Source: Diabrotica undecimpunctata
Lineage: Eukaryota > Arthropoda > Insecta > Coleoptera > Chrysomelidae
Reading direction: 5' to 3'
Length of the DNA stretch: 64,000 bases
Assembly (NCBI RefSeq): GCF_040954645.1
Contig: NC_092811.1
Location: 87,597,199-87,661,198 of the forward strand
Shown here: piece after piece, positions 1 to 64,000 of the stretch
Numbering within the stretch: the first letter of the stretch is position 1
How the letters are laid out: each line of letters starts with the position of its first letter
The notes under the pieces: model-generated
What the model was told of the DNA's origin: nothing
The model's database searches: none
What the model saw: only the letters and a program-made list of their open reading frames with translations
Program-made: the position numbers and the translations under genes

Positions 1-227
1 GTTGGTAGGCAGGGCAACAGGAAGTCATCCGTTTGGAGGACCTCCTCTACACAGGGGGAAATGAGCTCGAATGTTTTCCTCTGCCCTGAATCAGACACAC
101 ACTGAGCAATGGTATTGTTGTTTAGAACATTGCCACCCTCATCAAAAAAAAAAAAAAAGATGTTAAATAAGCATTGACGGCATTAATATTAAACATGCAA
201 ACATGAAATAAAATACCTTTAAATTAC
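1..227. other. Unrecognised window start
   Basis: No gene or element family recognised. The only visible structure is an uninterrupted A tract at about 150-163, which could be the tail of a retroposed fragment running off the window edge. Confidence 0.3.
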
Positions 228-620
228 ACTGTCTAGCTATGGAGACCTGGTCAAAGAAATGAGAGATCAAATACCAAAAGCAAATAGACTTTAGAATATC
301 TTAATAACATTATACGGCAAAATCGACATATTAACACTAAGATGAAGTCAGGAATTTATAAAGCCAGTATTAGACCAATAATAACATATGCATCAGAAAC
401 AAGATCCGACAAAGCCACAACACAAAATCTACTGGAAATGGCAGAAATGAGAATACTGTACCAGTAGTGAGTCATTACAGAAAATACGCTGATAGATCAA
501 AAGAAGAGTGAAGACATTAGAAGAAAATGTAACCTACAGTGTATAAACGAATGGAAACTCAGCAGAAAAAAAAAACATTGGAATAGAGGTATCAATCCGC
601 CAACGAATAAGCAGAATTGT
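228..620 (+). pseudogene. LINE reverse-transcriptase C-terminal relic
   Basis: Broken frames read SSYGDLVKEMRDQ, then IYKASIRPIITYASETR, then KKSEDIRRKCNLQCINEW. This is the region downstream of the RT fingers/palm in insect endonuclease-RT LINEs, and the same blocks recur in better shape at 14091-14288 and 47215-47500. Several stops and frameshifts separate the blocks, so it is a dead 5'-truncated copy. The exact clade (RTE-like) is inferred, not proven. Confidence 0.6.
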
Positions 621-699
621 ATATTAAAGAGGAAGCAGATAAAAGGGAATTCACCATACAATTTGATACATTTGTCGTCGCCCTTACGAATAGTTTTAA

Positions 700-920
700 T
701 TATTATAACTTTTCGCATTTCTGCATACGCCTGTCGAATTATTGCAAGTTCGTCTATGTCTCTTGAGCGGGTTTGGTAAACTTTTTGTTTGATAACTCCC
801 CAAAGAAATATGTCTAAATTTGTGAGATCTGGATATCTGGGCAGCCAATCTATTAACGGACTACCAGGCTTATCTATTGATTTGACAAATTTTCATTTAG
901 CCATTTTTTAACCGTTCCGA
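700..920 (-). pseudogene. Tc1/mariner-type transposase C-terminal fragment
   Basis: The minus strand reads WLNENLSNQ, then WLPRYPDLTNLDIFLWG, VIKQKVYQTRSRDIDEL and RQAYAEMRKV. The SPDLTPLDFFLWG-like block followed by K-x-KVY-x-TR is the last catalytic region of IS630/Tc1/mariner-type DDE/D transposases common in insects. An in-frame stop and one frameshift lie just upstream of the PDL block. No terminal inverted repeat was found, so only an internal fragment is claimed. Confidence 0.6.
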
Positions 921-1034
921 TGAACAGAACACAAAAAATAATAAACAGAACATTGAACTTGATGCCCAAATTTAATTTTCATTAATTCGAAGCTCATGCA
1001 TAGCTTCCCATAAGTCGGTGTTTAAAAAATTTAA

Positions 1035-1077
1035 AATCACCACACACTAGGATCAAGGTTCCTAGTGTGTGGTGATT
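1035..1077. repeat. Perfect 18-bp inverted repeat at truncated Jockey 5' end
   Basis: Arms 1035-1052 and 1060-1077 are perfect reverse complements with a 7-nt loop. The right arm is the first stretch of the Jockey endonuclease reading frame that follows; the left arm is its inverted copy. It looks like a snap-back duplication made at the 5' truncation point of that LINE. Confidence 0.8.
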
Positions 1078-1610
1078 ACAATGCGAAACATCTTTTTCGG
1101 GGCTCTACAATAATTAACCTACATGGCAAAAAACTTCTCCTGGCAATTAACATTAAAACCTTAACAGTTATTCTACGAGTGAACCTACATATTGGCCAAT
1201 AGACAGAAACCTTTCAGATCTCCTTGATTTCAGTATAACCAAAAGTATAGCAGATAATCACCTAACAACTAAATTATGCTTTGACTTAACAAACATCCGA
1301 TCACTTGCCAGTATTTCTCAGTATGAATTGAATTTTATTTAAATAAACCATTACCAATAAGTTAAACATAAACTTATACTTATACTAAATTCTAAAGACA
1401 GAAAGTGATCAAGACACTGCTGTCGATCATCTCACTACATGTATACAGAAAGCGTACCCACCACCCCATAATAAACCTAACAAGGAGTTTTATCACCAGG
1501 CCATTACACAACTAATTGGAGAAAAGAGAAAACTTAGAATGACATAGCAAAACAATCGAACACCGAGCAATAAAGCAGTATTTAACAAAGAAGCAAAAGA
1601 CCTGAAAAAA
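1060..1610 (+). pseudogene. Jockey-like LINE ORF2, endonuclease portion
   Basis: Starts at GDYNAKH, the apurinic-endonuclease motif of Jockey LINEs. It continues after one frameshift with SEPTYWPIDRNLSDLLDF and ITKSIADNHLTTKLCFDL, then a linker containing DHLTTCIQKA and IGEKRKLR. The 5' end is truncated and the frame has several breaks. The RT domain expected next is missing; a minus-strand endonuclease fragment of another LINE takes its place, and a Jockey C-terminus in the same orientation resumes at 2355. Either one Jockey copy lost its middle, or two copies lie in register. Confidence 0.7.
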
Positions 1611-1629
1611 AAATATATAATAAAAGATC

Positions 1630-2150
1630 TATACGTCACGTGCTTTGGTAATTTTCAATGCCTCTTGAATTTGTTCATAGAACGATTCCACCTCTTTGTC
1701 ATCTTTTTCGGTTGTTGGGACATAGACTTAAATTATGTTTATTTTTCTGTCTTTCGTTTTTAATTGTAGTAGCATAACTCTTTTGTCGATGTTGTGTGTT
1801 ATTATTACCCGAATAGTTCTATTGTATCGTATGGTCTATAACTTTACATTTTCCATTCCCTATCCATCGGGTTTCACTTATTCCCAAAATATTGATGTTA
1901 ATTCTTTTTATTTCTTGGATTACATTGTGTGTTTTTCTGGATTCGAACATTCTGGTCACATTTCACGTTCCAATTTTAAATTGACGGTCTGCTTTTTTCT
2001 TTTTCTGGTAGGGATTTCGCTGGTTGACGACCTGAAAAATCCTGACTCCTTTCCTATCAGATCTTGGTCTCCGATAGCCATGATCAGTATACGTCTGTTT
2101 ATTGTGTCTTCTCATTTCATGATGATTCGACTAATGATATCTTACGATCT
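1630..2150 (-). pseudogene. LINE endonuclease-domain relic (RTE-like)
   Basis: Read on the minus strand from 2150 downward, broken frames give NINILGISETRWIGNG, then KCKVIDHTIQYNYSG and VYVPTTEKDDKEVESFYEQIQEAL with frameshifts between. This is the N-terminal apurinic/apyrimidinic endonuclease of LINEs often misannotated as craniofacial development protein 2-like. Conserved blocks appear in the correct order, but no frame is open throughout. The apparent plus-strand ORFs here are shadows. Confidence 0.6.
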
Positions 2151-2354
2151 TTAATACAGTGGTTTCCCGTTGCCTTCTGTATTATTGTACCGTTGGCTAA
2201 TGTCTTAGCTCCCAAGTTTCCCAATCCTAGAACAAAGGACTGCCCTGCCACTTACCAGCTCATCCGCAAGAAGCCGTTGGCCAGTAAGTGGGGGGATTGC
2301 TTATACCGGCAATCTCTCGGACGTAAGCCTCGTTTGTTATCTGGCAGAATGTAA

Positions 2355-2718
2355 TGCATTCTGCCAACTATCACTAGAAAATACATTATTAGCGTATAAA
2401 GTAATTCCAAAACCCATCTGGACCTATGGCATTCAACTGTGTGCAAGCGAATCCAATATTGAAATCCTGCAGAGGTTCCAATCAAAGGTCCTTATTAAGA
2501 TTGTTGTTGCACCATACTACGTCCCTAATGAAGTCATTGATTTTGATCTCTCAGTAAGTATTTTGCGCCAAGAAATAAAAAAGTGTAGTGCTAGGCATTT
2601 AAAGCAGTTAGAAGTTCACCCAAATTCTAACGCATTAAACCTACTGGACAACAGCACGGAATTGAAAAGACTTAAGAAAAACAAACCCTTGGACTTACCA
2701 GATAGATTTCATAATTAA
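2355..2718 (+). pseudogene. Jockey-like LINE, C-terminus of ORF2 and stop
   Basis: A clean open stretch reads KVIPKPIWTYGIQLCASESN, IEILQRFQSKVL, then APYYVPNEVIDFDLSV and ends LDLPDRFHN followed by TAA. This is the typical Jockey ORF2 tail (KPIWTYGIQLWG..., SKVLR...APWYVPN). An AT-rich 3' UTR follows to roughly 2900. It lies in the same orientation as the endonuclease part at 1060-1610, with the RT catalytic domain lost between them. Confidence 0.75.
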
Positions 2719-3204
2719 ATTGTTCAGAACATAAGAAACTTTTTTTAAATATTAGTTTTAGTTAAATTTAATTAGGAAGGTATCAGAACTGGCAGGTAAT
2801 CTTTGCTCAATCTAATTTTTCTCTTTGTCTTATTAAATTTATTATTGTCCAAACAAGACAGATTGCAAATCTTTACTTGGAAAATAAAAACAAAATTAGA
2901 AATACTAATTTTCATGGCTATCTGTATTAACGGTGTGTTGTTTGCTGACTAGCAGCTTAGTAAGTTTTAAAACTTTAAGTTGCCATAACTTAGTTATTAA
3001 TACGTCATATATTTTGATAAAATTGTTGTCAGAGTTATTTAAAGCCACCTTAAATACAATGGCGTAGAAATTTTTTTAATAAAAATTCTTCATTTTCAAC
3101 TAAGAAAAAGTATCGTAGTGTGCAGTGAAAACCTGATTAAACATAAAAAAATTGGTTAACATCGGTTACCAATTATATAGAGGTATTTCCAATCTAAATG
3201 GGTA

Positions 3205-3206
<2 letters not shown>
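2719..3206. other. AT-rich stretch, Jockey 3' UTR then unrecognised DNA
   Basis: The first ~180 bp is probably the Jockey 3' UTR. The rest is AT-rich with no recognisable coding or repeat structure until the TA microsatellite. Confidence 0.4.

Positions 3207-3260
<54 letters not shown>
3207..3260. repeat. (TA)n microsatellite, left flank of Penelope element
   Basis: About 54 bp of alternating TA directly abut the left arm of the Penelope-like element. A matching TA run lies on the other side (5862-5934), so the element probably inserted into a TA microsatellite, which then duplicated or expanded. Confidence 0.9.
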
Positions 3261-3262
<2 letters not shown>

Positions 3263-3919
3263 AAAGTATTCAACTAGTGAATTCAGAGGTTTAATCGGTC
3301 ATTCAGGTTGGCAAATAAAAAAAGAAGTCAACTACTTCATAAGTTTATTGAAGACGTTTCGCTTTATATTTCTAAAGCTTCATCAGTTCTCTAAAATATA
3401 ACAAATGACATTGAGTTTATAAGAAATACAGATGCTTATAGTTCATAACTTACAACTCAATATGTAGTATGTTATCGATGTTATCATATCTACTGTACAC
3501 TTTACTCCTTATTTAAAACTAACTTAACCAAAAAAGAAAAAACAAAAAACAAAAACAAAAAACACACAAACTTTGAAGAAAATAATGTTCATATTCGTAG
3601 ATATGAATATTTAAAAAATTTTAAACGAACATTTGGCTTCATTTAGATGGTTCTCCACTGAAGACCAACAAAGTTCTGATTTATTGCAATCTAAGCAAAC
3701 AACTTGACGCGATACCGAAAATTTTTTTAAGGGCCATGTGTCACCAAATTCCAAGGTTTGAGACAATTATGAACTTCTACAGGGGACATTGCATAATTAG
3801 TTGGACAGATGGAATTTGTATGGCGGAAATATTTGATATATTATTTTTAATTTATGTTTTAATGAAACTTGGAAATAGGGGATGATTTTGTTATTATTTT
3901 GAACGGAAAATACGCCAAC
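3261..3919 (-). repeat. Left inverted arm (pLTR) of Penelope element
   Basis: Reverse complement of 5203-5861, equal in length (659 bp). In RT orientation this arm lies just downstream of the ORF and carries the ribozyme motif in the same strand sense as the RT gene, the expected place for a Penelope 3' pLTR. Confidence 0.9.
3353..3386 (-). ncRNA. Hammerhead ribozyme motif (left arm)
   Basis: On the minus strand: CTGATGA, a stem II GCTTT/AAAGC with an 8-nt loop, then GAAAC directly followed by GTC. This is the conserved hammerhead core, with a 3-bp stem I start (GAA/TTC) and almost no stem III. Such minimal stem III hammerheads are known from Penelope-like elements. Same strand as the RT ORF. 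Confidence 0.8.
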
Positions 3920-3942
3920 TTTTAACTGAAGAATAATTGGTA

Positions 3943-5253
3943 TCATTTATTTCGTAAGATGAGAGAGTGGTAAACCTGGCTCAAATTGTCGATGTCGGTT
4001 CTTTTGTTTATTGCCGATGAGTTCTTGAGGATCTCACACATTTCAATAAAGGAGCCTTTCTGATGGTTGTTTTGTTTCGCCAGTATTTTGGTATTTGTGA
4101 AATCAATGTGATGTTTAGTGGAAATGGCGTGTTGTGCAAGGGCACAAGAGGGTTTGGAAAGTCTGATGTCGCTTTTGTGTGAAGTTATACGCCCTAGAAG
4201 AGATCGACTAGTCTGGCCAATGTAGCAGGAGTTGCATTCTGAACAAGGTATCTGATAGACAACATTAGTGTGCTCTAACGAGCTTAGTGGAGTTTTAGAC
4301 TTGGAGAATAACTTTCCAATGGTTTTAGTATTTTTTAGGGATATTTTGCCGGGTAAGTTTTTAAATAGTTTAGTAAGCTTGTTCGTAATTTGTGGGAAAT
4401 AGGGAAGAGAAGCATATTTTGTGGCTGGTTTTGGGGTTAACGGGGAAATGTTCGTCTGTGTGCTATTGGATATGGAGGCTAGTATTGCACCGTTGGGTGC
4501 TTCCGAAATAGAATGACCGTAGCTTTTAGAGAAAAGATATCTGTTGATGATGGATATGGGGTAAGAGTTATCAATGAGAATGGATTTGAGTAAATCCAAA
4601 GATTCCCTCTTGTACCGCGTATGGGTCAACGTATGTACTCTAAAGCTAAGAGCTTGTACAAGGTTATGTTTGTATCTTATTGGGTGTGTAGAGTGGTAAT
4701 TTAAGAACCGGTTGCTCGCCATGTCTTTCCTATACCACGTAGTGCCCAATGTGTTACTATGTGTGCGTATGATTCGCATATCCAAAAACGGTATGCTGTT
4801 ATCAACCTCCAATTCACAAGTAAATTGCAGGTGAGGGTCAACGCTATTGAAGACTGATAAGGTGCTTAAAATCTTATCAGGTGGTGTTGCTAGGATCAAG
4901 TCGTCGACATAACGCTTTACAAAGGGAACCTGGAAATCTAACTTACTGATACTCTCATTGATAAGGTCATCGAGTACGAAATTAACTAGAATGGGGGAAA
5001 TGGACGATCCCATGAGAGTTCCAAAGATTTGGCGATAATATTTGTCATTAAATATTAGATAATTGATGTCAAACGTCAGTTTTAATAATTCCGAGAATAT
5101 TTCCCATGATACTGGACTGTGTGGTTGGATTTCATTCCAATGGTTCCGGAGTGACGTGACGACGCTGGAGAGTGGGAGGTTAGAAAACAGTGATACTACG
5201 TCGTTGGCGTATTTTCCGTTCAAAATAATAACAAAATCATCCCCTATTTCCAA
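3943..5253 (-). CDS. Penelope-like reverse transcriptase with GIY-YIG nuclease (5'-truncated)
   Basis: 436 codons. Residues ~60-150 carry the RT palm: IFGTLMGSSISPILVNFVLDD, then the catalytic FVKRYVDDLI and later FLDMRI. A linker follows, then a C-terminal GIY-YIG endonuclease: VVYQIPCSECNSCYIGQTSR, a downstream LLGRITSHKSDIR with the conserved Arg, and a FIEMCEIL block with the Glu. Full Penelope proteins are usually about 700-850 residues, so the N-terminal RT fingers are missing. There is no ATG: the frame opens just after a TGA within the right arm, and the first ~17 codons are arm sequence. Frame and catalytic residues are otherwise intact, suggesting recent insertion of a truncated copy. 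The role in a full element is TA/AT-biased target nicking and target-primed reverse transcription. Confidence 0.88.
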   Translation of the reverse strand: MEIGDDFVIILNGKYANDVVSLFSNLPLSSVVTSLRNHWNEIQPHSPVSWEIFSELLKLTFDINYLIFNDKYYRQIFGTLMGSSISPILVNFVLDDLINESISKLDFQVPFVKRYVDDLILATPPDKILSTLSVFNSVDPHLQFTCELEVDNSIPFLDMRIIRTHSNTLGTTWYRKDMASNRFLNYHSTHPIRYKHNLVQALSFRVHTLTHTRYKRESLDLLKSILIDNSYPISIINRYLFSKSYGHSISEAPNGAILASISNSTQTNISPLTPKPATKYASLPYFPQITNKLTKLFKNLPGKISLKNTKTIGKLFSKSKTPLSSLEHTNVVYQIPCSECNSCYIGQTSRSLLGRITSHKSDIRLSKPSCALAQHAISTKHHIDFTNTKILAKQNNHQKGSFIEMCEILKNSSAINKRTDIDNLSQVYHSLILRNK

Positions 5254-5861
5254 GTTTCATTAAAACATAAATTAAAAATAATATATCAAATATTTCCGCC
5301 ATACAAATTCCATCTGTCCAACTAATTATGCAATGTCCCCTGTAGAAGTTCATAATTGTCTCAAACCTTGGAATTTGGTGACACATGGCCCTTAAAAAAA
5401 TTTTCGGTATCGCGTCAAGTTGTTTGCTTAGATTGCAATAAATCAGAACTTTGTTGGTCTTCAGTGGAGAACCATCTAAATGAAGCCAAATGTTCGTTTA
5501 AAATTTTTTAAATATTCATATCTACGAATATTAACATTATTTTCTGCAAAGTTTGTGTGTTTTTTGTTTTTGTTTTTTGTTTTTTCTTTTTTGGTTAAGT
5601 TAGTTTTAAATAAGGAGTAAAGTGTACAGTAGATATGATAACATCGATAACATACTACATATTGAGTTGTAAGTTATGAACTATAAACATCTGTATTTCT
5701 TATAAACTCAATGTCATTTGTTATATTTTAGAGAACTGATGAAGCTTTAGAAATATAAAGCGAAACGTCTTCAATAAACTTATGAAGTAGTTGACTTCTT
5801 TTTTTATTTGCCAACCTGAATGACCGATTAAACCTCTGAATTCACTAGTTGAATACTTTAG
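5203..5861 (+). repeat. Right inverted arm (pLTR) of Penelope element
   Basis: Inverted copy of 3261-3919. Its inner 51 bp double as the start of the truncated RT frame. It carries the plus-strand hammerhead at 5736-5769. Confidence 0.9.
5736..5769 (+). ncRNA. Hammerhead ribozyme motif (right arm)
   Basis: CTGATGA at 5736-5742, stem II GCTTT/AAAGC, GAAAC then GTC ending 5769; flanking GAA and TTC can start stem I. It mirrors the left-arm copy but lies on the strand opposite the RT ORF, as expected for an inverted pLTR. Confidence 0.8.
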
Positions 5862-5862
5862 T

Positions 5863-5934
<72 letters not shown>
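5862..5934. repeat. (TA)n microsatellite, right flank of Penelope element
   Basis: About 70 bp of near-uninterrupted TA repeats starting at the outer edge of the right arm. The matching run on the left supports insertion into a TA tract. Confidence 0.9.
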
Positions 5935-5938
<4 letters not shown>

Positions 5939-6174
5939 AAAAGAGATTTACCCAACAGATCCTGAAGAAACACAAGGCCGTGTTTAAATAAAGTAACAGA
6001 CAAGAAATGGCACGACAAAGATAAATAAAAAATGTTCGGTGACGAATGGCAGAGAAAACTCTAAATATACATAAACTAATATACCTAATAAGAAACGTAT
6101 TATCCCCCAAGCAAGGTATTTTGTAACTACAGTGGGTACAGTAGTTACCAAATTTAGATCTAGTTGTTTTGATT

Positions 6175-6350
6175 TATACGTCTAGTTTTGTTCCTGACGT
6201 CCCTGGACGTTAAACGGACGTACTTGGGATGTACGCAGTGGTACGTACAATACTTCGAGTGGACTAAATATGGACGTTCTCTGGACTTCCGTAGTCGGAC
6301 GTTCCCTGTACGTCCGTACTCGGAAGTTTTCTTTACGTTTTCTGAACTAA
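6175..6350. repeat. ACGTCC-rich repeat, diverged copy
   Basis: Dense, irregularly spaced ACGTCC/GGACGT hexamers in both orientations (for example GACGTCCCTGGACGTTAAAC). The same texture occurs at 8290-8405, 11704-11835 and 63390-63630. Ends are not defined here. The flanks 5935-6174 and 6351-6886 hold nothing recognisable. Confidence 0.6.
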
Positions 6351-6886
6351 TTACCAATTATGGGATCAAATAGCAAATATTTCAATAGAATTAAAAATTA
6401 TTTACGTTAATAAAATAATTAAAAGCGAAAAGGTTAAATCATGATTAATTAAAAATTGTATAGTTTGTATAGTATTGTAATTGTATAGTAAACGAATTCG
6501 TTAGGAGAAGCATTAGAAAGCTGATCCACAATAATATTGAAGAAAAATATAGTTGGCTAGGGAAAAAGCAATATAAAGCTTTTGAAGACATACCTATACC
6601 TATGATTTTAAAAGGTTTGTAACTTGCAAACATACATCAATTTAAGGTACATTTAAGAATTTACACTATCGCTTAGGTGGCCACATACAGCCGCGAAGCA
6701 TATCGTTAACTGTTTCTTATATGTAATTTAAAAGGCAAAATTTACTCTCATAGTCTGGCTATGAGATTGCTTTAAGAACTACAATTAGAAATATGAGATG
6801 AAGGTTTGTTGTTGGTCGTATATTTTATTTATACACTGTTATTTTTGTATTTTAAGTGTCAAAGTGTAACTACTACTTATTTGGTC

Positions 6887-6955
6887 TTCTTCTTCTTCTT
6901 CTTCAGCCTTCATTCATCCATTGTTGGACATGGGTGGACAGAGACAGTAAATTTT
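6887..6955 (-). repeat. LINE 3'-terminal scrap with (AAG)n tail
   Basis: A CTT run on the plus strand, followed by a sequence ending TTGTTGGACATGGG, resembles the last bases of insect LINEs read on the minus strand. Too short to place in a family. Confidence 0.4.
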
Positions 6956-7239
6956 TGAGACATTTTTATTCATTAAAAATAAGTACCTACAAATTTATCT
7001 ACTGCTGAAATAAAACAGACAAATTTCCATATTAAGTATTGATCTTTTGCATACTTGTCTGTTTTTAATTGCTGACCACACAATTGTAAGGGAAATCAGA
7101 ATGGGAAGGGATAAGGGAAGTTGAATGATTCTGTTTTTAGTGAGCGACAGTCATTTTCAACGATTTTAAAATTTTTTTTAGCAGTATCCACGTCTAGACA
7201 AGTGTAGTTAAATACCCTATATTAGTCACAGCCATATTC

Positions 7240-7700
7240 ACTCTTTAACTAATAAAATTCGTGACATTCTAGCATGTTTACAGTGTCTTAATACCAATAA
7301 AGGTATTGGTCCAGACGGAATATCCTAACTTATTTTTAAGGGATTGTGCATTCATTTTATGTAGGCCTCTATGGCTTATTTTGAATAAATCTCTGGCTTA
7401 GGGTCACTTTTCATCACAATTTATTTATTTATTTCATCCTTAAATCATTGATTTCTAATTATCGTTCTATTATAATTCTTTCTGCTATTCCTTAAATTTT
7501 AGAAGTTTTACTGACTGATTTTTTAACAGTAAATCTGAAGAATCAGCTCCATACTGGTCAGCATGGTTTGCTGTCTGGTAGTTCAACTTCTACTAATTTA
7601 CACTAATTATGTTATAATTGCATTAAAAAACATTTTTTATGTCGATTAGATTTATACTGATTTGTCTACAAGCATCTACTGTTCTTGTAAATTGTATAAA
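7240..7700 (+). pseudogene. LINE reverse-transcriptase N-terminal relic (CR1-like)
   Basis: Broken frames give KIRDILACLQCLNTNKGIG followed by PDGIS, then LISNYRSI-like and AIPKILEVLLTDFLTVNLKN, HTGQHGFLSGSSTSTNL. These are the RT fingers blocks (NKGxGPDGIS, NYRPISIL, QHGF..GRST) of CR1/Jockey-type LINEs. Many stops; the palm with YxDD is not recoverable. The stretch 6956-7239 is featureless. Confidence 0.5.
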
Positions 7701-8693
7701 CCATATTCTTATTCTGGTATGATGAATTTCTTTCAATCTTTATTTTTAAGCTTGTTCATAAAATAACCAATCTCCTGAATTGCTTCAGCTAGTTTGTTAT
7801 CATATTCCTCCACATTCACTGCGTCAGAATTCAGATTTCCATGTTCCTTACCGCAGAATTAATTATGATTCAAATATGGTCTGAAACTTCTGTATCAATA
7901 GCTTTAGGTACTATTTGAAGCACTAAAATGCAAAATGATACTTTTTATAAATATGTACTTATTTATTTTATTCATGTATATTTTATTTTTTTTTTCTGTA
8001 ATTTTGTGTATATTTCTATAATGTTGCATTTTTGTTATTAATAAATAAATATAAATATATGTAATAATTAATGTAAGGTCCCTTAAACATTTATGTTTTA
8101 GTACCCCAAATTATTTTAATTTTTATAATGTTGCATTTTTGTATAATCTTGACAGTGGATTTGTCCCGTTTGTTAATGATAAATAAATATAAATAAATGT
8201 AATAATAAATGTAAGTTCCTTCAATAATGTAATAATAATAATGTAATAATAATAATGTAATAATAAATGTAAGTTCCTTTAATAAAATGTAAGTCCGGCA
8301 AGCAACTCCACCGGACGCATTATGGACGTTCGATTAAGGTCCAATTAACGTCCCTATACGTCCAACGTACGTCCGCTCGGGACGTTAAATGGACGCCCGT
8401 CTATAGCAGCGGTCCGCAACCCTGGGATCACGAAAGATCTTTATGGGGTCGTCAAAAAAGTAAAAAAGTTAACAAGGTCCTGTAGCCTGCAAAGCAACAG
8501 CTACATTGGAGACAACTGGGAAGCGTCAACGCATTTTTAAAGAATCGTACATCCAGTTTGGTTTTCAATGTACAGTGTTTAATTTTGAACAACGTCCACA
8601 GTGCGTTGTTTGTTTGGAGGTTTTGGCAAACCTCCCAAAGCATGAGAGTATGAAGCCGGCGAAATTGAAAAGGCACCTAGAAACTAAGCATCC

Positions 8694-9964
8694 TTCTTCT
8701 TATGGTGCCGTGCACCTATAGTGCGTTGGCGAATTATCTTAAGGACAGACGTCTGTCTTTTGCGGCATGCAAAAGTTCGCCAGTGTTAGTTACGCCTGTC
8801 CAGTTCTTTATATTTCGCAGCCACGACATTTGTTTGCGACCTACTCCCCTCTTGCCCTCAATCTTTCCTTGGATAATTAGTTGAGGGATTGCGTATTTTT
8901 CCCCTCAGGATGTGGCCCAGGTATCCAATCTTTCGTGCCTTGATGAAGCTGAGCAATTCTGTCTCAGTATTTGCTCTTCTTAGGACTTCCTCGTTCCTCA
9001 CCCTATCTGTCCATGGTATGCGGAACATTCTTCGCAAGGTCCACATTTCGAAGGCTTCCAACTTGTTAATGGAAGATATTTTCAACGTCCATGTCTCCAT
9101 GCCGTATAACAATATGGACCATACATAGCACTTAACCATTCTGTAACGGAGATTGAAGGAAATATTGCGGTTGCAAAGTAGCGGTTTAAATTTAAGAAAA
9201 GCTTGTCTTGCTTGTAAGGTACGGCATTTTATTTCTTGTTGAGGATCCCATTGGTCATTCACCATCATTCCCAAGTATTTGAATGTTTTCACTTGCTCGA
9301 TTGGAGCATTATCTACGTGCAGTTGTACTCTGAAAAATGCGCCCTTTCTTATTGTCATGCATTTTGTTTTTCCAGCATTTATCTTCAGGCCATATGTTTT
9401 TCCTGTGGTGTTTATTTTATTTAGTATCAACTGCATATCATGTTCGTTATCTGTGATTATTGCGGTGTCGTCAGCGCAACGAATGTTATTCGTCGGGTAC
9501 CCGTTGACCTTTATACCACAATCAGTGCCTTCAAGTGCCTCTGCAAAAACATTCTCCACATAGAGGTTGAACAGCATAGGAGACAAAATACACCCCTGTC
9601 GCACCCCTCGTAAAATTTCGAATTTCTCTGTGTTTGTTGATTTGTTCAGCCTCACACGTGCCTTTTGATTCCAATAGAGATTCTGGATAACCCTTATATC
9701 TTTCTCATCAATATCAGCATTGTGTAGCATTTTTATTATTTCATCGTGTTTTACGGTGTCAAAAGCTTTTTCGTAGTCGAGGAATGTGATGACTATATCT
9801 TTTCGTTGGTCCATACAGTTTTGTACCAGGGTATTCAAGCAGAATTATGCTTCGCGCGTCCCGAGTCCCTTCTTGGAACCAAATTGTGTCTCGCCGCTCA
9901 GCTCTTGTGCTGTGGTCCTTGCACCTTGTCGCTCTTTGTGATTTAGGGATCATTATGAAGGTTG
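8694..9964 (-). mobile_element. 5'-truncated LINE with (AAG)n tail, inserted in hAT
   Basis: A 1271-bp insertion flanked by the 12-bp TSD AACTAAGCATCC (8682-8693 and 9965-9976). On the minus strand it starts mid-RT and ends in AAGAAGAA directly against the TSD. The hAT zinc-finger frame is continuous once it is removed. It belongs with the other AAG-tailed LINEs at 28560-30841, 47590-53190, 54483-55270 and 59538-61060. Confidence 0.92.
8858..9838 (-). pseudogene. LINE reverse transcriptase, C-terminal two-thirds
   Basis: 326 codons open. RT motif A: VITFLDYEKAFDTVKHDEI. Motif B: LRGVRQGCILSPMLFNLYVE. Motif C reads RCADDTAI, so the usual YADD tyrosine is Cys. The thumb region follows: KTFKYLGMMVND, YGMETWTLKISSINKLEAFEM, RIPWTDRVRNEEVL and IGYLGHILRG. 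The domain order is that of single-ORF endonuclease-RT LINEs. The endonuclease and RT fingers were lost by 5' truncation. The last ~40 residues and stop are shifted out of frame before the tail. Confidence 0.85.
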
Positions 9965-11846
9965 AACTAAGCATCCACAGTTAAAGAATAAAGATGAATC
10001 TTATTTTAAACGACATGCCACATTTTGCCAACTGTAATAAAAATGGTTTCGATCATGCCAGGGGAAAAGTATGCCGTTTTACTGAAAACAATTCCACTAT
10101 CAAGAGACACTGATCATCGTCGTATCAATCTACTTGATGATGATATCAAAATAAACTTATAGATCGCGTGAAAGGGATTCCCTATTATGCTATTCAGCTG
10201 GATGAAAGCAATGATGTAGCTTATGTAGCTCAACTTCTGATATTGATCCGATACGACATATGCGAAGATTTGTTATTCTGTCAAGGGTTAGAAGGAAGAA
10301 CAACCGGTGAAGCAATTTTTAATGCAGTTAATACCTTTTTTTAAATCCATGATATAAAGTGGAAATATTGTGTATCTGTGTGTACAGACGGCGCAGCTAC
10401 ATTGACCGGCTCCCGAAGACATAGGTCTTATTCACCGTGAAGCCCTTGCAGCCAAATATTTGCAACCAAATGTAAATAAAGTGTTGGAACAAGTCGTAAC
10501 AAGTTCGCACATTGAACAGTCGCCTTTTCAAAATAATGTGTCGCGAATTGGGATCAGAATACGAAAATCTACTGTTACATACGGAGGTCAGGTGATTATC
10601 GCGAGGAAAAATACTCCAACGTGTATTTGATCTCAAAGATGAAATCAGAATATTTCTACTTGAAGGGGAACCAAAGCTAGCGGAATATTTCTTGACTGAA
10701 AATTGGCTGACAACAGTTGGCTATGTTTCGGACATTTTTGAAAAACTTAATGATTTAAATCAATCGTTACAAGGGAATAGTACCAATGTATTGATTTTTG
10801 CTAACAAAATAAAAGCTTTTTGTAGGAAAATAAGTTTGTGGATAGACGAAATCAGTGCTGAAAACTACGAGATGTTTTTATGTTTGGAGAAATTTTCTGA
10901 AGCAAACAATATAAAGCTCGAAGAAGAAATTAAAACAAAAATTATCATGCATCTTACAAGCCTTAAGCAAGACTTGGTAATACGATTCCCAGAGACGTCA
11001 CACGGCGACCAATGGATAATTAATCCATTCACTTGGGATCTTAACACTGTGAAGATGAACTTAAAAGAAAAGGAGCAGCTGATCGATTTATTTTCCAATG
11101 AAATCCTTCGATCATTTTTCAAAATCACGGATCTATCCAAGTTCTGGATAATGATGGAAAAGGAATATCCACTGTTATACAAAACACCTCTGCTGAAATT
11201 TCTGCCATTCGCATCTAAATAGCTGTGCAAGACAGCTTTCTCCACATTGACTGCTATAAAAACAAAATATCGCATCAGACTTAACGTAGAACCTGATTTG
11301 AGGGTGACTCTTTCTGATAATATATGACCAAGAATTAATATACTGACTGCAAGTGTGCAAGCACAAGGTTCACGTTAGTTTGTAAACTTACGTATATATA
11401 CCTATTTTCTTTTTAATAAAATGTTAAAATAATAGCTTGTATTATTTATTGCCATCATAAATATTATGTAAAATGCATAGTCTGCTCTAATATTTCTTTT
11501 TAAAATAAATAAACTCTTCAACATAATTTACGAAATAAAAACAGCTAAGTACAACATGGAGGATAATTGAAGTTTACCTTAATTTCGCCCTGAACCAACC
11601 TTTGCACTTGTTAATTTAGTGATTTTTTTCTGGGGTCGCTCATAACTCTTTTTTTAATTTTGGGGTCGCAATATCAAAAAGGTTGCGGACCGCTGGTCTA
11701 TAGGACGTTTGGCACAGCGACATTCGGACCAATATAGGACGTTAAAAGGACGTCCTTGGGACCAAAGCGGACGTTCGAGGGATGTCCTTAAAGTCCGTGA
11801 GGGACGTATTATGAACGTCCACTGGACTTAGGTTTGCTATTAGGGA

Positions 11847-12424
11847 TTATAGTGTTACAATAATAAATGTAAATATTTTAAATACTACTGCTTGCTTTTT
11901 CGAAGTAGGAAGTTTGAATTAATAGCTACCACACACAAATAAAGTAAAATTATAGATAGTACTCCTTAAAATCCTAAATCCAACAGAAATGCGTCAAACC
12001 TTACTTACTAAAAATCCCGATAAGGAAACGGATATATGATACCTTGACAAAACTGATAAGAAAGGTTTACCGAAATAAACAAAATTAACAAAGTCACGTA
12101 AAAAACTAAGATAATGGTTGAATATCAATCTTCATATGTCACACCAAATATTTTATATTTTGGGCATAAACCACAGTAATTGTAATTAAAATTACATGTT
12201 TTCTATTTTGACATTTTGATTTTTAATTCGGAAATCATTCTGAAAAAATAAAATTACAAAGGTTGATATAACCTGTCAGATAATATTTTCATTAGTTGGT
12301 GGTAAATAATTTCTTGAAAAAACAGTTGAATACGGTATATATCTATACGATAGATTCTCATAGATATCCGATATTTTTATTCTTATTGTTAGTGGTGCAT
12401 TACAATAATCGCACTAATATAATA
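11847..12424. other. AT-rich DNA, nothing recognised
   Basis: No coding blocks, TIRs or tandem structure seen. Confidence 0.4.
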
Positions 12425-12995
12425 AGGTATCATCATTATCATTAAGCTTTATAATCCATGAGGATTCTAGTTAACGCCATGGCGTTCAAAATCCTGTTCT
12501 TGGGTTAGATGGATTATTCCTCTCTCACTTATGGTTTGCTGTATGTCTTTGCTGCTGTAGTGATTCTTTTCCATTTCTTCCACATTTGCTTCTACATCAT
12601 CCATCCCTCTTCTTCTAGGCCTTCCTCTACACATGGACCATAGTGGTGTCTTATAAATGAGTGTGGGCGTCTCTGTATATGCCCTATCAATTATATGCGA
12701 AGTACGAATATGTATCTGACTGTATTTTCTCCCTTTAATTCTTCTTTAATTTCAGCATTTGATTTTATCCTTCTTTCTCGCTTTCTTGTTATATTCAGGC
12801 TTAGTATCATTCTCATTATTTTTCTTTTAAATTTTAGTAGGCTAACCCTATCTTTCTTATTAATCGTCCTTGTTTCCATCTTATATGTAACGACAGGTCT
12901 TATTAAGATCATATATAGGTTCATCTTTGATCTTTTACTTAGAGTCTTGATTCTCAATAGGTCTATATTCATTCCATATGTTTTTTGCCTATGAG
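12425..12995 (-). pseudogene. LINE RT C-terminal relic
   Basis: Minus strand: NIDLLRIKTLSKRSKMNLYM, ILIRPVVTYKMETRTINKKD, LLKFKRKIMRMIL. Downstream shifted frames correspond to the RR-P-x-RW-style tail. The IRPVVTY-E-R block is the standard region after the RT thumb. Several frameshifts; no tail or TSD could be assigned. Confidence 0.5.
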
Positions 12996-13089
12996 AATTC
13001 TTTTCTCTGTTCTCTTGTTGTCAAGTATGACCTCCTTTCCATGCCTTTAAGTAATTTTTAAGTATTCATTTTTAAGTATATTTTTAAGT

Positions 13090-14490
13090 TTAACCACCAA
13101 CACCAGAGGTGACGACAAACGAAGAAATAAATATTAAGGAGAAAGAGGTAAAGAAAGCATTAAGGAAATTAAAAATTAGAAAATCACCAGGAGAGAACAG
13201 AATACCAAACGAACTACTAAAGTACGGAGGACCTAATCTGACCAAACAACTATCAAAACTAATGCAAAAAAATAATAGAACAAAACAGAATTCCTCAAGA
13301 ATGTATATCAAGCATCCTAATACCTCTCTTCACAAAGGGATACAAATTGGACTCGGAAAATTACAGAGGAATTAATTTATTAAACACAACACTAAAATTA
13401 ACAATCAAAGTAATAACAAATAAACTGAATGAAATTATAACACTAGCAGAAGAACAATAAGGTTTTAGGTTGGAAAGATCATGCACCGACGCTATATTAA
13501 ATAATAAGGCAAGTGCAAGAGAAATCATTAAAATACAACAAACCGGCATATCTATGTTTCGTCGAGCTTAAGAAGGCATTTGACTGGGTCAAATTAAAAA
13601 ACGTTTTCCACTTACTGTACGCAAGAGAGATATCTCTAGGAATAAACAAAACGATGGAAATTATCTACCAAATCAAAACAATAAAAGTAAAAGTAGAACA
13701 AGAACCAACCGACCCTATTAAAGCTGACAATGGGATAAGACAGGGAGATTCCCTGAGTCCTCTAATGTTCAACCTGATTATGAATGAAATAATAAAAAAA
13801 TTAAAAACTAAAAAAGGATATCAAATGGGAAAAAATCAACTTAAAATAATCTGCTCTGCAGATGACGCAATACTACTCTCTCAAAGTGAAGATGATTTAC
13901 AACGTATTCTGCACCAATTTAATATAACAGCCAGAAAATTTAACATGTTAAATTTAACATCCAAAAAGGACAAAATGCATGGATATAACTAAGATCTTTA
14001 CTAAGATGTAAACTGGAGCTGGAAGGTCAGATAATAGAACAAGTGATGGATGGAGTTTAAATATCTAGCTACGGAAAGCTCGAAAGTAAAGTGGAAGATC
14101 AAGTAAATAGAGCAAACAGAGCCACAGGCTGCCTGAATGAAACACTATGGAGAAATAAAAATATCGGGAAAGAAACGAAAGGCAGAATTTACAAAACAGT
14201 CATCAGACCAATAATAACATACGCGGCAGAAACGAGGTTTCTGCCGCGGTTTCTAAATGCAAGGTGGAGAACATCAATGACTGAGTAAGAAATAGAAGAG
14301 TAGAATGAAACGATCATATAAGCCGAATGACAACAAATAGAGTAGTAAAGACGGCAAGAGATGGTTCCCCAATAGGAAGACGATCAGTAGGAAGACCACG
14401 AAAACGATGGAACGACAACTTATATTGTCACATTGGCACATTGAAAAACAGAGTCATGTCTATATAAAAAGAACAAGAAGAAGAAAAACT
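13090..14490 (+). pseudogene. LINE RT copy, fingers to tail (RTE-like)
   Basis: Order on the plus strand: VKKALRKLKIRKSPGENRIP (RT fingers), SENYRGINLLNTTLKL, FVELKKAFDWVKLKNVFHLL (motif A, Asp present), NGIRQGDSLSPLMFNLIMNE (motif B), ICSADDAILLSQSEDDLQ (motif C with Ser for Tyr), LSSYGKLE-like, VEDQVNRANRATGCLNETLW, GRIYKTVIRPIITYAAETR. A short internal deletion joins AAETR to the MTTNRVV region, then VGRPRKRWNDN. It ends in AAGAAGAAGAAAA at ~14469-14488. Multiple stops; non-functional. Confidence 0.75.
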
Positions 14491-14749
14491 TTATGTAGAT
14501 TTTTCTGTAATAGAGTGATGGTATAGCTGCTTTGCAATATAGGCTTTCTATTGTCTTTTTTTTTGTAATTTCCGTATTTCCAGAGCCAAGTAAGAGCCTA
14601 AGAAGGTATCTATTGAATTCTTGAATTCTCATTGACAGGCAACGGTGGGGGAAATCTATTTTGGACATCTACGTATCTCTTTGTATCTCTATTTGTTCGG
14701 CGAAGCGCTTTCCGAAGCGATTATGTTGATTATTTTCCATAATTACTGG

Positions 14750-15150
14750 ATAGTCACATATTGTAACGATCGCTGTCACATATTGTTAGATCAAGTGGAG
14801 TAGCTCTTCAAGTTCTTATATTAAATCTAGTTGGACTTCCAACATTTAAAAGAGAGAAGTTATATACCGATCCAAAGATTTGATTAAATGCGTTTAGGCA
14901 TCCCAAAATGATTCGAGAAGTAGGAATTTGATTCAAAAGATCTTCTAGTGTTTCTGGATATTACTACACCAGGAGGTAGATATATATTGCAAAGGTTTAT
15001 ATTAGTTTTTCCAATAACGGTGACGGCAATGACTTCTAAGTTAGTATTTAGAGGTATCCTTATAGAGTCATATGAATTATTAATTAAAATTGATACACTG
15101 CCACTAGCAATGTTTTGATTTTGTCTTATTTGAGTATAACACAAATAATT
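14750..15150 (-). pseudogene. I-like LINE endonuclease relic
   Basis: Minus strand: CYTQIRQNQNIASGSVSILI, NNSYDSIRIPLNTNLEV, NINLCNIYLPPGVVIS, then after breaks LLNVGSPTRFN and PLDLTICDSD. This is the AP-endonuclease of the same I-like family as 54230-58300 (which reads IRIPLNTNLEAIAVTVIG). The RT part is absent. The region 14491-14749 is unassigned. Confidence 0.65.
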
Positions 15151-15779
15151 TTTTAAGTTTATATTTTAATGTTGTTTAAAATTGGTCTCTTGTACACAGA
15201 TAAAATCTGGATTTTATTTTGAAAGTATGATTTGTAGCATAGATAGATTATTGTAATAGCCATTTATATTTCACTGTATTTATTAACTTTTATAATAAAG
15301 TATTTTATATACTTTAATTTATAAAACTTAAGATCGATGACAACTGTCTATTTCAATTTTGTTTCAATCTTTTATAAAAATCCCCTATAGCTTAATATAA
15401 AAATACATAAAACTCCCTTACCGATAAATGACTGACAAAATAACTTCCTTTGTTTTAATTTGGACTACAGTCAATGAATAATAAAGGAGACTTGGAAGTT
15501 ATATGAACTTCCTTTCTCGCTATTGCGTATTGATCCCACTGAAAGTAACCCCTATTTATGTCAAATTCTAGTTATGTCAAATTTATTATTAACATGTAGA
15601 GTCTATGTGTGTTTACGCTTCGCGTACAAAAGGTTGGATAAATGAATTCTGGAGCATTATTTTTTTTGTAAATTTCAGGTGCAATCCAAAAAAAATCATT
15701 GGGGAGATGCTGAATTTTTTGTAGGTTCTAGTTGAGAGTGGTTGCAGTGGGGAGTAATATAATAATATTTACTCCTAAC
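15151..15779. other. AT-rich DNA, nothing recognised
   Basis: No open frames of interest and no repeats shared with the rest of the window. Confidence 0.4.
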
Positions 15780-16250
15780 ATCAACCTTATTACTCATTTA
15801 TCGATGTCGAGCCTTATCCTTCTTACAGTCACGAGAGAGACATAGGTCTTGCTCAACTTTTTCCATCTGTCCCTGTCTTGTGCGGCTTGTATCCAGTTAT
15901 TGCTAACACTCTTCAGGTCGTCAGTCCATCTAGTTGGTGGGCGTCTTCTGCACCGTATTGCTTCTTGTCTTGGTCTTCAGTTAACAATACGTTTTGTCCA
16001 TCGATTGTCTGATAATCTGGCGACGTGTCCTACCCATTTCCATTTTAGCGACGCGATTTTTTCCATGACGTCTGTTGTTTTTGTTCTACGACGTATTTCT
16101 TCGTTTGGGATTCTGTCTCTCAGAGACACCCAACATCTGGCGCTCCATAGTCCTCTGAGTCACGCAAATCTTATTCAATACCTTTTTTGTGAATCTTAAT
16201 GTTTCCACTCCATAAGTGAGTACAGGTAACACACATTGGTCAAACTGAGG
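15780..16250 (-). pseudogene. LINE C-terminal fragment
   Basis: The minus strand reads VLPVLTYGVETLRFTKKVLN, TQRTMERQMLGVSLRDRIPN, EEIRRRTKTTDVMEKIASLK, WKWVGHVARL then RRPPTRWTDDLKSV and WIQAAQDRDRWKKL. This is a very common insect LINE tail (after the RT thumb). The frame is almost unbroken, so the fragment is younger than most LINE scraps nearby. It begins near 16250 and reads to a stop at ~15785. Confidence 0.75.
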
Positions 16251-16385
16251 TCATAGTGATTATCATATCATAATCACCCATCGGTGGTTTTTCATTAATT
16301 TTAATTTTTTTAATATTTAGTATGATACGATAAAAAATGATTATAATCTTTTAACCACTCGTAACAAAACAAAATAATTTTTTAA

Positions 16386-16474
16386 TTTGTATTTTAAGAG
16401 CGATTTCAGAAGTGGAAATCAAAACGTCAAAATAAATATATTTTCAAATAAAATTGTGGTTACTTTCCATTAAA
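16386..16474 (+). repeat. Degenerate copy of the hammerhead-like repeat
   Basis: Roughly 89 bp align by eye with one arm of the palindrome at 32790-32886, including the stem-loop TTTC-AGAAG-TGGAAA and the AAACGTC block. Here it is a single arm, not a palindrome, and is diverged. Confidence 0.5.
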
Positions 16475-16488
16475 GATATTTAATTTAA

Positions 16489-16779
16489 TGTAGCGTTTTA
16501 CCAATAAAACGAGCGGTTATAATTTATATAAATATTTTTATTTATAAGTTTACAGCACGATAATATGTGATCAACTAACTAACCTAATATCAGCGCAGCT
16601 TATAATATATACAAGTTGTTATGTACCAGAATAATCTTGAGTAGTCCATCTCTATTCTTCCCGTCGAAAGCGCATCGAAGAACGGCGCTATTGATAACGC
16701 CAACGATTAAATATTCTAGGTTTATTCTTCTAAGAATTGTGACACGTACCACGCATCGGAGATGGGTTATTTCGTTACA
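16489..16779 (-). repeat. Gypsy 3' LTR
   Basis: 291 bp, starting TGTAGCG and ending CGTTACA on the plus strand. About 230 bp align with 19912-20140 with scattered substitutions, including shared TTTACAGCACGATAATAT and GTCGAAAGCGCATCGA. Confidence 0.85.
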
Positions 16780-16790
16780 CTGCTCCTCTC
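16780..16790 (-). other. Polypurine tract of Gypsy element
   Basis: On the minus strand GAGAGGAGCAG lies directly between the TAA of the macrodomain frame and the TGTAACG start of the 3' LTR: the correct place and composition for a plus-strand primer. Confidence 0.75.
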
Positions 16791-17340
16791 TTAGATCTGA
16801 GCGTCCCGATCAGCAATTCCATATGTAGGCCCAGGATGGCGTAATCTACAGGACTCTCTAGCTCTGCATAAACCCCTCGAGAAGAAATACCAGTCTAGTG
16901 TCTTTGAAGGACACGATCTCTTCGGATTATTGGAACACACAGTAATTCGTACGCTGGTTTCTCGGACCACTTCAAGCATGCTTCTGACAATCTTCTAATC
17001 CAGATTTTCTAGTGTATGGCCTATCTTGGGTAAGGCCAAATTCTTGATGTCATAATTGCACACAATTCTCTTTAAATTAGTTAGAGCACGCCATATATCC
17101 TCGTAGCTTGCCCTGTCTGTATACGATTTCCTGGTCATCATATACAGCAAAGATCGAGGACCATCTTCTAATCTTAGTACTCTTCCAACTTTAATCTGCT
17201 AGAGAAGATTCCTTTAGTCATCTCAAGATCTTGAGCAACACAGTGGGCTAGAGAGACGTTATGCGGAACACTAAAAAGATACCGCTTAATTTCTGTGGTC
17301 ACACCGAATCTAGCACTCTTTCTCTCTGCGTAATTTGAAT
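16791..17340 (-). pseudogene. TARG1/OARD1-type macrodomain in Gypsy 3' region
   Basis: Minus strand: ARFGVTTEIKRYLFSVPHNV, SLAHCVAQDLEMTKGI, then after one frameshift KVGRVLRLEDG, LLYMMTRKSYTDRASYEDIW, RALTNLKRIV, IKNLALPKIGHTLENLD, a stop, then VRSMLEVVRETSVRITV. Block for block this matches the TARG1/OARD1 (ALC1-like) macrodomain class: SLAHCxxxDxxMxxGIA, GxVxxL, YYLxTKxxxxxPTYExL, LxMPxIGCGLD, VxxMIxEVFxxTxIxITVY. Known family role: binds ADP-ribose and removes it from glutamate. The catalytic Asp motif GCGLD reads GHTLE here, and there is a frameshift plus one stop, so this copy is inactive. About 45 further residues lead to TAA adjoining the PPT. Position after integrase makes it the last coding segment of the element. 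Confidence 0.8.
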
Positions 17341-17344
17341 TCAT

Positions 17345-17830
17345 GTGATTGAGAGTAAAAACTGTGTGGAATGTGTAGTAGAAGGCGACCTAGATCATGT
17401 AATTTTTGGTTACGCCAAATATAATTTGTAATCCACCTTATTATATAATAATATAGTTCATATTACCGGTAAATCTCCGTTCAACGTTGTATCTGCCCTA
17501 TCAACTCAAAATAGATTAATTTGGGATTGCATAATTGATTTTTTGACCAAATGTAATATTTTAGTTTAGTTCAAAAATAAAATTTTGTTTTTACCTTTAT
17601 TTTCTCTCCTTTATATGTTTAATCCTATTTACCGTTGCCTAGTTTTCCTGTGTATGTTATATATTATAATGTCCTGATGGGCCCCTGAACGTGAAGCGAG
17701 TGACCCATGTTAATTGTATGTGTTTATGGAGATACATGTGTATGTATGTATATTTTTTCTCTTCTTTTCATTAATTGTTGTACTGATTTCCCAACTTTAA
17801 ATTTGTCTATTTTAGTCTATTCGATTGCAA
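17345..17830 (+). pseudogene. I-clade LINE 3' end inserted in Gypsy
   Basis: Plus strand: CVECVVEGDLDHVIFGYAKY, then VVSALSTQNRLIWDCIIDFL and a stop. It parallels the C-terminus of the full LINE at 45080-45281 (CKHCGKLGDLDHIFFECPKF...). Its 3' UTR holds GGGCCCCTGAACGTGAAGCG, close to GGACCCCTAGACGAGAAGCG in the full LINE's 3' UTR. The insert separates the Gypsy integrase from the macrodomain. No clean TSD was found. Confidence 0.65.
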
Positions 17831-17839
17831 ATAATTCAG

Positions 17840-18480
17840 AAACTTTTTACTGCGCCTAATGAGATTAAAAGATCATGTAACTGGCTGTATGGCAAACTGC
17901 CGAAGCCATTTAAAAAAAAAACATGTTACAGACAAGGTCTGCAGCCAAACTCTAGGTCGCAAGGCAAACGAACTTCACGACCTAACATCAGGCAGGTTGG
18001 AGTATGGCCTGCAGTTTCATACACGGCCGAGCGTTAGGCACTTAGGAATAAATGAATGTGCTGGTCCCAATCTCTTTGATGTTCTGATACAACTTTGAAC
18101 ATGTGTTTATCCATCTTTCGGTTTATCCTCTCGACCATTAAAGGTTCTATACAGAAGATTATCTTTTAGTACTATGCAGTTTCATTGGCTCCAGGAAGAC
18201 TTGGCTGCTGGACTACATGCACTAATGTCTTGCCAAGAAGGTGTTTTACTTCGACGCATCCAATCCAATACTCTTTGTATACATGGATCATCTGCTTGAG
18301 CGTCTTGTAGCTGTTACGGCTGCCATTGATCAATATTGATGGTGGTTCGTTTCACGGGGCAAAGTGGTTCAAGTTTAAGACAGTGATTACAATTTGCACT
18401 TCATGGCCGCCTTGACTGAGCATCAGCATTTAAATGACTTTTTCCTGCCCGGTGTTCGATCTGTTTCTGCTTTCTGAGTG
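17840..18480 (-). pseudogene. Gypsy RNase H tail and integrase relic
   Basis: Minus strand: IEHRAGKSHLNADAQSRRP (end of RNase H), SANCNHCLKLEPLCPVKR, an H2C2 linker region with EYWIGC...HLLGKTLVHVVQQPSLP, ETAxY...IEPLMVERINRKM, then MFKVVSEHQRDWDQHIHS followed by ARPCMKLQAILQPA and VVKFVCLAT. The last blocks correspond to the integrase core end (VSEHQRDWDxxIPxxxxAYRSxxHETTGYTPA). Many stops. Its start is fused to gag by deletion. Confidence 0.75.
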
Positions 18481-19640
18481 TTGTTTTATATTCTAGCAAT
18501 TTACGGCCAATGTGACCTACGTCCCCACCATCCCAACATCTGGTTTCGCGTCTCTTTGGCATTGTGTTATAAACTAGTTTCCATGCGATTTCCTCCAGAC
18601 GTTTATCGTTTTGTTTGTCGCTCTCTTCAGAGGTTTGTACTCGATAGCTCCGTGAAGTTCGACTAGCTGTTTCGTATTCATGGCAATGGCGAGAGCTTCA
18701 TCTAAAACTTTTGGTGTTGCTAGTCGTAAAGCTTTCTGTAGTTCAGTGTCTCTCAACCCATTGACGAAGGTATCTACAGCAATTTCTTCCAAAATGTTGT
18801 ATGGTACCTCCGGATAAGCTAACCGCTCTATATGAGCAACATCTGTTTCAAATTCTTGCAAATTCTCACTTGCTCGTTGAATTATACTTCTTCTTTGTAC
18901 TTTGTAGACATTTTGTAGATGGACATCTCCGGGTGATATTTTTCTTGGCCCTTAGGAATCAATCTTAGGATATCCGCAGCACCACCTCGTAAAGAAGCAG
19001 TCAAGGAGACCTTTTCTTGTTCTGTTCAATAATTGGCTGTCGAAATAGCTTCAATTGTCTAAAGTATATGGACCAAGAAGACTTTCCATCAAATGGTGGC
19101 AATTTGAATCTAATATGATGTGTCGTTTCATCTCTAAGTGATTCTTCTTTCACTACAGGATCTAAAACTACTGAATTAACTGGTGGTAGCACGTTTGTAT
19201 TGGTTATCATGGTCTCTAATTGTTTTATATTATCTTCTACGTCTTTTATCTTGTCGTTTACATTTCTTTGTATCTTATCGAATGTTCTAGAAACTTCTTC
19301 AAATTCCTCATTATTCTGAACACATACTTTTTTAATTATTTTAGAAGTCCCGTCGAATCTTATATAAACTTTTTCAAATTTCTCATTGTGTTTACTAGCT
19401 GCTTCTTTAATAATTTGAGACGTTTCATCGAATCTTTTGGAAACGTTTTCAAATTTACCATCATTTTTTCTAGAAGTTTCTTCGATCGTTTGAGAAACAT
19501 TTTCAAATTTGTCGTCATGTTTTCTAGAAGTTTCTTTGATCATTTGAGAAAAAATTTTTATTTTCGTTAAAACTGCTTTTTCTGCTGACTGGAACTGGAA
19601 TATCTCTGGGTCATCTACATTATTGTTGGGAACATCTTTT
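18481..19640 (-). pseudogene. Gypsy gag with coiled-coil repeats and zinc knuckle
   Basis: The N-terminal half is a run of degenerate ~22-residue coiled-coil repeats built on ETSRKxDxKFENVS. These are followed by FKLPPFDGKSSWSIYFRQL, the conserved Gypsy gag entry (PxFDGxxxWxxYxxQF). After a frameshift comes ENLQEFETDVAHIERLAYPE, VDTFVNGLRDTELQKALRLA and LDEALAIAMNTKQLVE, the standard gag core. At the end CWDGGDVGHIGR is a CCHC knuckle whose second Cys has become Gly. Directly after it the sequence jumps into the RNase H tail, so about 2 kb of pol is missing. Confidence 0.8.
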
Positions 19641-19898
19641 AGTCATTCTTGAAGGATCTTCTTGGACCCGTTGCAGTCTTCATCGCGTTTTTCTAGTTGT
19701 TCACGCAACTATTTTACCGAAAGTTCTACTAGCAGCACCTTTGGTCAGGCATACACGTACTTTTTAAATGTTCTTTCTTACAAAGATCACTACCGAACTA
19801 CGCTGATGTTTCCGATGAACAATACTTTTCAAAAGAACAAAAGTCTTTTTCAAAAGTCACTGCTAAATTTATTTTTAAATAAATCAATCATCCTCACA

Positions 19899-19909
19899 CC
19901 GTGACACCA
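19899..19909 (-). other. Primer binding site of Gypsy element
   Basis: Minus strand TGGTGTCACGG begins 2 nt inside the 5' LTR and starts with TGG as expected for complementarity to a tRNA 3' CCA. The tRNA was not identified. Confidence 0.55.
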
Positions 19910-19911
19910 AC

Positions 19912-20140
19912 TGTAGCATTTTATCAATAAAACGAGCGATTTTAATTAATATAAATATATTTATTTATAAGTTTACAGCACGATAATATCTTATCAACTT
20001 ACTAACCTAATATCAGCGCAGCTTATATATACAAGTTGTTATGTACTAGAATAATCTGGAGTAGTCCATCTCTATCCTTTTCGTCGAAAGCGCATCGAAA
20101 AACGGCGCTATTAAGAACGCCAACGATAGAATATATTAAT
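19912..20140 (-). repeat. Gypsy 5' LTR, truncated
   Basis: Aligned with 16489-16710. Similarity stops at about 20130-20140, so its outer ~70 bp and the TSD are lost. A short match to the tail of the 226-bp palindromic element (AAAATGCCACAAGAAA) lies immediately outside, at about 20156-20171. Confidence 0.8.
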
Positions 20141-20329
20141 ATAGGTATAGAATGTTAAAATGCCACAAGAAACTAGCTCTAGAACAAATTTAAAATAAAC
20201 CAATTAGCTGGAGTACGACGAGTGTAGAACAAATGGCTTTCAGAAAATAAAATCAAAACCGACCAGAATAGTGGAGAAACTTATAATCGATGGTAATAAT
20301 GGAGAAAATTACTTAGTTTTAATATTTTA

Positions 20330-20560
20330 TTTCTTAACGCAATCCCACAGATCTTACAACCTATATACCAAGACACAAAATTATCTCACACTTGCGTCTA
20401 TAAAATCAGAAACCCTCCATGGTCTAGAACACCTCCTTACATAAACACTTCCCTTAGTAAATTTAATAAGCAACAAACAAATAATATAATTTTTCAACAA
20501 GTTTTTAAGGATATTCTGACTGCATCCCATTATGATTTTAACGATAGTTGTCTGGATGGG
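20330..20560 (+). pseudogene. I-like LINE fragment between RT and RNase H
   Basis: Plus strand: YKIRNPPWSRTPPYINTSLS, KFNKQQTNNIIFQQVFKDIL. The P-W-x-R-P block precedes RNase H in I-clade LINEs. Short and truncated on both sides. Confidence 0.5.
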
Positions 20561-20619
20561 AAGTGGGGGATTAAAAGCAAAATATAAAATCCAGGTGCAG
20601 GTATGTTCACATTGTTCAC

Positions 20620-21010
20620 CGTGCAAACCGGCGCTCAGGTATTTTGAAGGACAACGTTGAGATTTGGGACGTTTGCCTATAGATTTGGGATGGGGGTATA
20701 TTTAGAAAAAAAAATTGGAAATTGAAATATACCAATAAAATGATAGAATTTGGTACTAAAAAAAAGGGAGAAAAATTAATGATGCCACCTAGTCCTTTGT
20801 CGAGGGACAAGGAAAACTCGACACTAGACCTATGAGAAGACTGGTTCATGAAAGATTAAAACAAATGTCACGCTAAGCCTAAAAAAAAAAACCAAAATGC
20901 ATACATTGTCAAAACGAAGGAGAAGAATCAAGCACAGTTACCTTATATTGTCGGTCTACATTCCTGTCAGATTTACCTTCTTATTAGTTACCAGAAGAAA
21001 GGAAGATTAT
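20620..21010 (+). pseudogene. Possible LINE C-terminal zinc-motif fragment
   Basis: A plus-strand frame around 20895 reads PKCIHCQNEGEESSTVTLYC, which has C-x2-C spacing with a later Cys, as in LINE C-termini; RPMRRLVHERLKQM precedes it. No RT blocks support it, so this is a weak call. Confidence 0.3.
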
Positions 21011-21534
21011 AAGAGAGTATTAAACAAATAATTGCTACAAATAAACAATTTTTATTTCTTAAATGTATAGCTAGGTACAATTAATATAGAATGTCAACAC
21101 ATTCGTAACGTAAACATAAATCAAACAAGGCAAATAGCAAAAAAAAAACAAAAATGTAAATTTATACAAATTACGTATTAAACAAATATTCCCAAAATTA
21201 AATAGAAGACCTTTATAACTAGGTAAAGCTAAAATGTGAATTTAAATAGCAAAATTTAGCAAGAATACTTTGACAATACCACAGTTATAGCATAATTTTC
21301 TGATATTTTCGGTATTATAACATGATCTAATAAAAAAATAACTATAAATTAGCTGTACAAAAAGTATTACTGCACATATAAACTTTTAGGTTGTACAAAA
21401 AAACCAAAGATTATTACAGAATAAAAAAAAATTGAGGAACATACCCTAGACAGAAGAAAAGTGGCATTGCAATGCACTAAATACGTAGGTAATAAAAGTT
21501 ATAAATTAAATCAGGTTTATTTATTTGGTTCTTC

Positions 21535-21935
21535 AGATGTCTAACATTCTACGATCATATTTCAAAATTCAAAAGAAATATTCTTTTTGGAATTTTGGAT
21601 CACCAAAGACACAAAACTCGGAGATATACAATCGAATGCCAACAATATTTATCCCTAACATCCCAGAACAGAAAAGAGAATTTAAGTATACGAATATTGA
21701 GGATTGGACACACACGTTTAACACGTAGTTATTTTATGTCCTCTACACACCAACAGTTACTATAATTACAACGATATTCCTATGACCGTTAAGCACATAC
21801 TTACAGAATATTAATTCTACCTGGTCACTCGCATTGTCAACCATATAAAATACAGTTTAAAAGAACTTCTGAACAGTCCAAGCTGACTCAAGAGCCTTAT
21901 AGATTTCTTTAAGACTACACAATCTTTTATATATA
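21535..21935 (+). pseudogene. I/Jockey-group LINE C-terminus
   Basis: Plus strand: NRKENLSIRILRIGHTRLTR, SYFMSSTHQQLL, then after breaks SLIDFFKTTQ. The RxLRIGHTRLTH block is a hallmark of I/Jockey-group ORF2 tails. It ends against the minus-strand LINE at 21930. The stretch 21011-21534 is AT-rich and unassigned. Confidence 0.55.
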
Positions 21936-24300
21936 TTTAGGGATTCTACAGTACTCACTGCCTTCCCTCCCTCAACCGTTTCCATCTCTTTCTGTTGTCC
22001 CATTCTCCATCGTTTAGGCCTCTCTTACTCATGGCGTCGTCTACTTCGTTCCTCCAGACCCTTCGGGGTCGTCCTCTTTTCCTCCTTCCTATGGGGCTCC
22101 ATTCGGTTATTCTCTTTATCCATCTGCTGTCGCTAGTTCTTCTTACATGTTCATACCACTTTAGTCTTTTTGTGGTATATATGTTAGTATGTCCGTTTCA
22201 ATTGATGATCTTTGCTTTATTTCGTCATTACTTCTCTTATCGATTCTTGTTACTCTGCAGCATCTTCGCAGGCATTCCATCTCTGTTGCTACTATCTTAC
22301 TGCTGTTTTTCTTGTTTATAATTAAATTTTCAGCCCCATATGTCATAATACTTCGCACTAATGTTTTATAAATCTGTGTTTTTGTCTTCATATTTAGGTG
22401 TCTATCCCAACATACTGAGTTAAGGGATTGCTGTTCTTGGTTGTCCCAATCTTTGCTTAATTTCTTTCTCTGTTATTTTGCCTTTTTCGTGATTATAAAA
22501 CCCAAGTATTTGAATTTATCCTTTCCTTTGATTGTTACGTTGTCGTCAATCTGTAGATCTTCTATGTCTTCTTCACTTGTAGATAGGTACTCTGTTTTAG
22601 CGAAGTTAATATCTAGGACAGCCTTGACATATTCTTCTTGTAGTTTCTTTATCATGTAACTGAGGTCTTCTTGGTCTTGTGCAATCACTACTTGATCGTT
22701 TGCAATGCGTAACGTATATAGGTATTCGTTTCGTACTGGTACTTCCATGCCTTTGCATTTTCTTTTCCATTTAGTCAAGACTTTCTCTAAGTATATTTTG
22801 AATATGGTTGGAAATGTGGATCAACCCTGTAAGAGCCCTTTTGTTGTGGTGAAGTCTGCTATGATTCTTGTTCCCATTTTAATGGACACTTTATTTTCTT
22901 TGTACAGAGCTTTTGTAGCTTCTATGAGTTCCGTCTGTTTTTCTAATTTGTACATTGCCTCCCATAGTTCTGACCTTGGTACAGAGTCATTTGCCTTTCT
23001 TAGGTCCAGAAATGCCAAATGTACATCCCTATTTTTTGCTTTTTTCTTTTCCAGCAGTTGTTCTCCTGATCATCTCCGATTTTGCCTTTTATCGCTTGCT
23101 CTATCTCTTCTCGCAATATCTTCCCATATAATCTTTTTATTGATGATATTACGCTCATTCATCTGTAGTTTTCGCATCGTTTTCTATCTCCTTTTTTAAA
23201 TATAGATGTCATATATGCCTCCGTCCATTCCTTTGGGAGCTGTTCTTCATTTATGCCTTTCTGAAATATCCATTTTATCATCCGGTTTTTTTTTGAGCCG
23301 TATTTTATAAGCTCGGGTGAGATGCCTCCAAGTCCCGGTGCTTTCCTATTTTTGATTGCTTTTATGGCCGTTCTCATTTACCTATATGTTATAGTCTTTG
23401 ATTTTGTATATTTTCCAATTTAATTTTTTCTTTTGAGTTTTGTTTCAATCCTCTCAGTACTTTCCATGACTCCGAAGTTCTTGTACCTCCTATGTATGTT
23501 TCAATATTTAAGCAGGTTCTTTCCCATTTTTTATTCTTTTGTTGTGTTATTTGTTTTTTCACTCTTTATTTGTTATATGTTCTTTCTCTCTAAGGGCTTC
23601 GAATGCTGCTTGTTTTATACTCGCCTTTATATGCTCGTATATTTCTTAGATGTTGCCGTATCTGAATTCTATTAATTTTTAGTCTAGACGTTGTTTGTAT
23701 AGTTCTCTTATTGATTGTGCTTGGGGTAGTTCTATATTGTATTGTTTTTCTCTTATAGTGTTCAACAGTTCTTCTGTAGAGGAGGTCTTGTTATGTGTCC
23801 AATTAATGCCCATTTTTGCTGTCAGTAGTTTATGGTCAGTTCCACATTCTGCTCCTCTTTTGACTCTCACATCTTTTATCTTTATTGTGGTATCTTGTTT
23901 GACTATTGCGTAGTCTATTATCGATTTTAACTTTCGTGTTTCTTGTGTCCATGTATATTTATAACTATTTTTATATCTGAAGAATGCGTTGGTGATTTTT
24001 AGGTTGTTTAGTTCGCATAATTCAATCAGACGTTCTCCGTTATCATTTTGTTCATCCTCTCCAAATCTCTAAACTACTTTATCGTTTTGGCTCCTTCCGG
24101 TTCTGCCGTTAATGTCTCCTGTTATAATTATCTTCACGTTCTTCTTGGTTAGCTCTATTTTGTGTTGAAGTTGTTGAAATTTTCTTTTTCTACTCTCGAG
24201 GAATCGTCTGTTGGTGCATATACTCCGACTATCGCTGTCTCTTTACCGTATATGTCTATATGAATTTTAATTATCCTGTCCTTGATCGACTCCCATGTTC
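21930..24300 (-). pseudogene. Nearly full-length endonuclease-RT LINE, frameshifted
   Basis: On the minus strand, in order: endonuclease blocks ETAIVGVYAPTDDSSRVEKE, IIDYAIVKQDTTIKIKDVRV, GAECGTDHKLLTAKM (catalytic Asp-His; Ser replaced by Thr); RT fingers AIKNRKAPGLGGISPELIKY, WTEAYMTSIFKKGDRKRCENYR; motif A AFLDLRKANDSVPRSELWEA; motif B TTKGLLQG; motif C position LRIANDQVVIAQDQEDL, with the YxDD changed to IANDQ; thumb FKYLGFIITK; tail IYKTLVRSIMTYGAE and ECLRRCCRVTRIDKRSNDEI. At least four frameshifts. The longest LINE of its family here, but dead. Plus-strand ORFs over it are shadows. Confidence 0.75.
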
Positions 24301-26134
24301 TAACCCCAACTAACAATTTTTTAACACAATTTAATTCACTTAATATTGTTATTCTTTAACTTTTTAAGTATCTGTAATGGAAATATTGATAACTATGTAC
24401 TATCGTAAACCCACGTAAATTCGAAATAAAAAAAATAAAGACATAAATTTTTAAAAACATTAGTTAGAAGTAAAACATTTTATAGCGTGTTTAATTCACT
24501 CCCCTTCAAATATTTACTTACTAAACATAAATCGCATAAAAATTGAATTCGATAACGAAAAGAAACAGCGTGGAAAGAACATAACAAAGAATCGGTTTTA
24601 TTAGAGCTATAAGAATTCAATTGCTGGCCTGGGACGTATCGGACACCCCAACCGGAACGCCCTTGGTTAAGTTCGTATTGATTGCGGGGTTAGGCGGGAA
24701 AATCTCAATATTTTGTTCCGGGAAAGCTCCGGAGGAGGAAAAAGTCCGTTCCTACAACTCCAGCTCTCATCTGTTCTCGGTCTTCTGCCAAGAAAGCATT
24801 CCCGGGTTTAAATTTAAAAAAGATAAACAATTAACATATGCATAGTTTAAATATTTAGTGAATTTTTTGTAATAGACTAGAAGTTTGTAGGAACATTTAG
24901 TGAATGTTGCCGTTTTTTGTAGTGAAATAGAGTGAATATTTTTAGGAGAATTGGTGGGTAATGGAAATAGTTTGAGTTTTTTATTTTTAGTTAATCTGTT
25001 ATCAAACAGGTTGAGGGAGTGCCGCTTTCCACAAAGGGCGCTGCCATTTCACATTTGTTGCATTACCGAAATTTGCATATTTTCTGATAAAGTTAATTGA
25101 TATCACATATATATGTTTATCTAACACTTGATTATAAATTAATTAGTACCGTTTAGTAAATATCAAATGTACATCCCTTGAACACATATATAACAGTTAA
25201 TTTGACTTAATGAACTTTTTTTAATTACATAAGGAATATTTTAATAAATTTACATCTATTTTTGTCATTTATTGAATATTAATATAAACTGTTTTTTTAT
25301 ATAAAAAACTAAAAGTAAGCTATATCTTATTTTGGACAATACCTTTTAAACCTATTAACTTATCGTTGTTAAATTTTTTTTTATTTCAGCTTCCACCTTT
25401 TTCTCTAAATTAATTTTTGCTCGTTAAATTTTGCTCACATAAATTAGTTAATTTTTATTTAAATTAAAGGGCATATTTTTATGTCAAAGAAGTTGGAGGT
25501 CATATCGTTTAAATTTCATACTACGCAAGTTAAATCATCGTTGCTGGTTCTGCAAAATGTGGTAAACATTTTGAGACCATAAGTTTAGTCAAATTATACC
25601 TAATAGTTTTCGTGAAGTGGTACATGATTTAAAAACTCGTAAGGGGACATAATGAGACTATTATATAACGACAATACATATATTTTCATTGCTCAGTTAG
25701 TTTTGCAAGATGATATTTAGCATTTAAAACTGCTATATTCTTATTTTAAAGGGGAACATCTTGTGTTAAAATTCATTTCAACTCTTAAAATTATGCAATT
25801 AAAATTAAATAACATGTTAAAAATGGAATGGAAATTTTTTTTTTATATAATTAGAAAAATAATCGGTAAAATTAAATATTGATTTTAACAAAGTTTTCTA
25901 CCGAGCGCAAAACATTGGTTATTATTTTTGTTTTCCCATATCCTTAAACAAATTCTCTGTGTTACTTGCTGTTTGTAGTTGTTGCAGCATAACTCTGAGT
26001 TCTCATAAGTTGTCTGTTATGGGAATGCTATCATCGGCATTTTGGAAATAATTTAATTTATTTCACACCTATTATAAACATAATAACCTAAGTGTTATAA
26101 ATAGTTTGGACGACAAAAGATCTCGCTGACGAAT
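24301..26134. other. AT-rich DNA with a GC-rich island
   Basis: Mostly featureless AT-rich sequence. A distinct island at about 24620-24800 is far richer in G+C than its surroundings and encodes an unrecognised 74-codon plus-strand frame. It might be a piece of an LTR or other element; no ends were seen. Confidence 0.35.
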
Positions 26135-27275
26135 ACTTCTGACAATTTATATCTTCATCATCATTCTGGCTTTATAACCCTGTGTGTTTCATCCCATGTT
26201 ATCAAGGAACCTTGTTCTGGGTCTTCCTCTTTTTCTCTGACCAATGGGTCTATCAAAAAGCGTTTTTCTACCTGGGTCATTTTATTCCATCCGCATTACA
26301 TGCTCTATCCACCTCAGACTTCCTATCTTAATATGTTTTACGATATCTGGTTCCTGTTATATTCTATAAAGTATGAAGTTGTATCGTTTTTTCAACACTC
26401 CATTGTCATTCACTGCTCCATAGATTCACCTTAGTACTTTTCTTTCGAAACAATATGTTTTCATTATTTCTTGTTAGAGTCCAGGTCTCTGACCCATATG
26501 TTAGGACTGGGCGTATTATTGTTTTGTAGTTTTATTTTTGTATTTCTCGATATAATTGTGAATTTAAGGAGATTGACCCCAAAATAGCATCCGTTTGCCG
26601 TGCAAATTCTGCGGTTTATTTCTGCGGTAGTATTATTTTCAGCGTTAAGAAGCGCTCCCAGGTATACAAATTCGTTCACTGCTTCAATGATGTCGTTTTC
26701 TCTAAGAAGTGGTCGTAGGATTTGTGGTTGAGTGCATATTTTCTTATACTTCGTTTTGTTAATATTATTTTAATATTGATAACAATATTAATATCATCAG
26801 CATAGGCAAAGATTTGCACTGAATTATTATATATTAAACCGATGATTGTGATTTGTGTAATACATATTAATTTTTCCAGAGCCAGATTAAACAGTATACA
26901 GGAGATAAAAGGTTTAGACAGTTCCCCCTGAATTCGTACTCTACATTTAATTTTTCAACAGTTAGTTTTGTTAAATTCACCAACTGATTGATGAGTATTC
27001 CTAGATCTTCCATTGCTTTGAACATTTTCCTTCTATTCACAGAGTCGTAGGCTAGTTTGTAGTGTATGAATATGTGATGATGCCATATTCTAGCCTAAAA
27101 CTTGTCTTAGGGTTTCAATCTAATGAATTGTCGATTTACCACCTCTGAAACCAGCTTGGTATTTTCCTACTGTCTGTTCTGAATATGGTGCCATACGCTG
27201 ATATAGTACTGTGAAAAATATTTTATAGTCAGCATTTAGAAGCGTAAGTCCTCTGTGGTTAGAGCATTCAAAGAT
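26135..27275 (-). pseudogene. LINE RT relic with (GATGAT) tail
   Basis: Minus strand: ECSNHRGLTLLNADYKIFFT, YSEQTVGKYQAGFRGGKSTI, IFAYADDINIVI (motif C intact), VNEFVYLGALLNAENNTTAE, INRRICTANGCYFGVN, then a shifted tail matching LRW-GHVMRM-x-W and PEQGSLITWDET. It ends in GATGATGAAGATATA at 26150. Same family as the outer LINE at 59400-62490 (QGGFRKGKSTIDQIF, AYADNIDII). Confidence 0.65.
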
Positions 27276-27415
27276 ATCAACATGCAAACATGGAGTGAAA
27301 TTTAAAATGTAAAATGTAAATAAATGCGCTTGGCATATCAGTGTCCTACCAGCCTGACAAACTGTTAGAACATATATACAATACTGCCAACTAAACATAC
27401 GTACACAGGTAATTT

Positions 27416-27645
27416 TTAACGGTTTAAATACGTGGGTCATATTGACCCGAACGTACTATAGGTAACAATTTAGTTTTTATCAAAAAATCAGGAAGTTGAT
27501 TTTTTATCTCGTATGCAATTGAAAGACCTCATAATAGGTAATAAAGTCACGAAACACCAAAACGTTACGCCGCGTAATAATTTGCAAAATAAGAAATAAA
27601 TTTTTTTTTTGGGTCAAATAGACCCGAACAGGACAGCAGGGTTAA
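27416..27645. mobile_element. Candidate piggyBac-type MITE
   Basis: 230 bp between two TTAA sites (27416-27419 and 27642-27645). Near each end is a 15-bp palindrome: GGGTCATATTGACCC (27434-27448), 14 bp from the left TTAA, and GGGTCAAATAGACCC (27611-27625), 16 bp from the right TTAA. Symmetry and TTAA suggest a piggyBac-derived non-autonomous element. Outer ends do not match well as TIRs. Confidence 0.45.
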
Positions 27646-27649
27646 AAAA

Positions 27650-27985
27650 ATAACTTTCGACGCTATTTTAACTTTTGTACGGAAGTGATACCTCTTTTTT
27701 TTTTAAATACTTTTTGGTTTGATATATACGATTTCGTTAAATGTAGTATTTTGTTTTTTAACTGAAGGTGTAATTAAATTTAAAACATATTTAAACTGAA
27801 TCCTATTCATTGTAAAATATCCATAATATTTTTCATCGTCATCAATTAATTCATTGTATAAAGTCCAGTATTCACCTTCCTTCTTCCTTTATCTTAGCAT
27901 TGGATGTACTTCAAACCTTCTTTTTACTACAGTTTTTCCTTCTTCATCGTTAAATAGAAGAGCAATAATTGCACGTAATTTTTGT
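27650..27985 (-). pseudogene. PIF/Harbinger transposase N-terminal relic
   Basis: Minus strand: RKEGEYWTLYNELIDDDEKY, then YGYFTMNRIQFKYVLNLITP and SVKKQNTTFNE. The arrangement L-x-x-EGEY-x-x-L...D-x-x-K-(F/Y)-x-x-YFRM-x-x-x-x-F-x-x-(I/L)LxLI is that of HARBI1-like nucleases. Catalytic residues lie further downstream and are not present, so the copy is truncated. Confidence 0.6.
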
Positions 27986-28548
27986 CGAGAAAAGCGAGAT
28001 CATATCTTCACCGAACCAAACTGAAACGTTCTATGTATGAAAATGTGAACGCGCAGTCCAATTGCTGGACTGAAAACGCTACGTGCCGGAAACTATACGT
28101 GCACGATAATATGCCGCGACCTTTATTCTATTTATTTCGAGAAAGAATGAATGTCGTCATGTATAAAATTACAATGGTTTATACTTTCATATAATAGTCT
28201 TATAAACCAAAATATTTTTATTAATTTCTCCAAACAAAGTGATAAGATAGTGTAAATCAAAAGTTTAGAAATAACGAATAAATAAATCAAATTCAATTAA
28301 ATAATAGACAAATAAAATATTGAATACACAAATAAAAAGTTTTAAAGATAATATACGTATCTAAAGATAATAAATGCATCTACACAGATTCTTCCTCCCT
28401 TATTTTCCAACAGGAATTTAAAAAAAAATTTGTGTGTTCCTTACAAATCTGGTTTTCACAATTTGGCTTTCAGTAGTTTGTCTCTCAGAGTTTTTTAGTT
28501 CTAGTTGGCTGTATACCATGAATCACAAAAAATTTTCATTTATTAGAT
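27986..28548. other. Unrecognised, AT-rich
   Basis: A short 70-codon plus-strand frame at 27982-28194 resembles nothing known to me. The rest is low-complexity AT. Confidence 0.35.
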
Positions 28549-28669
28549 TAATATTCACTTCTTCTTCAAGTGCCCTGTCCGTTGCGAACGTTGGCTATTA
28601 ACATGGCAATTCTGATCTTGTTTGCGGCGCTTCTGAATAGTTCGACCGATGTGAGCCCGAACCACTTCC

Positions 28670-30440
28670 TCAGATTTTGGAGCCACGAGTGCCTTGCCCT
28701 CGCTTACTGTCTATTTTTCCCTGGACAATCAATTGCAGTGGACTGTACTTATCGTTTCTCAATATGTGGCCTAGATATTCAAGCTTTCTTTGTTTAATTA
28801 TATTCACGATTTCTTTCTCCTTTTCAATTCTTTGGATTACCTCTATGTTGGTGACATGTTCGGTCCAGGATATACGAAGAATGCGTCGGTACACCCACAT
28901 TTCGAATGCTTCTAGTTTTCTCGTGAGCGTCTCCGTCAGCGTCCAGGCCTCTACACCATACAGTAAGATCGGAAAAATGTAGCATTTAACTAGACGTAGT
29001 TTTAGGGGAAGAGACAAATCCCTGCTTATGAGGAGCTTTTTCATATTGCTAAATGCTGTTCTAGCTCGTTCTATTCTCGCCTTAATTTCTGTGGCCTGTT
29101 CCCATTTTGCATTTACGTTGGTGCCAAGGTACACATAAGATTCTACATGGTCAATTAGTATGTTACTTATCCGTAACTGTCGAGCAGGCTGTTGCTTTCT
29201 GCTTATCAGCATCCACTTTGTCTTCTTGAAGTTGAGGCTCAAGCCGTATTCCTCACTAACTAAATAAACTCTTTTCATTACCTGCTGTAATTCGTCTATG
29301 GTACTGGCAAGGATCACCGTGTCGTCGGCATATCTTATATTGTTCGTTAACTCGCCGTTTATTTTTATGCCCTCAATTGGATTTTCCATACATTTGTTAA
29401 ATATTTCTTCGGAATAAATATTGAATAGGAGTGGGGATAATATACACCCCTGACGGACACAAGATTCTACATGGTCAATTAGTATGTTACTTATCCGTAA
29501 CTGTCGAGCAGGCTGTTGCTTTCTGCTTATCAGCATCCACTTTGTCTTCTTGAAGTTGAGGCTCAAGCCGTATTCCTCACTAACTAAATAAACTCTTTTC
29601 ATTACCTGCTGTAATTCGTCTATGGTACTGGCAAGGATCACCGTGTCGTCGGCATATCTTATATTGTTCGTTAACTCGCCGTTTATTTTTATGCCCTCAA
29701 TTGGATTTTCCATACATTTGTTAAATATTTCTTCGGAATAAATATTGAATAGGAGTGGGGATAATATACACCCCTGACGGACACGTCTTTTGATCTGCAC
29801 ACTTTCAGTGAGTTCGTTGCCAATTTTTGCTCTTGCTGTTTGATCCCAGTATAGGTTTGCCACAATTCTAATGTCCTTGTCGTCAATACCTGTCTTTCGC
29901 AGAATATCTATCAATTGTTCATGATTGACATTGTCAAATGCTTTTCTAAAATCCACAAAGCACAAATACTCGTCCTTATCAACGTCTCTACACCGCTGTA
30001 TAAGCACCTGGAGAGCGAAAATTGCTTCTCTAGTTCCAAGTGCTTTCCGAAAGCCAAACTGCGATCTATCAATATTTGACTCACATTAATCATATATTCT
30101 TCTATGAATGATCTTAGTGAATGCTTTAGTGACATGATTGATCAAGCTTATAAGCCGATAGTCATCACAGATCTGGGCATTTGGTTTCTTCGGGATTGTA
30201 ATAAATGTTGACTGCAGCCAGTTCTCCGGGATTTTACCGCTATTATATATGTTGTTAAAAAGTTCAACTAGATTATCAAGGAACTGTTTGTCTGATTTAC
30301 ATAGGATCTTTAATATTTCGCAGCGTACATTGTCCGGACCTGCTGACTTATTGTTTTTTAGTGCTGCAATGGCATCTTCTATCTCCGATTTAAGGATTGA
30401 AGGACCTGTTTCTCCTTCTCCATATAGGTGATCGTCAGTT
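28670..30440 (-). CDS. LINE reverse transcriptase with duplicated palm
   Basis: Main frame 30007 to 28670 (445 codons). Upstream, in a shifted frame to ~30440, come LKNNKSAGPDNVRCEIL and WLQSTFITIPKKPNAQICDD. Motif A: LCFVDFRKAFDNVNHEQL. Motif B: RVRQGCILSPLLFNIYSEE. Motif C: IRYADDTVILAS. Then KWMLISRKQQPARQLRISNI, ILIDHVES. At that point the protein repeats from VRQGCILSP through DHVES in frame, giving two motif B and two YADD blocks, before continuing YVYLGTNVN and the thumb YGVEAWTLTETLTRKLEAFE, RISWTEHVTNIEVI, YLGHILRNDKY. The 108-residue duplication would wreck the RT fold. The frame ends without the usual tail residues. Confidence 0.85.
29137..29784 (-). repeat. 324-bp tandem in-frame duplication inside LINE
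   Basis: Unit 1 is 29137-29460 and unit 2 is 29461-29784. They appear identical base for base. 324 bp is exactly 108 codons, so the reading frame is kept. Copy B (47590-48966) has only one unit. Confidence 0.93.
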
Positions 30441-30454
30441 CTGTCAGATGCAAA

Positions 30455-30846
30455 TTATTTTTCTATGTATGATTTCCATGTTTTTAGGATCGTTGATAGC
30501 TCCGAGATAAGATTTCCATCGCCATCTTTTATGCTGTTGGGTGACTTATTGAATTTCCTCTTGTTTGTCATTGATTTTATTTTTTTGTACATATTGTAAC
30601 TGTCGTATTTTCGTTCGTATTGTTCTATTTCCCTGCATTCGTTGGAAAACCATTTTTCTTTGGCTTCTCGAATTTTCGTTCTTTTGATTTTGTGGATATG
30701 CTGGTATTTTTCTGCATTTTTATTCTTGAATTTACGTCTTTCATCCATCATATCCATTATCTCATCAGACATCCATTCTTTCTTCTTCCGTCTGTCACGC
30801 TTTTATAGAGTCGCGCATGTTGTTTGGATTGCTTCCCTCGATAATA
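30455..30846 (-). pseudogene. LINE copy A, region before RT
   Basis: Minus strand 105-codon frame: SDEIMDMMDERRKFKNKNAE, HIHKIKRTKIREAKEKWFSN, ECREIEQYERKYDSYNMYKK, ISELSTILKTWKSYIEK. This is the basic, charged linker between endonuclease and RT in this family. It is also present in copy B at 52440-53212, where the endonuclease end (VPTDHNLLVCRMVMR) is kept as well. Confidence 0.75.
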
Positions 30847-30852
30847 TTCACT

Positions 30853-31827
30853 AGAATCTAGTTTATTTGACATTAAAAAAACATAATATTGCACGAGCAG
30901 TGAGGAATACCCTCATATGAAGAGTGCTATCATAGCATACCGACCTGAAATATTTTAAAACGTTGCCATATTCTCTTATGAACGATGCTAAACGCATTCC
31001 TTGATTGTCAAGGTTTTTAGATTAGCTATAACAATGTCATTGCTTATAAATAAATATCGAGAGAAATTCGGTCATAGCGAGTGTGAAATGCTCACAAGAA
31101 GCTCTCCAAGAAGGAATTTAAACACACATACGTACTCTTTCCTAAACCAAACCCAATAACATACAGGAGAGATCAAAGAACTTCTTTTTTGGATCTACTA
31201 AAACTACTAAAAGAACTACTTTTGTACTATTAAATGGAACAATTTTTATTTGAGAGGAACCTCAAGATCACCGTTAGGATAAATCAGCAGGAATCATACA
31301 TTCTAAATAGAGACTTTGACAGATCCTACATAATATGCAAACATACCTGGGTTAATGAGCATAGAATACAATGGGACGATGAATCAATTTAAATAATATA
31401 AACATAAAAAAGTTTAAAAAATAAATGAAAATGAAAATTAGAAATAAAAATATTAGAAAAAATAAAATAAATAAATACTGAAAAAATACAATCAATGGAT
31501 AATACAGGACAAACAAGAAAAACATAACCACTGGATACGAAACTGGATAAAATTACAAAACTGTAAAGAATTTTTTCTACTCTCTTACTAGTAAATTGAA
31601 TATTACCTACTATTTGGATGCTATAAGTAAATACATCAAAACCGATACTGACACGTAATGAGTAGCACGTAATAAAAAAAATTACGCTTCAGTTCTATAA
31701 AAAAAAGCCTTGTAAGTCAGTTGGTCGAGTTACCATGGAAACGAATTAACAGACGTTATTGTGACAGATTAAAAATTACTAATCTGTCAGTGTAAATATA
31801 GTGGTAATTTAAATACAGATAAATAAA
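30853..31827. other. Unassigned stretch before Crypton relic
   Basis: No family recognised. A perfect 10-bp inverted repeat (TGACAGATTA...TAATCTGTCA) lies at about 31762-31789, just upstream of the Crypton start. Confidence 0.35.
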
Positions 31828-32133
31828 ATGAGTTCATTGAATAGTGAAGATGAATTTATTAGCACACCACCTAATATTATGCAGTTAGCTGCGAACACTA
31901 CCGAGAACCTTTTACCAGAAAAATGTAAATTTATTTTCTGAAAACGTACTCTTGGCTTATTTTGGAGAAATCGCTAAGAATTTTAAACCATCCTAATTAT
32001 GGGCAATATATTCTATGCTAAGAAGTGTTATAACTTTGAAAAATAATGTTAATATTGAAAATTACCCGAAATTGCGAGCTTATCTAGAAAGACAATCAGA
32101 AGAGCTCCTGATGTACAGTACTTGTTAATAAAG

Positions 32134-32190
32134 GTATGTTATTTAAAAGTATAACATAAATGTGCCTACTTATATTACTTTTATTTTAAG
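32134..32190 (+). other. Predicted intron in Crypton gene
   Basis: GTATGTTATT...TTATTTTAAG. Removing these 57 bp joins YLLIK to VVAIIGIC in frame, which is the expected protein continuity. Confidence 0.7.
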
Positions 32191-32690
32191 GTTGTTGCAA
32201 TTATTGGAATATGTGAAGCTTGTAGGAAACAAGAGTTAGAAAATCTTAAAATTTGTGACATTGATGATTTAAGTACCATGTTATTGGTTGAAATTCCTGA
32301 TACGAAAACCAAAATATGTAGATCTTTCGTTATTTCCGGAAATTTCTATAAAATCTGCAAACAATAGATAGAAATTCGACTACAGATTAGCGATCCGCAA
32401 ATAAATCAATTTTTTCTTAATTATCAAAGAGGTAAATGTACGAAACAGGTGGTAGGATTCAAGAAAATAGGCGGTGTTCCTAAACAAATAGCCGAATATT
32501 TAATGTTACTATTTCTGCCACTATTTTCTGCCACTATTTTGGTAGATGCCGGTGGTGATTTAATGGCTCTTAAACGACATTTCGGATGGAAATCTTCAAC
32601 AACGACCGAAGGATATATCGATGAGTCAATAAATAATAAGACGTCAACAGCCAATAGAATTATAAATTCAATTGAAAGGAATTTACAGAC

Positions 32691-32916
32691 TAATTACTAT
32701 TTAACTGGGAATAAGCCACAATTAAAGGTTGAAATACGTTTATTGACGTTTCAATTTCCACTTCGGAAATCGTTCTCAAAATACAAACATTTGTATTTTG
32801 AGAACGATTTCCGAAGTGGAAATTGAAACGTCAATAAACGTATTTTAACCTTTAATTGTGGCTTATTCCCAGTTAAATAGTAATTAATTTAAAAATGCCA
32901 CAAGAAAATAGCTTCA
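32691..32916. mobile_element. 226-bp palindromic element inserted in Crypton
   Basis: Arms 32691-32787 and 32790-32886 are 97 bp each, one mismatch, separated by CA. A 30-bp tail follows (ending ATAGCTTCA). The whole is flanked by the 12-bp TSD GAATTTACAGAC (32679-32690 and 32917-32928). Each arm carries the stem-loop ATTTCC-GAAG-TGGAAAT followed by GAAACGTC. That resembles stem II and the 3' core of a hammerhead, but the CTGATGA box is not there (GAGAACGA instead). A variable-length TSD suggests retrotransposition by a Penelope-type machinery. Confidence 0.8.
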
Positions 32917-33027
32917 GAATTTACAGACCTTTACATACACTGAAAATACCAATGTTCAAAAAAAACACACCGTACAGTTTACGTCATCTCACCATTCACC
33001 ACGTATTATTAAACAACCGCCAAACTA

Positions 33028-34249
33028 GGATAAGGGTATAGTTATAAATAATTGCCAAAATTTTACAATTAATTATTATAAATAAATGTTTAATTTAAAA
33101 TGTTCCCGAATTTTGTTAAATAAATTAAAGTTGCTTGTTATACTTTTTATTTTTATAAATGAAAATAATCGTAGAAAAAGTATAGTACACAACTTGAGTT
33201 GTAAGTTTATTACATGCTTGTAAAATTACTGCGCTCGCCGCTACGCAACTCGCGCGCAACATTTTTACTCGCATGTAATAAGCTTCTTACAACTCTCGTT
33301 ATGTAATATACTATAAAACGTTTTCAAATGTTTTTACCCTTATTTGTTGCTTAGAAAGTTGCAAAATATGTAAGTCAGAAAATTCGTTTTTTTTTTTATA
33401 AATGTTTTATCAACTTTTTTAAAAATAAACCTATAAACTTTATATTACGGGGAATGTTGTGTCTTGTAGTGCTTAAAATATAATCAAAGTTTCAAAGCGA
33501 TCGGTCAAATAGTTTAAAAGTTATTTTATTTGTTTTACCCAAATTAAATTTTTTTGCAATTATATTAGTCAGAGAATATTGAAGTTACAGTAATTCTAAG
33601 TATAGTTTATGAAAGAAGAAGGATTATTCTATTAACATTCAAAATTTATGAAGAACAATGATTTTTATTATAGCAAAATGATTTTGCGAAAACATATCGA
33701 TTTTTTGCTAATAAAGAATTACAATAACTTTTTAAGTATTGCCTATAGGAAAATTAATTTTTCATATTTGGAAAGCCTGCATTTTTCTACAGATTTTCCA
33801 CAAAAAAAAAGTTGTTCTAGGACCATTTGGGAAGAAGTTAGTCCATTTTTTTTTAATTGACATTAGTTTTGTTTATAACAATTAAGTTTTATATGCCAAA
33901 TTTAAAAAGATTGACTTTCAACGCAATCGTCTACATAGCTTCAAAATGTTGTCCTAAAAATTGGTCGGCTTTGAAATTCGCCGAAGTGATGGAGGGGGAA
34001 AGAGCTGCTAACTGTATCTCTAGGTCTTGTTTATGGATTTCTTCGTTTCTTTATTTTATTTTGTATGTACTATTTGCGTAAATTACAATGATGTATTATT
34101 TTAATAATTAAGTTGTTAAAGAAATTATCTAACTGCTTAAACGATTTTTTTACAATACAATAACAATTTTTTACAACAATAAAATTCAATATTGCCTGAA
34201 ATAAATAATTTGGCAAGTTGTAACAGCTTCAAAATAATTTAGACTCTCT
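33028..34249. other. AT-rich DNA between Crypton and transposon 3
   Basis: Contains the foldback at 33181-33315; otherwise unrecognised. A 74-codon plus-strand frame at 33857-34081 has no family I know. Confidence 0.4.
33181..33315. repeat. Foldback repeat with CpG-rich loop
   Basis: Imperfect inverted arms, left starting TATAGTACACAACTTGAGTT and right ending ATGTAATATACTATA, both with a TTATTACATG(C) block. They enclose a GC-rich, CpG-rich centre (GCGCTCGCCGCTACGC, CTCGCGCGC) in otherwise very AT-rich DNA. Probably a MITE-like element; no TSD seen. Confidence 0.6.
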
Positions 34250-36045
34250 GGTTCAAACGGGTTTCGCGCTTTCAAATTTGACGAATCGAATTTTGGAAAT
34301 ATCCGTTGCGAACTTTTTACATATTGCATCACCCATTGTTTATATACTATTACTTCAAGTAGTCTTTCGCCTGGAGCTAAAATTTCAGGTTGATCTCAGA
34401 CTGTGTTAAGCGAATATAACATCAAAGGAATTCTTTTTTCTCCATGTCTTGATCAGCTCAATGTTAGTTTTACGATTGTCAATCACTTCCAGTTTCAGTC
34501 TTTTCTTCTCAATGGCACGAAAATCTCTATCCACTGAAATCATAGAGTGTCCTGGAATAAGATACTATATTTTACTATTTTTAAAAGTGTTTCTTTTGTA
34601 TAACTGGTCTAGGTAAGTAAAAAGAATTCGATTTTTGTTTTGGCTAAATGCGCTGTCATAAAATTTTTTAACTTTCTTTGCAGCGTATCTCTGTATTTTT
34701 CAATATAATGATTTAAGTAGGTTATAACCTCATTCGGCCTTTTCGGAGCAAAATTTTCCGTGTAAGTATACATTGTTGTTTTATGTGTTTTTATATTGTG
34801 AATTCCAAAAACGTACAACCAGAACTGACTAATATAATATTCATCTTGTACGTTAGTTACAGGTAAAGGCAGGTTTCCATTCATATTTAAAACATATAGT
34901 CATTTCAGAAGAATCAGCTGATTTTTGATCATCAGTTAGTTGTGTTTTAAATACATCTGCTTTTCTAAGATTAATCTCTTTATCTCTTTTGAGTGTTTTT
35001 AAGATTTCCTCATTAGATTCCAGTTCAGCTTGCCTGATACTAACTAGAAATTTTGACCAGGTTTTACATAATATATCCTTTCTTGGATATTAGAAGAAGA
35101 TTTTAAATCGGCCTATGATAGTGTCCTAAGAAATAAATTGTATGAAGCCATGGATGAATTCCACGTCCCCGATAAACTGATAAGATTGGTTAAGGCTACA
35201 ATGCGTAAAGTTGTTTGCAAAGTCCAAATACAGGGCGAACAATCACAGGCATTTGAAACGCATGTTAGGCTGCGACAATGAAATGTTAAATTCTTAATCA
35301 AATACCTTCGCCAAAATCCCATATGAGACTTTGTTATCAGAATGTGTGTAAAAATTTTCATGTTGTTTAGTGATTGATAGATTAGGGTGAAGGTATTCTC
35401 TATTACAGCTATCAGATCTTGTATAGTGTGATTATCGACCTGGTAATTCAGCAATAAATTTTCTGAAGTTTTCAAGAAATTCTGGTGTTGTTCTGTTTGG
35501 CCTAGTTGCCTAGTTTGGCCTTTTCTACATAAAGACACTTTTCTATTTTCGGAATTGTTATTAACCTTGTAGGAGAAGACAACGTCTTCCTAATTCATCT
35601 TTATTACGTACACGTCATCGGTTTTCCATACCTTTCTTGACACAACCTTGTAAATAATTTTTTTTGCATGGGTAGATAGACTACATTACTTTTCAAAAAT
35701 ATTTGCTTGCTCTAAATCACTTAGCGTAGTTGCACACTTATACCTACAAATGCCATTTTCACGACGTTTATTCTTTACTAAAAAACGATTTTTCGGTTTT
35801 AAAGTTCTTTTCCATTTTTCTGGGTTTCTAAGCCGTTTATTTCCTTTTGAAACAGAATACAAATTTTTGGAGTCACCTTCAACAGAACCTGAGTTATAGG
35901 CTGCATTTTTTGTTTCTACAACCTTAATGTCTCCTTCATTCTCGCTGATACATGAATCACTAACCATCGTAGGTATACTATTATAATAATTGCCTTCGTG
36001 GGGATCATACTCACTTCTCGAGGTTACATCTTCACTATAACTACT
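34250..36045 (-). pseudogene. GQNKN-family transposase, copy 3
   Basis: Minus-strand order: SVSKGNKRLRNPEKWKRTLK, RYKCATTLSDLEQANIFEK, FSYKVNNNSENRKVSLCRK, VSYGILAKVFD then FNISLSQP, a LINE insertion, KFLVSIRQAELESNEEILKT, MNGNLPLPVTNVQDEYYISQ (first Asp block region), FWLYVFGIHNIKTHKTTMYT, NFAPKRPNEVITYLNHYIEK, a gap where DxCxGQNKN should be, then GHSMISVDRDFRAIEKKRLK with the Glu-containing block, and SKIRFVKFESAKPV. The same order of blocks is seen in copies 1 and 2. Heavily frameshifted; ends not found. Confidence 0.65.
35090..35285 (+). pseudogene. LINE RT motif-A fragment inserted in transposase copy 3
   Basis: Plus strand: EEDFKSAYDSVLRNKLYEAM, DEFHVPDKLIRLVKATMRKV, VCKVQIQGEQSQAFETHVRL. 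This is RT motif A (FKxAYDS) through the block before motif B of an RTE-like LINE. It lies opposite in strand to, and interrupts, the surrounding transposase relic. Confidence 0.65.
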
Positions 36046-38330
36046 TGATTATAAAATAAAAAAACGTAGTTTACTGAACATATAGTATTTTTCATATAAA
36101 AATGCGTGCACGTCATTCAAGATTTACGACGTCAAAACCCCACAGCGTTGCCAAAACATCAGAATAGTTAGTAAATGAGGAATTTTTAAAATGTCAACTA
36201 TTTGTCAAACTATTATATTAACAGTAAATACACTTAGTTTTAAGATTACTGCAACACACTAAAATACATAAGAAAACATTTTAATACAAAATTATATATT
36301 CTAAATTTTAAACTTACCACTTTTAGAGCATTAATAATAAAAACGTCCTGCCATTATTTCTTGTTCAAAATAATCTATGATATATGAAAGCTTATTAGCT
36401 TTCTACAGACAATTTAGTTGTTTTGGCATAGCACAATCACAATACACAACAATAATTAGTTTTTAAAGCTATTAATCTAAATTTATTATGTATTTATAAA
36501 TACAATTTATTAATATATAATATATTGTGATCAAATTGTGTAAGAAATCAAAACATAAACAAAATTCTTACTCTAAACAAGCGGCAACACTTTAAACAAT
36601 TTTACCACACGCTGAACTGTCAAAAAATTTGAAGTATTCCCATATCAGTTGCGTACAATTCTCTAATATATTTAATTAAAATTATTATTTTGTGGAATAT
36701 TAGACTTAAAGAATTATTTCATAAAATTTATATTAGTAATAATAACAAATATTTTTGCTTATTTAATCAATATAATTCTAAAATTCCCAATAAAATGATT
36801 ATTACATTTTTATGATTATTATACCATGTTGACGACTATAAAAGATCAAGCAGTTCCGTATGGGTTTCGTATTATTAGCTGTGTTAGGAAAATTTGAACT
36901 CTAAGGTTGACGTTCTGGAAATTTTAAATATAAGTGACTTTATATAAATTTTTATATGAAAAATACTATATCTATATATCCTTAATATCATAATTTTTAC
37001 TAAGCTATGCTTATTGTTTAATATTGTATTTCCCATATATTTAAACTACTTATTTAGTTTTAATATAAGATCATAAATACCAGGGAAAATATTCTTACCA
37101 AAATCAGACATTTTTCTCTATGATACTTGGGTACAATTTCAAAAAATTCACACATTAAAATTACACGTGAATCTATTTTCATCAAAAACCTATAGGTTAG
37201 AAATCCCCGTGTCAGTAGAAACGAGTTGTCAAGTCCATAGACTTACACACTTTTTGACACTTAGCAACTGCTTATACTGAAATGATCATTGATTAAAATT
37301 TAAAGATATGGGATTTTACCCACTAGGACACGTTTTATTAGACATCTGACTTCGCCACGGTATAGTACACATAATTTTATATAAATGTCGGTACTCAATT
37401 CTAAAATAAATATGGCCTTGTTGAGAACATTAAACTCTCCATAAATTGACCTTGACTAATTTATGTCATGAACCCAACACGTGTTAAATAAGGCCATGGA
37501 ATGACATATTGTACAAATGAATTTTTTGTAAGTAACACTTTTTGAGCTATATTTGAAAGTGACATGTTGTCAATGTACCAACAAGAAAATGATCAATGCG
37601 TCTGCCGAACCAACTTTGCTTTGTGGCCACTACGTATCCAGATGGGCGCTAAGTAAGCCCCTGTCGCTTTGGCTCTAATAAGAGAAAGAGATACATTATA
37701 TGTATTTAGCTTGGCGATCACATATCTTCACCAGTGCTGTACAAAAGTTCTATAAATTTTAATATTTGTTATACTAGATACAAGTGTTATATCACCACTC
37801 ATATTGCATATTATATCTTATGGTAACGCTTCATTTTATTGGACTATCACTCACAATTTTCACAAACTTAGCCGTTATTTCTTCACTATTCAGTGCACAC
37901 CACAATATCTCTGAACTTGCTTCCTTATCTACAAATTTTATGTTATAAAAATTATAAAAAACTATTATTTTATTTTTAGCATTAAACGATCCTAAGCCAA
38001 AATAATGCAAATATTCCGTCACACTATCTAAGCTTTTTGATAAACAACATAACACACAACTTATGCCACAATATTTACTTAAGGTATTACGTCATTGTAG
38101 GTACCTCTAGTTGTTAAAAGTTTGCTTTTAATCATACCACAAATAAAACTCAAGTGCTGCATTTACGCAATGGATTGATTGCTAATTATATAAATAAAAG
38201 TTATTCATTAACAGGCATGTTATTAAAAATGTTAAATTTTTTCTCTTACGTCTATAATTTAACATATAAATTATTATTAAAACAACTATAGTTTAACGGA
38301 TTTCTAGATAGATTTCACTATAATATATTT
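36046..38330. other. Unassigned AT-rich DNA between transposons 3 and 2
   Basis: No coding blocks recognised. A 74-codon minus-strand frame (38055-37831) is closed and unlike any family I know. Confidence 0.35.
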
Positions 38331-38381
38331 ATATCGCACCTCTGTTGTAATACCGCCATACGTAAAAATTAGTAAATTTTA

Positions 38382-38395
38382 CAGGAGAGCAGTTT
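38382..38395. promoter_or_regulatory. Shared subterminal motif (transposon 2)
   Basis: CAGGAGAGCAGTTT, 47 bp inside the left end. The identical 14-mer sits 46 bp inside the corresponding end of transposon 1 although the TIRs differ. Confidence 0.6.
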
Positions 38396-38866
38396 AAAGT
38401 TTTACTGTTCAATAAAACAACTTGTATAGAAACTAAAAAACGTATATTGTTTTATTTTTGTTGATACATTGCATTCTTTATAATCTTATTGTAATTTTAG
38501 AAATACAAAACAAGCAGTAACTGATTAAATTATTATAATTTTGAATATTTTAATAATTAAATATGAGATGTGGCAGTCTTGCATCACGGAATGGAGTCAG
38601 ACGTAACTTAAAACCGACGATTGCTACATACAAAACTGCAATACAGTTTCGTTGTACACCAGAATAGATTGTCAAAAAAAAATTACTAATTTCACAAAAA
38701 GTTAAACAATTGTAAACGTAATATTAATTATAAAAGTATGAAAGTATAAAAATTGATTGATAAAAATTAGTATTATAGAATTATTAGAAATAATTAATTA
38801 TGCCCAATTAATCTATTTTTTATCTACAGTTCAAGCTTTAAGATTTCAGGCTGTAATAAAAAGGAT

Positions 38867-39835
38867 TCACAGAGGGAAACTAAATCTTTTTTTTTCAGCA
38901 GAAATTTTTGGTGGAGTAACAAAAGCTTTTCTTGGTACAACATTTGAACCACGTGTAGTACGCCAAATAACTACTGTTTTAAAGGACGTTTCATCATACG
39001 TATACTTATATTGAAAACTAGTAGACTGTTCCTTTGTAACACGCAATATTTTTATATCGTTCCATCTAACTTTATTACCACAGACATCGACATTATAATT
39101 AGTTCCATATTGTTGGGATAGATCTTTTAAGTCTACAATATCTGCTGTTTCCATCTCCGTAACAGAATATGGTTGCCCAGTTTTTTTTGCCGTTTGAATT
39201 ACAGTTACCCACTGTGCAGGAATGTATATGGGTCCAGATTTTATGGTTCTTTTCTTTTGTTTTTCTACAACGGAGTGCATGCTGTCTCCTTCATTCTGTC
39301 CATATCCTATAGTGAAATATTTGTGGGTAATAGATGGTATATCATACTTTCCTACACAAAATATATACAAAGCTAATATCAGTCTGTTCTTATTCTGACC
39401 GATACAGTTATCCGAATAGAACACAACATCTTGACCACGACTGTGTTCTGATAGAAACTTCATCACAGAACTTCCAATTTCGTTAGATCCTCTATGTGCC
39501 ACTGACTCACTCCAAAAATAGCAATAACCGTTCATCGTTCCTACATTATATATTGTAAAATTATAAGAAGATAATCGACGTTTATAATAAAAAATTGAAA
39601 TTTCCCCAACAGGAGATGGCAAAACAGCTTGAAGGTCATAACAAGCCATAACGATTTTACCCTGTTTAGCTTCTAAAGCATCTTTTTCCTTTTCTTTTCG
39701 AGAATCATTTTTTAATTTTATATGCTGCTCATAATTTTCTTTCAAGTCATCTTTACATTCTGCGTTTTTGTAGACTGTGCAGATCGAGCACTGATCTTTT
39801 TTAGCACGAAAAAAACCGATATTAAATTCCGTATT
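38867..39835 (-). pseudogene. GQNKN transposase copy 2, catalytic part
   Basis: 323 codons open. Blocks: FFRAKKDQCSICTVYKNAE (Cys pair), KIVMACYDLQAVLPSP (first Asp), YYKRRLSSYNFTIYN, YFWSESVAHRGSNEIGSSVM, VVFYSDNCIGQNKNRLILAL (second Asp), GYGQNEGDSMHSVVEKQKKR (candidate Glu), then a C-terminal domain with PAQWVTVIQTAKKTGQPYSV and WNDIKILRV. At the 3' end a run of nine A shifts the frame; in the shifted frame the protein would continue KDLVSLCESFLLQPEILKLE to a stop at ~38830. The apparent ATG is an artefact: it is formed by the junction with the inserted LINE. Spacing of D, D and E is as expected of a DDE cut-and-paste enzyme. Confidence 0.75.
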
Positions 39836-39991
39836 CATCAGTTTCGTTTGAACCTTCGAAGAGAGAAGTCAAACAACAATAACCGGCTTACCGATTTGTT
39901 ATTAATTAGTGTTCAAGTTTTTGTTTTTTCGTGTTGCTAAATTTATCAAAACAATTTAAATAAGTTAGATTTTAAAAACTTCGCCCCCGCC

Positions 39992-41359
39992 ATGGGGAGC
40001 GTAAAAAATAAGACGCCAGATGGTGATAGTGGAGTTACTTGTGAAAGTGATAGTTTTTCCAATATGGAAAGTACTGCTGCCGTCATGGAAACGGGAACAA
40101 TAGGTGCTAAGGAGGACGAACCAAAACTATTTGACTCGATAAATCCAGATAAGTACTTGTTAAATAATTATTGCGTATATGTTGAAAAAACTAATCAGCA
40201 AAGTTTGGGTCGTTTGCATCCTATGTTTGTAGGACATATTTTACACAAAAATCTAAAAGTACAAAACATTCAGGAAATTAAGGGAATAGGTAGAAATCGC
40301 GTTAAAGTAATAGTAAATTCAATAGCAGAAGCTAATAAGTTGGTCACAAATAAAAATTTAAAAGAATTAAACTTAAAAGCTTTCATACCTAATCACCTTT
40401 TAGAGGTCAAGGGTCTGATCCGAGACGTTGACACAAGTTACGACGTTGATTATTTAAAACAAAACATAAATTCAAACTCAAGGGTTCTAGACATCAGACG
40501 AATGCACAGGAAAATTGAAAAAGATGGTAAAGCTGAGTATGTACCTAAGAAGACCATTGTAGTCAGCTTTGAAGGAAACATATTACCCAGCCATATATCC
40601 GTTAATTTTGTTTATTTTAATGTGGAAAAATTTATAGGCAGGGTCACACAATGCTATAGATGTTTGAGATTCGGACACATATCAAAACAGTGCAAAAGCA
40701 GCCAAGAACATTGTATTTTATGTGGATCTGTCAAAACCGAAGAACATAACTGTTCTGAATTCAATAAATCATGTATACATTGCAAGAGTACACAGCATAC
40801 ATCGATTTCCAAACTATGCCCAATTTACGAGGAACAGAAACGTATTAAAAATTTGATGATAGAACAGAAAGTATCCTTTTTAGAAGCCAAAAAGCTTTTT
40901 CAATCTTCATATTCAGAAATAACAACGAACAATCGCTTTTCTGCCTTAACAAACTACGAGGCAGATTTCCCGAAACTACCTCAAAGTTCTGGTAATAAAC
41001 ATGCTTTCCAGCAGCCACAACCTACAAATTCTCAACGTTCGGATAGTAGCAGACCTATGGCACTAACCCATAACAACAAAAAACGTAAAGCCACTACTTC
41101 TCCCTCATCCCCAAACTTACAGAACCCTCCCATGTTTAACTTCCGTTTTGGACCATCACATCCTCTTCCCCAGTATCCAAAGCAATCTACCTTTCAACCC
41201 ACAGAAGGTGATAATAAAGATATTGCTCAGGCAGTGACGGAGTGTGTCATTAATTTTTTAAAAAATATTCACACACTTGAGGATTTAAAATCTGTAGATA
41301 ATGAGAGCATAAATCAAAAAATATTTTCAGTATTGGAGGGTACTAAAACATTGAAATAG
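39992..41359 (+). CDS. I-clade LINE ORF1, gag-like RNA-binding protein
   Basis: 455 residues, ATG in a purine at -3 context (GCCATGG). N-terminus acidic and disordered. Residues ~50-215 form a conserved basic domain (YCVYVEKTNQQSLGRLHPMF, RNRVKVIVNSIAEANKLV, IPNHLLEVKGLIRDVDTSYD). Then three zinc knuckles: CYRCLRFGHISKQC, CILCGSVKTEEHNC and CIHCKSTQHTSISKLC at about 225-285. After a short helix (RIKNLMIEQKVSFLEAKKLF) comes a Gln/Pro/Ser-rich tail. In I-type elements this protein coats the RNA and carries it to the nucleus. Frame intact. Separated from ORF2 by 117 bp. Confidence 0.9.
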   Translation: MGSVKNKTPDGDSGVTCESDSFSNMESTAAVMETGTIGAKEDEPKLFDSINPDKYLLNNYCVYVEKTNQQSLGRLHPMFVGHILHKNLKVQNIQEIKGIGRNRVKVIVNSIAEANKLVTNKNLKELNLKAFIPNHLLEVKGLIRDVDTSYDVDYLKQNINSNSRVLDIRRMHRKIEKDGKAEYVPKKTIVVSFEGNILPSHISVNFVYFNVEKFIGRVTQCYRCLRFGHISKQCKSSQEHCILCGSVKTEEHNCSEFNKSCIHCKSTQHTSISKLCPIYEEQKRIKNLMIEQKVSFLEAKKLFQSSYSEITTNNRFSALTNYEADFPKLPQSSGNKHAFQQPQPTNSQRSDSSRPMALTHNNKKRKATTSPSSPNLQNPPMFNFRFGPSHPLPQYPKQSTFQPTEGDNKDIAQAVTECVINFLKNIHTLEDLKSVDNESINQKIFSVLEGTKTLK

Positions 41360-41476
41360 AATTCTTAGCATATATCAAAATCAAAATTATTTATCTAAAT
41401 TATGTAATTCAAATGGAACTTTTTTCTGGCAGTATTTCTTATTTAAACATTAATCCAAGATCAAAATGCACTATTA

Positions 41477-44400
41477 AAAAAACAAATATGAATGTTTTCA
41501 CTTATTTTATTATACAACTTTTTACTTATTCGTTAGAATCAGATGTTGGAGGACATCTTCAGTAAATAAGGTTTTCCAAGGACAAACAACTCTGAGAATT
41601 TTACAATGGAACGGAAGGTCCGTTGCATCCAATAAAAATAGTTTAGTTCATTTTTTAACAGCTGAAAACATTGATATAGCGTTGTTAAGTGAAACATGGT
41701 TCAAACCAAATCAAAACTATATATTTAAAGGTTATAATATAATCCGCCAGGATAGATACGATGGATATGCCGGTGTAGCAATTTTGATTAAAACTTCTAT
41801 CTCATTCTGTCAAGTGAATATTACTAAAAATTTCAATGATAAAATTTTAGTTTGTGGCATCTCCGTTAAATTTAACAATTTAGAATTAAGTTTCTTGTCT
41901 GTGTATAGGCCTCCTAAAGTCCATACTTCTAAAGATGATTGGAAAAATATCTTCTCTCAAGTTACATCACCTTGTATAATTGGAGGGGATATGAATGCTC
42001 ATAACTCTTTATGGGGCTCACTGCACAATGATGCTGCAGGTCATCAAATCGTCAGCAGTGTCGAGGACCTAGATCTTATTATTTTGAATAATGGGGAACC
42101 CACATATCTTTCCAAATATGGTACTCAGAAATCTATGATTGACATTTCTCTCTGTACAGCTAATCTAGCCAGCAAAGTTTCCTGGTCCGTATCTTCAGAT
42201 ACCTTAGGGTCAAATCATTTTGCTATAACCATGAACCTTTCCACAACTAACACATCACATGAAACAATTTATCCAAAAAGCAAATGGAATATCAATAAAG
42301 CCAATTGGTCACTTTATACATCCTTAATAGAAAACATGTTTGTCAACTATAGTATCTCTTTAAACACTTACGAAAATTATAATTTTCTTATTAATTGTAT
42401 TAATGAATCTGCTTCAAAATCTATCCCTCAATATAAAATTCTTAAACTCAAAAATCGTCCCCCACCACCATGGTGGGACCCTGAATGTGATATTATAATT
42501 AATGAAAGAAAAAAGGCTTTAAAAGCTTACAAACTTTCATCGAGTTTTGATAACTACTTAAAATGTCAGGAAGTTACTGCTCGAACAAAAAAGCAGTTGA
42601 AGCAAAAAGCTAAATCCAGTTGGATCAAATGGTGCTCCAATTTAAACAAAAATACCTCTGCTAAGCAAATATGGTCACAGGCCAACAAAATGAATCGAAA
42701 ACCGCAGAATAGTATAAAACCTTTCAGCAATGAAGTTTTAGATGACTTCTTTAATAAAGTTTCTCCTCCCTGGGTTCAATATTTCTCTAACCAATCCGAA
42801 CAAAGTCACCAATCCAATCACTTTTTGTTGAAACCTTTCACTAAATCTGAATTAGATTTCGCTCTCAAAAATTGCAATAATACCTCCCCAGGGATTGATC
42901 AAATCAAATACCCTATGTTAATCAACCTACCAAGAGCCGCTAAAGATCTGCTGTTACAGGTATTTAATGACATCATTCAAAATAACATCGTTATTGATTC
43001 ATTTAAAAACGCCATTGTGGTTCCTATCCTAAAGTCTGGTAAAGATCCAAATATTGCAAATTCATACAGACCAATATCGTTACTTTCCTGTGTTTTTAAA
43101 ACTCTAGAGAGACTCATAAAATTTAAACTGGATTGGTGGTTACAAAAAAATAATTTGCTACCAGAAAATCAGTTTCGTTATAAAAGAAGCTTTGGAACAC
43201 TAGATGCTCTAACAACCATTGTGGTAGATGTACAAAATACCTTAACCAGAAACAACTATTTAACAGGACTATTCTTGGATATTGAGGGAGCATACGAATC
43301 AGTTTGCTTGTCAACTTTAAGAAATAAAATGGTTAATTTATTTCATATGCCAATCGCATTCGTGGATACAATAATTGGATTTTACACAAAGAGGATCATC
43401 TATGTAAGAGATCATAATAACAAGCTAATTGGACCGCGATATAATTATCAAGGTATACCACAAGGCTCAGTTTTATCTCCAATCTTATTCAACATATACA
43501 GCTCTGACATACATAACATCCAAATAAATAACAGTTCATTCAAAATCGTACAGTATGCCGACGATTTCTGCATCTATACAGAAAACAAAAAATATGAAAC
43601 CTGTATACAAAGCCTTAGCAAAGTATGTGAATCCCTTTTTTCATGGTTCTTAGAGAATGGTCTCAATTTATCTATAGAAAAATCAGTAGTATCTATCTTC
43701 ACAAGACACAACATTCCTAGAAATGAAAATATCATTCTGAACGATCAATGTTTTAAGCTTCAAAATCATGTCAAATATCTAGGCCTTATTTTGGATAAGA
43801 AGTTAACTTGGAGACAACACATAGAGTACATGCTTGATAGATGTAACAAAGGCAGCAATTTCCTCAGAATGACAACTAAAACATGGTGGGGTTGCGATGT
43901 AGAAACATCCTTGTTGTTTTATCGCGCATATATACGATCTATTCTAGATTACGGTGCTACTCTTTATGGTTCCGCCTCTAAGAACCTTTTAAGAAAAATC
44001 GACACGTTTCAAAATTCTATTATGAGGATATGTTTGGGTGCTATGAGATCAACCCCTATACAACCCTTATATGTTGAAGCCGCTGAGCTACCCCTGGAAA
44101 ATAGAAGAAATTTTTTAAGTGAAAAAAGCCTTCTTAAAATTCTATTAACTAACTCCCAGTTATTTTCAAGCGTCCGTCAACTTAACGAGTCAGATCTTAC
44201 AAACAAATATTGGGAGAAAAAACCTTCCCCGCCTTTATGCATGGCATTACAGAATAATCCTATTTTTTTCAAGAAATTGGACACGGTTGACAGAAGCTTA
44301 GACTACTATTCTTTATTCCACAGAACTCAGGTTATAATACCCACTTATAGTGAGAACACCATTATGAGTAGCAATCTTCTAATATCTCTATTGCAGGATT

Positions 44401-45281
44401 ATAGGGAAGCCACAGTAATATACACGGACGCATCAAAAACAATAGAAGGGACGGGATGCGCATACTTTTTACCTGCTACAAACGTAGATTTCAAGTATAA
44501 ACTACCATATGAATTTTCAATCTTTTCAGCGGAATCAATAGCTATACTTGAAGCTCTAAAATATGTTAAAAACACCTGTAATAGACATATCTTAATTCTG
44601 TCAGATTGCCTTTCAGTTTTGCAGAGCATAAAAAACATTGAATTACCCTCAACATTTAGCAACCCCTACATATTTGAAATAAAAGACCGATTGTATCATT
44701 TATCATCGACTGGAGTCAACATAAAATTTATTTGGGTCAAAGCACATATTGGTCTCAAACACAATGAATATGTAGATCACTTGGCTAAAATGAGTGTAAC
44801 AACTGGCTCTACGTTGAAATATATGCTTAACACATCAGATGTTACTACGATTTTCAAAAAAAATCAGCAACTTAGATGGAAAGAGCAATGGAAACATTAC
44901 TGTTCTACAAACTCTAAAAGGTATACCTCTTTACAACCAACTCTACCTCAAACAACCTGGTTTCAGAATTTCAAAGCTCCTCGTAAATATATTACTACTA
45001 TAAATCGAATACGCTTTGGACATGCATGCTACCCATGCCATTTATTTAAAATTAAAGTCATCGATGATGATAGTTGCAAACATTGCGGCAAGCTAGGTGA
45101 CCTCGATCACATCTTCTTTGAATGTCCTAAATTTATTCAGCATTCAAACTCCCTGTATACAAAATTAACTAAATGCAATACATACGCTCCATATAATATA
45201 CAGTCTTTGTTAGCCATAGGTTCTGTAACAATATATAATTTAATTATAGAATTTTTGTCAGACACATGCATAGCTTTATAA
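41477..45281 (+). CDS. I-clade LINE ORF2: endonuclease, RT, RNase H
   Basis: Open from the stop at 41474; there is no ATG before 41991. Endonuclease: LRILQWNGRS, ALLSETWFKPNQ, SVYRPPK, CIIGGDMNAHNSLWGS, then GSNHFAI, where the catalytic SDH Asp is Asn. RT: NCNNTSPGIDQIKYPML, ANSYRPISLLSC, motif A GLFLDIEGAYESV, motif B GIPQGSVLSPILFNIYSSD, motif C VQYADDFCIY. RNase H: VIYTDASKTIEGTGCAYF, FSAESIAILEAL, LILSDCLSVLQSI, WVKAHIGLKHNEYVDHLAK (all four acidic positions present). C-terminal zinc motif CKHCGKLGDLDHIFFECPKF. About 1268 codons open from 41477, normal for I-clade ORF2. Only the start and the endonuclease Asn look defective. Confidence 0.92.
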
Positions 45282-45607
45282 ATCTGCTACTCGTTCATGA
45301 AAATTTTCATGAGCGTGTATAGGATTAGACTTGTACCCTTTGTTTATCCTATATGTAACAATACCTTATCCGTGGTCCAGTATTGTTTGTCTGTTAAAAT
45401 AAATGTCTTGACGGACCCCTAGACGAGAAGCGAGTGTCCTTGTATTTTCCTTCGACGTGGTCTTCTATTAATTATTCGTCTATTTCGTTTTAGGGATATC
45501 GCTGTGCATTTGTCTGAGAGAAATAATCTGTACTTATCTGTCTATACTTTTTTAAGGAATATATTATAACCTTTCGAGACTGGCTGAATGACGAAAGTCA
45601 ATGCCAC
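45282..45607 (+). other. LINE 3' UTR with conserved block
   Basis: At about 45405-45435 it reads TGACGGACCCCTAGACGAGA followed by AGCGAGTG. The same block occurs downstream of the unrelated C-terminus at 17660-17705. It may be the RT recognition structure. A short palindrome CATGAAAATTTTCATG lies at 45297-45312. Confidence 0.55.
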
Positions 45608-45673
45608 AAAAAAAAAAAAAAAAAAAAAAAAAAAATTCCGTATTAAAAATTTTCGTATATAAATGTATATTTG

Positions 45674-46312
45674 CTACCTCTCTACCCTCCTTTTCACATT
45701 TGCTTGATTGTCTGAATCAGTATCTGATAACTCCCTTTCTGATTCTAAAGGTTCCAACGTACAATCAACATGTGGATCATCAATCGCTTGATGATCAGAA
45801 TCAATATTTGCTAACTTTAGTTCCGGTGATAATATAGGTTTCCATAACATCTCAGCGTATGTCTCAACTACATCGCTATCTGGGATATCTCTGTGGTTCG
45901 ATGTAAAAATAGGCACCCCAATTCTGTTTCTGTTGTGATTCCTATATCTGAATCCATACAATTATAATCAGAGGAGGGACAATCTTGAATTACATCTAAT
46001 AATACCTTAGAGCTATTATCAATATTTTCTATTACCACATCCTGCAAACCAGAAATGAATAAGAATTAATAACACAATTCTTAACACAAACGCGTTTCAA
46101 ATATATACCGGGTTAGCGTAATATAAAAATGTATACTAAAATACCTTACAAACAAGTAATTCACAAATAACGGCAGGTAGTAAAAGATTTTTAAAATTTT
46201 TGTTAGGTTAGAAACACTTACATACCTCTACACTATTATTAGGGCTCCTATATTCATCAGTTTCTTGTAAAACAAGATTTAACATTATTCTTCCTCTTGA
46301 ATATCCACTCAT
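45674..46312 (-). pseudogene. GQNKN transposase copy 2, N-terminal exons
   Basis: Exon 1 runs from ATG at 46312 to 46226: MSGYSRGRIMLNLVLQETDE, YRSPNNSVE. An intron follows (46225-46042, GTATGTAAG...TTTGCAG), then exon 2: DVVIENIDNSSKVLLDVIQD, CPSSDYNCMDSDI. A frameshift leads to the 95-codon frame VPIFTSNHRDIPDSDVVETY, LSPELKLANIDSDHQAIDD, RELSDTDSDNQANVKRRVER. The region is acidic and probably disordered. Between 45674 and the LINE the linking exon is incomplete. The splice signals are good but unproven. Confidence 0.6.
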
Positions 46313-46429
46313 TTTTTTCTAAAATCACTGTACTTTACTAAACAACGGGTTATAAAACACCAAAAAACACTAAAATAAAGTACACGTGCACGCTAACAAA
46401 ACGGAAATGAGACTGAATACAATCCAAAC

Positions 46430-46713
46430 GACTGATGCAATACCGCCATAAGTAAAATGTTGCGGTATTGTAGTCGACTAGACTGATATCTCCTTGTGCA
46501 ATACTGCCGCAATTCATAATGTGGTAGTATTGCAGGTTGTGATTTTAATATTTTTAAAATGTCATAAAGACACTTTATTATATACTGTGGACATTTATTG
46601 AATTTTGATTTGTGGCAGTTTTGCACCACATAAATTGACGTTTTTACAGATGTTCTAGACCAAAAAACCAAAATTCAATTTTTCGGAGTTGTGGCGGTAT
46701 TGCAACAGGTGCG
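46430..46713. repeat. Subterminal box array of transposon 2
   Basis: Six boxes resembling GCAATACCGCCA in either orientation: near 46434, 46464, 46499, 46522, 46611 and 46690. The left end has further copies near 38350, 38571 and 38638. They probably serve as transposase-binding sites. Confidence 0.6.
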
Positions 46714-46717
46714 ATAT

Positions 46718-47098
46718 TTTAATTTTTTTTAATTAAACCAACAGAAGTTGGTGATATCATATTAAAATAGAGGTGTATTGAGAGTGGTCGATAATACCTT
46801 TTAAGAGAAATTAGCCTAGAAGGCCGGTCCTGATAGTATATTGGAAAGGTGTATTTATTTTGCCTCTCCAAAATAGTTCAGTTAAGTGAGAACAAGTTTT
46901 CAAAATTTGACCACTCTTTGTCAAGTTATTAGTGATCAACTTAACTCCTGTATTACATATTTATCATAATTGAAAATTTTCATATCGATATCTACTTGGC
47001 ATTAATCAAAAACATAATGTAATCAACATCGACCTGTTCTCCGGTCTTTTTCTGGGTGCGAACAGGTCCGTACTTAGGAATGTTTAAGTATCGACGAA
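46718..47098. other. Unassigned, possible LINE 5' UTR at right
   Basis: Nothing firm. The last ~70 bp, with a GAACAGGTC/GACCTGTTC inverted repeat at about 47030-47070, may be the 5' UTR of the frame that begins at 47099. Confidence 0.35.
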
Positions 47099-47215
47099 AA
47101 TGTCGCAAGACGATCAAATAAATTTACCAGGCAGTTCTCAAATAGAGAATTCTACAGCAAGTAGTTACTCTACCGCACTAACTCAACAAAAATTTCCCTC
47201 CAAAAGTCAGGCTAC
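47099..47215 (+). pseudogene. Possible LINE ORF1 start, truncated
   Basis: ATG followed by SQDDQINLPGSSQIENSTAS, SYSTALTQQKFPSKSQAT, then the sequence changes into another LINE at ~47217. Composition and the KFPSKSQA block resemble ORF1 N-termini of Jockey/I LINEs, but this is weak. Confidence 0.3.
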
Positions 47216-47500
47216 TAAATATCGGAAAAGAAATGAAAGGCAGAATTTACAAAACAGTCATTAGACCAATAATGACATAAGCGGCATAAACACGACCAGA
47301 CACATAAAGGACAAAAAGTATGTTAAAAACAGCAGAGATGAAAACACTTGATAAAGAGATGAAAAATTGATAGTAAAACACTAGGGAATAGAGCTAGAAG
47401 TACTACGATAATATGTAGACAATCAGTAGAAAGAACACGTACACGACGGAATAATAACTTACTGGAGGCAGATTGAAAAACAGAGAGTCATGTCAAAATG
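47215..47500 (+). pseudogene. LINE RT tail relic
   Basis: Plus strand: IGKEMKGRIYKTVIRPIMT, then TRPDT and LKTAEMKTLD. Same family as 13090-14490 (GKETKGRIYKTVIRPIITYA). Stops throughout; remnants of the RSVGRPRKRW tail around 47420-47460. Confidence 0.6.
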
Positions 47501-47984
47501 TGAAAATATAAGATTAACTCCTTTCCTGAGAGAAAACATCCATCCAAAACCATACTATTCGGCTTTAGATTATGAAGAATATGTTTGTATTTCTTCTTCT
47601 TCTTCAAGTGCCCTGTCCGTTGCGAACTATCAACATGGCAGTTCAGATCTTGTTTGCGGCGCTTCTGAATAGTTCGACCGATGTGAGCCCGAACCACTTC
47701 CGCAGATTTTGGAGCCACGAGTGTATTCTCCTGCCTGGCCCTCGCTTACTGTCTACTTTCCCCTGGACAATCAATTGCAGTAGACGGTACTTATCGTGTC
47801 TCAATATGTGGCCTAGATATTCAAGCTTTCTTTGTTTGATTGTGCTTACGATTTATTTCTCCTTTCCGATTCTTTGGAGTACCTCTATGTTGGTAACATG
47901 TTCGGTCCAGGATATACGAAGAATGCGTCGGTACATCCACATTTCGAATGCTTCTAGTTTTCTCGTGAGCGTGTCTGTCAGCTT

Positions 47985-48725
47985 CTAGGTCTCGATACCA
48001 TATAGTGAAATCGGAAAAAAGTAGCATTTAACTAGACGTAGTTTTGGAGGAAGAGACAAATCTTTGCTTATGAGGAGCTTTTTCATATTGTTAAATGCTG
48101 CTCTAGCTCGTTCTATTCTCGGCTTAATTTCTGTGGCCTGTTCCCATTTTGCATTTAGGTTGGTGCCCAGGTACACATAAGATTCTACATGGTCAATTAG
48201 TATGTTACTTATTTGTAATTGTCGAGCAGGTTGTTGCTTTTTACTTATCAGCATCCACTTTGTCTTCTTGAAGTTGAGGCTCAGGCCATATTCCTCACTA
48301 ACTGAATAAACTCTTTCCATTACCTGTTGTAATACGTCTATGGTACTGGCAAGGATCACCGTGTCGTCGGCATTTCTTATATTGTTCGTTAACTCGCCGT
48401 TTATTTTTATGCCCTTATTTGCATTTTCCACACATTTGTTAAATATTTTCTCGAAATCAATATTGAATAGGGGTGGGGATAAGATACACCTATGACGGAC
48501 ACCTCTTTTGATCTGCACCCTCCCAGTGCGTTTGTTGGCAATTTTTGTTCTTGTTGTTTGACCCCAGTATAGGTTTGCCACAATTTGAATGTCCTTGTCG
48601 TCAATACCTGTCTTTCGCAGAATATCCATCAATTGTTCATTATTGACATTGTCAAATGTTTTTTGAAAATCCACAAAGCACAAATACACGTCCTTATCAA
48701 CGTCTCTACACCGCTGTGTAAGCAC
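47985..48725 (-). pseudogene. LINE copy B reverse transcriptase
   Basis: 246 codons: LCFVDFQKTFDNVNNEQLMD (motif A, Ala to Thr), IKRGVRHRCILSPPLFNIDF (motif B with Gln replaced by His), IRNADDTVILAS (YADD changed to NADD), KWMLISKKQQPARQLQISNI, SYVYLGTNLNAKWEQATEIK. The thumb continues in another frame to 47620. Changes in motifs A, B and C show decay compared with copy A. Confidence 0.8.
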
Positions 48726-49012
48726 CTGGAGAACGAAAACTGCTTCTCTAGTTCCAAGTGCTTTCCCAAAATCAAACTGCGATCTATCGATATTTGACTC
48801 ACATTTATCATATATTCTTCAATAAATGATCTTAGTGAACGCTTTAGTGACATGATTGATCAAGCTTATAAGCCGGTAGTCATCACAGATCTGGGCATTT
48901 ATTTTCTTCGGGATTGTAATAAATGTTGACTGTAGCCAGTTCTCCGGGATTTTACCGCTATTATATCGGTACCTCGGAGGTAAAGGACACTATGTCCATT
49001 TTCTTACTTTTT

Positions 49013-49026
49013 CAGGAGAGCAGTTT
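49013..49026. promoter_or_regulatory. Shared subterminal motif (transposon 1)
   Basis: CAGGAGAGCAGTTT, 46 bp inside the transposase-downstream end; identical to the 14-mer at 38382-38395 in transposon 2. Confidence 0.6.
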
Positions 49027-49370
49027 TAACATTTTTTAAATTTGTAATCAGTAAATACTCAAATGTTTCTTATGTTTAACCAAGATTAATATATTATTAT
49101 TGTGGTGTGTATAATCTTTTTTCTTTCCATAAAGTGTTATATACCTGAAGTTTACCGTTCATTATTTAAAATTTTTTTAAAAATGTGTAGTTGGACATAG
49201 TGTTGTTTACCTCTAACACTTTTTTTGATTAATGTAGCATTGCATGTTAAGGTCTCTACGAAATAAACAATACAAACACATTAAACAGCCTACACTATTA
49301 TTTTATTAGAGGTAAATATTATAATGTTATAATAATTAAGTAAAATTATAGACGACAAGTTTCAAAATTG

Positions 49371-51083
49371 TTAAAGATGCTCCATATCATCTTCATCTTC
49401 TTGTGGGTAATCGTTTGTGGCTACATCGTTATGTGTTAAATTTTGATAAAACGCATGACAAACTGACGGAACAAAAGGCAGTAGTGAAATTACGTCATTG
49501 TACTTTTGTTTTGTGATTGGTAATGGGATTACTGAGACTTGATTTTTAATTGTGCTGGAAACGTTACTTGCTGTCTTCGATACCTCATGAAGTCCACTTC
49601 ATACATATTTTGATTATTGAAATCGGTCTTATAAAAGAGCTTTCTAATGTGTTCTTCTTGGACTTGTAGGAAAACACATGTTGACAGTAGAACAGAGTCT
49701 TTATTAACATTCTTTTTTCTACTTACAAAAGGAGCATTAGGTGCCAATTTCTTATCGAACAGCGTTTTGAAGTTTTTGAAATCTGCAAGTTCCATATTGT
49801 GCACTGTGTATTTACCTGATGTTTGCCTAACTAGTTGTTGCCAGTCCCATGGTGTTAAAATGGCCAAATTGGAGAGTTTCTTTCTTTTTCTTTCGATTAA
49901 AACATGAACACTGTCTGCTTCCATATGTGTGTGCCTTTCAGTAAAAACATTTGAGTGATCGTCTTTATTTGAGGGTACGTACGCAGTATCCAAAAATAGC
50001 ACATTATAATACTTATATTTTTATTTTGTCCATAGCATTTATCGGTCCAAAGAGTGATTTCCTCTACTTGACTACCTGGAAATGTATTGTCGGCCCATTT
50101 CAAAATTGACGAGGCAATTTCATTTGCACCTCGGGCCCCTTTTGATTCGTCCCATATCATACATTGTACAGAAGAATCACTGGCATCATATAATGTAAAA
50201 TTTAATGTCCAAAGCTTCCTTTTGTAGAAACTAAGACAATTGTTTGTTAGTGGTGAAGGCAAACAATTTTGCAAATCACCAGATAGTACTTTGTATTTTG
50301 GTGACTCTTTAGCCATTATAAAGTCCAATTATTTTAAGTTATACCGAGTTTTAGATTCAATTAGGTGAGCATCATGATCAGCCTGTACACTGGTTAGTTC
50401 ATCTGCAGTAAGATTATTTTTCAATTGAGCGGTGAATGTACTGCATGTATCGCATTAGTCTCTTTCGGGTGGTTTAAACGACAACTTGAAATCTTTATTA
50501 AAAATATCTGCGTACAACCACTTTTTTGCTCTGAGCTTTGTCTTTCATTGCATTCATCAATGTACAGTTGATACATCTTTTCCATTGTAAGTTCTGTGCC
50601 CAGATAATCTCTCCTACTCCTTTTTCTGGAATAATGACTCTCGTACTTTGGGAATGATTTAATATGTTGATGTATACTATTTATGGTTTCGGTAGGAGTT
50701 TTATTGATTGGCGTGTGTCTACCTCTTTGATCAGCTTTTATTAAACCTTCTGGCTCAATTTTTTTCAACATATTTACTACTACTAAATTAGATATACACA
50801 GTGTGTTTAAAAACGTAACCTTGCACACCTTCAATCGCTGATTGTTCACTGTAAAATGGTAGTGTAGTGTATTATTTTTAGATTTGGTAGAATTTAGGTC
50901 TTTTTTTCTTGATCGAAGAGTAGGTTGGTTGTCGACACATGAGAAGATAAATTGCTTTTTAACATCTGAAACGTTTGTCTCAGTCCAGTATGAGTTGAAA
51001 ATTTTTTGTCTTTCGTATTCTGGCAATCTTTCAGAACATTTCATGCGACACATGCAAGGAGGCTTTAACATTTTCGCAGGCAT
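49371..51083 (-). pseudogene. GQNKN transposase copy 1, few frameshifts
   Basis: Nearly complete. MLKPPCMCRMKCSERLPEYE (Cys-rich entry), KKQFIFSCVDNQPTLRSRKK, VCKVTFLNTLCIS, RRDYLGTELTMEKMYQLYID, CDTCSTFTAQLKNNLTADEL (Cys pair), YKVLSGDLQNCLPSPLTNNC (first Asp), FYKRKLWTLNFTLYDASDSS, IWDESKGARGANEIASSILK, EITLWTDKCYGQNKNISIIM (second Asp), THMEADSVHVLIERKRKKLS (candidate Glu), TPWDWQQLVRQTSGKYTVHN, then in a shifted frame VSVIPLPITKQKYNDVISLL, PFVPSVCHAFYQNL and an acidic end EDEDDMEHL stop. About three frameshifts. Upstream motif order is shared with copies 2 and 3. Probable DDE nuclease; the superfamily name is uncertain. Confidence 0.75.
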
Positions 51084-52009
51084 TTTTTGCCTCTTTTACT
51101 GAGATACTATTTCCCACCAGCTATTTTTCTTTTGCGAACATTACAGGTCCAATTTTGTTCATTTACTACACGTTTTTTACCTTTTTGTTTGCACTTAGTT
51201 ATATTGTGTACCTTTCTTTCCTTTTCTCTTTCTCTTCTTCTAAAATAACTTCATTATGTCATTCTTATTTCTAGGGAAACGTTGCCAGAACAATGAATAT
51301 ATTATATCAAACCAGCTAAAAGTAGGACTTGAATCGTGTTTTATTATAATTTATGAAAATATTTTAATTCAAAAATAGTGTAAAATAATAAAAAATTTAG
51401 ACATGACTTTAAATTGATATGTTTAATTTCAAATCGAGAGGTGTCATTCGTTTCTCGTAAAGTGTAGCACAAAACTGTATTGAGTTGTGGCATACTAGAA
51501 TAAATAAAACACACTGAAAAAATTAAAAATTTAATTTGAAATTAATACAAAATGAATAACTTTTACAGTAAACAAGTGTGGAATTTAAATATATGTATTA
51601 TAATTCGAAACTGCTGAAATAATAGTATTTTGTTATATCTCCATTATTAAAAAATTCTTCAAACATATTGGACATTAACTCAACCGTCTCTCTGGTTATT
51701 AAATTTATTAGATACCGTTTTTTATTGTTAATGATAAAAATAATATTTATCTAAACACATTTTTGAACGTTATTTTTGTTTATTTAGATTTAGTGCAATT
51801 CCGTTACCTCTGATGGCAACAATGAATTGTTTCACGAACCATTGTGTCCAGTCTGAACCAGAGATATGTAAGAGAGGCTCTCTTATATATCTCTGGTCTG
51901 AACACTGGTTTACATTGGGAAAAAATAGTGTACCATTTTTATATGACGGGTAGTGTACAATGTACAAGGGTACATAACACTATGTCCGGATGGTAAATGA
52001 CAGTGCACA

Positions 52010-52228
52010 CATATAGTAGAGGTAAACAACACCAAGTCCACATGGTGTTGTTTACCTCTGACTGGAAGTGGACTTGGTGTTTATTAAAAAGTCGGTAACT
52101 TGCCGTAAAATTGTCTCTGGACATAGTATGGTTTACCTATGTGTAGAGCCAGAAAAGTTATATTCAACAGTGCAATAATCTAAATTTCGATAAAAATGGA
52201 CATAGTGTCCTTTACCTCCGGGGTACAC
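52010..52228. repeat. Subterminal repeat array of transposon 1
   Basis: Boxes of AGAGGTAAACAACACCAAGT type near 52018 and 52044 (inverted), GGACATAGTATGGTTTACCT near 52117, and GGACATAGTGTCCTTTACCT near 52196. A partner, GGACATAGTGTTGTTTACCT, lies near the other end at about 49194. Another hairpin at 51845-51905 has arms ACCAGAGATATGTAAGAG and CTCTTATATATCTCTGGT. Confidence 0.65.
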
Positions 52229-52439
52229 ATATATGTTGTTAAAAAGTACAACTAGATTATCAAGGAACTGTTTATCTGATTTACATAGGATCTTTAATAT
52301 TTCGCAGGGTACATTGTCCGGACGTGTTGACTTATTGTTTTTTAGTGCTGCTATGGTATCTTCTATCTCCGATTTAAGGATTGAAGGACCTGTTTCTCCT
52401 TTTCCATATAGGTGATCGTCAGTTCTGTCAGATGCAAAT

Positions 52440-53212
52440 CATTTTTCTATGTATGATTTCCATGTTTCTAAAATCGTTGATGGCTCCGAGATAAGATTTC
52501 CATCGCTATCTTTTATGCTGTTGGGTGACTTATTGAATTTCCTTTTGTTTGTCATTGATTTTGTCTTTTTGTGCATATTGTAAGTGTCGTATTTCTGTTC
52601 GTATTGTTCTATTTCCCTGCATTCGTGGGAAAACCATTTTTCTTTGGCTTCTCGAATTTTCGTTCTTATGATTTTGTGGATATGCTGGTATTTTTGGTAT
52701 TTTTGTGCATTTTAATTCTTGAATTTACGTCTTTCATTCATCATATCCATTATCTCATTAGACATCCATTCTTTCTTCTTCTGTCTGTCACGCTTTAATA
52801 GAGTCACGCATGTTGTTTGGAATGCTTCTCTCGATTTATCCCATTTCTCTATTATGTCCGACATATTCTCGTTAATATCGTTTATTTTCTTATCTAGTTG
52901 TTCTCGTACTTTTATTTCGGTTTCTGGGTTAGTGAGTTTCTTAATATCCGTTATCCGTCTTAGTAGCCGTTTTACTCTCATGACCATTCTGCATACCAAC
53001 AGATTGTGGTCCGTAGGAACATCGGCACTAGGGTATGTTTTTGATAATTTTATCATGTTTTTATATCTTGTTGGAACTGCTTTATAATCTATCTGATTCC
53101 TTATGATGTTGTCAGATGAGTCAGCGGGGGATTTCCATGTGTAAAGTCCATGTTCGTATTTATCATTCGAAAATATCGTAGAAAAACTCATAAATGAAAA
53201 TAGCGGCAACAT
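52440..53212 (-). pseudogene. LINE copy B, endonuclease end and linker
   Basis: Minus strand: HGLYTWKSPADSSDNIIRNQ, IDYKAVPTRYKNMIKLSKTY, PSADVPTDHNLLVCRMVMRV (AP-endonuclease end; the SDH motif reads TDH), REQLDKKINDINENMSDIIE, WMSNEIMDMMNERRKFKN. Continuous with the RT part once transposon 1 is removed. Confidence 0.75.
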
Positions 53213-54482
53213 TGAAGTTAATAATCAGATTATACAAGCTTGACGGTATATTACTCCATCCGAAAGAAATATTCTCTCTAATGTTTACTTAGCCATTCCT
53301 CATGATGTATTATTTATTAAAGAACTCGAACCCATGGCCCTTGTTATTCTATTTACAATGACTTCTTTAAAAAGTGATGCGCCGTTACCTGAATTTTGTC
53401 ACATGCTAAGATTTAAAAGGTAGATCTTTATTATCCGAACAGATCCTACATCTAACAGAATACATCGATTGTAACATTTACTATAATACCTCATACATAA
53501 TCTACTTATCAATTGGCAAGCTAACGTATGCCAACTGTAAACAAAATGTGCATATGGCAAAAAACTTCAAAAACCCTATTAATCCAAAACCATATGCTAT
53601 TTCTTCAACCACAGCAGAAAAAATCTCAACATGTACTCCTCCAGAAATATCAATCATTATACCGGCACCTACTTTAACTCAAACAGATAACAGATACTTT
53701 AACTACAAAAAATCAAGTATACTCCAAACAAACTGCGGGTGAAACAACTACCCTATATATGAAAATTAAGTCTTGACAAACCAGTTCAAAAGACATATTG
53801 ATGATATCTTAAGTCCTTCCCCGCTTCCTAATGATACTATTAATAAACTGAAGTTTACCATTCCAAAAGATATTCAGTCAATATTCCAATAACACTTAAT
53901 CCCAAGAAAAACAAAATAATTGCTAGAAGCACTCATAAACCAGCAGTCACCATCATTTATTTTAAGATATATGTTTAGATAACAGACCTATTCCAGAATA
54001 TCAAAAGGTTCACCCCATCCACTTGCTACCTTTGAAAATTATACCAACAACTTTCCAACTCTTATCGATATATTAAGCAAAATATATCCTCAAGACTGAT
54101 CTACAAAAACCCGAAATACCAAATTAGGGAAAATTCTTGTGAATCACTGACAGCTGCAAATCCCACAAGACCTAATATCCGATACAAAGACTGACTGCTC
54201 ACAAACGAGTTGTTAAATAAATTTAATTAATAAAATGGAGTTTAATAAATTAATACAGTGGAATATAAATGCCTATTAAAATAATCTACCTATGCTACAA
54301 ATTATTCTTTCACAACAAAATCTAGATTTTGTCTGTTTATAAGAGACCAATTTTAAACAAAATCAAAATATAAACCTAAGAGACTGTCTGTGTTATAACC
54401 AAATAGGATCCAATCAACACATTGCTAGTGGCGACGTATCTATTTTAATTAATAATTATTTAATTATTAATAATTCACATGA

Positions 54483-55244
54483 TACGCCGATGATACAGTG
54501 TTAATTGCGGATTCCGACGTAGGTCTACAACGACTCATCGACAAGACCAACTCGACCTGTGAGCAATTTGGTATGAAAATAAACATTAAAAAAACCAAAG
54601 TGATGTCAATCCGAAAAAACCAAAACGTACCTCAACCTTGCACAATAAATGGGCACATTTTAGAACAGGTCAATAGATTTAAGTACCTGGGATGTTGGAT
54701 CGATAGCAGCCTAAATCCTGATCTAGAAATAAGATCGAGAATAGAACAGGCCAGAAAATCTTTAGAAAAAATAAAAAAACTGCTTTGTGATTCTCGAATA
54801 AAACTCGAAATTCGACTACGTTTATCAAAATGCTACGTCTGGTCGACTCTTCTATATGCAGTTGAAACGTGGACCCTAAAAACATCAACCGTAAATAAAT
54901 TGGAGGCCTTTGAAATGTGGATCTACCGGAGAATGCTCAAAATTTCATGGACATCGCATACCTCAAACGAAGAAGTGCTGCATAAAATAGGCAAGGAAAG
55001 AGAACTTTTTAACACAGTAAAAGTTAGAAAAACATCATACCTAGGCCACATACTGAGAAATAATAAGTACCAATATGCCCAACTTACAGTGAAAGGAAAA
55101 ATCGAGGGAAAGAGAGGCCTAGGAAGGAAAAGACTATCGTGGCTCAGAAACATCCGACAATGGACAGGGCTAAATTTTGAACAGCTAATAAGAACAGCTG
55201 AAGATAGACAAGATTTTAAAATTGTAGTAGCCAACCTCCATTGA
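54483..55244 (+). CDS. LINE RT thumb and C-terminus, intact frame
   Basis: Open from the insertion border: YADDTVLIADSDVGLQRLID, CEQFGMKINIKKTKVMSIRK, RFKYLGCWIDSSLNPDLEIR, YAVETWTLKTSTVNKLEAFE, ISWTSHTSNEEVLHKIGKER, TSYLGHILRNNKYQYAQLTV, KGKIEGKRGLGRKRLSWLRN, IRQWTGLNFEQLIRTAEDRQ and stop. 253 codons without a break, so this truncated copy is young. It cannot make an enzyme on its own: motifs A and B are missing. It defines the normal C-terminus of the family, which copies A and B lack. Confidence 0.88.
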   Translation, partial: YADDTVLIADSDVGLQRLIDKTNSTCEQFGMKINIKKTKVMSIRKNQNVPQPCTINGHILEQVNRFKYLGCWIDSSLNPDLEIRSRIEQARKSLEKIKKLLCDSRIKLEIRLRLSKCYVWSTLLYAVETWTLKTSTVNKLEAFEMWIYRRMLKISWTSHTSNEEVLHKIGKERELFNTVKVRKTSYLGHILRNNKYQYAQLTVKGKIEGKRGLGRKRLSWLRNIRQWTGLNFEQLIRTAEDRQDFKIVVANLH

Positions 55245-55270
55245 GGAGAGGGCACTTTAAGAAGAAGAAG
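54483..55270 (+). mobile_element. 5'-truncated AAG-tailed LINE with 11-bp TSD
   Basis: Flanked by AATTCACATGA at 54472-54482 and 55271-55281; ends AAGAAGAAG. It starts precisely at the YADD codons. The host LINE frame (NNSHDSIRIPL) is continuous without it. Confidence 0.92.
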
Positions 55271-55611
55271 AATTCACATGACTCGATAAGAATACCTCTA
55301 AATACTAACTTAGAGGCCATTGCTGTCACCGTCATTGGACAAACTAATAAAAACCTTGCAATATATATCTACCTCCTGAGCAGTAATATCCACAAACGAA
55401 GTAGAGGATCTTTTTCATCCAATTCCTACTTCTCGAATTATTTCTGGAGACCAATGGTATGTTATCAAAAAAAAAACAAAACTAAAAAATGATATTCCGC
55501 ACGGATCAGTTTTAAGACTTTTACTTTTTTAGAAAGGTCTATTATACGCAGACGACATTGTTATGTATGCGAGTAGTAAAAATATGGAAAACATACAAAT
55601 ATGCTACACAG

Positions 55612-56759
55612 TGTAACGACACGACTACCAAAGAGAATTGAAATACTATTATAAAAATAATACCTCAGTCAACCATGGAAGCTTATCGTCTATGCTCCGC
55701 CTAGCGCAGTATCTCAAGTGTGAGTTCGTCTTGTCTTAAACTAGGAATTAAACCTAAACCCGTAGCCAATAGCAAATAAAACAATTTTTAACTAATTATA
55801 TTTATTAAAAAAAACAATCAAACCTGCCAATGCTTAACAATGAATTAATGAGGATGATACTTATGGCATCGATGACATCAATGGGCTGCTTGTGTGGCCT
55901 CTTAATTAGACGTTAGGTCCTTCGGAGAACTGCAGTTATACCATGTGGGTGTAGCCTCCCAATTGAGGGGTTATGTCCTCAATGGTCAATAAATTTTCAT
56001 AATAAGGCCAATAATCCGTGGATATGGTTAATTAATTCTTGAATATGGTCAATGAAATCGTCAATAAACCAGCCAATAAACGAAAATATCAAAAACAGTT
56101 TGTATTAGAAACACCTCAAAAAGGGTTAAATTTCGTTGCCATCTTACAAAATTACAATTACTTAAACAAATACCGGATGGCAAGAATAAAATGAAATATA
56201 ATTATTATTACTTAGTTAAATTCTGTTCAGATCCCTACATGCATATAATCGAAACGTGGTTTCGAAAGAAGTGAGGTTACGAATCTTGAAAATGCTGTCA
56301 GAATTAAAGAATAAATATTACAATGAAAGTACTCACCCCAAGAGAATGTTGCGGACCATCAAATGAAGCTTATAATCATTTTTGCCTTCTTTTATAAATT
56401 TTAATTATGGACAAAAAACATATCTCACTATGCCAGAAAAGCTGATTGACAGAATGTAAGTGGGAGACTGAAATGAAGTTAGCACGGATGACATAGGACG
56501 TAAGCCTATGATAGAATTAGCTTTTCTGTCAACATAGAACAGCATATTTAGTCTACCGGACAGAAAGAGACAATGCAAATATTTATTCTAATGGAAAGAA
56601 AGAGAAAGAAAAGAAAGACAGAGGGCGCCAACTACTTTTTGAAGAAAAAAAAGTAAAAACGAAACTGGAGGTGAAGGAATTAATAAATTAATAAACAAAT
56701 TAAAATAAAATAAGTATTTATATATAAATTAATAAAGATGTGACGTTTATAACGTTACA
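55612..56759. mobile_element. Probable solo LTR (1148 bp)
   Basis: Starts TGTAACG and ends CGTTACA (perfect 7-bp inverted ends), inside the RT of the I-like LINE just after YADDIVMYASS. Flanks ACAG (55608-55611) and ACAC (56760-56763) fit a 4-bp TSD with one mutation. With the segment and one repeat removed, the LINE continues NMLHTLKNLLEKW. No coding capacity or internal retrotransposon sequence. Confidence 0.6.
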
Positions 56760-58289
56760 ACACGTTAAAAAATCTACTAGAGAAATGGTCGTAAAATTAT
56801 AGATTTCAATTTTTTACAGGAAAACCTAATTAATATTGTTTTCAAATAAAAAAGCCACCCTAATCCCCCTCCACTCTTACTATATAACCATTCTCTAGTT
56901 CAAAAAAATAATGTAAAATTTTTGGGAATGACATTCGATTAACATCTAAATTGGAAAGAACATATTAAAAAATTGGCAATCGAATTCTAAGCAAGAATTT
57001 TTATCCTTAAGTCATTGTCTAAAAAAGACTGGAAAGCAGATAGACAAACTATGCTCTCCCTCTACAGAACACTAATCAGATATAAATTAAATTATGGTGC
57101 GATAACATATTAATCATCTAATAAGTTTTCCCTTACATTTTAGATACAATTCACAATACTGCACTCCGTATTGTCGTGGGAGCTTTCAGAACTATACCAA
57201 TATCTATCCTAACAACCACACCTTCATATATGATCACCTTAATCGATCATCAACATTTTTCTCTAATAAACCACGTCTACATAAGCCTTTATACCACCGA
57301 ATCAAAATGGATTTCTCATCCCTTAACACCACTTTACCTCCTTGCTTTCCCGTTAGATTTGAACTTGCTGCACCATGAACATTGGGAGTACCTAAAATAA
57401 TCAATACCTTAACTTAATTAGCCAAACATACTACTAACCATAATATAATACATCAAAATTTGCAAAGCTTAGTATCAAACCATACAAATTTCTTTGAAAT
57501 ATATACAGATGCTTCAAAATCAATATGTGGAGTGGGAGCAGCTGTTATATCTTATAATATCTGAAAAAAATATAAGTTGCCAATACACTACAGTATTTTT
57601 AATGCAGAATTATATTTCATATAGAGGGCACTTACATATATTATATCTTCACCACAACAGAAATACATCATTTTCACTGATTCACTAAACTCATTACAAT
57701 CTATAGGAAAAATATACCCAGAGAATCACATTTTAGGAAAAATCAAACAAAATCTGGTAGATATAAAAAAGTTTAATAAGGAGGAAATCTATATTTGGAT
57801 CATATCACATATCGAAATTCAAGGTAATGAAGAAGCAGATAAGTGTGCGCGTGAAGCCGCCAACTCAGCTGACTCTATGATGGAAATATGTGATAACTAA
57901 TGATGTTTCAAGTTTTACCACATCATGGATCCTAAGTGAGTGGCAAATCCGGTGGCAATTTTCAGTGTTCAATCTTTGGAATATTAAACAGAACTTTAAA
58001 CCTTGAACATGTTTTCCCACGAAAAGAAGAGATCGAGTGACAATACCCCGTCTCAGATTAGGTCATATAAATGCTACAAATAAGTTTTTAATTACAAAAG
58101 AATATGAACCGAAATGTGGACAGTGTAACGTCAAGCTTTCAGTGAAACATATTATTATAGACTGTCCAATTTTCTCTGTAGCAAGAAGCAGTGACGGTAT
58201 CCCAACAAACCTAGAGAAAGCAGTTGAAATTCCTTCACAAATATGCTAAATTAGGATAATAATTGTGTAAATATTTATATTAAATATTG

Positions 58290-58990
58290 TAAAGATTCAC
58301 TTCCGGCTAATTATCTTCCTTTTGATGAGAATTTGTTAATAAAAACCTCCAATATTGTCTGTCATGAGCAGCTATTCTCCATTGCTGTATTCCCATTTTG
58401 CGTAGATCACTGGCTACTGCGTCCTTCCATCTCTTTTTTGGGCGACCAACTGACCTTCTGCCATCGGGCCTTGCCCAGAATGTATCTTTCAGGAGTCTTT
58501 CGTCACTCGATCTTAGTACGTGGTACGTGGCCCATCTTATTTGGTTTGCTTTAATTTAGCGTACTGTTTTCATCTCCATATACTGTCTGGAGTTCATCAT
58601 TGTGTCTTCTTCTCCATTCTCCTGTTGTCTCTTCTCTGCAAGGCTCATAGATAGTCCGCAGTATCTTTCTTTCCAGTACCAGTAATTTTGTCGTTTCCCG
58701 CTGGTTCAGAGTACATGTCTCGCTTTCATACGTTATTGTGGGACAAATTATTGTCTTGTACACTCTTATTTTTGCTGGTATTGAGAGTATTTTTGATTTA
58801 AGTACGGTCATTAATGAGTAATATGCCCTGTTTCCTGCAATGATCCTGGCTGCCACGTCCTTTTTATATTTATTTTCAGATGTTATGATCGCTCCCAGGT
58901 ACTTGAATTCTTTGACGACTTCAAAGTTGTCGCAAGCCGCTTATACATATTCCAACCTCTTTAGGTCTCATCAAAACGACACATGCAGTT
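58290..58990 (-). pseudogene. LINE RT C-terminal fragment
   Basis: Minus strand: VVKEFKYLGAIITSENKYKK, DVAARIIAGNRAYYSLMTVL, VYKTIICPTITYESETCTLN, ERKILRTIYEPCREETTGEW, RRRHNDELQTVYGDENS. After a shift, KARWQKVSWSPKKRWKDAVA and RQYWRFLL. This is a standard insect LINE tail (GPV-E-GEWRRR-N-EL-Y). Moderately decayed. Confidence 0.7.
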
Positions 58991-59399
58991 GCTCTCCAGT
59001 TGTCTGCTTTGCAAGTTTTAGAAAGCACAGTGGTAAAGACTTGAATTTAGTTTTGCCAAGTAGGAAATCTTAGGATTCCTAGTGCTAGTTGGCTAAGATA
59101 CATATAAGCGTTTGACAGGCGGTTTTTTTTTATTTTTTATTATATCTATGCTTTGTTGTGCAAGATTGAAAACAAATTTAATTATAAAAAACATTTAGAT
59201 TGCAAAATTATTATGTGAAATTTGTTAAATCCATTTTAATGGCATTTAGTGGACCGTTTTATTATATTACAAAGATCGTCTGGACGAATTATGAAGGTCC
59301 TAAGTGCAATCTAAGTGGTTGAAACATATTAACATTTTTTACCAGCCCTATCTTATAAAAAAATATCAGAGTTAAAAATCAGAGTTAATACTAGATATA
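58991..59399. other. AT-rich DNA, nothing recognised
   Basis: No family signature seen. Confidence 0.35.
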
Positions 59400-59537
59400 T
59401 GGAATACGTAAACAATGGAAATTAGCAGTGGTATGTCCTATACCTAATAAGCGAGATAAGTTAGACTGCAATACTCGCCGGGGAATATCACTACTAAACG
59501 ATGGGGACAAAATATTTAGTAAAATATTAGAAGGAAA

Positions 59538-61060
59538 CCTGGAAATGATAGCAGAGTAAAATAAGAACGTGGAAAGAATATCTAGAGAAACTATTTGGAG
59601 ACCAAAGAGATAACACCTTTGAGGTAGAAAAAGAGGTAAATGATGGACAAAGAATATTACAGCGGGAAGTTTATTCCGTAATAACACAGTTAAAGAATGG
59701 CAAAGCGGCAGGCCCTAATAATATACGAGCAGAACTACTCAAACTAATGGACAACGAATCAATAGCAATAATCACAAAGATATTCAACAACATATACAAC
59801 TCTGGAGAAATACCAACAGAATGGCTGAAATCTGAGTTTATTGCACTTCCAAAAAAACCAGGAGCCAAAAAAATGCAAAGATTACCGTACTATAAGCCCC
59901 ATGAGTCATCTTCTAAAATTGTTCCTAAAAATAATTCATAAGAGAATCTACAAATGTGTGAAAGTCAAATTTCCCCCAACCAATTCGGGTTCACAAATGT
60001 TGTTGGTACTAGAGAGGCTTTATTCTCAGTACAAGTCTTATTCCAGAAATGAAGAGACGTCAACTGCGACGTATACACATGTCTGGTTAATTACGAGAAA
60101 GCGTTTGATCGAGTACAGCGCGCCAAGATGGTGCAAATAATAAAAGAAGCAGGAATTAACAACCAAGATATAAAAATAATTAGAAATATTTACTGGAATC
60201 AGACAGCAAATCTCAGAGTTGAAGATGAACACACTGACTATGTGAAAATCATGCGTGGAGTGAGGCAAGGTTGTATTTTGTCTCCTCTAATCTTCAATCT
60301 GTACTCTGAAAGAATATGTATCGAAGCTTTGCACGAAACTGAAAAAGGTATTCTACTAAATGGTTACCGGCTAAACAACATCAGATATGCAGATGACACC
60401 ATAGTATTGCGGACGACTTCGAAGACCTACAAGTTCTTATGAACAAAATCACGTATTACAGTCAACAATATGGACTCAATATAAACGTTAAGAAGACAAA
60501 GCTTATGATAATTAGCAAGAAAAGGATAACAGAAGGTCAACTCTACGTCAACCAATCCTCTGTAGAAAGAGTGACGCACTACAACTACCTCGGCACCATA
60601 ATAAATGAAGAATGGACCAACAACCAGGAGAATAGAGCACGCATCGAAAAAGCTATATCCACCTTCAATCCGATGGGGGCCTTCTTCAAGAGTCACAACC
60701 TCTCTCTTGATACAAAAGTAAGAATGCTGCGATGCTACGTCTTCTCTGTCTTTTTTTATGGTATTGAATCGTGGACCTTGAACGAAGATATATGTGCAGA
60801 AAACTGAAAGCATTTGAGACATGGCTATATCGGAGAATACTTAACATCCCGTGGACTGACCGAGTCATAAATAAGAAGGTCATCAGAAGAGTTAATAAGA
60901 ACCGAGAGGTACTGACCACCATCAAATCTCGAAAGGTACAGTTCTTCGGACATATTATGCGAAATGAATCCAGATATGCTCTCCTTCGAGCCATCCTGCA
61001 AGGAAACAGAATCGCCAACATTCGTAACAGATAGGCATATTAAAAAGAAGAAGAAGAAGA
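59538..61060 (+). mobile_element. AAG-tailed LINE inserted in outer LINE
   Basis: Flanked by AGAAGGAAA (59529-59537 and 61061-61069); the right copy merges with the AAG tail, so the TSD is probable rather than certain. 5'-truncated in the pre-RT linker. Same family as copies A and B. Confidence 0.8.
59640..61034 (+). pseudogene. LINE reverse transcriptase, frameshifted
   Basis: Blocks in order: VITQLKNGKAAGPNNIRAEL, FNNIYNSGEIPTEWLKSEFI, CKDYRTISLMSHLLKLFLKI (one shift), EKAFDRVQRAKMVQIIKEAG (motif A), IMRGVRQGCILSPLIFNLYS (motif B), NNIRYADDTIVLRT (motif C intact), LNINVKKTKLMIISKKRITE, THYNYLGTIINEEWTNNQEN, FYGIESWTLNEDICRKLKAF, NIPWTDRVINKKVIRRVNKN, VQFFGHIMRNESRYALLRAI. Four or so frameshifts but few substitutions at conserved sites. 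It spans almost the full RT, more than copy 8694-9964. Confidence 0.8.
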
Positions 61061-62490
61061 AGAAGGAAAGCTAAACAATATAATGAAATAAACAACAGGG
61101 AATTATCAAGGAGGATTCAGAAAAGGTAAGTCAACTATAGACCAAATATTTACAATAAGGAAAACGCTGGAAGAATTCTACGAACGGAATACCGAACTGT
61201 ATCATCGTTTTGTAGATTTCAAACAGGCGTATGACTCAATAATTAGAAAGGAATTATATAACGCAATACAAGAGTTAAATGTACCAAACTAATTAACTAA
61301 ACTAAGATTAGTAAAACTATGTCTAACTAACACCAAAGCAAAAGTAGGAATCCAAAATCAACTGTCCGATGAATTTAATATTAACGAAGATCTAACATCA
61401 GGAGATGAGCTATCCACAACACCTTTTAACCTTGTGTTGAAACAAGTAATCAGGAAAGCTCCTATAGATAGAGAAGGTACAATATTTACAAAAAATAACC
61501 AAGTCATAGCTTACGCAGATAATATAGACATAATTAGCTGGACATTAAAAGATCTAGAAAAGATTTACACATATTTTAAAAAAGCGGTACATACTATAGG
61601 TCTAAAAGTTAATGTCTGAAAGACAAATTATATAAAAACAACTCAGAAAAAAGTATAAATGAAAGGCACCTTTATGTATTTAAGCGGGAAAAAATTTGAA
61701 AGAGTAGACCACTTTAAATATTAAGGATCAACAGTTACAGAAGGAAATAAAAAAAGTAATGAGGCAACAACGAGAATTTCACTTGAAAACAATTGCTGCT
61801 ACAGACTACAGACTACTACTATTATAAAGTTAAAATTAGTATCTATTAACTTAAAAATAAAAATATATATAACAGTTGTGAGACTCGTAGTAATGTATGC
61901 ATCAGAAAAATGGACTTTGACTAGTGAACAAGAGGAACAACTTTTTAGATTGGAAAAAAAATTTTAAGGAAAATATATGGACTTATACAGGAGAATGGGG
62001 AATGGCGTATAAATATGAACCAGAAAATAAACAGAATATTTAATAGAACTACTATTACAAAAGAAATACAAAGTAAACAACTGAGTCAGTTGGGGCACGT
62101 ATACAGGATGGATGATAACAGAAATACAAAAACAGTACATAGAAAAGAATTAAACAAGAAGAGACCGAGAGGTAGGCCCAGAAAAAGATGGATTAATGGT
62201 ACTAACCAGGGTCTAAAAAAACTAGGAATACGAGAATGGAAAGAACAAACAAATAAAAGTTAAACATGATCAACTATAGTCAAAAAAGCAAAATACATAT
62301 GACACTGAAATGATCTCCTCAAATAAGACAAACGAGAAAGTAACGATTTTAGATATAAAACGCTGGAGGACTTATGCGTGTGGCTGGCCTCCACACCTTC
62401 TAAAACTTTAAAGTCTATTATACCCCAACAGGGGACCAAGGACCTCCATGCGCTGTTAGTGGTCACAGATGATGATGAGGATGACTTTGC

Positions 62491-63377
62491 TCCAAAATAA
62501 AATGTTTTAAAGTTATAACCAAGCAAAATAGAAAAAAATCGATACTTTTAGTAATTTTTAATTATTTTAATGTTATAATAATACTCCCTCTCGAGAGGGA
62601 GTGAGTATAAGTCAATTATTATTACAGAAGTTATTACAGAAGTTTTTCTGCAAAAATCCGAAAGCCACCTCTCACATCCACCTCAGAACAGATCCGCCCT
62701 GGTCTACTACTATTTTTAACTACATTATTTAAAATTCTTATATTTAGTAAACACGACATTTCCAAATATAATATAAATTCGACCATCCGATGGCAGGAGG
62801 TCCAGTGTACTCACTTCACTCTGAGTAGTATAGTGCGTTCATGGATCGATTCCTGGCGATTCCAGAACAAAAAAGAAAACGTTTAACGTAGAAGTATAAA
62901 ATCCAAAATCGTTACGACTGCGACTTAAATAAGACTACGCCGGTGTATCTGGTCGCCCAATGGATGATCAGTACGATAAGAGATAGGGGCTTACGCTTTG
63001 GTGTTCTCATTCCATTGTATTCATTGTATTCACGCCGAAAGGCGTGTTTACGCTAGAAAAACTAAAAATTGTCATATCTATATTTTTTTGCTGTTATTCT
63101 TGGCTTTATATAATAATCTTTTTTGTTCTATTCATCGGATTTCTTTCAAATTTAAACTAAGTTTATGAAACTAATAATCTTTGTAACCTAGAACTGTTTA
63201 TGATGTTTTTTTTTTCGTTGTATCTAGTTGTTAATATTCTTATGATATTCGGTAAATCGTTATTTTAGTTTACTGATTAATTCCATTTTTAAATTTCTGA
63301 ATTTGTTTAACCCTAGAACGGTGAACTATAATTTACTGGCACTTATGGTGGACTATCGTGATTTTTACATCTAACAA
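62491..63377. other. Unassigned DNA with a 20-bp perfect palindrome
   Basis: ACTCCCTCTC/GAGAGGGAGT is a perfect palindrome at 62583-62602. A TTAACCCTAGAACGGTG stretch at 63307-63323 resembles a piggyBac-type end, but no partner was found. Otherwise nothing recognised. Confidence 0.35.
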
Positions 63378-64000
63378 CCCTAATAGCAGACGTACGTCCA
63401 GTGGACGTCCATAGTACATCATTCATGGACGTCCGCTTTGGTCCCAAGGACGTCCTATATTGGTCCGAATGTCGCTGCGCCAAACGTCCAAACGTCCTAT
63501 AGACATACATTTTACGTCCCGAGCGGATGTTCGTTGGACGTACCGGGACGTTAATTAAACCTTAATCGAACGTCCATAATACGTCCGGAGGACTTACTTG
63601 ACGGACTTTTGTGATGTTCTCGGACGTCTATTTTAGCGATGATGATGTAAATTAGTCGTCAACGCCATTGTATAAATTACTAAAAGTGGTATCATCCTGT
63701 GCATATTAAGAATGTATTTTGGGAAATAAAACGTAAATGTTTAAAGGAACTTACATTTATTATTACATTTATTTATATTTATTTATTATTAACAAACGGG
63801 ACAAATTCACTGTAAAAATTATGCAAAAATGCAACATTATAGAAATATAAAATAATTTTGACTAATAAAACATAAATGTTTAAAGGAACTAACATTTATC
63901 ATTACATATATTTATTTATTAATAACAAATGGAACAAATTCACTGTCAAAATTATACGAAAATTCAACATTATAAAAATATACACAAAATTACAGATAAA
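63378..64000 (-). repeat. ACGTCC-rich repeat, inverted copy running off window
   Basis: Starts CCCTAATAGC, then about 240 bp with a dozen or so ACGTCC/GGACGT hexamers, then AT-rich tandem subunits (two units visible, each with AAACATAAATGTTTAAAGGA-like and AACAAA-GG-ACAAATTCACTGT). Mirror image of 7940-11846 without the hAT. Truncated by the window edge. Confidence 0.75.

Follow-up and report, generated by a model that had tools for sequence, protein, structure and literature searches.

The window, that is the whole stretch of 64,000 nucleotides from Diabrotica undecimpunctata analysed here, carries an old and internally deleted Ty3/Gypsy copy on its minus strand at about 20134-16489. Between the LTRs the order of the element in 5' to 3' direction is gag pieces, a join of a zinc knuckle with an RNase H tail, integrase pieces, a 467-bp insertion, the macrodomain and finally a CCCH zinc finger. 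The 5' LTR (19912-20134), the first part of which is missing or diverged, pairs with a 3' LTR of 291 bp (16489-16779, TGTAACG...CGCTACA). Both are 90% identical over 226 bp with a K2P distance of 0.091 (223 sites) and therefore the insertion is old. The 3' LTR starts in the same way as those of two relatives, L024 and L029, and is 72% identical to them over its whole length.

Downstream of the 5' LTR, comparison with the relative L033 identified a piece of an N-terminal SAP domain of gag at 19646-19699. It is followed by gag pieces in several frames (18577-19642), for which the match to Ty3_capsid is weak and below the cut-off (E 0.015), and by the junction of the gag zinc knuckle with the RNase H tail at 18404-18560. 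Integrase is represented by N-terminal pieces at 18110-18313, recognised by homology to an intact relative, and by pieces of the end of the core at 17929-18165 with 62% identity over 68 aa to the integrase of L022, an element described below. Between integrase and macrodomain lies a later insertion (17403-17869, 467 bp) bounded by an 11-bp direct repeat, TTACATGATCT, at 17392-17402 and 17870-17880. The insertion is AT-rich, a 38-bp piece of it recurs at 45402-45439 of the window, and there is a 38-bp match in L008.

The preliminary description of this DNA had reported minus-strand blocks of a TARG1-type macrodomain. These are present at 17338-16938 as three pieces in order, namely an N-terminal piece (17201-17338) and a middle piece (16998-17198), both matching OARD1, and a C-terminal piece (16938-16994) that matches OARD1 or its Diabrotica relatives. 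In the middle piece the position of Lys84 of TARG1 is occupied by Arg and that of Asp125 by Glu. The TAA stop codon (16791-16793) directly ahead of a polypurine tract (PPT) and the 3' LTR was likewise confirmed; the PPT-like tract at 16780-16790 was assigned from the sequence, and the relatives have a similar sequence at the same place. The macrodomain was also said to be the last coding segment, which needs correction, as it is followed by a CCCH zinc finger (16836-16892) with its C-terminal tail (together 16794-16892). The C-terminal piece of the macrodomain and the CCCH remnant share one frame. Altogether the window copy is disrupted by breaks in the frame, a single in-frame stop and missing codons. 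The protease (PR), the reverse transcriptase (RT) and the greater part of RNase H are absent, as is much of integrase. Its macrodomain DNA is 80-85% identical to that of the five relatives compared.

Elsewhere in the window, the region 3625-5497 contains a reverse-transcriptase-like ORF at 3943-5256, whose end we take to resemble a GIY-YIG nuclease (Penelope-like), and an identical 86-aa ORF is present there in inverted orientation at 3625-3885 (plus strand) and 5237-5497 (minus strand). Consecutive long frames of 472 and 1267 aa at 39941-45281 appear LINE-like by eye, with a zinc-knuckle ORF1 and an endonuclease-RT-RNase H ORF2 read in the same way.

Identity of the macrodomain and the zinc finger

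In a search of PDB sequences human OARD1/C6orf130 was the top match of both window pieces tried, in order. OARD1 entries led with E 0.0012 for 16998-17198 and E 0.015 for 17177-17389. The match of the window pieces is beyond chance because relatives match the same OARD1 chains far more strongly: the Diabrotica protein P0001 reached E 3.3e-17 and the D. undecimpunctata copy L023 reached E 3.1e-28. Over the domain the identity to TARG1/OARD1/C6orf130 amounts to 39% (53/136). The macrodomain of L010, which belongs to a second family (family B, below), matched OARD1 with E 7.5e-23, and in L023 and L010 the homology spans the whole macrodomain.

A profile search with the Pfam Macro model had been suggested as a check, and it did not yield a call. 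No macrodomain was called by Pfam in the window pieces, and the model stayed under its 22-bit cut-off in every protein tried, with scores of 19.1 (P0003), 14.4 (P0006), 14.3 (L023) and 13.2 bits (P0001) and no match listed for P0002, P0004, L010, P0007 and P0008. Since Pfam Macro stays below its cut-off, the macrodomain call rests on the homology to OARD1. An AlphaFold2 model of P0003, built from six sequences, had a mean pLDDT of only 38.5.

The CCCH finger has CPSF4 fingers as its best PDB matches. All four ligands are intact in L023 and L010, and the zf-CCCH model (Pfam cut-off 20.5) scored 29.1 bits in L010, 24.8 in L023 and 22.6 in P0007. The finger of the Aromia protein P0008 is below the Pfam cut-off. 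In the window copy the first Cys ligand is replaced by Trp and the piece reaches only 11.5 bits, to a related Pfam model. The strict C-x7-9-C-x5-C-x3-H pattern is present in 18 of 22 copies of the window's own family (family A). CPSF4/CPSF30 fingers are the closest solved relatives of the element finger, which differs from them by occurring singly at the Pol terminus, with a putative RNA-binding function.

Intact relatives in D. undecimpunctata

With the annotated protein P0003 as query, a search of the 1.74-Gb genome returned 5443 first-look candidates, the best 150 of which were scored. All 150 matched with 83-100% identity, and 146 had no internal stop. The open frames around these best 150 clustered at lengths of 1413/1414 aa (43 copies), 1803-1866 aa (20) and 921 aa (17). 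We read eight macrodomain-selected copies of 1650-1656 bp each. Seven of them showed an unbroken frame from the end of a GPY/F-type integrase through a linker, the macrodomain and the CCCH finger to TAA, followed by the PPT and the start of an LTR, which reads TGTTAC in five copies and TGTAACG in L024 and L029. In the latter two an in-frame deletion has removed the integrase core. Intact relatives thus have a Pol of RNase H, integrase (H2C2, core and GPY/F-type C-terminus), linker, macrodomain and CCCH finger with the stop at the PPT. In both copies tested the LTR pairs were free of mismatches in 284 and 281 aligned bases, respectively, and flanked by 4-bp target site duplications (TSDs; ATAT and GTAT). 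These insertions are recent.

The exception among the eight is L026 (G000:C8:128836850-128838505), the copy that is annotated as the gene of P0003; its frame begins in the linker between integrase and macrodomain, and a decayed CCCH follows downstream. In seven of the eight copies stop, PPT and LTR start come after the CCCH tail with no env ORF. Since Pol ends at the PPT, the copies read offer no space for an env gene.

The window feature represents the 3' end of the coding region of a Ty3/Gypsy copy that is decayed and internally deleted and belongs to a high-copy Diabrotica family. The idea that a Gypsy lineage carries an OARD1-type macrodomain downstream of integrase and ahead of the PPT was borne out, the domain being part of the element. 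For the architecture alone, with integrase, macrodomain and CCCH finger as parts of one element, we see hardly any room for doubt.

Sister copies of the element

Two findings had been named in advance as speaking against this view, namely full-length sister copies that lack the domain and macrodomain blocks with boundaries of their own. For the former, we searched with 111 residues of the integrase end, excluding the macrodomain, and scored the best 150 of 7635 candidates, which were 99-100% identical. Fourteen of these were read with 911 bp fetched on the downstream side of each: the first 13 absent from the macrodomain list and one chosen for its short frame. Integrase end, macrodomain, CCCH finger and LTR start were found in all 14, the LTR starting about 675 bp past the end of integrase in each, so that no sister copy without the domain occurred among the 14 read out of the best 150 of 7635. 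The frame was kept to its usual end in 11 of the 14; a frameshift interrupts L034 and L042, and in L038 a stop follows immediately after the finger. For L047 a short integrase stretch was fetched, which was unmatched at the cut-off used. As only candidates of 99-100% identity were scored, diverged lineages without the macrodomain may exist. Separate boundaries of the macrodomain were not seen either, as in the intact copies it forms one frame with integrase.

A deleted, non-autonomous class

L033 (upstream) and L029 (downstream) are parts of one copy with a 921-aa frame. This open frame comprises gag, the integrase zinc domain, the integrase C-terminus, the macrodomain and the CCCH finger; RT and the integrase core are lost. 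Retrotrans_gag and SAP score above the Pfam cut-offs in L033, and at L033:180-1691 gag begins with the SAP domain, which is of a DNA-binding type. Among the 17 copies that have a 921-aa frame (L029 and L048-L063), 15 carry the same in-frame deletion of the integrase core as L029 while keeping the macrodomain frame, and L048 and L057 have this frame length without the core deletion. The junction of the gag zinc knuckle with the RNase H tail lies at the same place in the window copy and in L033, the one such copy read. Therefore, the window copy shares an ancestor with the non-autonomous class, and compared with L024 and L029 it has lost less of the integrase core.

Family B and relatives in other beetles

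In 20 stretches of 10 kb spaced along contig C1 (201 kb when L001 is included) a single distant element was present. This element, L010, was extended with L022 and defines family B. L010/L022 encodes the end of RT, RNase H, integrase, macrodomain and CCCH finger in a single open frame of at least 915 aa, where RT end and RNase H were read by eye and the integrase part by Pfam. Families A and B are identical at 134/206 positions of integrase, 64/153 of the macrodomain and 12/23 of the finger, i.e. the macrodomain is less conserved between the families than integrase.

As a protein query, the macro-CCCH end of L010 (residues 690-915) gave two matches with E <=0.001 among 831 candidates. P0007 is a metagenomic polyprotein of 1339 aa with RVT_1, RT_RNaseH, H2C2, rve and CCCH above the Pfam cut-offs, a protease below its cut-off and a macrodomain called by homology to L022. 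P0008 is a polyprotein of the longhorn beetle Aromia moschata with the macro-CCCH architecture. In the D. virgifera protein P0006 the macrodomain is followed by the CCCH finger and, as read from the protein, by an apparent PPT and LTR start. Scans of viral contigs with three queries gave no relatives. The macrodomain-CCCH pair is not confined to the copies of a single beetle family.

Active site

Catalysis by TARG1 uses Lys84 and Asp125 (PMC9411070, PMC5087735). In family A the Lys84 position is Arg in all 22 copies checked, while the Asp125 position is Asp in 18, Glu in two and unmatched by the pattern in two. Arg is likewise present in those D. balteata and D. virgifera proteins in which position 84 is covered (P0001, P0002, P0004 and P0006); at position 125 they have Glu, or Val in P0001. 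L010 and P0007 keep Lys84 but show a gap of two residues in the loop of Asp125. Families A and B lack the full dyad, whereas Aromia P0008 keeps both residues. Besides these changes of Lys84 to Arg in family A and the absent Asp125 position in family B, the element domain differs from TARG1 in being fused to Pol and in its phosphate-loop residues: MGAG is changed to MTKG and GCGLD to GHALD, and family B is two residues short here. Because the loop residues differ, even ADP-ribose binding may be lost.

The dyad in Aromia means that the ancestor may have been an enzyme. Probably, the dyad was present in the ancestral element and disappeared from the Diabrotica lineages by two different routes. 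A loss of TARG1 chemistry in the Diabrotica macrodomains is likely from these residues, and erasure of PARP marks by this chemistry is doubtful there. However, some hydrolase activity would still be possible, since Asp125 is kept in 18 of 22 family-A copies and SCO6735 hydrolyses without the dyad (PMC9411070).

Selection on the macrodomain

The comparison of L023 with L026 gave dN 0.074 and dS 0.311 over 158 codons of the macrodomain (dN/dS about 0.24; Fisher p 1.6e-6). As L026 itself is decaying, this ratio would be pushed up. For L023 against L024, dN was 0.004 and dS 0.044 over 204 codons, which reflects merely 2 and 6 changes, and between families A and B the synonymous sites are saturated. 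The window pieces compared with L024 (dN 0.083, dS 0.124, 180 codons) show no constraint in the window copy now, in line with its decay. From the one well-populated pair together with the conserved architecture we conclude that selection maintained the module during replication of the elements.

Comparison with known systems

The element resembles env-less Ty3/Gypsy elements (Metaviridae) in the order RT-RNase H-integrase (P0007), the H2C2 and rve domains, the p58-type C-terminus of integrase, LTRs with TG..CA ends, the 4-bp TSD and gag (L033). It differs from them in that its Pol extends into the macrodomain and the CCCH finger and that the gag of L033 starts with SAP. In contrast to env-bearing errantiviruses, it has no env ORF between pol and the 3' LTR. 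Macrodomains are known in RNA viruses, and titles cited in PMC10499221 refer to them. Among retroelements, fish epsilon-like endogenous retroviruses were described with macro-domain or CNPase ORFs by Basta et al. 2009, according to the citing passage in PMC4977317; the same study is also referenced in the parts consulted of PMC8672886 and PMC10499221. As far as these passages go, both systems are retroelements carrying a macro domain; theirs are vertebrate and have it as additional ORFs, whereas in the insect Gypsy element described here it is joined, along with a CCCH finger, to integrase. For insect retrotransposons further accessory domains have been discussed, with the macrodomain unmentioned in the section consulted (PMC6338049). 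Among the papers listed in our search of the open-licence literature, none was seen to describe a macrodomain in Gypsy or any other LTR elements, which is not proof of absence. Differences in genome size within Diabrotica have been attributed mostly to MITEs and gypsy-like elements (PMC8982398).

Origin and possible function of the module

A separate retrocopy of host OARD1 inside an unrelated LTR relic was considered for the window, where the macrodomain lies about 590 bp apart from integrase. Most of this gap is explained by the 467 bp of repeat-bounded later insertion, and in intact copies integrase, macrodomain and CCCH finger are read in a single frame, for which reasons we rejected this explanation as scarcely credible. 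Alternatively, the annotated Diabrotica OARD1-like genes could be host genes from which the element copies were derived. P0003 and P0004 do bear the public name ADP-ribose glycohydrolase OARD1-like, and P0004, like P0006, is known here as a protein alone. However, P0003 sits in L026, whose frame begins within the element linker and has a decayed CCCH downstream, so that a misannotated copy of the element is the likelier reading. That these annotated genes are host genes and gave rise to the element copies is very improbable.

Regarding the function, we propose that the macrodomain-CCCH module is made as a C-terminal tail of integrase, travels with Pol into the virus-like particle and binds ADP-ribose and RNA, a model that we consider about evenly poised between right and wrong. 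The macrodomain would read ADP-ribose on chromatin, on DNA ends or on capsid/integrase, and the CCCH finger would bind the element's own RNA. In Diabrotica the module would probably work without the Lys84/Asp125 chemistry of TARG1, and its likeliest use would be to tether the pre-integration complex to ADP-ribosylated chromatin or to shield it there. More tentatively, a captured ADP-ribosyl hydrolase may have turned into a catalysis-deficient ADP-ribose reader on integrase combined with an RNA-binding CCCH finger. The module as a whole would then work alongside Gag during packaging or in targeting to chromatin, rather than only next to the catalysis by integrase. This possibility is raised because the class without RT and integrase core still keeps the module.

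The preliminary description had suggested that the macrodomain counters PARP signalling, and an active eraser would remove ADP-ribose placed by host PARPs on the DNA, RNA or proteins of the element. TARG1 is the closest solved relative, the Aromia protein keeps Lys84 and Asp125, and dyad-free hydrolysis has a precedent in SCO6735 (PMC9411070). Nevertheless, countering PARP by hydrolysis is not supported in Diabrotica, given Arg at position 84 in 22/22 family-A copies as well as in the four D. balteata and D. virgifera proteins, and the gap at Asp125 in family B; we hold an active eraser to be rather unlikely. Finally, the module might have been captured by chance and ride along without a role. 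Its macrodomain diverges faster than integrase, and active-site and loop residues are changing. Against such a passenger stand the dN/dS of about 0.24 in the L023/L026 pair, the architecture common to a longhorn beetle and the second Diabrotica family, and the frame preserved in a copy without RT and integrase core, which make it improbable. The reading of the module as an integrase tail that would bind ADP-ribose and RNA is the one we prefer.

For gene annotation our results are a warning, as a Diabrotica gene annotated as OARD1-like (P0003) can be an element copy. The apparent route leads from an enzyme-like domain, with the dyad kept in Aromia, to dyad-less domains in the two Diabrotica families. 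With a macrodomain fused to its integrase, a high-copy and recently active insect Gypsy family would make ADP-ribose recognition a part of the integration of LTR retrotransposons, and the conflict between PARPs and transposons would become testable in insects.
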